From positions 33,746 through 97,745 of the forward strand of contig MDYQ01000090.1 in NCBI GenBank assembly GCA_003024175.1: a stretch of 64,000 bases of DNA. Reading direction: 5' to 3'. How positions within the stretch are numbered: the stretch's first letter is position 1; the number at the start of each line of letters is the position of its first letter. A program made the translations under genes and the position numbers. The stretch comes from Planoprotostelium fungivorum. Taxonomy: Eukaryota; Evosea; Variosea; Cavosteliida; Cavosteliaceae. Of this stretch, positions 1 through 64,000 are shown piece after piece. Below the pieces are notes generated by a model. The model was not told the DNA's origin. It saw nothing but the letters and a program-made list of their open reading frames with translations, and did no database searches.

Positions 1-164
1 CATACTCACCTGCAAGGTCCTTCCCGTGATCAAGCAGGCGGGGGGATATTCGTGGGGCTTGCCTCATTAGCACTTTTGAGGGAGATCCGCGAGTAGGAGA
101 TACTTTCAGTATCTGTCCACTTGTCAATTTTTGTTTGAGGTGGTTGCGTTCGCGCGACCACCAT
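1..164 (-). CDS. Possible 5' exon of a gene running off the left edge
   Basis: Read on the minus strand, an ATG at 164 opens a short polar reading frame starting MVVARTQPPQTKIDKW. A strong-looking splice donor (GTGAGTATG in minus-strand sense) lies at the left edge of the window. The simple frame meets a stop near 31, so an intron would be needed to carry it on. The ATG lies 66 bp from the divergent PPC gene, which fits the head-to-head spacing seen elsewhere here. No family is recognised and the product is unknown. Confidence 0.3.
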
Positions 165-230
165 TCTAAAAAATGAAAAGAAAATCTTCCATCTACCTCA
201 CCCACGCTCATCACTCGTCCCGCACATCAG

Positions 231-715
231 ATGCCATCATCAAACGCAAGATTCTACGCCACACGCTTGAAACCAGGGGAAGAGCTACTCTCTGCCTTTC
301 GTGACTTCTTCCAAAGAGAGGGCCTTCAGGCGGCATTCATTGCTGGCTGTGTTGGGAGTCTGACCGAAGTCTCTCTTCGTTATGCAGGAAAGCCAGAATG
401 TGTTCGCATGACGGGTAAATTTGAGGTTAGAACAAACAATCGTCTTAATAAGCCCATCTTTCATCTTCCATTACCCTCAGACGTCGTCAGGTAGTGTCAC
501 TGATCGGCACATTGGATAGTAAAGCGCCTCACATTCACATAATCGTCTCTGACGAGACAGGTCACACTGTGGGCGGCCATCTACTAGAAGGATGCACAGT
601 CAGGACGACTCTCGAGGTTATCTTCGGAGAGCTTGAAGAGCTCAAGTTTGATCGTGAGCATTGTCCTCTTTCTGGCTACGATGAACTGGTCATACACAAG
701 AGATCTGCAGATTAA
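231..715 (+). CDS. PPC/DUF296-domain protein
   Basis: Two exons are joined by an intron at 426-490 (donor GTTAGA, acceptor GTCAG). Splicing restores the domain core GKFEVVSLIGTLD, and the unspliced frame stops at once. The product of about 139 residues is a single PPC (DUF296) domain. The N-terminal part carries the family pattern RLKPGEEL with an alpha helix and the GCVGSL turn. The second exon carries the conserved APHIHIIVSDETGHTVGGHL stretch with the histidines typical of the fold. Stand-alone PPC proteins occur in bacteria and many eukaryotes and form trimers, and in plants the same domain is fused to AT-hooks. No AT-hook is visible here, so DNA binding should not be assumed. The gene converges on the thaumatin-like gene with only 21 bp between the two stop codons. 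Confidence 0.85.
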
Positions 716-736
716 AATCTGATATCTTTTATACAA

Positions 737-1546
737 TCAATTGGAGGGACAGAAGACGATCTTGTAATCAGCGGCCGTGCATGTGAAAGTGCTGGTGTTA
801 TCATTGTAGGCATAACTGTACGCTGTGGGGCATTTTCTCTTGAAGAAATCTGCATAAACCGAAGCCTTGCACTTGAGTGGATCATTCCACTCGTTTCTAC
901 AGCAGAAGCCATCCGTGCTGAACCTACAAATCGTCAGGTGTCTTTCAATCCTTGCGTCCGTTCACTTTGAGCATGCACTCTGGCACGCGATAACTCTTCC
1001 GTGATCATCGTGATAAGCCAAGTCGGATGGACAATCCTCCGTGACATCCTCAGAGCAGCTGGGCGATAGACAAGCCCCCTTCCCCTTGGTGGGGATGATC
1101 TGTCACACCGTCATCACCCGTGTCCCATCATCACACGACGATCTCACCGACATCGGCACGTTGAATCCATCGACGAGACTGACGTCATAGAAATCCATGC
1201 CCATGTATGCATCTAGAGTCCACTCGGCGAGAGTATAGAGGGGTATGTCCGGATCTTCCTTTCTCTGCGCCCAGATTCTCCCACTCCATTCTTTGGGAAC
1301 CTGATAGGCCATCGATTCACCACTGTTGAGCCACTTCTGGCCCATCTTCGAGTTATAAGCGGTCAGGCCAAAGGTGCAGTTGTTGAGCACGATGAAATTG
1401 CGATGAGCTCGTGCGACGGGAAGAGAGGTGCCAGGGGCTGCGATGGATGGGAGAGACGATGAGAGAGGAGGGAAATTGAAGAGCTGCCCGGAGACATGGT
1501 AGATGATGAGGCAGAGGACGATGATGTGCTGGTGTCGTGCGTTCAT
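737..1546 (-). CDS. Secreted thaumatin-like protein
   Basis: Three exons (1546-1148, 1099-966, 923-737) splice into a 239-residue protein in one clean frame of 720 nt. It starts with a signal peptide (MNARHQHIIVLCLIIYHVSG). The thaumatin hallmarks follow in order: NNCTFGLTAYN near the start, TLAEWTLDAYMGMDFYDVS and LVDGFNVPM in the middle, then GACLSPSC, ACQSACSKF and the C-terminal KCPTAYSYAYNDNTSTFTC. About a dozen cysteines fit the family's disulfide-rich fold. Members bind or cleave beta-glucans in plants and fungi and are also found in amoebae. In this organism a role toward fungal or bacterial prey, or in the amoeba's own wall stage, is only inference. The start is chosen because it gives the signal peptide; the longer open frame upstream has no such feature. 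Confidence 0.92.
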
Positions 1547-1629
1547 CGCGAAAGTGAAAAGTCTCGGCCCTCCCTTCCTATGGAAGGACGGTGGAAATCG
1601 TACCTCGAATGAAAACTCTTCATAACACT

Positions 1630-4600
1630 TTATGTCTGTTTTATTCCCGTAAACTTGGACAACAACTTTGCTACTTCTGTTTTTGCATGTCAGCACCTCC
1701 ATCATGAGGAAACGAAGACTCACCCTTCTTTCGATTTCGATCGGTGTAATATAGAAATTGGAGTTCCGTGTCTGTGTGGTACCTCCCGCTGAGAGAGATA
1801 GTTACCCACGAGTCTTGCCTCAGGTCCACCCTCCTCGGTGCCGTCACGGTGATCAAATTCGTCCCGTGGACTTCCTTCACTTTCGCTGCATTCCACGTCA
1901 GTTCCCAATTCTCCATTGGAGGAATCGTCTCCCACAGATTCTCCATGAAATAAGGAATTCTCCATCTCACCTTTGAAACCACCGATCCTGACCACCGTTT
2001 TCTTGCAAAGATTCGAGCCTTTGATCCAGATGTCCGTCTCTTCACCCACAAAGTTGTAAGCCGGCGTGACTCCTTGCAGAGTCGAATGGTTGTCTCTCTG
2101 CAGCCGAATATTGTTCGTGCTGACGCTGAATTCATCGGAGACTACGTACTCTGTGTTGTACGGTAGATTCGTACCGTCGTGGCGCCACCGTACGGCGCAT
2201 TGTAGACGGAACTTTTCGTTGCTGGCGGTCTCGCGGAAGATCTTTCGAGGTGAGATGATGAGATGGAGATGACTGATCACCCTGACGGAGAATTTCGTGG
2301 AGCCCGCCCAGAGTGTTTTTACGGCCCCTTCCGTCACTTCCGCTTCTGTTTCCGGAATCTGCCGGTTATGGTTGTCGACTGGGGTGATCAGACAGACGTC
2401 GACAAGTTGAAATTTCGTGTGGAACTCACTGAGAGAGATGGTGACGGTTCCTTCTATCCTTCCCTCTCCGGTGTATTTCAGCCACAAAGGATTGGGTAAC
2501 AGGTACCTACAGTCGCATTACAATGCGACTTTGAGACTCGAAGACTCACCTCTTTTCCGTCGGGTAACACTTCCTCTGCATCTCTCTCGGTTGCTCTGCT
2601 AGCTCGAATTGCCCGGCGTTGTAATTGAAATTTCCCGGATAATTCGAAGGGTCCTCCATCTTGATGATAGGTTCCTCAACGATCTGACGTTTTGGAGAGA
2701 CGTTCATTCTACCCCTGTGCACCTCCATCACGTTGTTATCCAGTTCGATCGGAACGTTCCTCGGATTCTCCATGCCGTTCCGCGGAATTCCGAGGGAGTT
2801 CCTCTGCATGTCCATGTGTCTCTGCATGTTCAGGACGTTGTGGATCCTGTCCATATCCATTCGGTTCTGTACTTCCATCATGTTGTTCTGTGGCATATCC
2901 ATCATCATGGGTTTCATGTCCATCATCATCGGCTTCATGTCCATCATCATGGGTTTCACATCCATCATCTGCCGCACGTCCACCATTGGCTTCCTGTCTA
3001 CAACGGATCTCATATCGACAGGCCTGACATCCATAGGTGCTCTGACATCTATGACAGGCCTGACATCCATAGGTGCTCTGACATCTATGACAGGTCTGAC
3101 ATCCATGACAGGCTTGACGTCCTCGCGTGTGTTCTGGCGACTGAAGAGGATGGGCCGGACGGGGACTTGAACTGTGGGCAGCCTGACAGCCATTGGTTCT
3201 TCTCTGGGTGGGACCATGGACATTGATACAGGCTTCGATGGGTAAGGTATCTGTCTCCCTTCGTTCGCGACGAATTTCCCTGCGAGGTGTGAGCATCCAT
3301 CGCGATGATTGCGTCGATGATGATGCGAGAAGATCGTCCTCTCATCATCATCTTTTGATGTGATGATGGGAACACACCTAGATCCTCCCTTGATTCCATA
3401 GTCGGATTCATGAATCTCTCTTCACTCGGTGTCAACGTCAAAGCGTCCAATCTATTCCTGTCCGTCGCATCCGGTCTCCCATTCGGTTGCCATCTGCCGT
3501 TCGCTGTCGCACACATCAGCGTGGACATGACGTCGATCGAGTGAACAGAGGAGCGATGATCACGTACGTGGAGACATGTGTTGCGATGTCGCAGGATTCG
3601 ATGCATTATTGGAGGGTACCTCTCGGTTTCCCACTCTTGGATCCAAGAATGCCTCTTCGCTTTCGGTTAAACTCATCAGTCGACTGTCTCTCAACGTGGC
3701 GAATTTGCCTTAAATGACATCAGGACAGTATGCTAATGTGAACGCACCGAATTCTTCTGTTTGAGGTGCTGCATTGGTTGTGGAGGTAGAGGGCTGCTTT
3801 CTGGCCGACTCCATGAATTGTTCCTCACTTTGGGTGGTGGTAAAGATCTTCTGAAGATTACTGACCCATCCTCCTGAACCGGATCGATAGACCCCAGTCG
3901 GAGGTTGTCCTGGATGGTGAGATCAACACCCGGTTCAATCATAGTAAACACACCACCCGATTGTTCTGCTGTTTCTAGAGAGCCGGCCATACGACTCGGA
4001 GGAGGAACGAAATCAGCAGGAAGAGAGAAGTATGGTTCCATAAGTCTCGGCCGTTGGATTTCATCGACTCCATCTTCTGTCGCATCGGTCAGTCTCAAGA
4101 AGAGGATCCGTTTGTAACGACTGACCTGTTCTCTGTCTCTTCAAAGAGCTCCCCTCCATTCCATTGAGCGGTGTCAGTTGTGGGCGGGTTTTTGTATTTT
4201 TTAGGAAACGCTGATCGGTTGGACCAAGAAGAGAAGGCAAAACAATCCGAAAAGGTGAAGCGTTGTCACCGTTCATGGTGGTGAGTAACGGTGTCCACAC
4301 ACTCTCGTGGGTTGCTGAGTGATCGCTACACCCTATGATGTGTAGCTGCGTTTCTCCTCTCTTTCTGGTCTGTCGTAATAATGCCAGCCAGTATCGAACG
4401 CAAGAAGGTGCTACCTCGTAGTTCTCAGCAAGGGAAAGATAGAGGATCATTCGTTTGTGAGATCGCGCAAGAAATATTGCCTTTAAGTGCACTACAGTCG
4501 TCACCTTCACGTCTCTGTGGACACTGTTCTCTGAGATTCCTTCATAAGGATGCCGACCCTTCATAAGATGGGTCGATAACACGGAGAAACCGATTTTAAT

Positions 4601-4709
4601 TCTGAAGAATCTGCGTACAGAGGACTACGTAGTCGCAGTTTTCCACGATGATGTTGAAGCCGATGTGAATATGGAAATCATGAGTGTGTGGAGGCCACAA
4701 CCGAGTCAT
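1630..4709 (-). CDS. Multi-exon IPT/TIG-domain protein, possible transcription factor
   Basis: Exons can be chained through short introns from an ATG at 4709 to a TAA at 1630. The joins I checked keep frame: the exon ending SREDLG joins KFVANEGRQIPYPSKP across the intron near 3305-3385, and GGFK joins AKVKEVHG across about 1880-1970. The N-terminal third is unrecognised. The middle has two similar stretches (MSLTESEEAFLDP and LTLTPSEERFMNP). A low-complexity block at about 2880-3110 follows, built of DVRPVIDVRAPM-like and MMMDMKP repeats. The C-terminal part holds an immunoglobulin-like IPT/TIG domain: VTPAYNFVGEETDIWIKGS, VVRIGGFK, NLITVTAPRR. TIG domains end several DNA-binding proteins (Rel, CSL, CAMTA) but also occur on surface proteins. 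No signal peptide is seen, so a nuclear role is favoured. The 5' exons, and whether this is one gene or two, are uncertain. Confidence 0.5.
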
Positions 4710-4743
4710 CATCTGACCACCTCATAAACACCCCACACGGTTG

Positions 4744-6125
4744 ATGGAGTCACATGCGGTCACGACCTCGCGTCTGGCGGAGCAGGAGCATTTTTCGCAG
4801 CATCACTCAAAATGGGGCCGATTCGTAAATTCGTTCAAGGCATCGTCACAGGCCTTCACTATCACCGCAGTGAGACAGTACTGCGCAGAATTCCTGGGAA
4901 CTCTCCTCTTCGTCTATGTTGGAACGGGTGAGTTGTCACATCCAGTGCTCCATCTCAGAGATTTGATTGTGTTAGGTACGGTGGTGGCCCTGGCGGCGAA
5001 GGATGCACTCAACACTGCATCGACTAACACGTGCATCGCCCTGTCTTTCGGTTTCGGAGTGGCGTGCATGGTCTACGCGACGGCTAATGTATCCGGAGGT
5101 GAGCACATCTTCGGTGATGAGACGGATTGAGATGTCACAGGTCATCTCAATCCAGCCATCACGGTGGCATTCTTGTGTACCGGTAATATCGATACCATTC
5201 GAGGGATCTTCTACATCTTGAGCCAGTGTGCTGGTGCGATAGGTGCAGCTGGGCTCATCAGGGCAACTACCCCCTCGGCCGGTACGATATTTTGACAAAT
5301 CTCACCGTACTGACGGGTTGTAGATTGGATGATCGTCGCTGGAGGGGCCACCCGCCTCGGACCAGGTATACCGGTTATCAAAGGCCTATTTTTGGAAGTC
5401 ATCATCACTTACATGCTCATCTTCACTGTCTTCGGAACCGTACAACTTCGCAACAGTGAGGAATCTATTACATCATTCTACGTCACTGATGTCTATAGGT
5501 TCTACGGGTATGGGCAAGCTGGCCGGTCTAGCCATCGGACTGGCCGTTTTGGTTAGCCACACCTTCGGAGTATCCTTCACCGGTCCCAGCATGAACCCCG
5601 CCAGATCGTTGGGCCCAGCCGTCGTATTCAGTGAATGGTCGAATCACTGGATCTATTGGGTAGTGAGTCCAACAGTGATGATGTTTGTGATGATGACACA
5701 TCATGCAGGGACCTCTCGTGGGAGGTATTCTGGCAGCCATCACGTATCAGTTTGTTTTACAACCGGAGGACAAAGAGAGGGCCGATCTGAGATACAGGAA
5801 GAAGATGTTGAGACAACAACGCCGACTGGCCAAGGGAAAGAGGGCTACACGAGTGTCGAGGTGATGGAGCATCGCATGTGACATCTTGTGACTCACGAGA
5901 TTCAGCTTCTTCTCACACAAATCACGTGAGGTCCACACCATCGATCCAGATGATAAGAAGAAGATTGTCAGTGTAGAAGATGAGGTCGTCCACAAGACGG
6001 ATGCCGAATCGGTTGTCAGCGATGCGGGGTCGGAGTGCAGTGATGCAGATGATCCGAACTATCACGAGCCAGATAACACCGGAGGAAATATACTGAGTGA
6101 TCCTTCCACCACAAGATGTTTATAA
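4744..6125 (+). CDS. Aquaporin (MIP family) with acidic C-terminal tail
   Basis: At least six exons; the first are 4744-4927 and 4976-5098, with the third starting at 5141. The membrane core is complete. The first half includes [16 protein letters not shown] and the loop motif [12 protein letters not shown]. The second half includes [14 protein letters not shown], the second NPA box with the usual arginine. Six hydrophobic segments plus the two NPA half-helices fit a water or small-solute channel of the plasma membrane or contractile vacuole. The last spliced exon adds a hydrophilic tail (about 5905-6125) rich in Asp, Glu and Ser, including [16 protein letters not shown], which is longer than in typical aquaporins and is a plausible regulatory or trafficking segment. 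AATAAA lies about 20 nt after the stop. The start is only about 35 bp from the divergent TIG gene, so one of the two starts may be placed wrongly. Confidence 0.9.
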
Positions 6126-6436
6126 TTGGAAGGGCGCTGTATGACAATAAAATGAGACGGCTCATCTAATTTCGACCTAACATATCACCTGCGTTACGTG
6201 GTGGCAAAGAGATGACGATATCTTCCCCATACTCTCCAGGATGACTCTATATATGACTCTCCAGGAAAGGTTTCGTACTAACTTAAAGTTACAAACTCGT
6301 TAACGTAGGTACGTGCCGATACCTGTAAAATGACCGCGCCTAGGTCATATCCTTGGATACCTTGGATTCAGTCGTGAGCCTCTATGATTCCATGTGAGGA
6401 TCTTTTTTTAAATGTGTCGTCACCTTCGATTACGAG
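6126..6436. other. Intergenic stretch with no gene seen
   Basis: This holds the aquaporin polyadenylation signal and about 280 bases of mixed sequence. No open frame, RNA gene or repeat is supported. Confidence 0.5.
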
Positions 6437-6795
6437 CTCTTATTACCCCCTCAAGCCCCTTACGATCAAAAATTAAGTCGAGATTCGACCGATTTTTTAA
6501 AGAAAAATCGACATCCGGCAATAGGTTGCTCCTGGGTGGCTAATCATTCTTTCACAGCAGAGAATGTGAGCAACACAGTTCATTCCACAGAGAACAAGAA
6601 GGCGCATGCAAGAGAGAGAGATAGACAGAGGAAAGACTTCGAGTCGTACCTGAAACCTCATGATGAACCCTTTGAGGAAGATCAGAGTGTGGAGGACGAC
6701 AGAAGTTGGACCTCGTGTCTGTCTCTCTCTGCGATTCTCTCCACTCTGCTGATGTGAAGTTGGTCCGACTGACGATCTATAGATCAGGGTGAGAC
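6437..6795. repeat. Dispersed repeat, copy 1 (partner at 43338-43725)
   Basis: The block starting CTCTTATTACCCCCTCAAGC and ending near CAGGGTGAGACACAT matches 43338-43725 in the same orientation. It is near-identical over about 240 bases, from the CCTGGGTG block through CTCGTGTCTGTCTCTCTCTG, with diverged stretches before and after. Open frames in either copy are broken relative to each other (for example a Trp codon TGG becomes TGA), so it does not look like a conserved protein. It could be a non-autonomous mobile element or a duplicated gene fragment. Confidence 0.75.
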
Positions 6796-6960
6796 ACATG
6801 TGACAAGAGGTGATGGATCAGGTGAGTTCCGCACAGAGTTACTATCGATGACCCTCTTCAGGAGTTGAGACAGGAAAGCTTCCGCTTGCGGCATCACATT
6901 TTACGGGTGCATGAAGAGACTAGGAGAGAATAAAACTGAATCGCAAAAGAAACTCTTTAC
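6796..6960. other. 3' flank of the HECT gene
   Basis: This lies between the repeat and the HECT stop codon at 6961. Read on the minus strand it contains a TTTTATTCT complement (AGAATAAAA) about 30 nt after the stop, which is a usable polyadenylation signal. Confidence 0.4.
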
Positions 6961-9900
6961 TCAAAAATCGAAACCCTCGACTTCTCCGTGGACGTTGAAA
7001 TCCGTATCGATGGCCTTGCACTCCGTCACTGCATACAACAGCTTCTCCCTCAGAACCTGCCACATCATCATTCGTCATCCTTCTTCATCGCATCTCACCT
7101 CGTAGGATGAATATCTCGGTAGATCTAACTGAAAGAAACAAGTATGCGATGCCGGGAGGTACTGATCAGGGTCTCCCGTCTTATCGAAGCTACTGATCGT
7201 AAACTTTCTCGAATATTCGTTCAGCATGGCGGGTAGCCTGGTTTAAGTCAGACTACAACGAGACGTCGGGGACATTTCACCTGGATCTACCCCATACGAA
7301 TCGCAAGAATGCAGATCGCTGTTCGTTAGTGAATGAATCCATGGCTTGCCAAAAGTGTTGAACGTGAGGGTCTCTCTCGTTCACGTTACTGTACACCGTC
7401 TGCTTCTTCAATAATTCCACGTTGATTTCCGGTTTACCACAGATCCTACCACCGTCATCTCCCATTGGAATGATGAAATCTCACTTGAGCTCCAGCTGGT
7501 CCCACGAACAGAGTTGTAAGACTTGGTGAGGGATGATCTCTCTCAGACCTCTCTTCACCGCCGCAATCTGTCGATCGAACTCACTCAATCGATACCTGCT
7601 CTCGTCATCCATCACCCTCCATCTTGTCTCTCACCTCTCCACGATCCTGCAGTACTCGTGACGATTCGACCAGGTGACCGGCATGTGTCTGCCTCCTTCT
7701 TTCAATTCGATCTCCCTTCCATCACTCGATGTCGTCGTGAAGGTGAAGTTGATGGCTTCGCTGAACGTGTCCTCCGTGATGCCCTCCTTCTCTGAAGAGA
7801 GTCAACGGGGGTCGTAAGTACGGTACGTACCGATGTTGATGAGGGTGTCCATGCTCTGACAGCAGATCTGATCGATGGATTGCAGATCTTCTCTTGCCAC
7901 TGGAGCGTCCATCAGTTTCTTCCAGAAAATCGAGGGAAATTCCAGGGCCATGCACAGGTGACACCTAAAGCAGACTCCCTGATGACGTCATCGCACGTCA
8001 TCACACGTCATCACACACCATCAGAAGTCCTAAGAACCTGTACATCAGCAGGTGCTCCGTGGAGGTGTACTGTGGGTTCGGAATGTACTTCTCTCGATTG
8101 AAACCCACGTCGGTCACACCGTTCGGGCAGGGAATGAAAAGTGGTAGAGAAGTCGATTGGATTTCAGATGCGAAGGTCGTCATGGCATCGTTGAAGGGTC
8201 CACCGGCATCGTGTGAGCCTGAAATGTCGATGAGATTCGGTGGAAAATTCGATCGATGGAGCACCTTCTCCGACGAATTTGACGAGGAAAGGTTGATTGG
8301 TGGAAGTGCGGAAGAGATTTCTCTTCGTTTTCAATTGATTGAAGGCCTGTGCGAATAACGGCTCTGTGCATACGTCATCTACAGCGTTGTAGATGGAGTA
8401 TCTCACCCTTTCCAGAGATGGCCAGAGCACGATTGAGACTGAGTTCTGCCTGCCCGAAATCCCTCTGCACTTCGTCGAAAACTCGATCGAAATAGGCTAA
8501 TTTCATCTGAAATTTCGTTGATTCCGACGTACTCCGACGTACTCACCTCCAAGAAGATGAGATCTCTCAGGGCGATGAACTTCTCTGAGATGGGCAGATT
8601 CTCCAACTCATCATCTACAATTGGATCCCTTCTGCTGTACGGATCGTGATAATTCATCTCGTGATCGGCAAAATTGATGTTCTGAAAACAATTGAGCATC
8701 GCATCGTTCAGCTCCTTCAAGAGAATGAATCGACAGCGGATACTGTCCCAATCGAATCTGGCGGGAGATCAATTTGGGACGAATGATTTAGGACTCACTT
8801 GGAGAGTTCCGGGGCGGAGCTGTGGATGACGTGAACGGGGGGTAGATCGATGGATAACATGGTAAGAGGATCCTCTCCCAGAACTGTCAGATATTTGACG
8901 AGCCGCCTGTCATCTTCGAAGCTCCATCGTGACATGTCGTTGGCGATGTTGACAGCTCGTTCCCTGTATGATGTCATCGAATGCTCTGATGACGTCATCG
9001 TTGTAGATGGACTCACTTGTCGGCACCCGACAGTCTCTGGTTGAATTCTTCGTCGAGGTATTCTGGAATGATGACCATGCTGATTCCGTAGTAACTCGCT
9101 GTTCAAAATGAGTTTTCGTCGAGATTTCGGTAATACTCACTCTGTAACCTTGGGAACGTCACCAAGTCTTCGTCTTCGGGTCTTATCGGATAATTGATGC
9201 GGATAAATACGTGAGCGGGGTTGTGTCTGTGAGCTTCCCCTCGATTATCACACTCTTCACACAGATTGTAATCCTGTATGACGTCATCACACGTCATCAC
9301 TTCATCTCACCTGGCAGGCTCCACACTTGAACCGCACTCGACCCTCGATCGACTTTTCACAGAAATTGCATCGAATCCTCGCGTGATCTTTCGCAGAAGA
9401 ATCGGGCTCGACGACTTTGATGGGCGTGAAATCGACCGCGGTGAGGTGAGAACAAGCTCTGACGAACAAATGATCTGCAGGGTGACTTCCCTTCACCTTA
9501 TCCATGTTCGGTCCTTCACCGTAACACCTGATTTCATCAGATTGAAACGGTCGCATCAGAATGAAACCCACTCGCTGCAGAGATCAAAGTCGGGGCAGTT
9601 GAGACACTTCCAGCGTGTGCCCGTAATGATGCTGGAGCCCTGTCTGCAGCAATCACAGAAGACATTGATGTGCTCTGCCCTGGACATGTTCACGTTGAAC
9701 CGGAAGTAACACGTGTCGCCCGGTACCTCCAAGTAATCCGATATCTGTGACGTCATGATTACGTATGGTTACGGTTGTAGATGACTCACCGATGTCGTGT
9801 CGGTGTTGAGATTGAAAGAGGCATTGTTCCTGAAAGTCATCGTGTGTTGTTTCGAATGAGAAACTTTGTTACTGAAGAAAATGACCAGCGTGATCGCCCC

Positions 9901-12900
9901 CGGATATTTCACCTGGATTTCACGGTGAGGCGCGTTGTAGATGAATATCCATCACCTCCTTCTCGGCTTCCATGCTGTCGTCGATGGTACAAGGATGACT
10001 CGTCTCATATTTTTGTGCCCCGATGACGAATTCGACCACGGCTCTCTTCAGTGGATTCTCCTGGAGATTTCCACCGAAAGCCCTCCAGCTCTTCTTTGAT
10101 CGAGAGTTGAGTGGTAAGAAGCAGTCTAGCAGGCGATTCAGCCTCTTCAGGTCGCTATACCATCCCTTCGGTTCGTCTTTCTTCGTGGAGATGGTCTGAG
10201 ATTTCTCCTTAGTCGTGTTTTCGCTCGAATTTCCATCGTTGGCGTTCTCGGCGGGAATCGGGTTGATGCTCTCTGCGGGAGCGGGTTCGACGTTTTCCGT
10301 GGAAATTTCGTCGGAATTTTGGGCGGGAACTGGAGGTACCACGGGCTGAGTTTCCACTGTCTCTTCTTTTCCTCTATCACTCTCCATTTCTTCCTTCTCT
10401 CTGTCATTCTCCCCTTCTTCCTTCTTCTCTACCTGATCTGTGCTCGTTTCCATGGCATCCGGCTGATGACGTCATCAGATCCGTAGTTCTATATCAGTCT
10501 CACCTCTTGTGGTATCAACCACTGATTGTAGATGGGATCTTTCGGAGATAATTTCATGGCTTTCGTGACGTTCTCTGTGGATAAGACAAATTCGGACAAT
10601 GCCAAGAAGAATCTCGAAGGTGTAGATCGACCCTCTAACGAGTTGTTCGAGGCGTATAAATAGAACAGTAGCTTCTCGTACAAGTTGAGTTCAGCCTCGT
10701 CGCTCTTGGCGACACACTTCCTCGCTGCCTTCGGATTACACAGGATCCGAGATAACCAGCGGAATGCGTAAATCTGATTCTACGTGAGATCTACGTGACA
10801 GACGATTCGATGTCACCTTGTGAAGTGAAGTGGGCTCGCGGCAGTATACTAAGAGAACTTTGAACAGAGAGCGTGTGGCGTACAATTCGAGTATCTCAGG
10901 ATCTCCCTCGTACAGAACTTCCAACATCCAATGGATGTAGCCAAAATTAGGACCCGTCAGTCCCAATTCATCACAGATCCTGATGTCCGATCCGATGGGT
11001 GTCAGACTTCCCACGAGATCTCCAGATTTCTTCTCCTCCTGTCATCGTGAGTGGCTCGTTGTAGAAGATCGATGTTCACCTCGTGATGGAAGGTGATGCA
11101 AGGGTAGAAGAACCAAGGTGTGGTGTCTGTCAGAGACGTAGTGACCGTATCTCCGATACGTATGTTCACCGTATTGATACGGCTGGTTCCCAGAACGGCT
11201 CCATCTTCTCGGGCCGTCTTCCACAGGAAGAAACTGAAATCTGCGAATCGCATGTAAATATCCACCGGTCGATTGATCGCAATGAGAGTGGGTGGGAGTG
11301 CTCCATTGATGACAGACAAGGGTAAACTGCTCCGTAGCTTCTCCATCACAGCCAGAGTCCTCAGTGACTGAAACTTCTCCGCGTCTTCTCCTTCGTCCAT
11401 GGACATGGTAGCGTTGCGATTTGGTACGTACAGCAACGTACGCATGTTGTCCGTAAACTCTTGAGCCTCTTGTCTGTCACCCGTCAGATCTGACAGTGAT
11501 GACGTCATCACCTCAGGCGATATCTGGGTATCTTTGACTCGTGATCGTCATCCATACCGGGCCAGAAATTGAGGGTGGAGGGCAGATCTACGTAATTACA
11601 TACGAACATACGTAAGAGGGGTACCAGGTCATCCGTTACCATGGAGAACGATTCCTCGTGGATGATGGCTGGGATATTTCCCAGAATAGTCGTCATGATA
11701 TCTCTACACGCGTAAACTGACACCGCTTGCGAGTGATCGATGACTGTACACCGTGAGATGTTTACGTACGACATCTCACCTCTTCTCATGATGTCACGAG
11801 TGTAAACCCCGTTGAATAAGTTCTGATGCTCGCTGTCCACCCCATTCTTCGCAAAGACGTAATTCAATCGCAGGATATTCGGGTTGCTCTCGATGTAGTG
11901 ACACAGGCCCGTCTCTTGATCTACAATGTGCATGGATACGATGGTTTCCGGTGTTGTACCTTCTGATCGGACAATATTGTCCACTCGGACTGTCTTGGAG
12001 AGGTAGGATGGATGAGATGGACGTTCTGCAATGTGCAAGAACATTCCAGGAATGATCGTGGAGGGATTCGAAGAATTTGTGAAATTTCCACCGTCGGCAT
12101 CTTCTTCTAATCCCGAGTAGGTGTAATCGTTGTCTAACCTCACTTGGTTCTGCAGAACATTCATCACGTACACTTGTACAGGGGGACGGTAGGTATGATA
12201 TCTCGTGTGATATCGTTCGGATAAATGACTCACTCGAATCCATCCCGGGATATCCGTGGGAATCTCTTGTAGACTCTTCCAATTTTCCGCAGAATTTTCG
12301 TAGAATAATCCCAGGCTACCCTCCAATTGATTGATGCGCGGTATGGCCGAGAAGGCAGTGTTCGTGTTCTCAGAATCTTTCTTCAAACAGACCAGTCGAA
12401 CCCACTGGGCGTCGACGAAATCTCGATGAAATCTCGTGAAGGGGGTGTGGGATGGTAGGTGAGTCAACGATCGTTTCCGCAGGAACGTCATAAGGTGGGT
12501 GGATGACGTCATCATCCGGAAGGCCGTCTCGTCTTGGTCTATAAATAGATTGATGGATCTCATGGTAGCAACTACCATCAATCCGTGGAGCATCAGATGC
12601 TCTTGTTCCCAATTGTCGATCTGGTCCTCTGATATGACGTTCTTGTAACCACACAAGAGAGTGCCGTTCATCTCCATCATGTTCTGTGGATCGAACGTGA
12701 CCTGATGACGTCATCACGTGTCACTGGGTATGATATCGTACCTCGGGTAGAACGGTGATCTTGCAATTCTCTCTATCTACAACGATCGTCTCTCGCTCGG
12801 CCTCCGCACCGTCGACGAGTAGAGTGACAGGTTGTGTATCATCGTACAAGTCGCAATCGATCACGACTCCCTTATCCACTTCTCCATCACTCATCTCGAT

Positions 12901-15900
12901 CTGCACCCTGTGTCTCGTTATAGATCGATCTCTCGTGTAGACATCTCACCTGCCACCGGTGCGTAATATGTCCACGTGACCTCCCATGATGTTGAGTGCA
13001 GCGTAAGCTCTCTGTATTGCCTCCTTGTTGGTGAATTCCCACTTGAATTTGTACAGAGAATCTGTGATGGCAGCAGCGAGGAGGGGTTGCCATAGTGATG
13101 ACTTGAGTAGACATCGAGCCATCATCACCATCTCGGTCGTAAATATTTGAAACAGTAACGCATCGTTGTATAGGATATTCTTCCGAACCTCCGGGGCAGT
13201 CTGCCCCAGGAGGAATTTACCGATGGTCGTCAACAGCTGCTTCTCGATGGGAGTGGAGGGCTACCATAACGTCACACCACGTCATCCATCTACAATGCTC
13301 ACCTCTCCGAAGAGGAAGGGTGCCGGATGTACGGATAAACTGTGAGATAGATCTTGAGGACTCTTTGTCTGCAGGATAACACGAAGTATTCTCATGGTCA
13401 TTCTCCTCAATCGTGTGGAGCGTATCTCCAACAGATTGAACATCATCGGTAAGAAGTAATCGGATACGAGTAGATGTTTGTGGACGATCGAATTGGTGGT
13501 ACCGGGGTCGATGGTGGGGAAGCTGTCAGAGATGGAGGAAGATTGGAGGAGGTGGGAATTCATGAGAAGCTGATAGAATCCCAAAATAGAAAAGAGAGAC
13601 GATTCGATGTGCTTCGCACGCGAGATGTCGGGGTGAACGTAGGTGGAAACCTGACGGAGATTTCAATTTACGTTCCTCGTTGTAGATGGTGACGTCACCT
13701 CGGGTTGATTCGGCTCCTGTCTCATGTTGGCATCCCTCTTCTCCTGCTCCACTTCGATGGACAGTACATCCTTCACTAACATCTGCACGTGCTCCTTCAA
13801 TGTCGACATGATGTCCTCCTGTCGACACGTCACGAACATCACCCCTCTACTCTCACCTGCAGCGCGGAGGTCAAGTCACGTGACCTGGGTACGTAACCTT
13901 CCCTGGGAGCGCTACCGTCCAGCTGATGAGCCTCGAAGATGGAGTGACCGAGTAACAGCAGGAGAGACAGAGCGGAGGCAGATGTCTTAGCCTCTCCCTT
14001 GTTCAAGAAACGCTTCACCGTGTTGAAACCTCCGACAGATGAAAACAGATCTAGATCTGCGGGAGTGTACTGCATGGCCAGGGCATTTAAGAGGAGAATT
14101 CGCGTGGAAGTCGAAGTCAGTGGGTCCTTCAGTGACGTCAACAGCGTCAAGAGGAAATTCCTCTGAAATTTCCGGTGCACCTCCATACCCGCCCCTACTC
14201 CCATCAGTTCCGTCTACAACCCGCCACTCACCCCTGACGTCTCTCTCCCACGATATGTAACCGCTCGTGTGAAACGTGATGATCATGTGGGCAAGGAAAT
14301 CTTGACGTACGGAGGGTAAGAGGCTCCTTCTGAAGAGGCAGTCCATGTGTTGGTATCCTCTCTCTCTCGTTATGGCTAAATTCCTTCTATCCATGGTCTC
14401 TTTCACCAACTTCTGGGCATCGAGACCGCTCTGAACGAACCGAATGATGCTGTCGCAGATGTGAACGTGATCCGTGGAGGAATTGTGGGAACTCAGATCT
14501 TCTTCAGATCTCTGTCCGTCGATCTATAAAGGTGAGACGTGGCGGTTTATAGACGGTCACCTCCATGGAGTTGACTCTCATCCTCCATTTCCGAATGGAT
14601 TTCATCATGGTGGAGGTAGAGCGGGTCAGTTTGGCCTTGTCGGGTATCTCGGTGACAACATTGTCCGATCGGTTGATGGGTCTTGGGAAGATGGTGAGAG
14701 TGCCCGATCGACGCACCATCGCCCTCCTCTGCGGTATTCTGCTCGTCTGACGTACACGTAAGTACGTACGTAGGATGATGTCACTCACCAGATTGATGCT
14801 GGACATGCTGGCGTTACCGGTACCTTCCTTCAGTGGATTGAATGAAGAGAAACTCTTTTGGAAATCGATGTGGAGAGAGGAGAGGAGAGAGGTTTCTTTG
14901 CTCGTTCGTCCCCTCTTTGAAATGGGGCTGATGTTCTCTGTGGTATAAGATCTCTTCAATTTCGTAGAGGGGACGTTGCTGTTGGGTGTCAGTGATGACG
15001 TGGTGTGACGTGTGATGACGTCACCTGGGTGTCGTGTTGTCGAGAGGGGCTTTGACTTGTCGGTCGATCGTTGTAGATGGAACAGACAGGGCGGGTGGAC
15101 ATTGCAACAATAGATCGATCAATTGGAGACTTCGGTTCAACATGTCATCGAATGCTTCCGATCTGTACATCATCGGCACGATACGTAACTCGAAATCTCA
15201 CCCGTCGTCGTTGGATCTCTGCTCGTGACTCTTCTGCACCAACTGGGTGCGGAATTTTCCCGCCAATTTCCAGGCGCATTCTACCTTGTAGGGCACGGAT
15301 GACGTCACTTGCTCCACGCTCTGTCCCAGACTCCTCGAAAATATCTCCGCCCCACCCACAGCTTTGATGTGCTGCTCCACGTCAGTCATGACATCTCATG
15401 AGATATCGTCTCACTCGAAGCAGAGCGGCAATGCAGCGACGATCTGCTAGATCGATCTGTGGGCCACCCATGGAATGAGATCTCCTCAACAAGTGATGTA
15501 GATGTACCGCCTGGGACATCTCTGACTTGTCCGTCGAGTTTTCCGTGAGATCTCTCAGGAAATTCTTCTCTTCGGTCGTCAAGTCTTCGTCTGGCGTCAT
15601 GGGGTTGTCTTTCGATGGAACTCCCTTGACGAAGAGTCCAGATTTCAACCACTGATCTAACACCGTATCGATCGTTCGGTTCCCCGTCACCATGTCCATG
15701 GAGATCTATTCGATCAGATCGATCGTGGAGAATGTGTCCCACCTTTCCCACGAGGAAGCACAGGGACTTGGTCAGATCGAGTAACCATGACGACGTGATG
15801 GGAGAATTGTCGTTGTTGTCCTTGTAGTGAGGTACTACAACGATCTTGAGGCCCCAGTACTCCTCGTTGGGATTCTCATAATTCTTCGTTTTGGTCCAGA

Positions 15901-18900
15901 AGACATTCAGATTGGGACCGTGCACTACAATCGTATCTTGAATGCTATTCACGTCGATCTGACGACCTGATGACGTCATCCACGAAATCTCCGCGAAATT
16001 TCACTCACTCGAACCCGATCCGGTGAAGGATATGGATGACGACAAGATCTTCGTTCTCTTGTCGATGTGTACGGTCAGAAAAGAAGCGTCTGGAAATGAT
16101 ATCGACCAATTGGATGAATCGTAATTGTTCGATTTGCATGGATGACGGCTCTCCAATATCCTGCATTCTCTATCTCTCGTCAATTTGTTCAATTTCATCT
16201 CGGTGGACAAGACTGAGGACAGGACACCGGACAATCTGTCCATCAAGAGGGAGACGTCTTGAAGCTGGTAGATCAGTTTCTCTCCCAGTTGCTCCAGATC
16301 TGTGGGACGTCAGACTAACGTTGTAGATGGATGTCACCGATGGCACAGAGAGAGACGATGAGGTGGGGTAGGAGTGTCTTGATGATAGAATGATCCAAGA
16401 TATTTTCGATCCTAGATTGGGCCGCAGGGAGAATGGGTGGGATTCTCAACGAACTCGAGTCTGAATTTCTTTCAATTCCCCGCGAAATTTCCATATCCTA
16501 TTCTCACCTTGACTGGATGTGAGGTCGCTCGTCTCTTTCTCTCCCACGACGGTGTTGAGAATTTTCGTGACCAAATTCTTCGCATCTACAAACAGATTGC
16601 AGCAGTACAACCGCACGCATTCTACGACGTAAGAGGATTCTGGTTTGTCTTGTAGGGTGCAGAAGAGTTGCTTCTGTACGTCCAAGAGAGTCTGCTCTAA
16701 CTCTTTCGTTCTCGTTCTGATCTGAGGTGACAGAGGTTGATCGATGCTCTGTTCGTTCATCTTGGCCAGATGTGTCAAGACCTTTTCCGGTCAATTTCGT
16801 TAGAATTTCGCGGAGATTTCACCTGGCAGGGTAACTGAGATAAGATATTGGGATCTGCCAGGTGGCTGTTGTCCGTATCTCCATCAATGTCTAAATCGAC
16901 TGCGATCTCTCTCCCGATGACATTGTGCTTCATCAGCTCGTTCAACAGAGGACAGATGAAGTCCTTGTCCAGAGAGATGCTGTCCTGTATCTGCTTGAGT
17001 AGAATGGCCTGAGAGGATGGAGTGGGAAAGAGGATGCTGTACGCTGTGACGTGTCAATGACGTGTGATGACGTCATCACTATCACCTGAACCCAGGGTAA
17101 CGCTGATGATGGATCTCATTTCGTTCATGTAAGTGGAAAACTTTGGATCGTCGTCCAACTCTAACTTTTCGAACAAGAGATAGCGTAGACATTCACCACA
17201 GACCAGGATGTTCTCAGGAACCGTTCCGTCTTTGTTCTTCAACCCCACCTGTCACGTGTCACACGCCACACGTCAGATGACGTCACTCCCACCTCTGTGC
17301 GATCGATGTTCTGCTTGATGATCATACGTAAATGGATGTTGAGCAGTTTGATGAGAGTCAAATTACTCTGAAGAGATTCCACGCTCTTCATAAAGTGAGA
17401 GTTGTGTAGTATGACTTCACAGAGGATCTTGAGAGTGCCGTCATCCATCTGCAAGACGAAGGGAAGACGATCTGATCTCATCGTCTCATCGATTCGATCC
17501 ATCAGAACGTTCTTCTTCATTTCTTCTTCCAATACGGCTGTGACGTTGAGTGACATCTCCCATTCTATTTCTCACCCAGGGTCAGGTTGGCCAGTGGTAC
17601 CGTAGACAACTTCTTCTTTGTGTTCTCGGTCAAGTGGGATCGGATGATGCTGGACGTAATGTCTTCCTTGTTCCTCTCGAAGGGGATGTTGGGTAAGTGT
17701 CCTTCGTTTCTGCGGCTAGTGGCGATTGGAGGTACAGCATGAGGTCCCAAATCTATGCCCCAGATGATGTTGCGGTAGTGATCGTACGTGTAACACCCTG
17801 ATGACGTCATCGTTTCATCCGAATGAAACTCCTCACAGATGGATGAATCGTCGTGTCCCACGGAGAATTCGGGTGTGGGCAGTTTCGTCGTCTCGCCGTC
17901 GGCCCAAATCAACTTCTGCTCGTCAAAGTGTACGGAGGGTGCGACATTTTGGACTTGAATGATGATCTCTGTTCCGTTCGTATATCCTTGTATCCTACGA
18001 TCTGATGGAGAGTATTTGATGCACTACAACGATCAGATGGATGGCAGGTTGTAGATGGGTGGATGGTGGATTGTAGATGAAGCTCACCGAACGAGATTCG
18101 ACGAGGGTGAAGATGGAATTGACGTCTTTCTCTTCTTCGTTCTAAAGTGATTTAGATTCGAGTGAAATTTCGTGTGGATCACCCATTGGATACGATCCAC
18201 AAAGATCTTCTGATGCTCCGAATCACCCATTACATACAGATACTGGCCATCACTCATCAAAACATAATACTGCGACGTATCGTCCTTCATCTTCGGTGTG
18301 TAATATCCGTGACCGATCAACTGTACGATATCATGATGACGTCATCCACATGACTCACCGTCATGTCCTTCGTGTGGATGATCTTGATCTCCACCTTATT
18401 TCGATCGATTCCTGCGTACAACACGAACAATGTGTTCCGCAGAACGGCCATGGAGCTGATGTCCCTCTTACCCTCCGCGCTTGACGTGAATGTCCCACAG
18501 CAGTTTCCCTTCGATTTGTCTCCCATGTGCATCTTGTAGACGGTATCTAATATGGAGATGTACAAGTGCTGTGTGTCACAAGCGACCGATGGGGGTGACG
18601 TCTTCGTTGGCTTACTCGTGTGGAGGGGGAAGTGTAGATCGATTCGGCCTGTCAATGTCAGTTGTCTGTCACTCGTCAGATGACGTACCCTTCTCGTTCA
18701 ATCCTCCCGGTAAGGACAGCTGCAATGTACGACGATCGATGACGTCCTTCAAGGCGTACCCTTTTCACGTCAGATCTTCCCACCGATTCTCCATCACCTA
18801 TGTTTCCCGTGGGAATTTCAATGTCGATGGGTAGACTGTACAGTGTCTTGACGGTTCTCAAGATTCCCTCCAAGGATGCAGTCGATTTACTGATCTCATA

Positions 18901-19984
18901 CAAGGATTCTATGGCTAGGATGCACACCTCACTCTCCTTGTCTTGTGAATTTTCGATGATTTTCACCAGCCACTGACAGATGCGATGCCACGTTCTCTGC
19001 TGGCCGTTGTAGATGTCAGCTGCGGAAGGACCGTAAAAGTACGTCTGGATACGCTTGAGGAGGGAGAGGGTAGAAGGAGATGAAGAGTCCATGTTTTCAG
19101 TCAGAAAGGGACAGATGACCTCCATCAGAAATATCCCCTCTTCATCTGTACCTACGTTACGATTGTAGATGGACGAGACAACTCACTCTGGGAGGGCCCC
19201 GAGTCGGGCTTGCGTGGAGGTCGCTGGAATGCGTCAGGGGAAATTCTGACGAAAACTCACGTCGCTGTGTTGTTTGTTCCTCATGTTAATGGCGCGATAG
19301 ATCTTTGCGGTTAATAAACTGCGAGCCTCCATGATTTGAATGAAACTGGAGAATTGATCAGAGGAGGAGAAGACATGATGTTGGATGAGGTCGTGATGCT
19401 ATACTCACTTTCTCGTCTGTGAAGTGTGGTAGATGACGTTGGCGCCATTTGGTGCGTGCCACAGATGTCTCTGTAGTTTTAGAAAATGCTCCTCTTGGGA
19501 GTCTGTGTTCTCTCTGTATTTTCGAAGTTCTTCATTCCCCTCGATGCATGATTGTATATGTGTGTCGTGTTCTATATCCTCACGCTGATGTTTCGAATCA
19601 GCCATACAGTCGGAGGAGATACCGGTGATGAGATAACAGGTGAGATGGAAGATGAGATGAAGAGAGTATACCTCTATCGTGAGTGGTATCCTCATGCCCT
19701 CTTCTGGCAGGTGTTCTTGAAAATCAGGAACAAAGATGGGGAAACATCCTAATCGAACCCCTTTGGTGACGAGGAAATAGTTGTTAAATACGGAGGAGAT
19801 ATCTAGATCTGCCCAGCTCGTTCCATCGATTCGTGTCGAGCTGATGCATGATCAATGGAAGAGAAAATGACGTCCAATTTGAAGCAAGGTGAAACTTAAG
19901 ACGAACCTGACGGCCACATCTTGTCTGTGCAAACGTATGCGGGAGAGACGCCTTCTGGGAATCATCACAGTCGTTGACCCTCAA
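6961..19984 (-). CDS. Giant HECT-type E3 ubiquitin ligase with tandem ZZ zinc fingers
   Basis: One gene of about 13 kb with dozens of introns; I infer 3,500-4,000 residues. The C-terminal HECT domain (about 8720-6961) is complete. It includes [28 protein letters not shown] with [35 protein letters not shown], and the catalytic cysteine in [18 protein letters not shown], ending EGFDF-stop. This version is closest in feel to HERC2/HECTD4-class ligases. Upstream, about 9720-9110, are two ZZ-type zinc fingers: [19 protein letters not shown] with CPDFDLC, then [19 protein letters not shown] with DYNLCEEC. A Glu/Pro-rich disordered stretch lies at about 10450-10190. The N-terminal half shows armadillo-like helices (about 19100-18700) and propeller-like strands ([35 protein letters not shown]). 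The function would be thioester-dependent ubiquitin transfer; substrates are unknown. The 5'-most exons are the least certain. Confidence 0.85.
11496..11511. repeat. 16-nt perfect palindrome inside an intron of the HECT gene
   Basis: GTGATGACGTCATCAC lies at an intron end between two coding exons. An identical 16-mer is at 17064-17079 in another intron of the same gene. Shorter TGATGACGTCATC cores recur near 7981, 8990, 9279, 10466, 12503, 12700, 15965, 17800 and 18333. Confidence 0.85.
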
Positions 19985-20405
19985 CCAATTTATCTGCTAA
20001 TCCATTCATTCGTACAAAGAAACCAAAGACCCTCTCGTTACGGGATGAAGACACGATATGAAGACATATCGTACCTGGAATGTGATTGGATCGTCGACCG
20101 AAAGAACATGAAGAGAGTGTGTCGAATCTGTGATTCGGTTGGGTGATTGTCTTACGATCAAGCGTATGATGTGTCTGCGGCGCAGAACCAGGGAATATTA
20201 CAACGCGCGAAATCTCGCGGCAACCTTTTAACACACAATCTCATTGTCCTCTAGGACCGGCTATATTTGCCTTCACAGGCATTCGTCTTCACACACTTCA
20301 CAACCCTCGATTTATAATGAATTTAGTCTTTGCTGAATTCATTCGATTCACCGTGTCAAGCTATTCATGTGCCACCTCATCATCAACATGTTTTACAAAA
20401 ATTCT
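19985..20405. other. Intergenic region between HECT and RasGEF genes
   Basis: This is the 5' flank of the HECT gene and the 3' flank of the RasGEF gene, both on the minus strand. No further coding exon is supported, although a short first exon of the HECT gene could lie here. Confidence 0.4.
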
Positions 20406-23400
20406 TTATGCACCTCGTCTCTCCAATAATAGGGATCTGGTATACACTTGCTTCTCTGTCACATGCTCAGGCCACAGCAGCTCTTGATATTTTCCTAAAA
20501 ACAAAAAGTGGTAGTCATCCGTCCACGTCCGTGTGATCTTATCAAATAGCTCGTTCAGCATCTCCAATTTCTCTGTTTCTACATCAGTCCCACCGGTTCT
20601 CCACGAATGCTCCGTGAAACCCACCGAAAGAGACTCTGCCCTGAATGAAAGTCGGATTTTCTTCGAGAAACACGAGATCGTGGAGCCATATTCCCACGAA
20701 GGGCACTATGGGGGTAGGAGTCTTCTTTGTGATGGACCTCAAGTTCTTGTAATTCGAATCCATCTTCACAACCTTTTTTCATCAGAATGTGGAATTCGCT
20801 TGAAATGTCTTCACCTCCTGCAGCGAATTGAACAGTTTGATGTCTTTGTCAGAGACAGCGGCCCATCTCTTCTTCAGTCTCGATACACTCGAATGTTGTA
20901 GACCAGTCATGATGGCCACCAAGTCACTGAAATTTCCCATCGATCTACAATGCTCCGCCACGTTGATCCAGAATGCGATCATCGATGCACTGAGTTGAAT
21001 GGAGTCTTTCTCCATGATGAGATGACACACCCACAGGGAGATCTTGTTGCATCTGGATTCTCTCAGCTACCGACGAAAACTCCTCGAAATCTCACCTCTC
21101 GATGAACATGATGAGATTTCTAGCCTTCCTCTCTTTCCCGCGCTTTTCCCAAGCCAAATTGCAGAATTCTCTCAGGCGAACTTCTCTCCACGATGCACTC
21201 GACGCGAGGGTCAGTTGCCTGGCAACCTCCAATTCGTCCAGATCGAAGATCGATTTTGGATCTGGCAGATCGTCAAAAAAACGGCGTCACCGGGATTCGA
21301 TGTCTCACCCTTGACTCTCTCTATGATGGGGGGTATGTTCTTCGTGGCGACAATTGTCATGGCTCTCCTTGCACCAGATCGACCGGCCAGTGTCGATTTC
21401 AACATACCTTGTCTCATTCGATCTCCCTGCTGATTTCCAACCAATTTGTCGATGTAAGGTAAGAAGGCTTCGATTCTCTTGATCAATTCTTCGTTGATGA
21501 AATCTTCTGGAAACAAGCTGACCCAACGCAAGAGGACGTCGGTCACCCTGACGGTGTGAATTTCGTGGAGAATCGGTGGGAATCTCACTTGGTCTGGGTC
21601 TCTTTCAGTGTGCTGATGAAGATGAATCGGAGCATTTGGAAAAATTCAAAGGGGTTGGTGTAGTGAGGTAGAGTGTTCAGCATGATGGTCGTGTAACCCG
21701 ATTCTACAGCACATCAGGTCACGTGATCTACGTCTTCATCTCTACCTGCCGTGTTGTAGTCTCTACACATGATTTCGACTAATTTTTGGAATTTAGCAGA
21801 AGAGACGGAGATCTTGTTGCGTTCTAGCAGAGGTGACAGACCGTTGGTCGATTTCCTCATTGTTAGAAATTTTCCCTTCGATTTCTTGTACGTGATCATC
21901 TACAACGCGTCAGTCCATCCCATGACGTCCTACGCGACATCTTACCTCGGGTGATTCATCGTTGACCAGTTGAGAGAAGGTGATTGGTTTGAGCTCTACG
22001 TTGTACTTTCTCTCTTCTGCGACTGCTTCTTTCTTCTGTGACAGAAGTGCCTTCCACTTCTGCAACACTTTGTGTCTGAATTGATTCAGAAAACGGTCCG
22101 ATGGGAAAGATGATGATGATGGATACCTCCTCCAAGCCCTCTGAATGAGGCTGACTGCGCCATCGATCTCCAATTTTGCACTCGCTTTGTCTTTCTGTAT
22201 GTCAACTGTTTCGTATCATCAGATCTTGTGGCTTCGAACGAATGGGTCGTAGTGATATGATCGACTCACAGAAACGAGAGGACTTAGCTCTGGCGATCGT
22301 GAACTGCACAAATCTTCTGAAGTGAGTTCGACACAACATCTTGGACACAGCTCTCTGTATGATGACCGCTGCCGCGTCTCTCTTCAAGTGGTGCTGCATG
22401 GTGTGGAAGATGGAGTCTCTCGTATTCTCATCTAACACTGTGATTAGTTGAATTCATAACCTCCAAATGTGATGGCGAATGATTTTACCATCGAAGCGTA
22501 GCTCCAATTGCGGAACATGTATAGCGGATGCTCTCATACTCATGGAGAGGCAAATATCCTTATCGGCGGAGGACAATGTGATCCTGTCTTTACCGTCGGC
22601 TGTCACCTCATACTTTCTAATGCAAACCCTACGAAACGGCTCCTCAGCCTAAGGTCTTTTCAGTTCACCTCTCTTCGATGGGACTCACCAAGTCGTGAAA
22701 GCAAACCAAATCATCATCTTCAAATGCCAATCGGACGTCGATCCACTGCGGTTCTTCATTGCTTCCGTGATTATGGATTCTGAGAGAGGATTTGTATAGC
22801 ATGAAGGACGCCCTTCCATTGTAAGCTGTGGTGTCCCGCATGGTTGTGATCGTTATTTATTTTCGTCGTTGGTCTCCCTGTCAACCCGTTCTTTCCACCT
22901 TTTCTGCGCATCCATCTAATTTCAAAAGAATGGACCTCATCCTTTCCTCCAAATATCCAACTGGGCATGCCGTGTCCTGTGCACTGCAGCACATATATGT
23001 CCAGTTTTATAAAGAAAGACCACGTCCAAGCTACTGGTTCAGAAGATCAGGCATCCCTCGTATTCTCGTATTAAAAGTAGGACTTTGCGTACAGTGTACC
23101 AAAAGCGGCAAAAGGTCGCAGCACGTTTGTCAGTGAGAACACCACTCAAAAGGGTTAAGGTGCAGAAGTTGAGAGAAGAATGACCAAAGAGACAGCTCCT
23201 CGTTAGCTTTCATTCGATGAACCCCGGAGGGCTTGCAGCATGAGATCCATCCTGTTTCTTCGATTCCCCGTCTTGAGAAATCCTCCTTCTCGGATGATAA
23301 GATCGTTGCATTCTCGTGAGGCATGTCTCCTCTGTTGGTCGATGCGCAGCTGCACTCCAGATCGTTTCTGTTGTAAGATGTGGATCTTCCATCTAACTTC

Positions 23401-23835
23401 AAATTGATGTTTCCATTGTTGGTGGGCGGTCTCTGCATCATATTCTTCTTCTACATCGGATTCGGGGTCTTCAATGGTATCTAGATATTCTTCGTCTCCT
23501 TCTGATGAGAGACAAGTGCTGTCTCTGGCTGTATAGAAGGTGCAGGCTGTGTCGATGCTATCACGCATTTTACTCAGAGGACTCTCCTCTGTGGGTGAAG
23601 CATCTCCCAGACGATCTGGGCTCGATGATTTCTGCTTCCATTAGACCATTTACCATCGTTTAGAGTTGCTCACCTTCATCATTTTGGGTCTTCTGTGGGG
23701 TGAGTTTAGTACAGGGTCTGATGTATAAGTCGTCATAGTTTCGTTCGTGGCGTGATGTAATGTATGTGGCAATGTGACCCTGGGTCCCGTTATTGTGTTC
23801 GACTCTTGAGATTCACCGTTTCGTTGAATTTTCAT
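20406..23835 (-). CDS. Ras guanine-nucleotide exchange factor with IQ motifs
   Basis: The start is the ATG at 23835, which opens MKIQRNGESQESN; 12 nt upstream in frame is only a GTG. The N-terminal region is acidic and disordered (SSEGDEEYLDTIEDPESDVE). Two IQ-type helices follow at about 22440-22100: AAAVIIQRAVSKMLCRTHFR and GAVSLIQRAWRRY, which suggests calmodulin binding. The RasGEF N domain lies at about 21590-21430 (DVLLRWVSLFPEDF). The catalytic CDC25 domain lies at about 21150-20450: SASMIAFWINVAEHCRSMGN, GLQHSSVSRLKKRW and TPTPIVPFVGIWLHDLVFLE. The intron near 20620 joins NPTFIQGRVSF to ETEKLEMLNELFDKI. The role is to load GTP onto a Ras-family protein at the membrane. Amoebozoa use many such proteins in chemotaxis and macropinocytosis. 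The gene is divergent from BBS1. Confidence 0.88.
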
Positions 23836-24152
23836 GTCGCTCACACCGGAAGGCTTAGAAAAGAGAGAATGGCAGAACAGATACGATCCAGAAGAACATA
23901 TCTCTGCTCATTGTCACCGAATGGAGGTCCACATGCAATGAACAGCTCAAATTGCTCTTGCTCTCTATCGAGTTGGAGGGAACGTAGCAGTTGCGTGACA
24001 GTCGACGGGGTAGACGCAAAAGAGGAGAAGAGTGGAACGCAAAAGTTGGGAATGGTTTGGCTCTCAGTGGAGTCTCCTTGGATTTCAGCTCAGCCGGGAC
24101 GGATCAATCAATTGGGACGTCCGTTGGTGATGCCCGAGTTAACTCGAAAAAG

Positions 24153-26394
24153 ATGGCCGAGGCTGCAACATCTCCCATCGTAAAGTCGAGTGTTAGACCT
24201 GCCAATGAAACTCAGTCCGCTTGGTTGAATGCATGGTATGATCCTGTTGCTTCCATTCGGGCGACGAGTTCGTGCATAGCCTTCTCTGATGTTGGGTCTG
24301 ACGGCGACTCGAAACTGGTTCTTGCCGATTACGATCAGCGGTTGAGAGCGTATAAAGGTGAGGAGATAGACGGATGAACGTGTGTTTATTACATCAGGCA
24401 CGGGTATCATGAGTGAAGCGGTGCTGCTAGACCCTCCGGTGGGGGTGATCAATTACTACATGGACAACACGGGAAAGCCAGCTGTGGCCGTTGCGGCGGG
24501 ACCCAGCATCTATTTGTATAAAGCGATGAGACCTTATTACAAATTCAGTTTACCTCTCGTAGTACCCGACGACAGAGAACAGGAGGTGAGATCATGTGAC
24601 GTGATGATTTGTGAATCCCTCACAGGTATGGTTCCGATTAATGGACGCCAGTGGTGATTATAACGAAGCCGCATCTGAGCTTCTGGCTTTAAGAGATGGA
24701 GGAATGAAATTGACACCCTACTCCAACGAGTTCATCGCAAAGACAGAGCAGACCCACCGAACGAAATTATTAGACCTCGTGAGAAAGACGAGAACGCTTC
24801 CTTCACAAGTGAAATCAAATGCCCATCGATGGTTCGAACTCATGTCTCCAGACCGTAATCACTTGCATCTCCTCCATCTATAAATCGAGGCAAGAGGAGA
24901 CTGCCGTCAGTTGCCTCATCATCGGCGCAGAAAATTCTACCGTGTATGTCCTCCACCCATCCGCTTCCAGTGTCTTGAAGAAGGTAACCATGTCTCACTC
25001 ACTCCAACTCTTTGTGACCTCTCTCAGTTTCAACTACCCTCTGAACCAGTCACGATCACCGCATCAGGCATCTTCGATGTCGATCACAAGATCCACGTTG
25101 CGACTCGCAGCGGTGTCATATACATCATCCAGGTGAGTCGTCACATCTTCTTATCTCACCACCTTTAGAATGGAGCCATTGCAAAGAACCGAATCGATTT
25201 GGAAAGTCATCTCGTAGGAATGGTCGATCTCGAGAAGTCTCTCGTCGTAGGCTGCGTCGACCGCACGATACATGCTTATGCTTTATACGAGGTGAATCGA
25301 TATCTCATTCGCTCTTCACCGAAGTTGATTTTGATATATTTGTGTAGAAGACATATTCGATCTATGTACAACACAATATCATCACCATGGCACCCCTCGT
25401 GCTGATATCCTCTGGAGCGAAATGCATCATGGTCGCTCTGGAAAATCACGATGTCAACATCTACAACGATAAGAATCTTGTCTGCGTCATTCCCATGAAC
25501 GTGAGTGCATGATCGACCATTCCAAAATGAACGAAATAGGATCGAGTCATAGGAATACGATTCGGAAGGTTCTCCAGAGAGAGTAATTCATTAGTTCTGG
25601 TCATGTCCAATGGTGGTATCGCTTGCAAGATTTTATCGAGGTGATTCCAATATTGAAATCGGCACGACACAGATGAACACGATATAGATCGGCCAACCTG
25701 ACGGCCACCATCAAGGCTGCAGCGACCGAAGTCGATGTACCACTCCAGATCCCAAAGAAGAACAAATTATACCTCGAGCAAGCCGAGAGAGAGAAGATGC
25801 ATTCAGCCGGTGGGCCACAATAACCAATCTCCATCGAAGATTGACACACGACAGAGATGCATCGTATCTTCCAGAGAGAACTCCACAAACTACGTCTAAC
25901 GACAGCGAAGGCTTACATCAATGTGACGTCATCTGATCTCCTTCATCGACGAGATGATGTGACGATTGACCCTCCGTAGGTGGTGACGGACACTGAATCG
26001 GGTGTGACGTTCAGTCAGGGGAGCCTCATCCGTCTATCAGCCCAAGTGGCTGGAGTTGGACCCACTTTCAAGTTGAAAACAACCGTAGAGAACACGGGAA
26101 AGAAGACCCTGTCGAATCTTCCCATGACCTTTTCCTTCGATCCGTCCATCTACAACGTCAGCCGACCGGTCCTCATCCTACCGGTGAGAATCTACAACGA
26201 TGACGTGTGATGACGTCATACAGATGTTGGTACCGGGGTTGAGCTACCAGCAGGAGGTGAGGGTGCAGTGTCTATCGGACAACGGAGTCTCCGACGACAT
26301 TCGGATCTTCGTCATCGATCCACAGAGACCTTCCCTCCCCATCGTCTCTTGCCTCCTCCACATGCCCGTCAGTGAATTGTTCTTCGACGCTTAG
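24153..26394 (+). CDS. BBS1: Bardet-Biedl syndrome 1 protein (BBSome subunit)
   Basis: The start is the ATG opening MAEAATSPIVKSS. The N-terminal beta-propeller contains the family signature AWLNAWYDPVASI, GDSKLVLADYDQRLRAYKG, LLDPPVGVINYYMDNTGKPA, ASGIFDVDHKIHVATRSG and KSLVVGCVDRTIHAYALYE. The C-terminal part has the ear-like beta region (TFKLKTTVENTGKKTLSNLP, SIYNVSRPVLILP) and ends LHMPVSELFFDA. Introns are mostly 40-60 nt, and one (about 26183-26222) is built almost wholly from the two palindromic motifs described in the findings. BBS1 is part of the octameric BBSome coat that moves membrane proteins in and out of cilia together with ARL6. Its presence implies that the organism makes a flagellum at some stage. 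The stop at 26394 is about 60 bp from the convergent stop of the next gene, and AATAAA follows within about 20 nt. Confidence 0.93.
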
Positions 26395-26453
26395 AATCGT
26401 TGTAGACGAAGAATAAATGTGAGAGAAAGGATTTAAAGTTTTAATGACGTCAT

Positions 26454-28783
26454 CTACGCAGATCCATCTACAGAGGTCTTTGTTTCCGATTGATATCGAT
26501 CGTTTAATCTCTTCCATCGAGTCATCAGCTTGTGATGGATGGGATTCTATGATGATCAGTCTCGCATCGTAGATGTGCGTTCACATCACGATGGCATCGA
26601 GAGACGATGCTCTTGACCACGATGAGGGACATCCTCATGTCTCTATCATCAGGGGGAATGTCTTTCATACGTTGGATCATCTGAAGCAGTGAGGGATGAT
26701 ATCATGAGAGATGTCGTAGGGTGAGTACCTTGTCGAGTGCAGTGGATATGGTAGAGATAGAAGCACAGTGACATCCCACACGGAACAAACGAGCTGCGAA
26801 TTCGTCATCTACAACGTTGTAGATGACATATACCTGGGTATTCGAAGCGTAAGTTGGGAAAGGCCATGCAGCGATCGTAGATGGCCCACAGCAATGGATT
26901 GATGTCTGTCTACAATGAGCCATCTCCCCTATTCTCATCCCACCTTGTCTCGTTCCATGTTTCTGACAGAATTCTCCCAGAATTGTACAATACACCTCCA
27001 CATCCATCTTCCTCTTCAATTGGTTCTGCCGATGACGTCATCACACGTCATCACACGTCACATTCTCACGGTGAATAGATCGACGATGCGACTGGTAGGT
27101 CCGCCCACGATTTGAATCTTGATTCCCAGGGCACAGATGCGTGAGAGTAATCCTTCTTCCACGTCATCTCCCCTCCTGATCAAGTTCTTGCACTTTGAGA
27201 TGTAATCCGATGCATCGTGATAATGTTCGTCCTGTACAGTACATTGAACGAACGGAAGATGTGGTAAACTTACTCCAGGTGATGTCTGCCTCTTGTATGT
27301 ACTGTGGGCGAGATGGTAGAGCAGTCGAACTCGATCGATCTTCTTTGATCTCCGAGTGTGATTGCTGTACTGAGAAGAGTGAGTCCATTCTGTACATCTC
27401 TCATCGATGATTTTCATCTCACTTGATAAGACAGCTTCAGCATCTCGGATGCGGCTTTCCAAGTCTTCGCAACACAGAAACGAAAACTGATGAATGTCAA
27501 ATGTAGACGAAAGAGATGAACGATAGGGCACCCCATGTCACGAGTGATCAGGGCCATCGGCTCGTTGTAGCGGGCATCGTCGAACTTTCCATCCGAGAGA
27601 TGGTGGAGCTGTTCAAAGAGGGAAATCGGGGTGCTCCATCTGTCGATATGATCAGATGAGATTTGAAAGAGAAGCCATTCACTCGTTCGCTTCTCCAATG
27701 GACAGCATGAGCATCATCATGTCACCGATCTGGATGTCTGCTGTGTCATCAGTCGAATGGAAAAGTCTACAAATTTTCACTCGACATCTGCATAATACGT
27801 TCGAGGACGTCGTCCACTTTAGGTGAACTGTTCATGAGCTACAAGGATTCTCAGAACGATGATCCAATTGTGAGGATCCCACCTTGAGGCCGATACAGAT
27901 CATCGTGAAGATGAGATGGTTCTCTGGGTTATCCGCCGTGAAACAAATGGGCTTATGTGCGTCGGCATACTTGGCGGTGATTGCCATACAAGCCAAGACG
28001 AAACAACTCTTCATCTGCATTCGTCAGATGTCGTTCGGGGGAATGTCAGCACCTCCTTCTTCACGAAGAGGGAAGCCCCTCTCGCTGCGTTGACCATGGA
28101 TTGACCTCTGTGTATTGCTGCATACTGAGATCGGGTGAGTTACGTACGGTGGGAGACTTAACTATATGGGTGAGTTCGAAGAGGCATTCGTAGTAGATTT
28201 CGCGTGCCCGGGGATCTGAATCTGAGGCCGAGAGGGTGTTCAATATCTGTCGGTGATGAGAAGAAATTTCTTTCTTTTCGAGATTAACCTCGATGGACCT
28301 CTTGAAGCAGTCTTCCGCTTTCGTGTCGATTTCGATCTCTATAATTTCAATCAGATGAGATGTGATGTGATGCCATCACCTTTCCATCTCTTTCCGCTGT
28401 CTTTCAACCATCTAGAGACGGAGATGAGATATTCTCGACCGTCTTCTTCGGGCTCTTGAAAGAGATCTGAGAGCCGGCAGGCGAGGAAGTGGACTGCAGA
28501 AGTCATGAATAGTCTCTCTCAAGGAAAATCAGTAAATCCCACCCTCTGCTTCACAACCTCGAAAGCCTATCGAACTTCTATCCCATAGTAGGTAAGACCA
28601 ACCGATGAGATCTGCATGACGAATTGGAGAGGATTCATGGAAGAACTTTCGATAGAAGTTGTTCAATTCCAATACTAAATTGGAGGGTTGTTCCGCACGA
28701 AGTCCATGATTAGAGATGATTTCTGATGAAGGTGTCAGAATGAAATATTCGGCAGTTGTTCTCTCACCCTCGATCGACGACAT
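26454..28783 (-). CDS. Helical (possibly TPR-like) protein of unknown function
   Basis: Many small exons can be chained from ATG 28783 (MSSIE, then EIISNHGLRAEQPSNLVLE after a 45-nt intron) to a TAG at 26454. Supported pieces are FYRKFFHESSPIRHADLIGW, HFLACRLSDLFQEPEEDGRE, EIEIDTKAEDCFKRSIEVNL, SDSDPRAREIYYECLFELTH, MAITAKYADAHKP and, near the end, MIQRMKDIPPDDRDMRMSLI with a basic C-terminus. The alternation of amphipathic helices suggests a TPR or armadillo-like scaffold. A ciliary role is conceivable because it is convergent with BBS1, but that is only positional inference, and I do not recognise the family. The intron near 26804-26827 holds the longest palindrome of the window. Some exon joins were not checked and the 3' exons are the least certain. 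Confidence 0.45.
26804..26827. repeat. 24-nt perfect palindrome in an intron
   Basis: The core TCTACAACGTTGTAGA is extended by four matching bases on each side, so the whole of 26804-26827 reads the same on both strands. It sits in an intron-like gap of the minus-strand helical protein gene. Confidence 0.9.
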
Positions 28784-29033
28784 ATGTGTTCTTCGTATCG
28801 TCTTCTCGTGTGTGTGTATGTGTGTCTGCGTCTGTGATGAGGTGACTCACTTCTCCTGGATTTTCTGATCTACAACGAAACAAATAAATCGAGAAGAATT
28901 CATAAAAAAAGATAGGATGTACGAGCGACACAGAGTATCGTCGCCTTCTCGCCTGCCTTCAATCACTACAGTGAAAGACATTATGTTTATTATTCTCTAA
29001 CTACACAAAGAGAACGTCGTGCCGTCTTCACCT
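28784..29033. other. Intergenic region
   Basis: This is the 5' flank of the helical-protein gene and the 3' flank of the OPA3-like gene. It has a short GTGTGT-rich run near 28810 and a minus-strand AATAAA near 28990 that could serve OPA3. No gene is seen. Confidence 0.5.
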
Positions 29034-29723
29034 TTACACCTCCAAATGATGATGGAGAAACTCTCTCAACTCTGTGATTTTGAACCGAATCTCAGTGATT
29101 TCCAAAGAGTCTTTGGCCCGTCCTTCCCTCTGCTGAATTTTAGAACCTTCCTCGTTCTCGTCTCGATGCTTCAACAATATAGATGACGCACTCTGTTCCT
29201 TTCTGAATGGTGTTCAAAGCCTCTTGTTGCTGTTGTTGTGGGTCGGTCCCTTCTCTCTGTTGTTCTAGCAGCTTGAATTTGGTCTCCAACTCGATCAATC
29301 TGGACTTCATATCCACCAATTGTGAATTCAATTCCTCCTTCTTCGCCGTCTCTGATGCCTGCGTGCGATGAACAATCTGACGATTGAAATCATCCGATCC
29401 ATCCGGACACTCACCTTGCTTCTGGCTGTTTCAAAAACCACGATCAATACGGCGATCGTGAATACAATCGCTTCACCTAACATGTCCGCGCAGAGGACCA
29501 CGGCCTTTTCTCCCGAAATGGGAATGGCCATCAGTTCTTCCTCCTTCAACCCCAACATCCTTCGTTTCAGAGACAACTCGAAGTTGTGGTAGGTTTGGGC
29601 AGAACGGAGGCACCCCTTTCGAAATACGGGTGACGTCTTTGCATATTGTTTGATGGAGTTGGCTACAGGTTTCGATAACGTCTTGATGAACAAAGACCCG
29701 AGTTTGATGAGAGGAAGTACCAT
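29034..29723 (-). CDS. OPA3: OPA3-like mitochondrial protein
   Basis: The first exon (from ATG 29723) encodes MVLPLIKLGSLFIKTLSKPV, then ANSIKQYAKTSPVFRKGCLR and AVVLCADMLGEAIVFTIAVL. This is the full OPA3 pattern of an N-terminal targeting helix and a membrane-embedded ADLLGE helix. An intron (donor at about 29416) leads to a coiled-coil exon: SETAKKEELNSQLVDMKSRL with ETKFKLLEQQ and a short glutamine run. The frame stops at 29140, but a further exon reading EGRAKDSLEITEIRFKITEL and ending at the TAA at 29034 is coding-like, so I extend the gene through one more intron. OPA3 proteins act at the mitochondrial membranes and influence their morphology. The C-terminal coiled coil is typical of the family. 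The last exon is the uncertain part. Confidence 0.85.
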
Positions 29724-29844
29724 GATGCTCTACGAGATCGCGAAATACCAAGAAAATGGCCGGGCCTCGTTGTATGTACATAATCAAGTCCATTTTACAC
29801 GAATTTCGCACGTTCCACGCTCATCATCTCTCTATTGAAACACT

Positions 29845-31342
29845 TTATTGAGGTGGTGCGGGAGGTCTGAAGCCAGGATGCATCGCCCCCGGTTGTAAGG
29901 CGGCCAGATTGATACCGGCTCCCATATTCAATCTTCCCGGTGCAGCTCTGCCCGGTGGCGGTGTACCGCCTGCAGCCGGTGGAGGCATCCTTTGAGGCGG
30001 TCCACGAGACGGAGGTGGAGCTCCTGCTCCAGCGGGAGGGGGTCCACGGGAGGGTGGGCCCGGATTCATCGGAGCTCCACGAGAAGGTGGAGCTCCCGCA
30101 GGTACGGGTGGTCTGGGTGGCATCCCCGCTGCATCTTTCAGCCCCCACACGAAATCTCATACAATTGCTCACCTGACGGACCAGCGGAGCCAGGTACAGG
30201 TGGCCGTGGGTTGTTGCCCCTGGCAACCGGCGGGCTGGCTGACGGGGGAGAAGCGGCACCCGGTCGTGGAGCTGGAGCGGGCCGGGGTGGTGCTCCCGAC
30301 GGAGGGCCAGGCCGTGCGATGGGGGGTGGGGAGGGGGCGGGAGCGGGGATGGAGCGTACGGAGGGTGGTGTAACCGGGGCGGGGGCGGGGGCGGGGCGGC
30401 CGGGGGGTGGACGGTTCATGGTGCCTGGGGTGGGAGGGGCTGCCTTCACTGGAGCACTTCGAACGGGGGCGGGTGGGGTGTGAATGACGGGTGGTGGGAT
30501 GTTCGAAAAGCCTTGGTCGTATCCCTCATCGTAACTCTGATCGTAACCTTCATCGTAACTCTGATCGTAACCCTGATCGTAAGTCTCTTCGTAATTCTCT
30601 TCGTACGTTTCCTCTTGGTAATGCTCGGCGGGGGGAGGGATGTCTTCGTAAGAGATGGGAGGTGGGATGGGAGCTGATCGAGGTGTGATGTGTGGTTGGG
30701 TGGGAGGCATCGAGGACTTGGTCGGAGGTGGAGGTCCTATCGGACGACTCGGACGATCGATGGCCGGAGGGGGAGGGGGCTGATTACGCATGGGAATGTT
30801 GGCAGGTGGAAGTCTCATCGGGGGTGGAATGCTGGCAGTTGGAAGTCTCATGGGAGGTGCACTCGATGGAGGACGAGAGGCAGTGGAAGGTGATGCTGAA
30901 TGGGGTCACAACAGACATCGATTCGATATCGACAAAATTTGTGGTTGTGATAGATCGAGTGATAGAGGAATGATGCAGTCGAATAAGATCATATCACCTG
31001 CAGGTGGTGCTCTGGGAGGTGGTCCACCCGCTGACTTTGGGGCGGATGATGTAACGCCGAAGAGTTTATCCCACTCGGCTTCAAAGTCAATCTCATCGAC
31101 GGAGGGTAATGTCGCAGGACCTTTCGGTATCTAAAAAGATGCATGTTAACATTTGAGCTCGAATCAGAATTTTAGAGGTACAACCCATCTGGCATTGAAT
31201 GGGAAATGTTGATAAGATGACTCACGGTGGGTAGAGCTATGGACTCGCGATATTCGGCTACCTCAACCTTCTTCTTGGGAGTAAGATCTAAATCCTCAGA
31301 TAACTCTGCCAGAGCTGCCTGGAGTTCATCAAAGTCAGACAT
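29845..31342 (-). CDS. Proline-rich, intrinsically disordered protein
   Basis: The start is the ATG at 31342 (MSDFDELQAALAELSEDLDL). A short acidic helical N-terminus is followed by IPKGPATLPSVDEIDFEAEW. A long proline-rich region then runs to the stop at 29845, with polyproline runs (PPPPPAIDRPSRPIGPPPP), a tyrosine/acidic repeat block (YDQGYDQSYDEG units at about 30520-30620) and a C-terminus ending MHPGFRPPAPPQ. The composition fits a scaffold for SH3, WW or profilin-type partners in actin organisation. No WH2, EVH1 or other catalytic domain is seen, so this is inference. The stop codon TAA lies inside an AATAAA hexamer. Base composition is strongly G+C-skewed by the proline codons. It is divergent from the GNAT gene, with 86 bp between starts. 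Confidence 0.8.
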
Positions 31343-31428
31343 TGTTAACGATGTTGGCTGAAGATCTTCTTTGCCAATCTGTTCTGCCGGTTTCAAAACA
31401 ATGAGCTGACACCAGATCACATCTTTCC

Positions 31429-31979
31429 ATGGAAGGGCACCAGGAAGACGGACCAACAATCCTCGTGATCCAGGGTGGGAAACATTTACTGAATAAAGGA
31501 AATCCTCACGAAACCACGATCAAAGAGGCTCAATCTCTCGAGCGCACCATCTTTCCAAAGTCAGAGGCAATGGATCTATCTTCAGAGCTATCGAAACGAA
31601 ATACGATTGGTATCTTCGCCGTTGACGAGAGGGCCATCATTTTGGGATACTGTATCGTGTCTCGAACTGGATCCACTTCACAGATACAGAAGGTGGCCGT
31701 CCATTCTGATCACCGACGGAAAGGTATCCACAATAACTGGTCTTCTTTTCATCGTCAATCGGTCGAACGCGTTTGAGATACTGTCCAGGGATCGCAAGGA
31801 GGATGTTGTCAAGGCTGATCGGTGACACGACTGAGGGTAGTACGCTCAACTTGTGGGTCGATGTGAACCGAAGTGCAGCGGTGGCTCTTTACAACTCTCT
31901 GGGCTTTGAAGTCATTCGACGGCGGCAAGATTACTATGGAAAGGGAAGAGACGGTTCATTTCTGCAATTGTCCACTTGA
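31429..31979 (+). CDS. GNAT-family N-acetyltransferase
   Basis: Two exons are joined across an intron at about 31724-31790 (donor GTATCC, acceptor GTCCAG). Splicing unites HSDHRRKG with IARRMLSRLIG, which forms the acetyl-CoA pyrophosphate-binding signature RRKGIA of the GNAT fold. Upstream strands are NTIGIFAVDERAIILGYCIV and STSQIQKVAVHSD. Downstream LNLWVDVNRSAAVALYNSLG followed by FEVIRRRQDYYG is the RimI-like beta5-alpha4 region that usually recognises the acceptor. The product of about 160 residues is a single domain. The closest type is RimI/NAA10-like peptide acetyltransferase, but the substrate cannot be told from sequence alone. Confidence 0.85.
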
Positions 31980-32213
31980 TCATGCACATTCCCCCGAAAG
32001 ACACTGTCTGGCTCATGGACCAAAGCACCGCGAGATCAACGTGACACCTTCTAAGATTCGAACATAAAGAGGCTCTTCTCTCCCTGGTTCTCTCGTCCCT
32101 ACCTAGCAGACCTTTTAGAAGACATTTATCCCGGTCTCCATAAAGGTTGTGGTTTGTGAAATATAGGGCGCTGATTATTCTGGAGTTTACGGGACACGGA
32201 GTTGGTAGAAGAG

Positions 32214-35200
32214 ATGGGGAAGGCACGCATCCTCCTCCTCTTTCTGTCTCTCACTATCGCTCAATCTTGCGATTTCTACATCAGCCAACGGGGGAGAGAT
32301 GATGCTCAATGCGGATCAATCTCGCAACCTTGTCTCACGCTCTTTCACACCATCGCCTCGACACGCAATAGAACGTCCGCCATCTTATGCATCGAACCCG
32401 GACCAGCATCTTACGAATGTCCAACTTCAGAACTCATCATAACAAACTCCATCACTCTTAGATCCGAAGGGGGTCGGGCTGTACTCAACTGCTCCCTCAC
32501 ACAACAAATTTTGGTCGTCGATGGTGACCCAGATCAGACCAATTTGACGATTATCGGTGAAGATAATGCATTCTATATCCTTCTTAATATCATCCAGGAT
32601 TTCAAATCATCGATTATTCTCCTCCCATGTTGATCGCCACGAATCTGAGCTCTCTGACCATCCGCGATTGTCATTTCGAGGTGAACTCCTCTCATCCGAC
32701 AGAAATTGACCCACCACAGTCGATCATAGCCTCCAATGTCAATGCGACTATTGTCATCCTGGAGACTCCAGTGATTACGGTGACCATCCACATCACATAT
32801 CGTTTCCCTCATGCATTATCAGATCACCGACAGTCGATTCGACTTCGGTTCGACCATTCGCGTGAGATATAATGGATGGAACGACACTTATGCCATCGCA
32901 TTCTGCTTCGCACAAAATACCATCACATCATCCATGTTGCAAACTCTGTCCATCGACATACGAGACAGCAGTATCACCTATTCTAATTTCACGGTGACCT
33001 TCCTCCCGTTTTAAATCCTAAAACCATCAAGGTGGCCGACAACTCGTGGTACGGCCTGGAGCGTTCAGCGTGGCACTTCACGTTGAAAAATAGTTACGCG
33101 TACAATCTCATCTACGCAGTAGAGGGTAATCTAGTGCAGTCAGGAGGCTCTTCCGGCTCACAAGATTCGATACCATTTCACATCACCTACGAAGACATGC
33201 TCGAATGTCTGTACCGTGAACGTCACACGTTAACTGACGCAAACAGCCGGTATCTTGTTGATGTCTTACCGCAACAATCAGATCATCGATGGAAATTTCG
33301 GAGGAAACCAGGGACCATTTCTCATCGAATTCTACAGTTCCTCGATCTCGGAATCCAACGTGGACATATCCAACAATGTCATCAACAATTGTAGTTCCGT
33401 GAGTTCGATTTCATCTCGATTTTATTTCGATTTTAATGTTTATCGTTTGCAGAGACAGGTGGTGGGGCACACGTTCAGTCCTCTGCATTTCTACGGCTCC
33501 GGTGTCTTTGCAACGAAATCGAATCTCACTCACTTCACCTTCCTCGTGAGGATCTACACCATTGTAGACGGACTGACCCCCTCAGATGAGCGACAATACG
33601 GTGACGAACAACAAGAGATATGGATCCATGGGAGCACTCATCAACGCTCATCTGGAGGAAGAGATGAACGAAGAAGAGAATTCAGATTTCATTGCCATGA
33701 CCGTAACGGGCAACACTTTCTCGAATAATAATCTGGAAGAATTACCTTACTTGGTCGGTTGTAAATCGAAGCAGATCATATCGGTGAGGGTTTTGATCGT
33801 ATGTGACTGATGGAGGTAGAATCTATTCAGTAGTAACAATTTCACGTCAAATACTGGAAGTGGTTACAAGTGAGATGTCTCACGAGTCGATGTCATGACA
33901 TCGTTCAGGATGGCCAGCCTGGCTCTATTTGATGCGTTCCTGAAAAACAATTTCTTTTTCGTGGGAAACAACACATTTTCCAGAAATCACATGGATAATT
34001 TTCACTTGGTCACGCAGGGGGACATCTCTCAATCACTCATGTCCTTCTACAACAACGAATTCTCCTCGAATATTCCACACAGTGCACCACTTCACATCAA
34101 GGTGATCCGATGCTCATCGCCCGCGACTGATGCGTTGTAGATCGAACAGAAGTGCGTCAGCTCACCCATTTTATTTTCCTTCGACGAAAACAAATTCATC
34201 GGCAACCAAGCGGGTGCCGTACAGATCGATCTGTACTGTGATCAATTTAATTCGGGGAAGATCAATATCACAGGTGATCGATCTCATCTGTCTCTCTAAC
34301 TGGATGACAGGTGATTCGTACATCAACAACACGGGAGGCATCGCGGGTGCCTTCTACGTCAGAACACGTCACGAGAGCGTCACCACTAGCAACGGTTTCT
34401 TCATCGACCGAGCGGAATTTCGTGGAAATAAGGCCGTGTACAGCGAATGGCCTTGGGGTGGTGCAGTCTCGATCGATGTGCTGATGGGACTATTATGGGT
34501 CAACACTACCGTATTCGAGGGTGAGGTCCACACGTTTCACCTGAGCTGACATCTCGCAGAAAACTCCGCCATCATGGGAGGAGCCATAGGAACCAACACC
34601 CACGTCCTCTCCTTGCACCAATCCACCTTCATACGTAACCACGGTGAGATATCGGTGAAATTTCGTCGTTTGATGGTCGACAGCGTCGACGAGTGGTAAC
34701 GATTTGGCATCCAAGGAGCCCATGGATGTTGTTACGTCGGATAATTCATTTTACGCCGCTCCCGGAGTATTTGTAGACGTACAAGTGATACACGATCTCG
34801 TGTTAGACGGTGCAATGTGTCCCGCAGGTTACGTATTGATCAACAACAAAGACCCCGGAAGTGAGTGACGTCATCATTCGTCATCCATCTGATGATGGAT
34901 CAGAGCCCACACAATATTCCTGCCAGAGGTGTCCACCAGGAACGTACAGGATACACAACATGTCCACACCCATGGGAAGCTTAGAATGTCACTCGTGTGT
35001 ATCTGTGATCTATTGATGACGTCATCTGACGTATGCAGATGCCCCGACCATGCAGATTGTTCTGCGGGAGGGAATATCGTTACGGCCTATCCGAATCAAT
35101 GGTGCTACGAGGTGGTACCATCGTACGTAACTCGAGTTCTCATCGAGATCTCAGAATATCGACCAAATCTCTTGTACACCTTGTCCGGTGGGCTACTGTG

Positions 35201-36725
35201 TCAACGTCAGACAAGTCTGGAACGACACGTGCATCGACTCCCGCCAGGGCCAGGTGACCGGTGAAATTCCACGGAGATCTCACGGACTTCCAGCTGTGTA
35301 CGGATTGTAAGGAGGGCCACTCTGTGTCATTCTGGGGGGTAGACTGTGTTCCAGATTCTCACTGCTCTCCTTGGACCATTTCCCTTCTCATTCTAGGTGG
35401 TTTCCTGCTCGTTTCTCTCTTCGTCTACACTGCCCTCGGTGAATCTGCCATCTGGAGGATCTTACTCAACTTCATCAACGTATGACGTCATCATATGGCT
35501 CGTTGTAGATTGACGTGGGACAGATCTTGTCGGTCTTGTTGATCTCGCAGACGGGTAGCTCCATGGAGATGTTGACTTTACTGTCGTTCAACATGAACGC
35601 TTCTTCCGGTGGCTCATTCTGTATGTTCAGAGGTGTATCTCAGGTGATATCACATGTGACATCATAGAGAATGACGTCACTGACTCGGGCAGCTGGAGAA
35701 GATGTTGATCCAATTGGGAAACTTTTTTGCTCTCATCGCTGTGTTGGCCATCGTGTACATCCTTCAGAAGATCTACGATGCTTGCAAGAGACAAGATTAC
35801 TATCGTTTCATCGAATCGATCAACACGGGAGCCACCACAATGCGTTTCATCAAGGTGGGAGGGAGATGGAGAATCGGTGGGAATGATGACGTGGTAGGTG
35901 GCGGGTGTGGCGAGATTCACCAGAGCATTGGTATCGATCGGACTGTTTGTCTACTGGGGCACAACTTGGATATCTTTCCGTCTGGTAGATTGTACCAAAA
36001 TCGGGGGAGAACAGGTGATCGCTTCATCATCCCATCAATCGCAGCACTATCTTCGAATGGCTGACTCGACATCGACAGTTCCTCGTCTCAGCCGCTAACG
36101 TCCAGTGTTACAACGCGTGGCAGATTCTCATCTTCTTCTTCATCGTCTTGATCTTGATTCCGTTTCCCTTCTTCCTCGTCCTATTGAGGAGAGGAGTGTC
36201 CAGAGTCATTCCAGTGAATGCACACTATCACGCCATACTTCGCGTTCTGGAGAGACCTTACAAGACGGAGAAGAGATATTGGGAGTCAGTCATCACCAGC
36301 AGGGGTCTTCTGGTCAACGCCATCTTCTTCTTCGTCACGAACGATACGTGGAGGTCTCTCTTGTTGTGTTTCGTGTGAGTTGAACCGCACGGGACGATGA
36401 TGATGACGGATGGACAGATGCATGCTCTCTCTGTTGGCTCATCTCTCGATGGCACCATTCAAGAGACCGGAGGCACACATCTTGGAGACAATCTGTCTCT
36501 TCTGTCTCACCTTTGTAGCACGTGAGGGGGACACATACGAGAGTCAACTGATTCGTTACAGTGTTGGAGCTTCCAAAGGGCTTGTTCATCAGTCAGGGTG
36601 TGGCATTCAGCAGTCAAGCCATTCCTTGGCTGGAGTGGGCGTTCACTCTGGTTCCCCTCTCTTTCGGTTCCGCTCTCCTTATCTTCAGAGGATACCGATG
36701 GTTGAGACGGAAATTGAGGAGATGA
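32214..36725 (+). CDS. Large surface protein: beta-helix-like ectodomain, Cys-rich modules and C-terminal membrane segments
   Basis: The start ATG 32214 opens a signal peptide (MGKARILLLFLSLTIAQSC). The ectodomain (about 32260-34850) starts DAQCGSISQPCLTLFHTIA, the pattern seen at the start of parallel beta-helix (pectin-lyase-like) surface proteins. It continues with Asn-rich, repetitive strands such as FYNNEFSSN and LINNKDPG and many N-glycosylation sites. An ephrin-receptor-like Cys-rich region follows (CQRCPPGTYRIHN, CPDHADCSAGGNIV, LCTDCKEGHSVSFWGVDC). Several hydrophobic helices come next: TISLLILGGFLLVSLFVYTA, NFFALIAVLAIVYILQKIYD, FFIVLILIPFPFFLVLL and FTLVPLSFGSALLIF. The tail is basic (YRWLRRKLRR). 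Many introns are about 40 nt. The architecture suggests a receptor or adhesion protein of the plasma membrane; the ligand is unknown. AATAAA lies about 15 nt after the stop. Confidence 0.75.
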
Positions 36726-36951
36726 ATGTGAAAATAGAAATAAATCTGAGGATCGTGAGGCTTTTCGTATGAGACAAAAAATGATACGGGATAACGAGGA
36801 GAAAATGGAATTAAGACAAATCTCCGACTCATATTGAGAGAATAAAGAGTAGAAGACTGGCTGATGAACCTGAGATAGTAAACTGTATCAAAACGGTGAT
36901 AAATAAGAGGACATAGAGAAATTAGAGAGAACAGGAGAACAAACGATGATT

Positions 36952-39423
36952 TTAATTTCCCTGCGTGATCCACGGGTGAGCCATTAGAGTGGGAATGTGG
37001 GCTCGATCTTCCGGCTTGACGACCAGCATGAGACTCAGAAACTGAAGACACTCTGCAGACACCCCTGTGGGCTCTTCGTATGTTCCCACCAATAGATCAG
37101 CCACGGCCTGTGATAACGTTAATCAACAGAAGATGAAATAAGAGACGTACTTCGAAGGGGAATTTCGCGGTTAACATGGTGTAAAACACGACGCCGAGAC
37201 TCCACGTGTCTACGAGGGTACCGTCGTATTTCTGTCCCAGCATCTATGTATGACGTCAGATGACGTCATCATTGGGTAAGGAATATCACCATCTCAGGTG
37301 CTGCGTAACGTGGTGTGCCACAGAAAGTTTCGGCTAATTTTCCGTCCGACAGAAAGTTGGACGTTCCGAAATCGATCAATTTGATCTTTCCCTCGCGGTT
37401 GATCATGATGTTGTTGTGTTTCAGATCTGAGAGTGTCAACCGTCTACAACGTTGTAGATCCTCACCTCTGTGGATGACTCCGGCCGAGTGACAGTAGTTG
37501 ACGGCAGACAAGATCTGCTTGAAGAATCCGTGGGTCTCCTTCTCCACGATGGGTCCGTGGATCGAGATGTATTTCATCAGATCGCCTGTCACCGTCAGTC
37601 TACACCGTTGTAGATCGTCCCACCGTCTCCATCGATGAGCTCCATGACGATGTACAGTTTCTTCGGTGAATCGATGACATCGTGCAACTTGATGATGTTC
37701 TGATGATCCAGCTTACCCATGATGGTGATCTCTCTCTTCGTTCGTTCGATCGAGTCTTGATCCATCTTCTTCTTCTGTATCATCTTGATGGCAACGGGCT
37801 CGCGAGTTTTCGTGTGAATTCCCTTCTTCACTTTACCTCCGGTACCTTCGCCGAGGACCTGTCAGATGTCATTCTCAGAACAAATTTCTTCACAATGTTA
37901 CCTCTCCCAGTAGATAGTTGCCCACAGCCTTACTGTAGAGAATCTTCTCCTTCTTCAAGGGGACCCTCTTGATCTTCATAGAAAATCTCCATTTTCCCTC
38001 GGGCGTCTTGAAAGGAAATACCTGCGAAAATTCAGGTCGATCTACAACCTGTCATTCACCTCCAAGTGAATGGGAACCTCTGAGCCATCCTTATGGAGGA
38101 TGTGAACGAGTCCAGAGTCGTCCTTTGTGTATTCTGGATCAGCTGACGCCGCGGGAGCAGCTGCCGCTGCGGGGGTGGGGGTGGTGGGAGAGCCGGCGTG
38201 GCCGTTTGTAGATGGAGCCTCGGTGACCTCGGCGGGTGCAGCGGGTGAGGGGGTTGTGGGGGAAGCAATGTTTCCGTCCTTCTGTGCGGTGGGTGTGGTG
38301 GGTGGCTGTTGTACCTCCTGTGCACCGTTCTCCCCTGACACCTGTCAGATCTGACGTGGCGCGTCACTCACCCCTGCTCTTCCTCGATTTGTGGCGCGGA
38401 GTGTCCGAATTTCCGTTGTCGGTACCGTCCTGCTTCCTCTTTCGCGTGCCTCTGCCGTGCTCCCTGGGAGGCCTCTTCCTCTTGATGATGGATGCCATTC
38501 TCGTTCCCTGCAGCTCTCCCCTCTTGTATCCAAAGAGGGTGAGGAAGAATGTCTGGGAGTAAGACAAGATGGTCTCCGTGTCGTCCAAGATGACGAGGGC
38601 CTCGACGGATGGATCGAGTTTGGTGATGAGACCGTGATAGAGGAATCGATCGGCCACCTTGACCGGTCGAAGTTCTAAGGTGCAGAAGAATTTCTCTCCC
38701 TTCTTGTGTTGGCCCACGAGAGAGCGGATGATGACGGATGTCTCTGTGGGATCGAGTATGGGTTTCTGTCCTTTGGCTTGGAAGGAGGGAGGGAAGAGGA
38801 GATCGAGCGTCTCTCCTTTGACGGCATCGGGTTCATAACCGAAGAACTCTTCGATCTGTTTGCTGCAGTTCTTGATGGATCCTGATGTCCGGTCACAACA
38901 TGATACGATATGACAATGGGATATGGAAATGTCATATAGTGGAGGGTGAAAGAAGAAGGACTCACCGTTCCAATCCAAACCGAGAGTTACGGATGTCTCT
39001 TTGTATTCGTCGATGAGGACCTGAATCATAGAATCCACATCACCAGGGGTGAGCTTAGAAATGTTGATCCGAATGGCAAAGGACTCATCGTTATCTCGCT
39101 TCTGTCCTTCTTGTGTTACCTATTTCTCCTCTCAGTTTCCTCGAGAATGTTTTTTAACCGCATACCTCGAAACTGTCTACTGATGGTTGTCCATCCTTGG
39201 GCTGAAACTGTGTCTCTAAATAACCGGGGTGAGCTTGGTTGTGCTCTTTATAAGGTGCACTGAGAATGACGTCCCAAGATTTATCAGTTAACTCGTCGGC
39301 GCTGAACCCAAAGAGCTCGTCCTATTAAAATATAGAGTTAGTTCATCCGAAGTTAGGCATTCACTTACTGTGCCTGTGGCCATCTTAATCTGTCCATCTT
39401 TCGTCGTGTATAGAGCCGTCATC
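36952..39423 (-). CDS. PAS-domain serine/threonine protein kinase
   Basis: The start is ATG 39423 (MTALYTTKDGQIKMATGT). The first PAS-like domain continues DELFGFSADELTDKSWDVIL. A second follows with NCSKQIEEFFGYEPDAVKGE and TLELRPVKVADRFLYHGLIT. A basic linker and a Pro/Ala-rich linker (about 38400-38100) come next. The intron at 38340-38376 splices SRG to ENGAQEV, which links the PAS and kinase parts in one gene. The kinase has the glycine loop GEGTGGKV, VAIKMIQKKK, HRDLKHNNIMI (HRD split by an intron), IDFGTSNF and TPRYAAPEM. It ends HPWITQGN at 36952. The catalytic residues are all present. The layout resembles PAS kinase (PASK), a nutrient-linked sensor kinase of animals and fungi. Whether it is an ortholog or a separate amoebozoan PAS-kinase fusion needs a tree. 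Location is probably cytosolic. Confidence 0.88.
37427..37465 (-). repeat. 39-nt intron built around a 16-nt palindrome
   Basis: The intron splits the HRD codon of the kinase. In minus-strand sense it starts GTGAGGATC and ends CACTCTCAG. TCTACAACGTTGTAGA (37443-37458) fills nearly half of it. The next intron of the gene (about 37590-37620) carries a one-mismatch version. Confidence 0.9.
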
Positions 39424-39882
39424 TATAACCTACTTTAGTCAATCGATCTGACCTTCTTAATCCCTTCTTTATGAAGATCTCAGAGGTTCCCTCACATATG
39501 GCGTGATGATGATGATGCGAGGGGTTTCTCCGCGAGTGAAAACTGGCGTAAAATTATTGTGTTATCAATTGCGAGTTTTGCAAGAGAACTGGTTCTTTAG
39601 CAGGCTGCCCACACAGACAACCTCCCTCTATATCGCCCTGTGACGGTCCTGCCGTTGTTGCTTTCTCTGTCGCTCTTAGATGACAACGAATCTGTGCCTT
39701 ACGGGAATATTATGTAATAATATCCTCTTATCTGTGGTACCGTGGGGCCTCCTGTTCGTTCGATAGAAGGCTGAGATGGTTTATTGAGAAGGAAATGAAT
39801 GGATAGAGTTGTCGAATAGAAGAGAGGGAACGAGAGATGTTACAAGATGTTCGAATCATTCCAATGGAGGGACAGCACTTCT
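39424..39882. other. Intergenic region between the PAS kinase and Atg8
   Basis: This holds the 5' flank of the PAS kinase. It includes CTGTGACGG and TATTATGTAATAATATCC (an imperfect inverted repeat near 39710). No coding exon is supported. Confidence 0.5.
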
Positions 39883-40296
39883 TTATATACAACCGGCACC
39901 AAACGTGTTCTCTCCGCTGTATGTAACATACAGGAAACCATCCTCATCTCTGTTCTTCTCGTAGATCTGGCTCATCAGCTGTCCTGTGGCTGGAATCGTA
40001 TCGTTGACGAAGAGAAAGATGGCTTGGTCCGGGCTGAGCTTGATCTGCTTTCTGATTTCGAAGATGAACTTTCCAGCGGTGATATCGGCTGGTACAAGAT
40101 ACTTCTTCTTGTCGATCTCTGGGGCATCACTCTTGGGTGCCTTCTCTACGATGACTGGGATACGGTCGGGGTATTTGCCTCTGATCTTCTCTGCAAACTC
40201 TTTTCTTCGATCTGAAATGCAAGTCAGCGGATCAAGATAGAACATCTTCTGGAACTCACTGAAGTCGTAGTCGACTTTAAATTGGGAGTAGACCAT
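39883..40296 (-). CDS. ATG8: Autophagy ubiquitin-like protein Atg8
   Basis: The start is ATG 40296 ([12 protein letters not shown]). The intron at about 40213-40261 splices DYDFN to [20 protein letters not shown], which matches the family exactly; the unspliced frame inserts a stretch absent from Atg8. The ubiquitin fold continues [20 protein letters not shown] and [20 protein letters not shown]. It ends [17 protein letters not shown] followed by AGCI, so Atg4 must remove four residues to expose the glycine. The length, about 120 residues, is standard. Once processed it is conjugated to phosphatidylethanolamine on forming autophagosomes and, in amoebae, on some phagosomes. The extra tail ending in Cys-Ile is slightly longer than the single residue of some homologues. 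It converges on no gene; a stretch without genes lies downstream. Confidence 0.95.
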
Positions 40297-40582
40297 GCTG
40301 ATGGTTTGTTTGTGTGGGTTGAACTGAGTTTGTTTCCTTGAAAGTAAATTCCATTTCACGAATTTATTCCGGAACGACCGGATCACCAAAGGCATTTGGG
40401 CTCCTCCATTTGGTCGTTTGGTTAAAAAATGATTGTTGAACAGCTGCACATGATACGAGGGGGAGATTCGAGACGTGTTCAGAGGTGTACATCTCAAAGC
40501 CTAATCAGCGTGACATTCATGAACACAGAATCGTCATCTACAAACGGAAGCTGACAGTAACAAAAATAGGGGTGGTGATGTC

Positions 40583-43036
40583 ATGTCTGAAGCAGGCACG
40601 CCGGTGGTAGCTCTGTGGCCAGGAGATGACGATCCTGTCCCATATACTACCACTGAGTTGGTGAGAGTTCCGTCCATGCGATGATGTTGCATACGGAAGA
40701 GTTAATCACCGTCATAGATGGAATTCAATACGTTGGGCGGAACCAATTCACTGTTCATCAATCAAAATCGAGGCACCGCGTCTGAAGAGGATGAAGAAGA
40801 GACTGTGAACGTAGCCCAGACTCTGGCCGATATTGGCACGCAGGTGCAGCATAAGAGGAGAAGTAAATTCTGATGGTGTGAGTACAGAACACAGCGGAAG
40901 ATATAGAAGATCACTTGGCCAAACGGAGAGACGAATCCGATCCGTTCAGAAGACAGAGGAAACCTCCATTTAAGATTCCCAAGATAGCATTATTGGGAGC
41001 ATTAGCCATACCCGTCGTATGCTGGTTGTTCGTGCTCCTCAATTTCGCAATCGATAAGATGACCCAAAGGGCGGCACAGAATCAATTCGTCCTCGTGGTG
41101 AGTGATTCGGGCGTTCAACCGATCGATCCTGATGTGATGAAAGGACATGGTTAAAACGGCTTTCAATCCAGATGCGGGGCAAGGAAGACTTATTTTAAGT
41201 GCCGTACTGGGTACGATGAGTGTCATCTTTGGTATCCTCATCACCATTATCGGTATCATCCTACAATTGTCCGCGAATCGGTGAGAATATCACTCTATAC
41301 TCTCCAATTGACGTCCTTCAGATTCACGAGTCACGTCACATCACTCTTTTTCAAAGACACGAAGGTAACTCTGGGCTTGTCTTACGTCATCTCCTGCAAC
41401 GCTTTTGCCTTTTGGACGTTCATGTCTATCGGTCCAAATTACATCCCGAGGTGAGACGACCGTGGTCATCGTCGTTCTCACTCGTCCAGATCATCTGTCG
41501 TACTCAGTGTCTTCATGGTCATCTCTCACCTGGTCCTTCTCTTTCCCTTCGCTGCGTATCTTACAAAATTCCTGGTACCCGACAAAGTCGTGACGATGAT
41601 CATGGAGGGTGGTCTTCGCTCTGCGGCCGATGCATTAAACACACACGGAAGGTGCATCACATCTCCTGAATTCATTCTGAATCTCTCAGGGACGTCGATC
41701 GACAGCAAGTGAAGGCAACTATGGCCGTAGAACATCTCATGGATGCAGCTGAAGGAGCGTTGAAGAAGAAGGACAAGAATATTACCGCTGAAATCGTAGA
41801 TGCCCTGTGCAGTTTCGCCATACATTATGGAGCACTGAAGGGAAACCTGTTCCCCTATTGGTTCCGAGTTCCCCTGTGGTTGAGACAGTCTCCAGACTTT
41901 CTCACGCTGTCCGACCAAGCCATGGATGGTCTGAAGGAGAGGAGAACTTGGATGGAATGGAAGATCTTGAAGCAATACGAGACGCTATTTACGGCTGCAC
42001 TCAAGTGGATGAAAGAACTATCTTATCACATCGCCATGGATACACGAATCATCGCACAAGCCGCAGCAGAGAGGTGGTCGAGTGATGATAAGAAGATCTG
42101 ACGGATTTAGAATGGACCTGGCCACGCTGGACCTGTGCATCAAATTTTACAACACTTATCTGCGTGCGACGATCAACCTCAGTGACATCAGAACGACGTA
42201 CAACATCATCTACCAGTACAGACTGCTGGCTTTATTCATCTTAGAAGAGGGTATACGAATCGACAAGCAACACGGGATATGGATCATGCCTCCCGGTGTA
42301 GTCAGAGAGGTGAGATCTCATCGATCACCTCCGATGACATCATCAGGTGAATCAGCTGGAGAAGAGAGCCGTGAGAATCAGTAAATGTTTCCGCTATTAC
42401 AGCCACATCTGTGTGGAGAAGAAGGTGGGATTTCTCGTGGAGGTCATGGCACACGACATGAGAGTCCTCTGCGAGCAAGCCTTGAAGATGGGAAGGTGAA
42501 GAGACGACACCTCCCATTCAGATCCTCATCACGCACAGCTGTGCACACGAACAACTGTTTGAGGTCTTCATGTCGGTCGATGATGGATCCACATTGAGTC
42601 CCATGAAAGGGAACGAATTCACCTTCGAAGGAATAAGAAAGGCCCAGATGATTCTGGCCACGACGTATCTAGTCCACGACAGAAGAGATTACGCACGAAA
42701 GATTTTTGAAGACTTTGATAACGAGACGCACTTGCGTATTTGGAAGTGAGACGACGGCGGCATCATATCAGATCTGATCATGATTAGAATGTCGGGAGAG
42801 TTGCAAAATGTTTCGAGGTCGGAGTTTTGGGAAGTCAGTGAGAGAGGCACCAACTTCACGTACATGGACCCTGCACAGAAGGAGCAAGTGAGAGCAGCAT
42901 GTCCGTGCTGTACCGTCTGACACGACGCCAGTTGAAAGAGTTTGTAACATGGTTTGGCTTTCCGAGTGAAGTCGACATGGATGAACGAGAGAGAAGCAAG
43001 TTTAAGAAGAAGGAGAATCTACTCAACTTTGCATGA
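40583..43036 (+). CDS. Polytopic membrane protein, DUF2254-like
   Basis: The start is ATG 40583 (MSEAGTPVVALWPGDDDPVP). A hydrophilic N-terminus is followed by four hydrophobic helices: IALLGALAIPVVCWLFVLLN, TMSVIFGILITIIGIILQLS, SCNAFAFWTFMSIG and VFMVISHLVLLFPFAAYLTK. A long soluble C-terminal region has helices such as ATMAVEHLMDAAEGALKKKD, RDYARKIFEDF and KEFVTWFGFPSEVDMDERER, ending NLLNFA at 43036. The arrangement of four membrane helices followed by a helical soluble half resembles the DUF2254 predicted membrane family, but the resemblance is weak by eye. Introns of about 40-60 nt are spliced throughout. Function is unknown; a membrane transporter or scaffold role would be speculation. 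Confidence 0.7.
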
Positions 43037-43167
43037 TCACACAACCGACCGAATGTCGAACTCTCTTGTGATGAGGCCTCGAGTGAAGAGCGTCCGTAGA
43101 ATAAACGCGATAGAGAACTCTTCCTCGTCTCATTCACCACTCAACGTCCACTCATTCCATCATCGCC

Positions 43168-43299
43168 TCACTTAAGTCGAGAAATGCGTTCGAAGAGGTG
43201 TATCTTCTTCTCCTTGGCGTAAGTATTCACGCGGATCCGATGCTGTTGAGTGGACCTCGCCGAGGACACCCTGGATTTCGTTCCCCTGTGGACGAGCAT
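43168..43299 (-). CDS. Possible short basic coding exon
   Basis: The minus-strand frame MLVHRGTKSRVSSARSTQQH continues to ERISRLK-stop, 43 residues rich in Arg, Lys and Ser. A TTTACAG acceptor lies just upstream, so it may be the 3' exon of a gene whose other exons overlap the repeat at 43338-43725. No homologue is recognised. Confidence 0.25.
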   Translation of the reverse strand: MLVHRGTKSRVSSARSTQQHRIRVNTYAKEKKIHLFERISRLK

Positions 43300-43337
43300 C
43301 TTCTGTAAAATATCGGGTCACCCCCTTATCATACGGC

Positions 43338-43725
43338 TCTTATTACTCCTCAAGCCCCTTACGATGAAAAATTAAGTCGAGATTCGACCGAATTTTAGGC
43401 TTTCACCACCCTTTCTCACCTTTCGACGAACAACAGCCTCCTGGGTGTTCTATCATTCTTACACAGCAAAGAATGTGAGCAATACAGTTCATTCCACAGA
43501 GAACAAGGAGGTGCATGCAAGATAGAGAGATAGACAGAGGAAAGACTTCGAGTCGTACCTGAAACCTCATGATGAACCCTTAGAGGAAGATCAGAGTGTG
43601 GAGGACGACAGAAGTTGAACCTCGTGTCTGTCTCTCTCTGCGCTTGTCTTATACCACTTGCTCGTATGGTGAAGTGAATCGACCACGTTCTGACGATTTA
43701 TACAGGGTGAGACACATCAGGTGTT
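43338..43725. repeat. Dispersed repeat, copy 2 (partner at 6437-6795)
   Basis: Same orientation as copy 1, about 37 kb away. Shared blocks include CAAGCCCCTTACGAT, AAATTAAGTCGAGATTCGAC, GTTCATTCCACAGAGAACAA and CAGAGTGTGGAGGACGACAG. It carries a different middle insert (about 43398-43435) and a diverged end before CAGGGTGAGACACAT. Confidence 0.75.
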
Positions 43726-44243
43726 GAAGACAAGGAGAAGTTATGCATAAAGTGGTTTGGCTTCAAAGTGTCGTTTCTTTAGTGCATCTTTCGTCACAAA
43801 GTCGATGCAAGCGCGTTCGAAGATGTCCATCATATCGCGGATGCACGAACATGAGACTTTCCCTCTTCCACCATCGTTGACGTGTGTCAAAGATCTAAGA
43901 GGCGGGATTGGTGTGGCTGAACCTCGTCTCAAAGACTCACAATGTGATTCGCTCGATGCGTTGCCGCAACCACATCGCGGAAGAGAAGAATTGGTCCAGA
44001 CTCATCTTCCACGATCAGCTCTATGGATAACTTCATTCGTACAGATGCTCGATCATTAGTAGAGGCTGGTGTCGTTCCAGTTGTCTCGTGAATTCACCAA
44101 GTTGAGACGGAAAGAGAGAGAAAGACAACAAGAAAGGTAACATGAAGGAAAACAGATCCGACGCAGTTCATTTATTCAAAGTCGTCATCATCGTACGCAG
44201 TGTGTGTCAGTGATCGTCTCACGGCACAATCAGAAGGAGCAGG
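43726..44243. other. Gene-poor stretch
   Basis: A minus-strand frame at 43741-43932 (including MMDIFERACIDFVTKDALKK) looks somewhat protein-like, but no splice partner or family is clear. Otherwise nothing is supported. Confidence 0.3.
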
Positions 44244-44662
44244 AACGCCGATGCTCTATCTGGGCTGGGTACGGCCATACTCCGTACACCACAGCCTCGT
44301 CAGACACTCGCCTGCCTTCATCGTAGAGACCCTCGAAAGGGTTGCTCCACTCCGGCCAGATTCAATCACCTTCGTGACTTCATCATCTGTGCGGTCGATG
44401 CAATGACAAACGGTCTTCTGCCCGAAAGCATACTGGCCGCACATCATCCTTCGGTTGTCGGTCTGACTCCTGATAGCAGCATCGTCACCTCACATCGCCA
44501 AGTCAGGGACAACAGTGTGTGATCATCCTCGAAAGGAGAGCAGACGCTACTTGTGATCACTGTCGTTTGACTTGGTCGTTGGAGGTGGCTGGGGACACGT
44601 TCTTGTCTTCTCTCGTGCAGTTGTGAGGGTCCTCTTGGAGATGTTGTGGTGTCCATATGGAA
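44244..44662. repeat. Tandem duplication, left unit
   Basis: This unit begins GGAACGCCGATGCTCTA and continues through the GGACACGTTCTTGTCTTCTC block. The same sequence begins again at about 44706, so the period is about 460 bases. The two units differ by scattered substitutions and small indels. No intact conserved frame is visible. Confidence 0.85.
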
Positions 44663-44703
44663 GATCTGATTGTTGATCTTGTCTCATGCACATTCGAGAG
44701 AAG

Positions 44704-45122
44704 AAGGAACGCCGATGCTCTACCTGGGCTGGGTACGGCCATACTCCGTACACCACAGCCTCGTCAGACACTCGCCTGCCTTCATCGTAGAGACCCTCGA
44801 AAGGGTTGCTCCACTCCGGCCAGATTCAATCACGTTCGTGTTTCATCTGTGCGGTCGATGCAATGACAAACGGTCTTCTGCCCGAAAGCATACTAGCCGT
44901 ACATCATCCATCGGTTGTCGGTCTGACTCCTGATAGCAGCATCGTCACCTCACATCGCCAAGTCAGGGACAACAGTGTGTGATCATCCTCGAGAGGAGAG
45001 CAGACGCTACTTGTGATCACTGTCGTTTGACGTGGTCGTTGGAGGTGGCTGGGGACACGTTCTTGTCTTCTCTCGTGCACTTGTGAGGCTCCACTTGGAG
45101 GTGTTGTGGTGCCCAGATGGAA
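44704..45122. repeat. Tandem duplication, right unit
   Basis: The second copy matches the left unit from GGAACGCCGATGCTCTA to about GTGTTGTGGTGCCCA. It differs by a short deletion (GTGACTTCATC in the left unit reads GTGTTTCATC here) and scattered substitutions. Confidence 0.85.
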
Positions 45123-45723
45123 GATTCGATGATCTCGTCACAGTCGGTGGGGCAAAGAAGGATCTATCAGTGAGGCTCCAAAGAGGAGGTAAGCCCATGT
45201 GTTGTTGATCAGAAGAGATCTTGTGCAGGTGCATTCGGCCGTTGCGACTTGTGTCTCAGTCGAGATCCAAGTGAGGATGTTCCATGGTTGTTGTGGCTGT
45301 GAAGCTGTTGTTGGCTTGCTCCTGTGCGTGCTGAGCAGAAAATGATTTGCCGGAACTGCTAACCGTTACAATCCTCCTTTCCCGGCATCTAAACGTGGCT
45401 GTGACGTTAATAACCGCGAACATCGAATAACTTGGAGGATTCTAAAGTCACGTGACCGGGCGTTCCGCCCTGCATTCGGTCTCGTTGCTTTTGAAGGCAG
45501 ATCGATAATGCATTCCGATGCATCTAGATGGGATGAGGTCTCTTTCTAAGACTCTGATGCTTATCCCTGGAACAAGACATCACTTGATCCAAGCTTTCTG
45601 TTTCAGGTGAGCTCGCAATCAAGAGAATTATAGCCAATTTGGAATCACTCGCCGATGGCATCAGATCTCACAGGTCGTGTATACAACTTCTTTACGTACA
45701 GAAATGCAAAACCAATGAACGAT
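45123..45723. other. Gene-poor stretch
   Basis: Six hundred bases follow the tandem duplication. No coding exon, RNA gene or repeat is supported. Confidence 0.4.
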
Positions 45724-45897
45724 TTATTCTGGTAGAGAGATTCCACAAATCTTGTTTTCTTCGTTGATCTGTGAGAAGATGAGACGAGGGGATCGGTCGA
45801 TACCACCCTTCATGGTGATGAATGCTGATTCAAATTCCTTCTCTGTCTGAAGGAGTACGAGTCGCCTTGGTCTATCGTGATGAACATCATCCATCAT
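45724..45897 (-). CDS. Small hypothetical protein or 3' exon
   Basis: The minus-strand ATG at 45897 opens MMDDVHHDRPRRLVLLQTEK and runs 57 residues to EENKICGISLPE-stop. The charge pattern and short hydrophobic strands look protein-like. The stop TAA lies inside an AATAAA hexamer, as in two other genes of the window. It lies just downstream of the SppA gene on the same strand. It could be a separate small gene or an alternative 3' end. No family is recognised. Confidence 0.35.
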   Translation of the reverse strand: MMDDVHHDRPRRLVLLQTEKEFESAFITMKGGIDRSPRLIFSQINEENKICGISLPE

Positions 45898-45959
45898 CAA
45901 CTGCGAGAAGAAGGAAACGATCACCCTTCATGGAAAGTGAAGAGGGTTCCTATTGCACT

Positions 45960-48687
45960 TTATTGCTTCCAATCGATTCTGGCGTTATGACCGATTTGGA
46001 AGGGGAGTTGAGAGATGATCATCTTGGTCATCGTCTTCTGGAAGCCTCTGACTCCAAAAGCCCCGCTCAGCTCTTCGAATAGCGTCGTGCCGCTGAAGAC
46101 TTGGACCTTAGCTCCCGTGATTCCCGCCAACTCCTCTGCCTTTCTCTTGGCACTGAAGGATTTGAGTCGGGTGATGATGGACGATGATGGATGATGATGA
46201 TATGAAAGATGTGTGAGAGATGATGATGTTGATATGAAAGATGTGTGAGAGATGATGATGAAAGATGTGTGAGAGATGATGATGAATGATGTGTGAGAGA
46301 TGATGATGATGATGAATGATGATAGAATTGAGCACCTGCTAAGACCACCCAGAGAATCGACCAAGCCGAGTTTGAGAGCTTCCTCTCCGAGAAAAACTTG
46401 TCCCGTGGCGAGAGAAACAGCTTTCTGTCTCCGATTGAATACACTTACATCTTCTCAAGTTCACCTCCATCGGCATCTTCCTGCCCTCAGACACAATTTC
46501 CTGGAATCTCTTCTCGATGGCCTGCACAGAATGAGACGACATCCATCATCTACAACTCGCCTGAACTTGTTTTTCCAGCAATTTTGTCGTGTTGGCGTTG
46601 GGATGGAACGGACTCATCACGTTCGAGTTATCGGTCGTCTTGATGACATCAGTCGTGACGCCGTAATCTTCGAGTAATCTGATGGATGCGATGAATAAAT
46701 CGTCGATGTGCATCGATGTGCATCGTCGATGCGATGGATGATGTCACTCACCTTCCAAAGTGGGGGAAGATGCTGAAGACACCGATGGAACCTGTGACAG
46801 TGCCTGGATTGCTGATGATGTGATCGGCTGATGTCGATATCCAATATCCTCCACTCGCCGCGACTCCTGTACGGATGTCAATCGACGATGCTTCGATGTA
46901 CATCGACGATGTGAAATCTCGACATCGTGATGTCTCTCGATTCGATGAGATGTTCACCTCCGAAGGAAACGATGACTGGAATATTTGTCTTTTGGTATTC
47001 TACAATGGCATTTCTGATCCTGTCACTCTCGTCCACCGCTCCACCCGGAGAATTCACACTACTTTTCTCAGAATCTTCTCAGAATTTTCCTCTCACCGGA
47101 TGATTAGAGCTTTGACGTTCTTGTCCGCCTTCACTTGAGCCAGTGCTCGGATAAATTTCTTCGAATTGACTGCACCCATCTCGGAGATACTTCCCTGGGA
47201 AACGTCAGTCTGACACGTACGTAAGGTACGTACCTGGGTGGCGATCATGGCGATTTTCGATGGGGACAATGGACTCGATGATGTCAGAGGGTTCTTCTTG
47301 ATGCCGCGATGGTATATCATACCGTGATGACATTTTTCCAGTGGATTAACGAAACCGAGCTCGTGTACCATTCCCTCTCTGAAGATGACATCAGTGATCA
47401 TCATCATCATTGCGATCATCATGATGGAGGATGGTGATCATCATCACCATCATGATCATCAGATGGAGGATAGAGACGATGGAGACGTCGACTCACTTGA
47501 GTGCTTCGATGCCCAGGTAAGGACCATTGTTCCACCACTTGTTCACCAGACTGACGGGCACGCTCCTCGATTCCGCCACACCATTCAAGATCTGATTTCC
47601 CATGCGGGATAGAATGTTCTGCAGTTGCTGTTTCGTCTGCTCAGAGAAATCGGACCGAAGTACGACGTCAGGCATCGATTTGTATTCGGTGTTACGAGTC
47701 ACCGTGAGGTCTATCTTCATCTTTTCTAGGAAATCTGATGGATGTCAGATGACGTGTTGGTGGAAAATCGAATCAGGTGAAGTGTCTGATGATGATGGTG
47801 ACTTTGAGGATTGTTGTTTCATAGGTCGATTCAGAGTTTGATATGTGGATGTGGAGTACGTGTGTGTGATGTGGTTCAGTGTGTGCGTGACAGAGGGACC
47901 CACTCTTGACGAAGAACTGTTCCGCAGAGAAACCGATGAACTTCATCTCACTGGATGGCTCTGCTACAATCTTATCGCATTCAGATGCCACGTAATATCC
48001 TGTCTGAGACAGAGAGTCTGTCCATCGGTCACGACACGATGCGACGATGGTGATCGCGAATGATGGAAGGGAGGTGGGGTCACTCACTCGCGTACGCGAC
48101 GGCAGCTTTTCCAGAGGCTTTGTACTCTCGTAGAGCTTCTCTTAATTCTTGTGCGGTGGCCACTGATCCAGGATCTTGAATGTGTAACTCCAGCACCTGA
48201 CGCATCGTGATTAACCTCTTCACTCCTCTAGTATTCTCACTTGGATGCGGGGATCTTGAGCGGCCGATTGGATGCATTCGATTGTATCATACAGACTCAA
48301 TTTCTTTTTGAAGAGACTCGAAGCGGTCTGAACATCCACGAGAGGTTTCGTGAGGTCCAACTGTGAGAATGTCGGAAGGATGATTGGAAAATAGGTGACG
48401 CACGCGAAGTTTGTTGCTGGTTCCAGCAGAGGCATTAGAAGCCAATCTCGTCTGGCGGTTCCAATAGAGGAGAGCAACGTTCTTTGCAAGGGTATAAGCC
48501 CCTATGTGGATGTCAATCATACAATGTCACGTGATGTGATCGACGCACCGGTGAGGAGCAGCACTCTTGTTCCAAATCGTACTATACGTCCCTGAAGTGG
48601 TCCTCTACGCTGCTGATTAATTGTTTCCCGTGCATTCGAAGAGGGAGGTGTCTGATGCTCAGAATTTGTTGTCTTTGGGGTTGTCAT
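45960..48687 (-). CDS. Signal peptide peptidase SppA-type serine protease (protease IV)
   Basis: The start is ATG 48687 ([20 protein letters not shown]). The N-terminal region has a hydrophobic segment followed by [20 protein letters not shown]. The first SppA repeat has [19 protein letters not shown] and [20 protein letters not shown], which should carry the catalytic lysine. The second has [40 protein letters not shown] and [20 protein letters not shown], where the serine of the ASGG turn is the nucleophile, then [19 protein letters not shown]. It ends RIDWKQ at 45960. The double-domain 67-kDa form is typical of bacteria, plastids and some protists; it cleaves leftover signal peptides in a membrane. 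A long intron (about 46165-46335) holds a minisatellite. AATAAA overlaps the stop codon. Confidence 0.88.
46165..46330. repeat. Minisatellite in a SppA intron
   Basis: About four copies of a unit containing AAAGATGTGTGAGAGATGAT, separated by GATGAT runs. The intron is about 170 nt, three to four times longer than its neighbours, and the expansion explains the difference. Confidence 0.8.
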
Positions 48688-48942
48688 GTCTGTGACGAAA
48701 TACAACAACGGGTTTAGGTCATTTGATTGTAGATGGATTGATTGGCGACACATTCCATTTTTTGGATATTTTATTATACAATGTATTCAACCAAACAGCT
48801 GCGATGCATGGAACAACCCTATGGAGATCATTTCGTAATTAGGTAGAAGAATAAAACTCCACCACAGTATATTGTTCATCGTCAGAATCAATCGCCTCTT
48901 ACAAAAGTACAACATGAGAGACAATTCATAAGACCCAGACAT
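48688..48942. other. Intergenic region
   Basis: This is the 5' flank of SppA and the 3' flank of the HExxH protein gene, AT-rich around 48760-48880. No gene is seen. Confidence 0.5.
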
Positions 48943-50468
48943 TTAGAATGCATTGAGAACCACGACCAACACACAGAAGAGAGCTCCTGCGGTCATCTGG
49001 ATTCCAGTGGCCTCAGATGTCGACTGCACGACGGAGGTGGATGATGATGATGCACTGGATTGAGTGCCAGTGGCAGCAGTGGCAGTGGCAGTTGCAGTGG
49101 CAGTGGCGGCAGTAGGCCTGACGATCTTCCACAGGAGACAATCGTCCGTTCCATCTGCAGCAAAGACGACGTTCGTGGACGCACTCGCAGATCCACAGCC
49201 AAAGTTTTTCAGAGCGAGACCGTTGGCACGATTGATGATCTTGTGATGACCTTTTTTTCCATCAGCGGTTACTCGTCGTGCATCTTCCATCACCTCTTCC
49301 ATCGGGGAGGAGAGACCACTGCTGGTTGAATCCACCGTTTCTGGGGTGATAGATGTAGGGGGAGTTGTCACTGTGAGTCTGCCCGAGGGCGTCTAAACAG
49401 CTCATGGTGCCTCCTCCGCTCTCGCAGATGAGATAATAGTTGAAACTGGATGGGACCAACTGCCAACCTCCAGAATTCGTCGAATTGGTGACGACTCTGG
49501 TGTCGATGTAGTTGAGACGCCCCTCCGAAGTCTTTGGCACGATGGTCACCTGCATCATCGTCACCCATCGAGATGATGGAATCTTCTCACTCTCTCCCTG
49601 GAATCGAATTCTCTCGAGACGTTGTGTGGCATATAGAGGCTGGCCACTTGTCTCGATCTCGACCAACATCGAAACGTTCCATTTTGTAAAATGTCATCGG
49701 AGGCGTTACTATAAGAGAGGAACCAGTATAAGACAGAAGTCTGAGCCCAATCTTCCACCTCATTGGTTCGTGCGTAAGGATCTGGAACACACGTGTCGTT
49801 ACCGATGGCGTTCTGCCACACATTCTGACCAGAGATGCCGTTCGAACTGGTGGACATTACCTTCACATGTGTCTCATTAGACTCACTAATCGAAGGAGTG
49901 GGCAGATTCATGGACGAAGACCTCGGCGAGGTACTGTCCCTTGTAGATGGCAGAGTTACCGATGGTCACTGCACCGTTTCCTGTTGGCTTTTGGGTGACT
50001 CGGTTGACGCTGCTTCTCACTGAAGGTGGCACCTGTGGAGTTACGTCTCAGTTCTTCGTGTTACGGTGTCGTGATGATAGATCTCACGTAGGAGAGAGCT
50101 CTCGCCATGGCGTTCTGATCCATCACGTAACCCTGGCATATGCACAACTCGATCCAGGTGCCGTCGTCGAAGTTGATCATCCAGGTGCTGTTCACGGGTA
50201 CTCCCTCGTTCTGAAAGGAAATTAGGCTCTTCCGATTCAAATGAGATCCGATCACCGTCCAGTATGGGCTGGTGTTGTTAGGATCACATGCATCCGAGCC
50301 CGCGCAAGAAGAGAGATTGGCAGGGAAGATGGAAAAGCCGCTGGGTTGTGGAGTTACCGCTGTTAAAGAGATGTGTCCAGATAGCCCATCACTCCAAATG
50401 ACATTCTTATTGGAGAGATCGTAGCCAAAGGCCAGAGTGACGAGAGCCAAGAGAGCTATTCCTCTCAT
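48943..50468 (-). CDS. Secreted GPI-anchored HExxH protein with ricin-B-like lectin module
   Basis: The start is ATG 50468 (MRGIALLALVTLAFGYDLSN), a signal peptide. After an N-terminal beta-rich part, spliced exons give IGNSAIYKGQYLAEVFVHES with AHSFD, which contains the zinc-binding motif HESAH. Then comes the downstream motif YARTNEVEDWAQTSVLYWF, whose acidic residues could supply a third ligand. This arrangement resembles the fungal conidiation-specific protein 13 family of putative metallopeptidases. The C-terminal part has CLDALGQ, NGGFNQQWSLLPDG and INRANGLALKNFGC, a ricin-B-type sugar-binding trefoil pattern. A Ser/Thr-rich stalk leads to a hydrophobic end (TAGALFCVLVVVLNAF), as in GPI-anchored proteins. 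Introns are about 40-57 nt. This is a lectin fold only; nothing suggests a toxin. Enzymatic activity is inferred, not shown. Confidence 0.7.
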
Positions 50469-50648
50469 TGCGGCTCCGAATAATGTGATTAATAGCCACT
50501 GCCCAGACAAAATTTATACGATCCACAGCAACTTCTACACCGACACTTGTCTATCACCAACGGGATTGTACTGAATCCGCTGTTGAAAGCATCGAACATG
50601 AACGGACACATTCGAGTATGATGCGTGTGGTTTTATCCCGTAGTCGTT
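50469..50648. other. Intergenic region
   Basis: A 180-base gap between two minus-strand genes, probably serving as the promoter of the HExxH gene. Nothing else is seen. Confidence 0.5.
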
Positions 50649-50940
50649 TTACAGGATGTTGCATGAGCAGGATTCACCACAGCCGCAGCAGCCGCAGGAC
50701 TCTGCACAACCTCCGTGAAGGTTGAAGGACAGCTGAACCTGAGCTCCGTCTTCCAAGACTTCCGAGTTGCTCTGAAGCATCTGTCCTCCCGTCAGCATGC
50801 TCCCTCTACATCGTCTCCTTCACCTGCACGTTCTGGGGGATGCCCTTCAGCTGGAAGATCTGCTCGCGCAGTTGAACCAAGTTCTTGGCCTCAGTCTGGA
50901 AGGTCTCGCCGGTGGAGGTGATGGTAACGGAGACGGTCAT
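50649..50940 (-). CDS. Mini ubiquitin-like protein fused to a cysteine-rich tail
   Basis: Two exons (50940-50824 and 50780-50649), joined in phase 0 across a 43-nt intron, give 82 residues. Residues 1-64 follow ubiquitin: MTVSVTITSTGETFQ (strands 1-2), LVQLREQIFQLKGIP (helix 1, cf. ubiquitin KIQDKEGIP), NVQMLQSNSEVLEDG (cf. RLIFAGKQLEDG) and VQLSFNLHGG (cf. LHLVLRLRGG). The loop and short helix of ubiquitin between the LEDG turn and the last strand are missing. After the double glycine comes CAESCGCCGCGESCSCNIL, with eight cysteines in nineteen residues, as in metallothioneins. Ubiquitin-family fusions to short basic proteins are known (S27a, L40, FUBI-S30), but a fusion to a metal-binding-like tail is not one I know. 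Cleavage after Gly-Gly is possible. Codon use is C-ending, as in highly expressed genes. Confidence 0.8.
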
Positions 50941-51333
50941 CGTGTTGTGTGGTTGTTGTTGTTGTGATTGAAGATTATGTCTCTACGCTGAGTAATACCA
51001 AGCATCTATGTGGGGTAAAACGCATGAAACTTCGCGTGAGAGCGAAAACTCGCGGGTTCTATGTCAAATACCTTTCTTGTAATGTGGTATTGGGACTTGG
51101 TAGATCGAGGAAACGCATCATTTCCGTTGTGGTTAGAGGAACACTCGAATGTTCTATAGGCCATGTCTTTGTGGTTGCCCACCGTGATGAATCTGTGGGC
51201 TGATTGTGCTCGATATCCACATCTTTCGTCTGCTCTGTATATCTTTTATTCTTGTCTTGTTTAGTGTCATCGCATTTTGGACTGATGAAATGAAATGCGA
51301 TCGTCATACAGTATAATACATTTATCTATCGAT
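50941..51333. other. Intergenic region
   Basis: This holds the promoter side of the mini-Ubl gene, with a TTGTTGTTGTTG run just upstream of the ATG, and the 3' flank of the transporter gene. No gene is seen. Confidence 0.5.
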
Positions 51334-52143
51334 TCAAGCCGTTTTAGGGGCTTTAGCGGGTATAGGGTCTTCATTGTTCTTCTTTTGGACGACACCGACG
51401 GGGAAGATGACTCTGTCCCATGTTCCATTCACAACAGCAGCTGCTGACGCGTACCATGCGATGATGGCCACAGCGATTCCTAGCCATCCTCCCATCTCTG
51501 TGGGTATCTTGTTGTTGGTGAAGGCGCCGATTGTGAGAAGGAGGAATGTGATGGTGAGTGATAAGAAGAGGGCGAAGATCACACGGGTGACCTTCCAGGC
51601 GGCGATGGTCATGTAAGCCGTGAAGATGGTCCAAGCTAAGAGGTAGATGCCGACCGCTCGAAATGCAATGTTGGTCGCCTCGATGGTGGGCACGATGTTA
51701 AGGACGAAGCTTTGATAAGACAGCCAGAAGGCGCCATAGGAGAGGAAGGCGAGCGCTCCAAACGTGTTGGGCTTGAAGAACTCGAAGATACCGGCGATTC
51801 CCTGAGCGATACCGCCGTACCACAGGGCCAGAGGAAGCACCACACCTTGAACTGCGGGGTCGATGATGACGCCCGCATTGAAGATGGACAAGACAAAGGT
51901 GGTGGCAGCGAAACCGGCCAGACCCAACGGACCAGGGTCAGCGATTACTGGGAGCACGATGAGACGGACGTGGAGGCACGTGGACTCACCAGACTGTTGG
52001 CTGACTCTGAATTTCGAGTTGCCAACGATGTTTCGACAGACGTCAGAGAGTTCCTCTACGGTGAGCGTGATGTGTTGCTGTCCGGCGCTCAGAGTACTCG
52101 CTCTCGAATTGACGAGGTCGTATCTCGCTTCTGATGTGCTCAT
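51334..52143 (-). CDS. GPR1/FUN34/YaaH (SatP) family acetate transporter
   Basis: The start is ATG 52143. The protein has a hydrophilic N-terminus and six membrane helices. The family motif appears as ADPGPLGLAGFAATTFVLSI (the usual form is NPAPLGL). Further helices are GVVLPLALWYGGIAQGIAGI, FEFFKPNTFGALAFLSYGAF and IFALFLSLTITFLLLTIGAF. It ends PIPAKAPKTA. A 42-nt stretch with GTGAGT and CCCAG ends (about 51946-51987) fits an intron that splits a codon: removing it gives SQQSGV... or VIADPGPLGL, and keeping it leaves the frame open. Family members move acetate, succinate or ammonium across the plasma membrane; which of these cannot be told here. The Asn-to-Asp change in the substrate motif is worth noting. 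Confidence 0.9.
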   Translation of the reverse strand: MSTSEARYDLVNSRASTLSAGQQHITLTVEELSDVCRNIVGNSKFRVSQQSGESTCLHVRLIVLPVIADPGPLGLAGFAATTFVLSIFNAGVIIDPAVQGVVLPLALWYGGIAQGIAGIFEFFKPNTFGALAFLSYGAFWLSYQSFVLNIVPTIEATNIAFRAVGIYLLAWTIFTAYMTIAAWKVTRVIFALFLSLTITFLLLTIGAFTNNKIPTEMGGWLGIAVAIIAWYASAAAVVNGTWDRVIFPVGVVQKKNNEDPIPAKAPKTA

Positions 52144-52547
52144 GTTGTGTTGCTCTCTGTGTCTGTAGAGTTATGATCCTCTCAGTCCCGTCTCAAACAT
52201 CTACAAACTAAACGCCACAATAGATCCCTGGCATGGTTATCATAACACCACGACACTTCGCGTCAAAATTTAGACTTTGAGATGCTTATCTGTCTGACTA
52301 TTAAGCGATACTGATGGAGGATAAGAAGGTCAAGCCCCAATATCGTTGACTAATCCAACAAATGATCTCCGGGCTTGAGCGGTGATATCGTCAACGATGG
52401 GAGTACTCGCATGGCTATGAAATGGAAGCACGGAATGTCTCCCTGTCGTCATTTGTATTACTGTCGTGGATAATCTATGTGATCGAGGTGCAGCTCTATA
52501 TATGTATTCAAGCGGCTCACCACTGCACACTCATTTGCGCGGTTGTT
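52144..52547. other. Divergent intergenic region
   Basis: About 400 bases lie between the transporter and the RhoGAP gene, both transcribed outward, so it should hold both promoters. No coding exon is supported. Confidence 0.5.
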
Positions 52548-55025
52548 ATGCGAAATTCACTTCAGATGATGAAACTCGTCTATGACGATTATGCTGACTA
52601 CATAGTGGAACTCATCGCCTCTAAACCCTCAACTCCCTCTTCGTAAACCTAAGTTTGTGGTATGGTTGCACAGCCATTTCTACAACGAAGGGTATTTTAC
52701 TTTCTCCGGAATTATCCACCCGGGAGTGGCGATCGATCCCCCAGAGGCAGCATGTCCATCAACAAGACGCACAGTATACACAAGAGATTCTTAGAATCAG
52801 AACAAGCAAAAACTGCTGCTCAGGAAGCGGATGAGAATCTCAAGAGATACAATGAAAAGTACATCAAGGAGACACAGATGTTAGAAAAATACTTCCCTAC
52901 GGCGAAGAGCGAACACATATTCTACGGTGATGCACTCCATTGAGATGTCACAAGACTGATACCCCTCGAGTGGCTGCATGTTCTCACACGAACAAGATCA
53001 GATTGAGCTTTATTAATACGAGCGCTGTATACGTCGGTGTGAATCACGTATATTACATATCAGGGACTTATCTGTCGAGGGTGTGTCCATCGTTCCTCGT
53101 ATTCAATATTGAATCCATTCAACAGTGGTCTTTCAACTATAACGACCTGATCGAAGTGAAGAAGAAGGGAGATGATCACCTCCATTTCACGTACACCGAC
53201 AATGGAAAGGAGGTCTCGCACGAAATCTCTGTTCCACTCCGAAACGTCACCAAACTGCAAGAACTCATCGATTACCTGAAGAAGAAGGTGATTACCGCAT
53301 CACTTGATGATCCAATCGAAGAAACGTGGATCATGTGATCTCAAACATCGACTGATCGACATCAGTCCCGAAACGTCTTTCACAATGAAGCGAAATACTT
53401 TGAATGGAGGGATGGAATATGCAGCATCATGTATGCCAAATACAACGCCAGGCTGTCTGAGGCATTCATCAACTTTAAAAACCCACACGAAACGGTGATA
53501 GAAGGTGAGTCACTTCTTTTAGACGACGATGAAGATCTGATGATGATGCAGCTGTCCATGCTTCGATGGACGTGGCAAACATGTCGCATGTCGGTCGGTT
53601 CTTCATCACCAACAGCATGCAGATCTTTTACACACAGAAAGCTGTACCTCTGGTCCCCGAAGCCAAGGTGAGACGATGTTCTCACGTACGCTGACATCTC
53701 ATCCAGTTTTCCGTTCATTTTTCTGACATCGATTACATCAACAAGACGTCGACGAGTTTGGAGATACAGACGTTTGATAAGAAGGTGACGTTGACAATCG
53801 ATGTGTTATACTCACATGTAAGAAGGTGGTCTTCTTCATCAAGGGAAATCTGGGTAGTTCGAGTACGACGTTGTTAGAGTATATCTACCAGACGATCGAT
53901 AAGTTGATGACGTACCGAACGAGAACGGTGAGAATGATCAGATGACCCATGGAGATCATGTCGATCACGATCACGATCACGATCACGATCACGATCACGA
54001 TCGATGACACATCACATCCACATCATCATGACGATCATCGACGATGACTCACCGATTGACACGAGACAGAGACTATTCGGTGCTCCTCTTAAATCGATCA
54101 TGACCTACGAACAAAACGTCCCTCCCATCATCCGCTCGCTGTGTGACAACATCAACGAGACATGTGAGCCCCCTTCCATCTACAACCTGACATACGCAGC
54201 GATACATTCAGAAGGAGTCTTCCGTGTGTCGGCCAGCCGCAACGACACCCTGCGCGTTCAGAATCAAATCGATCAGGGCGAGTTGTAGACGGATTTTTGG
54301 TATTTTCTGACTTGAACAGGAGTGGTGGTCGACTTCAAATCGTTGGGAAGGGATCAGATGATCACGGCGGATCTACTGAAGAAGTTTTTCCGAGATCTTC
54401 CGAATCCATTGTTGGATTGTGGATGGTACTACGTCTTCCGTTCACTGAACGAAGCGAGAGGTGATATAGAATCTCACACCTCCATCATCAACATCAACAA
54501 CATCAACAACATCAACAACATCAACAACATCAACAACATCAACAACATCAACAACATCAACAACATCAACAACATCACCAACATCCATCAACAACATCAT
54601 CCATGTCAATCATCACCATCATCGTCATCTCATCCTCCATAGCTTCCGGACACATCACCGACGCCGAGATGAGAGACCGAATCCGAGAGAGATTAGCCAC
54701 CATCCTCCCCGGCGAGCTCACCATCCTGCGCTACCTCTGCAACTTTCTCGAAAACGTTGCAGCACACGAGGCAGACAACAAGATGGGTGTGTCGAACCTC
54801 TGTCTTATCTGGGGTCCCATCTTATTCCAGACGCCAGCGAGGGAGGAGGTGAACGCTTCGTCTACAACGTTGTAGATGGTGACGGGGGTACAGCTCAAGT
54901 TGTCGGGGTCGTCTATGAAGTCGGCGAGCTTCGGAGGGCCTGCGGAGGAGTCGATGAGGGAGACTGTCCTCTTGATCGAAGTGTTGAAGTATTTCATCAC
55001 GAACAGGAGTGAATTGTTTACATAA
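52548..55025 (+). CDS. RhoGAP protein with an N-terminal PH/GRAM-like region
   Basis: A likely start is ATG 52548 (MRNSLQMMKLVYDDYADYIV), joined across about 100 nt to SMSINKTHSIHKRFLESEQA, a helical stretch that may be part of a dimerising coiled coil. A PH- or GRAM-like beta region follows (FNIESIQQWSFNYNDLIEVK, LHFTYTDNGKEVSHEISVPL). The RhoGAP domain starts LFGAPLKSIMTYEQNVPPII. It has the arginine finger in EGVFRVSASRND, continues LLKKFFRDLPNPLLDCG and LTILRYLCNFLENVAAHEAD, and ends NKMGVSNLCLIWGPILFQ. The last exon reads ETVLLIEVLKYFITN and stops at 55025. Its role is to speed GTP hydrolysis by Rac/Rho proteins at membranes. Two introns carry microsatellites, and the last (54849-54893) holds a 16-nt palindrome. 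The first exons are the uncertain part. Confidence 0.82.
53963..54004. repeat. (GATCAC)n microsatellite in a RhoGAP intron
   Basis: About seven copies of GATCAC in a row, in a gap between two coding exons. The intron is longer than its neighbours. Confidence 0.9.
54490..54580. repeat. (ATCAACAAC)n microsatellite in a RhoGAP intron
   Basis: About nine copies of a 9-base unit lie within an intron that interrupts the RhoGAP domain after SLNEARG. If retained it would encode Asn-Ile-Asn-Asn repeats, as often seen in amoebae. Here the domain is restored by removing it. Confidence 0.85.
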
Positions 55026-55312
55026 AGACGAACGTGTATGATAGAGATGTCTCTTCTCTTTCTTGCAGGTGCCATGTAGATGTAGGAGTGAGAGGACGTA
55101 GGTTGCAGCACTTTAGATGGTGAATGGTTTCTCTTTGATGCGTTCACGATTGGGTACGTACGGTCAATCGTCATTCATTACCTGATTATCACAAAGATGA
55201 GAGAAAGATTATTTGTGAATTCCAGGAATTGTAGTGTAGAGCCGTCAAGGTGCATCACATCCTACCCGACTCTGTTGGAGGAACATGAACGTAGACGAGC
55301 AGCACACGAACC

Positions 55313-57534
55313 ATGAAACGAACTCCAACAACTCGTGAGTACAAGATGGTGCTTCATACAACTCACGTCGCAAGTCAAACAGAGTCGGTTGACAGTATGA
55401 TCCTATTCAAACCGTTGGAACCACCCAAGTTCAACGACAAAAAGATGACATTAGAAGAAGTAATGAGCGCCAATCCAAACCCGCCATCGTCTGGACCTAA
55501 GCCACCATCGTCTGGACCTAACCCACTCTATTTTCCACTCAGAGCCAACAGCAAAACATGTACCTTCACTTCATCACAATTCAACGTTTAATGTCGAAAC
55601 AGATGGCAAGAATCAGAAGGCATCGAAAACTCCAATTCGAACCGTAAATGCAGATGACGAAGAACCTTATCTTCCTACCGAGAAGAAGAGAAAGATGAAC
55701 GGAAGCGGAAGTGTTAAGAATCCAGTGTACATATCCGTCTCAGACGATGATGGTGAACCTTCTCAAGGTGAGGATATCACATGATCTCCATCATCCTCAC
55801 AAATTCAGAGGTGCTACTGGAGAGCTTACCCTTCGATACGAACAAACCGATCACGAGATCGAGAACGAAAGCACACAAATCAAGACGGGCACAGGTCAGA
55901 TCGTGACGATCACATTGTCCGCGGCATCTCATCGACTTTAGGTGATCTGTCGGTTGAAAGCACCGGAGGGAAGTAAGACAGGTGCCATCATCATCACGGA
56001 CAAAGAGGTGGACATGTTAGAACCCGGAGAATTTCTCGGAGACAGCATCATTGAATTTTATCTCAGGTGATCATGCAACCTCTTACATGATGTCATCGAG
56101 CGAAACGATCTGCATCACATCAACGATCACCACTCTATCGATCATCTGCATCATCCTGATCTGACATCACAGACACATCTTTGAAGGTCATCTGAAGAAC
56201 TCGCCCGACGAGAAGAGATTCTACTTTTTCAACACTTTCTTCTACCGAAAAATCGCAAGCTCTTCCTCCACAGAAAAGTGGACAAAGGGAGTAGACATAT
56301 TCGATTACAAGTATGTTCTCATACCTATCAACGAGAGGTGAGAGATTTCACGGAAATTTCGGAGAAATTCCCTGACACGACGAAGTGAACATTGGAGCCT
56401 GCTGATCGTTTGTATGGACGAAGATAACCCGGAATTTCGAGGAAAACTCTTGATACTCGATTCACTTGGTAGTGGACCATCTAAAAATACCATCTTCACA
56501 AAAGTGAGAAAATGGCTCGCCGAAGAATGGTTGAACAAGAGAGGAACGCCGAAACCTTTCACGAGGTGATTTATCGTTCGTCTACAACGAGACGTTCTGT
56601 GACACGGCGCGTTGTAGAGAGACGATGAAGGGAAAATTTCCGAACGTACCGAAGCAAGATAATGGGTGCGACTGTGGTGTCTTCCTATTACAATATGCAG
56701 AAGCCTTCTGTACGAATCCACCACAAACAGTAGAAGAGCTGAACGTGAGCAACAAATGCACCGTCGTCTTTTATTTCATTTTATTTGAGTGACTCACTGG
56801 ACACAGGAGGAATGGTTTCCGCAGGATGAAATTGTACAGAAGAGGGATCACATTCGAACCCTCATCAGAAGACTACAACTCATGCAAGATAGCTCGAAAG
56901 AGGAAGAGAAAGAGGAAGAGAAAGAGAACAACGGAGATGATCAGAAGGAGAGAGAAGCGAAGACGGAGGTGATGATGATGGATCATGATGGAGATCGGAT
57001 GATGACCGAGAGAAGATTTCAGATGGCGAGGCCAGCGGGCTCGACGATCCACCAGAAGAGACGAAGAACGAGACGACAGCTGCATCATCATCATCGGATG
57101 CCAAAGAGATGACTCCAAACATTACGTTAGATGTACTGGCCGAGGCCTCCTCTTTACCTCCCCACACCGACTCCTCCGACGCCATCACGGTCACGCTCGA
57201 AGACCCTCCGAGAGAGACAGAGACACCTCCACCATCATCTCATGTCGGCACGTCTGACATCACATCGCCCGCCATCATCACCGTGTCTACTTCATCATCG
57301 GACGCACGAACGTCTTCGGAGGACAATGCTGCGATCGAATCGAAAGACTCTACGAAAGAGAGAGACACGGAAGATGAGACGAGAGGGAAGATGAGCGAGA
57401 CGATGGCGTTGGATATCATGCAAGATTCGGAATCGGAAGACATCACGTTCGTGTGTGACTCTGTTCCTATAGAGGAGAGCTTGGCTTCGCAAGAGCTGTA
57501 CCAAGTGATGGTTGATGATGATAAACGGGATTAA
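55313..57534 (+). CDS. Ulp1/SENP-family SUMO protease
   Basis: The start is ATG 55313 (MKRTPTT, then an intron). A disordered N-terminal half contains a duplicated PPSSGPKP/PPSSGPNP motif. A domain with beta character follows. The cysteine protease domain lies at about 56160-56780: YFFNTFFYRKIASSSSTEKW, VDIFDYKYVLIPINEHWSLL with the catalytic histidine, LLILDSLGSG with the aspartate, and QDNGCDCGVFLLQYAEAFC with the glutamine and catalytic cysteine. The split of the domain and the spacing recall the SENP6/7 type, which trims SUMO chains. The C-terminus is long, acidic and Ser/Thr-rich (about 56880-57534), probably disordered. The intron near 56970-57020 must be spliced to keep frame. Likely site is the nucleus. 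All four catalytic residues are present. Confidence 0.88.
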
Positions 57535-58620
57535 GAACGTGTGTTGGTGCTCATCGATGTGCATGAATGAGATCGTACCTCTAACTCGTATTCTTTGAAG
57601 CGAAGAATCCGAAGATCGAAGAGAGTATTGGAAGAGGAAGTCCCGGCGGAGCCCAACTGTTTTGAACTCTTCTACAAGTTGATCATCATCACTTCTCTGC
57701 CCGAATCAGGAATTTTACCTCTAAACTATGGAGATATTACTTTTACGGGTTTGCTTGAAGCTTCTTTCAATGAATAGTCGACGCTTTCGGTATATCAGGG
57801 CAACGCATGTTCATCCTTTCACCATGGCGCTTCATCGCTTCATTCTCGGGCTTCAGAGGGGAGGTTACGCCAACAAACAATCGTTGAAGGTTTCTTTTCT
57901 TTTAGGGTCACTATATTTTAATGACATCAGTGCGAACGGCCATCTGCTGATGTGCTGGAGAAGGGTCTAATCAGACAAGCGTGCGATGAGGGACACGAAG
58001 TGGGTGTTTACGTCGCAATGATGTTTTGTCACACCATCGAGAGCGCATTGATGGTAGAAAGTGGTGGCGCTTCAGCCGATCAGTGACGCTCGCTTTTGTC
58101 CTGACATAGAGGTGTCATGTGATGATGGGACGATCAAACATCACCGCTGGAATCAGCATCTCTGCACGATGGAATACGATTTCGCCTTCAGTTCTGTCAA
58201 TGGTGCGCTGTGGAGACTCTCTGAGCTTACAGACGTTCTCAACGAAGATGTTCTCCTGGCGTTGACTTCAAACAATTCGAACTCATTGCTGACGGAGGAC
58301 GTAACGTTGGGTGTTGAGTAAAATGCTGATGGACGGTTTTCTCTGGTGAAGCTGTTGCGACTGAATAGCCAGACTCCTACGGATCTGTCATGCGCCCTGA
58401 TATACAAGAACTCACGAACCGATCACGCAGTATCACGAAACTACTTCCATTCAGAAGCGAAATATAGCCTCGCAAATAGATCCAATCTACTCGCGCGTTA
58501 CCTCATCGACTCAGTGTCATTCTACAAGAGGCTTCACGCAAACCCGTAAAAGTAATAAGGTAAATTGGCAGGGCACAGTTTCGTGCTATAATGCAAAGAA
58601 CATTCTAGTGGTGTTTCAGC
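57535..58620 (+). other. Unresolved region with protein-like fragments
   Basis: Plus-strand frames include RSKRVLEEEVPAEPNCFELF (from 57595), GLIRQACDEGHEVGVYVAMM (about 57966) and YDFAFSSVNGALWRLSELTD (about 58170). They look like pieces of one or two real genes, but intron joins are not clear and no family is recognised. It may be a decayed or divergent gene. Confidence 0.3.
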
Positions 58621-58665
58621 TCCTATAGATGAACATTACAGAGACGTCTGAGGAGGAATTTATTT

Positions 58666-58812
58666 TCAACCAGGAAGACCCACAGTTCCAGTGATATCAA
58701 AGGGTACGTCGAGAGTATCAACGAACCCAGGCTGACCACCACCCACAAAGAACTGGTACTGTCCCTCCTTCACTGCTCTCTCTCCCATCTCATCCACAAC
58801 TGACAAGAAGAT
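58666..58812 (-). pseudogene. GH3 glycosidase, C-terminal fragment (minus strand)
   Basis: The minus-strand frame LSVVDEMGERAVKEGQYQFF continues VGGGQPGFVDTLDVPFDI and ends TGTVGLPG-stop, with AATAAA three bases later. This is the fibronectin-III-like end of GH3 beta-glucosidases and beta-xylosidases. The frame starts abruptly at about 58812, where the plus-strand middle part begins. It is one of three pieces of the same gene type in 2.2 kb. Confidence 0.8.
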
Positions 58813-58814
58813 GG

Positions 58815-60615
58815 GTCCAATAACCAGAATTACACCAAAACGAAAGCGGAAGCGGCCGCCCTGTCCATCATCGCCGGAACCGATCTGGACTGTGGAGATA
58901 CATACAACTCTCTCAACGATGCCCTCACCCAAGGCCTCGTCACCATAGACGTGATGGACAGAGCCCTCGAGAGGCTCTTCCACGTCAGATTGACCACCCA
59001 CGAGGACGATCATCCCGCATCGACTCCCTTTCCTGACAATCGTGATCTCGCATTGAGAGCATCCCTGGAGTCCATGGTTCTACTGCAGAACGATGGCATC
59101 TTACCCCTTCAGAAGGGAATGAAGGTGGCCATCGTGGGGCCCACGGTTGATATCTTGGAAGATCTGGAGGGAAATTACCACGGTACACCCAGGGATCCCG
59201 TGTCTACTCTAGATGCCGCATACGATTTCTTCGGTGCAGAGAACGTGAGTCGATCGTGATGATCATGATCATGATCATCACGATGTTGATGATGAGACTG
59301 ATGAAATCAGGTGACGTACGCTCAAGGAAGTCTCATCGATGATGGTGTCCCCCTCATCGTCCCCAGATCTGCCCTGAGAACACCCGACGGAAAGGTTGGA
59401 CTGAGGGGAGAATACTTCAACAACACCCAGCTCACGGGACAGCCCGCACTGGTCCGTAACGATCACACCATCGACTTTGACACCGACTACACTCCCCTCT
59501 TTGACGCTCCCAACCCCTGGGACTACTCTGTACGGTGGACTGGCTCTCTCGTTATTCCTGGCCCGGGTACCTACCATCTCGGTTTCAACAATGATGGAGA
59601 CAATTCGGTTCTCTTGTACGTGGAGGGTCAATTGTTATTGAACACGACGGGGCAGAAGGTGTACGAGAAGATCACGTTCGAACGATCGGGCGCTCACGAC
59701 ATTCTCAGAGTTCCACCACAAGGTGAGTCACGATGTAGATTTGAAGCGATGGAGGAAGAGAATGGTAGAGAGTGAACCGAAGACAGGGAGGAATGAGATT
59801 CCGCATGGAGTGGATGGCCCCCGTGAACGTTCAATTGAAGCAGATGGTACAAGCAACTGCAGCCGCCGATGTCGTGGTCGTCTTTGTCGGTCTCTCTCCT
59901 TCTCTCGAATCAGAAGAGACTGGCTTCAACGTCACCGGTTTCGTCAGTGGTGATCGTTCCACCATTCGTCTACCCAACGTGATTCTCTCTTCACGAGAAT
60001 TTCCGGCTGAGGCGAGAGCAGGTGCAGAGGGTGCTCTTGAAAGCTTTGGAGAAGCTGAGAAAGCCAGTCGTTCTCGTTCTCAATTTGGGCAGTGCGGTTG
60101 TGATCGATTGGGCCACACGGCACGCCCGCGCCGCACTTGCGGCGTGGTACAGTGGTGAGTTGGGAGGAAAAGCCATCATAGACACACTCGTCGGACGTCA
60201 CAACCCAGCCGGACGCCTTCCCATCACCTTCTATCGGTCAGACGCGGACTTGCCTCCCTTCAAGAGCTACGAGATGGAGGGAAGGACTTATCGCTACTTT
60301 AGAGGTATCCCCCTGTATCCGTTCGGTCACGGTCTGTCTTACACGACCTTCTCTTATTCGGGCCTGGTGGTTCCCAGCAGCGTCAGGGCTGGAGACGATG
60401 TCAATGTGACCGTTACAGTTCGTAACACGGGTGACCGTGATGGAGATGAGGTGGGACGGACCATGAGAAGAGGATAATGACGAGGGTAGGTCATTCAAGT
60501 GTACCTGAGACACTATGATGGAGCGACACCGAAGAAGGTGAACCACGCGCTGGTGGCCTTCCAGCGTGTGACGTTGAAGGCGGGAGAGAGTGGAACGTTC
60601 ACGATGGTTGTGAGG
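58815..60615 (+). pseudogene. GH3 glycosidase, middle part in inverted orientation, with PA14 domain
   Basis: The plus-strand frame begins inside the protein at NNQNYTKTKAEAAALS with AGTDLDCGDTYNSLNDAL. It continues through the second GH3 domain: LESMVLLQNDGILPL, KVAIVGPTVD, DVVVVFVGLSPSLESEETGF, VVLVLNLGSAVVIDW and LGGKAIIDTLVGRHNPAGRL. A PA14-like insert lies at about 59390-59720 (LRGEYFNNTQLTGQPALVRN, DNSVLLYVEGQLLL). It ends at ESGTFTMVV and then runs into unrelated codons at about 60615. It has no start codon and no signal peptide, and it lacks most of the N-terminal TIM-barrel with the nucleophile region before GTDLDCG. Introns with GTGAGT ends are spliceable. Flanking pieces of the same gene type lie on the other strand, so the segment appears inverted. 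Confidence 0.8.
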
Positions 60616-60616
60616 A

Positions 60617-60843
60617 TGTTTAGTCTTTCAATGGCAGGTGCATTATTATCAAGCTGAGTGAACTGATGAGATCGAGAACACATGAATGCTCGCTGCTCTC
60701 ACTTGTTTGATCTTCTCCAATGTAAGTTGGGAGACAACGTAAGTGGCGCATTCAGTGGGGTTTGTCCTTCCCCCACACCAGGAAGGCAGAGCGGTAGCTA
60801 ACGAGATCGTAAACAAGACGACACAGACGATTGCCAGCCTCAT
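60617..60843 (-). pseudogene. GH3 glycosidase, N-terminal fragment (minus strand)
   Basis: From ATG 60843 the minus-strand frame encodes a signal peptide (MRLAIVCVVLFTISLATALP), then TYVVSQLTLEKIKQ, the start of a GH3 domain. An intron follows, then LDNNAPAIERLNI, the conserved stretch that precedes the active-site region in beta-xylosidase-type GH3 enzymes. The homology stops at about 60617, exactly where the plus-strand middle part ends. Confidence 0.75.
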
Positions 60844-63397
60844 CGTGTTTTGGAAATTGAGTTCTCTTGTGACCAACGAAAATACAATTCTCGTCGTCTC
60901 GCGACAGCAGTCTAAATGACAACCGACCGTCATACCGCGAGTATTCCATAGAAGCCTGAAGAAGATAGGATAAAAATACTCGCTGATGGTGAGGATTCAG
61001 AGGATGGCGAATGTGGCATGATCGCAAAATACAAGCATAGCATTTCTAATGATCAGGTCAGATGGTTCCTCGCCGGGGTATCACCGTCAATAACGTCGGC
61101 AATAGACTTCTCTAAGACCCTGTTCCATCTATCAACGAGTCAACCATCGTCGTCACATCATCACCGTGTGGACGTGTCCATCGTCACGACGTCTTTATGA
61201 TGTCAAGCCACCTGGATTCTACCGATCATGACAGCATGTTTCAGTTGCGACTTGGTTTGGTGTACAACCAAAGGTCCACGATTCTCCTGCAGCAGATGTT
61301 GCTAGCTGATCGAAGGATCGACATCACTCTCAGATCCCTCCGGTGTGATGATGAACGACACGAATCATCTGGTCGAGCGAAGGAGAAGAGAAGACGGCGT
61401 CGCGTGACATCAACCACAGCTCGCGTGAGTTCAGAAGCCAGGGTAGTTCTCATCATCCAGCTTCCACTCTGGATTGAACGTCTTGTAAAGTTTTCCCATT
61501 ACGGAGGTGTATTTCGTGGGGGGTGGACTCCTGCGATATTTCACCTCTCACATCCCATCGTCTGTGGAAGGTGTGCGAACTCCAGATCTGGTATGTGTTG
61601 TGCGGTAGAGTCGAGACTTTGGAAGAGTCTATGTGGAAGCACCGTTTACGCTAGACGTGAAGATGATGCTCCTGTTGAACCTAATGAAGAAAGACGGAGC
61701 TTGTGGGCTGTGCGTGAGACGTGTGATGAATGGACTCGGTGTTCGGTGTATGTATAATCGGTTTATTCTATGCAAGCGTGTAGCTCTGGCTGGATCAAAA
61801 TTGGGGAAAACTGCTCTTGGTATGTATAGCCGTGTTCGGTTTAGAATCGAACGGGTGGTGCTGACCGAGACCTGGCTCGGAGGTTTGGTTCTCTGGTTGG
61901 TCTAATCGATCTCCTCCTCCGGGTTGGAATGGTCTTTGGTGGAGGCATTAGAACGTGATCTCTGATCTCCTCTCCAAAGAGCTTGACGATGTTCTCGTGT
62001 CGATTCGACCTCCTATTATTCTCGCTGGTATGTACGACTCTCTCTGCCTTCACGATAGCTTGGGATAACTGCAACTACGTCAGACGCTGCCCGCGCCTTA
62101 TTCTCGACCTACCGATAAGAGTCGAGAGGTGAGTGTCTCCATCTGTTTGTGTGTTATGTGTGGTGTTTGTGTGATGGTGGTTCGGCTGTGAGTGTGCGGG
62201 TGGTGTCAATTATCTGCAGATCTATCTTCCACGCCAAAAGATATATCTCCGATTTAGTTTGCTTTCACCTCCCTACGTAGGCCCGCAACTTGGGAAAACG
62301 AGCCTCTATACATCAGATGGTTCGACACAAGCACATATTGTCTTCCTATTATAATCTTTCGAGATGTGAACCTCTTATCAAATGCATCTGTGGCCACACA
62401 GAGGGTACAGCCGTTTATATCCCGAATGAAGAAGACAGGTCGTCAAATATATCAATAGGCTTGGGGCGAAGTGCATAAATATATAAAATAGGTGTGGAAG
62501 ATTGAATTTGGATCAAGCCTTGGGGCTGAGAGCCATCATCAAAGACTCTTAGGGGTAATGAGATCTTTTATTAACAGGGTCTTTAGCCTTTCCTGAGCAG
62601 AGCCCGATCCAGATTTCCCCCTTCGTTAACGACATACGACAGCTGGGACGTGACCGAACCATTCCACCTCGACCGAGAGAGGTGAATCATCTTGATGTAG
62701 CTTACCTATTCTGATACATTTCGCAGCAGGGATGACTTTGACGGGAAGATCGTGACGATACGACACCATTCTCAAGATGATGCTCACTTCAGAAAGATCT
62801 GATTTTCCACCTCCACCTCTCATTGGTCTTACCCTCGAACCTTTTCCTCTCAGTTTAGCAAGATGGTCAGATCAGGAGCTAGCGTTTCTTCTGTCTGTCG
62901 TCGTTAGCCCCACCTTGATGTGATTCGCAATCACACGATCACGTGACAATAAACAACTCTCTTCTCCTTGGCCTGTGATTTTATTTATGTTTTCTAAACT
63001 CAACAGTGCGGTTTGCCCCAAGCCTAATATTGAATTGATAACGGTAATCAATTTCCAGCACCCAACGAGAGGTGGATACACATCCTACACAAGTGGAGAA
63101 CACACACACAATGTTCCGCGATGCTGGGCTAAGAAGAAGGGGCAGCCTTAACGATTTTCCAGAGATTTAATACATTTGAATCGCTCTACATGCTGTCTTC
63201 AGCGGCTCTTCCTTTGTAATGTCTTCGTCTCGATGTTCTCGAAAATGGGTCTGATAGCATCCTCTGTTCCTCCACCCATGCCCGCACCACCGTCGGAAGC
63301 TTCTCCATTACGCTTCGTCAGCCAAAATGAACTTCTTTGAGTTGATTGTCAAAAGATTCGGATTTAAATAGTTTTATTTCGAGGTGGAGGACGATCA
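60844..63397. other. Long stretch with no supported gene
   Basis: Plus-strand frames at 61197-61757 and a minus-strand frame at 62626-62823 (including IILRMVSYRHDLPVKVIPAA) are open, but they show no recognisable domain or consistent splicing. A minus-strand stretch near 63220-63330 (GMGGGTEDAIRPIFENIETK, ending QRKSR-stop) could be a 3' exon. Nothing firm can be called. Confidence 0.4.
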
Positions 63398-64000
63398 TCA
63401 GTTGATGTTGTTGTATCCCCTACGTTTCCTTCGAACCACATGAATGATAGCGGCAACGACGAGACCGAGGACGATGACTCCACCGATGATGGGAGCGATC
63501 ATCCACATCCTCCAATAGCGTTTCGGGCAAACTGCACCCTCTTCAATTCACGTCTCTCTCATCACCTCACCGTTGGGTGAGTCCTTGACAAACTTTGCAT
63601 CTTTCGGTATCTCAAACGATTCGCAGTATTGTCCAACGTCGACGCCCTATAGACATCAGACTTGAATATTCTAACGTGGCTCACCAGGTAGTGCGTGTGG
63701 TCGTCGATGCTGAATAAGAGGGTGAAGGGGTTGCAAGTGCCATTCTCAGAGTCACCCTTGCAGATGGTGTGCTCGGTGTTGTTTTCGTTGTAGAATACGG
63801 CACTGTGACGCGATGAGTCGGCGTCATCGTCGCATCGTCATGTGACGATCATCACGATCGCAATGTGATGTGCGTGGGTGATGGATAGTTCACCTGGCGA
63901 CGTGATGGTAACCTGTGAAGAGTGGAGGATTCCTGGGAATGGGATCTTTCCAGTGGGTCACTCTCCACGATTCCACCGTGTTGTTGTTGACGTACTCGGC
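63398..64000 (-). CDS. Single-pass membrane protein, 3' part (continues beyond the window)
   Basis: Read on the minus strand from the right edge, exons give EYVNNNTVESWRVTHWKDPI, SAVFYNENNTEHTICKGDSE, NGTCNPFTLLFSIDDHTHYL and VGQYCESFEIPKDAKFVKDS. A 39-nt intron joins SPN to VCPKRYWRMW. A single membrane helix (IIGGVIVLGLVVAAIIHVV) and a short basic tail RRKRRGYNNIN follow. Paired cysteines and NxT/NxS sites mark the upstream part as lumenal or extracellular, so this is a type I membrane protein. The tail holds YNNI, which fits the YxxPhi sorting motif for adaptor-dependent delivery to endosomes. The family is not recognised. A minus-strand AATAAA lies about 20 nt after the stop. The 5' part lies outside the window. 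Confidence 0.75.

Follow-up and report, generated by a model that had tools for sequence, protein, structure and literature searches.

The gene at 50649..50940 on the minus strand (ATG to stop, intron included) of the window, the whole 64,000-nt stretch of Planoprotostelium fungivorum (Variosea) DNA analyzed here, is a real gene whose 82-residue product carries a ubiquitin-like domain ending in Gly-Gly, followed by a Cys-rich tail with a terminal CaaX box. The accessible sections of two papers describe ubiquitin-like proteins as having either a glycine end for conjugation or, in a few exceptions, no such glycine; among these exceptions, UBL3/MUB have a CaaX lipid anchor in its place (PMC4996978, PMC10511055). 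The P. fungivorum family retains both elements and thereby joins the two schemes; in this one amoeba it has grown to 12 genes or more. Judged by sequence, the pairing of an LxGG motif with a Cys-rich CaaX tail behind it is new: the CaaX ubiquitin-like proteins known so far, MUB/UBL3, lack Gly-Gly according to the text available, and our searches, within their limited reach, met the pairing in P. fungivorum alone. We think it probable that the family consists of membrane-tethered ubiquitin-like proteins, whose lipidation, localization and partners we infer. With this family one can test directly if a membrane can retain a modifier until proteolysis releases it.

The reading frame starts at the ATG at 50940 and ends with the TAA at 50651-50649. 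Exon 1 (50824..50940) encodes residues 1-39, which by secondary structure hold strands 1-2 and the main helix of a beta-grasp, and a 43-nt, phase-0 GT-AG intron (50781..50823) joins codon 39 to codon 40, the first codon of exon 2 (50649..50780, residues 40-82 and stop). The preliminary description had proposed this intron and an 82-residue product, and both are borne out by the paralog introns and by the public protein PROFUN_09685 (P0005), in which all 82 residues are found at 100% identity and which therefore uses the same splice junction. Since the unspliced frame would have to shift, a programmed frameshift or an assembly error was considered in place of the intron, and joins of 20-160 nt with GT-AG or GC-AG ends were enumerated; we rejected the shift because 7 of the 12 paralogs share the intron position and because the public protein has the same junction. 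The public record has 45 more N-terminal residues than our reading. We nevertheless prefer the start at MTV: going upstream in frame from this ATG, one meets an A/C-rich leader and, at 45 nt, a stop codon before any further ATG.

Searching the P. fungivorum genome (36.86 Mb) with the protein revealed 11 further loci, the weakest (on C27) at E 0.018, so that the genome contains at least 12 paralogs. Three further family queries retrieved ubiquitin along with a few additional weak matches, of which C27:19009 and C86:24532 were read and do not belong to the family. Its 12 proteins span 82-89 residues and share 34-89% pairwise identity (mean 48%, 66 pairs). By our reading, seven of the genes are interrupted by a phase-0 intron of 41-49 nt directly behind the Gln39 codon or its counterpart; in three others the intron measures 42-48 nt and follows codon 12 or 13. 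The remaining two are intronless, the frame of one of these, L018, being continuous through both intron sites. In five close pairs, dN/dS over the whole protein is about 0.07-0.19, an approximate figure given dS values of 0.7-1.7, and it reaches about 0.3 in the tails of L018 and L019. These ratios show that the window gene is not a chance ORF; a pseudogene or chance ORF, to which the weak Pfam score of the single protein might point, is refuted by the paralogs, runs against the shared intron position and the beta-grasp fold as well, and is given almost no weight.

Seven of the 12 paralogs are present among the public proteins recovered, and six of these seven models match our genome reading from an MTV, MAI or MVA start onward; the seventh, the model of L026 (P0007), has a different start and leaves out the first strand read in the genome. 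The public models P0002, P0003, P0005 and P0007 have dissimilar N-terminal extensions that resemble translated leaders. From these sequences, their starts probably need correction. The paralogs starting with MAI (L018, L019, L020 and L024; G000 C441, C211 twice and C235) form a subfamily whose members are intronless or have the intron at another codon and which, with 69-70 residues up to the Gly-Gly, retains more of ubiquitin.

The first 63 residues of the window protein form a short beta-grasp ending in LHGG, with the two glycines at positions 62-63 (50709..50714). A profile of the family matches ubiquitin at E 3.4e-10, aligning this Gly-Gly, present in 12 of 12 paralogs, to Gly75-Gly76 of ubiquitin, and ubiquitin can be superposed on the predicted models of both P0005 and P0004 (Foldseek, VIA-align). 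Together with the models, this profile match indicates that the domain is ubiquitin-like with a beta-grasp fold, as the preliminary description had suggested for a shortened domain that it counted as 64 residues; its equation of VLEDG with the QLEDG of ubiquitin gives way to the paralog alignment, which places this segment at the L-x-DG right before the last strand. Some of the figures are weak and count against the main explanation: against Pfam ubiquitin (PF00240) the window protein reaches 13.2 bits, below the cut-off of 25.4, and the P0005 model has a mean pLDDT of 65 and a best Foldseek E of 7.8e-4. Among the paralogs, 8 of 12 match PF00240 at E<=0.1, and two of the five proteins scanned just exceed 25.4 bits (with 26.1 and 25.5), both of them from the MAI subfamily, of which L018 and L024 were scanned. 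The family shares with ubiquitin and NEDD8 (PF00240) the beta-grasp, the TG turn, the KGIP..Q segment and the LxGG end, but it is 6-13 residues shorter up to the Gly-Gly, lacks Arg at 72 and 74, has Ser at 70 and continues past the Gly-Gly into the Cys-rich CaaX tail.

The tail (50652..50708), said previously to have 18 residues and eight Cys, has in fact 19 residues and seven Cys, which are candidate palmitoylation sites. Its last four residues, Cys79-Asn-Ile-Leu (CNIL, 50652..50663), had been passed over and form a CaaX box that is kept in all 12 paralogs as C-x-I-(L/I): counted from the C terminus, Cys at -4 and Ile at -2 never change, the last residue is Leu in eight and Ile in four, and the third-last varies (N, E, D, T, Q or S). 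The number of Cys per tail, in contrast, ranges from three to eight with shifting spacing, Cys being found at -6 in nine paralogs and at -5 in three. Even L026, with only three Cys, and L025, whose tail is rearranged, retain the box; the L025 tail contains an internal CCIL and then PCSIL, a pattern that would fit an earlier CaaX end having been lengthened until a new one arose.

This pattern bears on the earlier proposal that the ubiquitin-like domain is joined to a metallothionein-like peptide that binds metal. The short Cys-rich stretch does recall metallothioneins, with seven Cys in 19 residues here, eight in L021 and L023, and CC and CxC pairs; yet neither Cys number, which drops to five and three in some paralogs, nor spacing is kept, the constant part is the C-terminal CaaX end, and no metallothionein family is among the nine Pfam families that match any of the 12 paralogs at E<=0.1. 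The proposal is thus weakened to the point where we regard it as very unlikely, and a metallothionein or cleavable Cys peptide was rejected as the leading reading. What chiefly leads us to prefer a lipid anchor to metal binding is the constancy of the CaaX box against the varying number and arrangement of Cys: going by the paralog sequences, the most fitting reading of the tail is a prenyl membrane anchor that is probably palmitoylated as well. The tails have no more than 0-2 Lys+Arg and no basic cluster, which counts against a lipid anchor. A CaaX box with terminal Leu is of the geranylgeranyl kind according to the available part of one paper (PMC10511055), but four of the 12 paralogs end in Ile, which also counts against the anchor.

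In the membrane-anchor model, GGTase-I would add a geranylgeranyl group to the CaaX cysteine of CNIL, Rce1 and ICMT would complete the processing of the prenylated end, and DHHC enzymes would acylate some of the upstream cysteines, giving a stable anchor. The window protein would thus be fixed to a membrane on its cytosolic side, with the beta-grasp 12-17 residues ahead of the lipidated Cys and available to bind partners there, like MUB/UBL3. The genome contains three prenyltransferase beta loci with best matches to RabGGTase, farnesyltransferase and GGTase-I; we assign the last to GGTase-I because its first piece matches that enzyme best and by elimination, although its second piece (C15) scores 71 bits for RabGGTase against 59 for GGTase-I. 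Rce1-like, ICMT-family and DHHC matches are also found, as candidates from broad families rather than at the level of orthology, the ICMT and Rce1 profiles matching in prokaryote controls too.

The closest parallel to such an arrangement is MUB of plants and UBL3 of animals (PF13881), likewise a small beta-grasp with a C-terminal CaaX, often CxIL, and extra Cys just upstream. These proteins have about 117-120 residues compared with 82-89 in the P. fungivorum family, and in the accessible text they are described as lacking the C-terminal glycines (PMC4996978, PMC10511055) that all 12 paralogs keep; the CaaX sequence is stated there to set UBL3 apart from other ubiquitin-like proteins (PMC10511055). 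PF13881 is not among the nine Pfam families matching any paralog at E<=0.1, and the family profile finds no match in a profile of eight vertebrate UBL3s (hhalign; probability 0.1, E 0.44). The family may therefore work like MUB but, on the present sequence comparison with vertebrate UBL3s rather than plant MUBs, is apparently not one, and it looks derived from ubiquitin instead. A divergent MUB in the genome was also sought: PF13881 has two matches, of 21.8 and 19.4 bits, both below the 23-bit cut-off in a search that an intron-split gene could escape, one being ubiquitin itself (C1:49485) and the other (C461) a frame open beyond the stretch read, with no Gly-Gly and CaaX pattern; this candidate was rejected. 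No entry titled MUB or UBL3 was seen among the Foldseek and VIA-align matches listed, which excludes nothing.

The UBL3 parallel raises another role for the Cys-rich end, a redox-sensitive disulfide bond with cargo that would sort it to vesicles. Such a bond is reported for Cys113 of UBL3, beside its CaaX box, in the text available (PMC10511055), and the Cys at -6 or -5 in the paralogs could play the same part, but the family profile is unrelated to vertebrate UBL3 in the profile comparison, and we consider this role improbable.

Membrane tethering alone does not explain the invariant LxGG, and this unvarying motif keeps alive the reading that the tail is a lipid cage: the prenylated protein would be stored at the membrane, and a deubiquitinase-like cut after LxGG would free a Gly-Gly modifier, leaving the lipidated peptide behind. 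Ubiquitin precursors carry C-terminal extensions, as ribosomal fusions or as the terminal extra residue of polyubiquitin. The family resembles them in having sequence past the Gly-Gly that could be cut off, and differs in that this extension is a Cys-rich CaaX peptide and not a ribosomal protein or a single residue. All 12 paralogs keep LxGG, with H, N, K or Y as the variable x, although identity between pairs drops to 34%, and its glycines coincide with those that end ubiquitin. Arg72 and Arg74 of ubiquitin are used by the ubiquitin E1 and by many deubiquitinases. Neither Arg is present in any of the 12 paralogs (0/12 at each position), which speaks against the ordinary ubiquitin enzymes acting on the family, and neither an E1 nor a protease dedicated to it was identified; of the genome's E1-like loci, none is tied to the family. 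UBL3/MUB, tethered without such use of a Gly-Gly, have no Gly at this place in the sections available (PMC4996978, PMC10511055). On balance, a protease cut after Gly-Gly that releases a modifier from its anchor is possible, and we hold the caged-modifier reading tentatively, as a minority view. We are more doubtful still of its extension to a new class of at least 12 prenylated, membrane-stored precursors, in which LxGG cleavage would free an activatable modifier and release would control a private conjugation system. Tethering and caging are compatible, one concerning the anchor and the other the Gly-Gly, so the confidence placed in each need not sum to one. PF00899 gives 18 E1-like exon matches on nine contigs of the genome.

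The Gly-Gly is followed directly by Cys in 11 of the 12 paralogs; the conserved GG-Cys junction that the preliminary description wanted to look for in relatives is thus found within P. fungivorum and was not met outside it. When 5.8 billion proteins were searched with a profile, seven of 4438 candidates matched at E<=0.01, all from P. fungivorum, and an intronless member used alone as query gave three at E<=10 among 11 candidates, again all from this species; the search for relatives therefore yielded paralogs and no match from another species, although this wide search needs shared 5-residue words and recovers only 7 of the 12 genes themselves, so that relatives may be missed. A search with the tail alone matched family members exclusively (5/5). 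In the literature, searched by titles and the starts of abstracts with subscription papers mostly outside the search, no description of such a protein was found.

Further members were sought within the genome among its 49 PF00240 matches, which comprise 17 repeats on five contigs (taken as polyubiquitin because they score alike on each contig, their sequences not having been read), two family members and 30 others. These 30 were read as 27 regions and, with C27:19009 and C461, made 29 regions that we scanned for Gly-Gly followed by a CaaX end within 30 residues, a pattern that recovers 11 of 11 fetched family loci but from which an intron between the two elements would conceal a member. The single pattern match in the 29 regions, L047, lies in a frame without preceding ubiquitin-like sequence. 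A second group of ubiquitin-like frames, L040, L058 (G000 C464), L067 (C162) and L068 (C50), ends in Gly-Cys-stop (LRGC, LTGC, LAGC), with Cys in place of the last Gly and without the CaaX box; L053 (C199) appears related to it.

Within the window, the upstream neighbor of the gene (51334-52146, minus strand) encodes a GPR1/FUN34/YaaH-family membrane protein (PF01184, E 8.3e-47). Downstream, the frames at 49262-50513 (minus strand) look like fragments of at least one other gene, among them a fragment weakly matching a ricin-type lectin (17.2 bits, cut-off 25.6) and another without a match.
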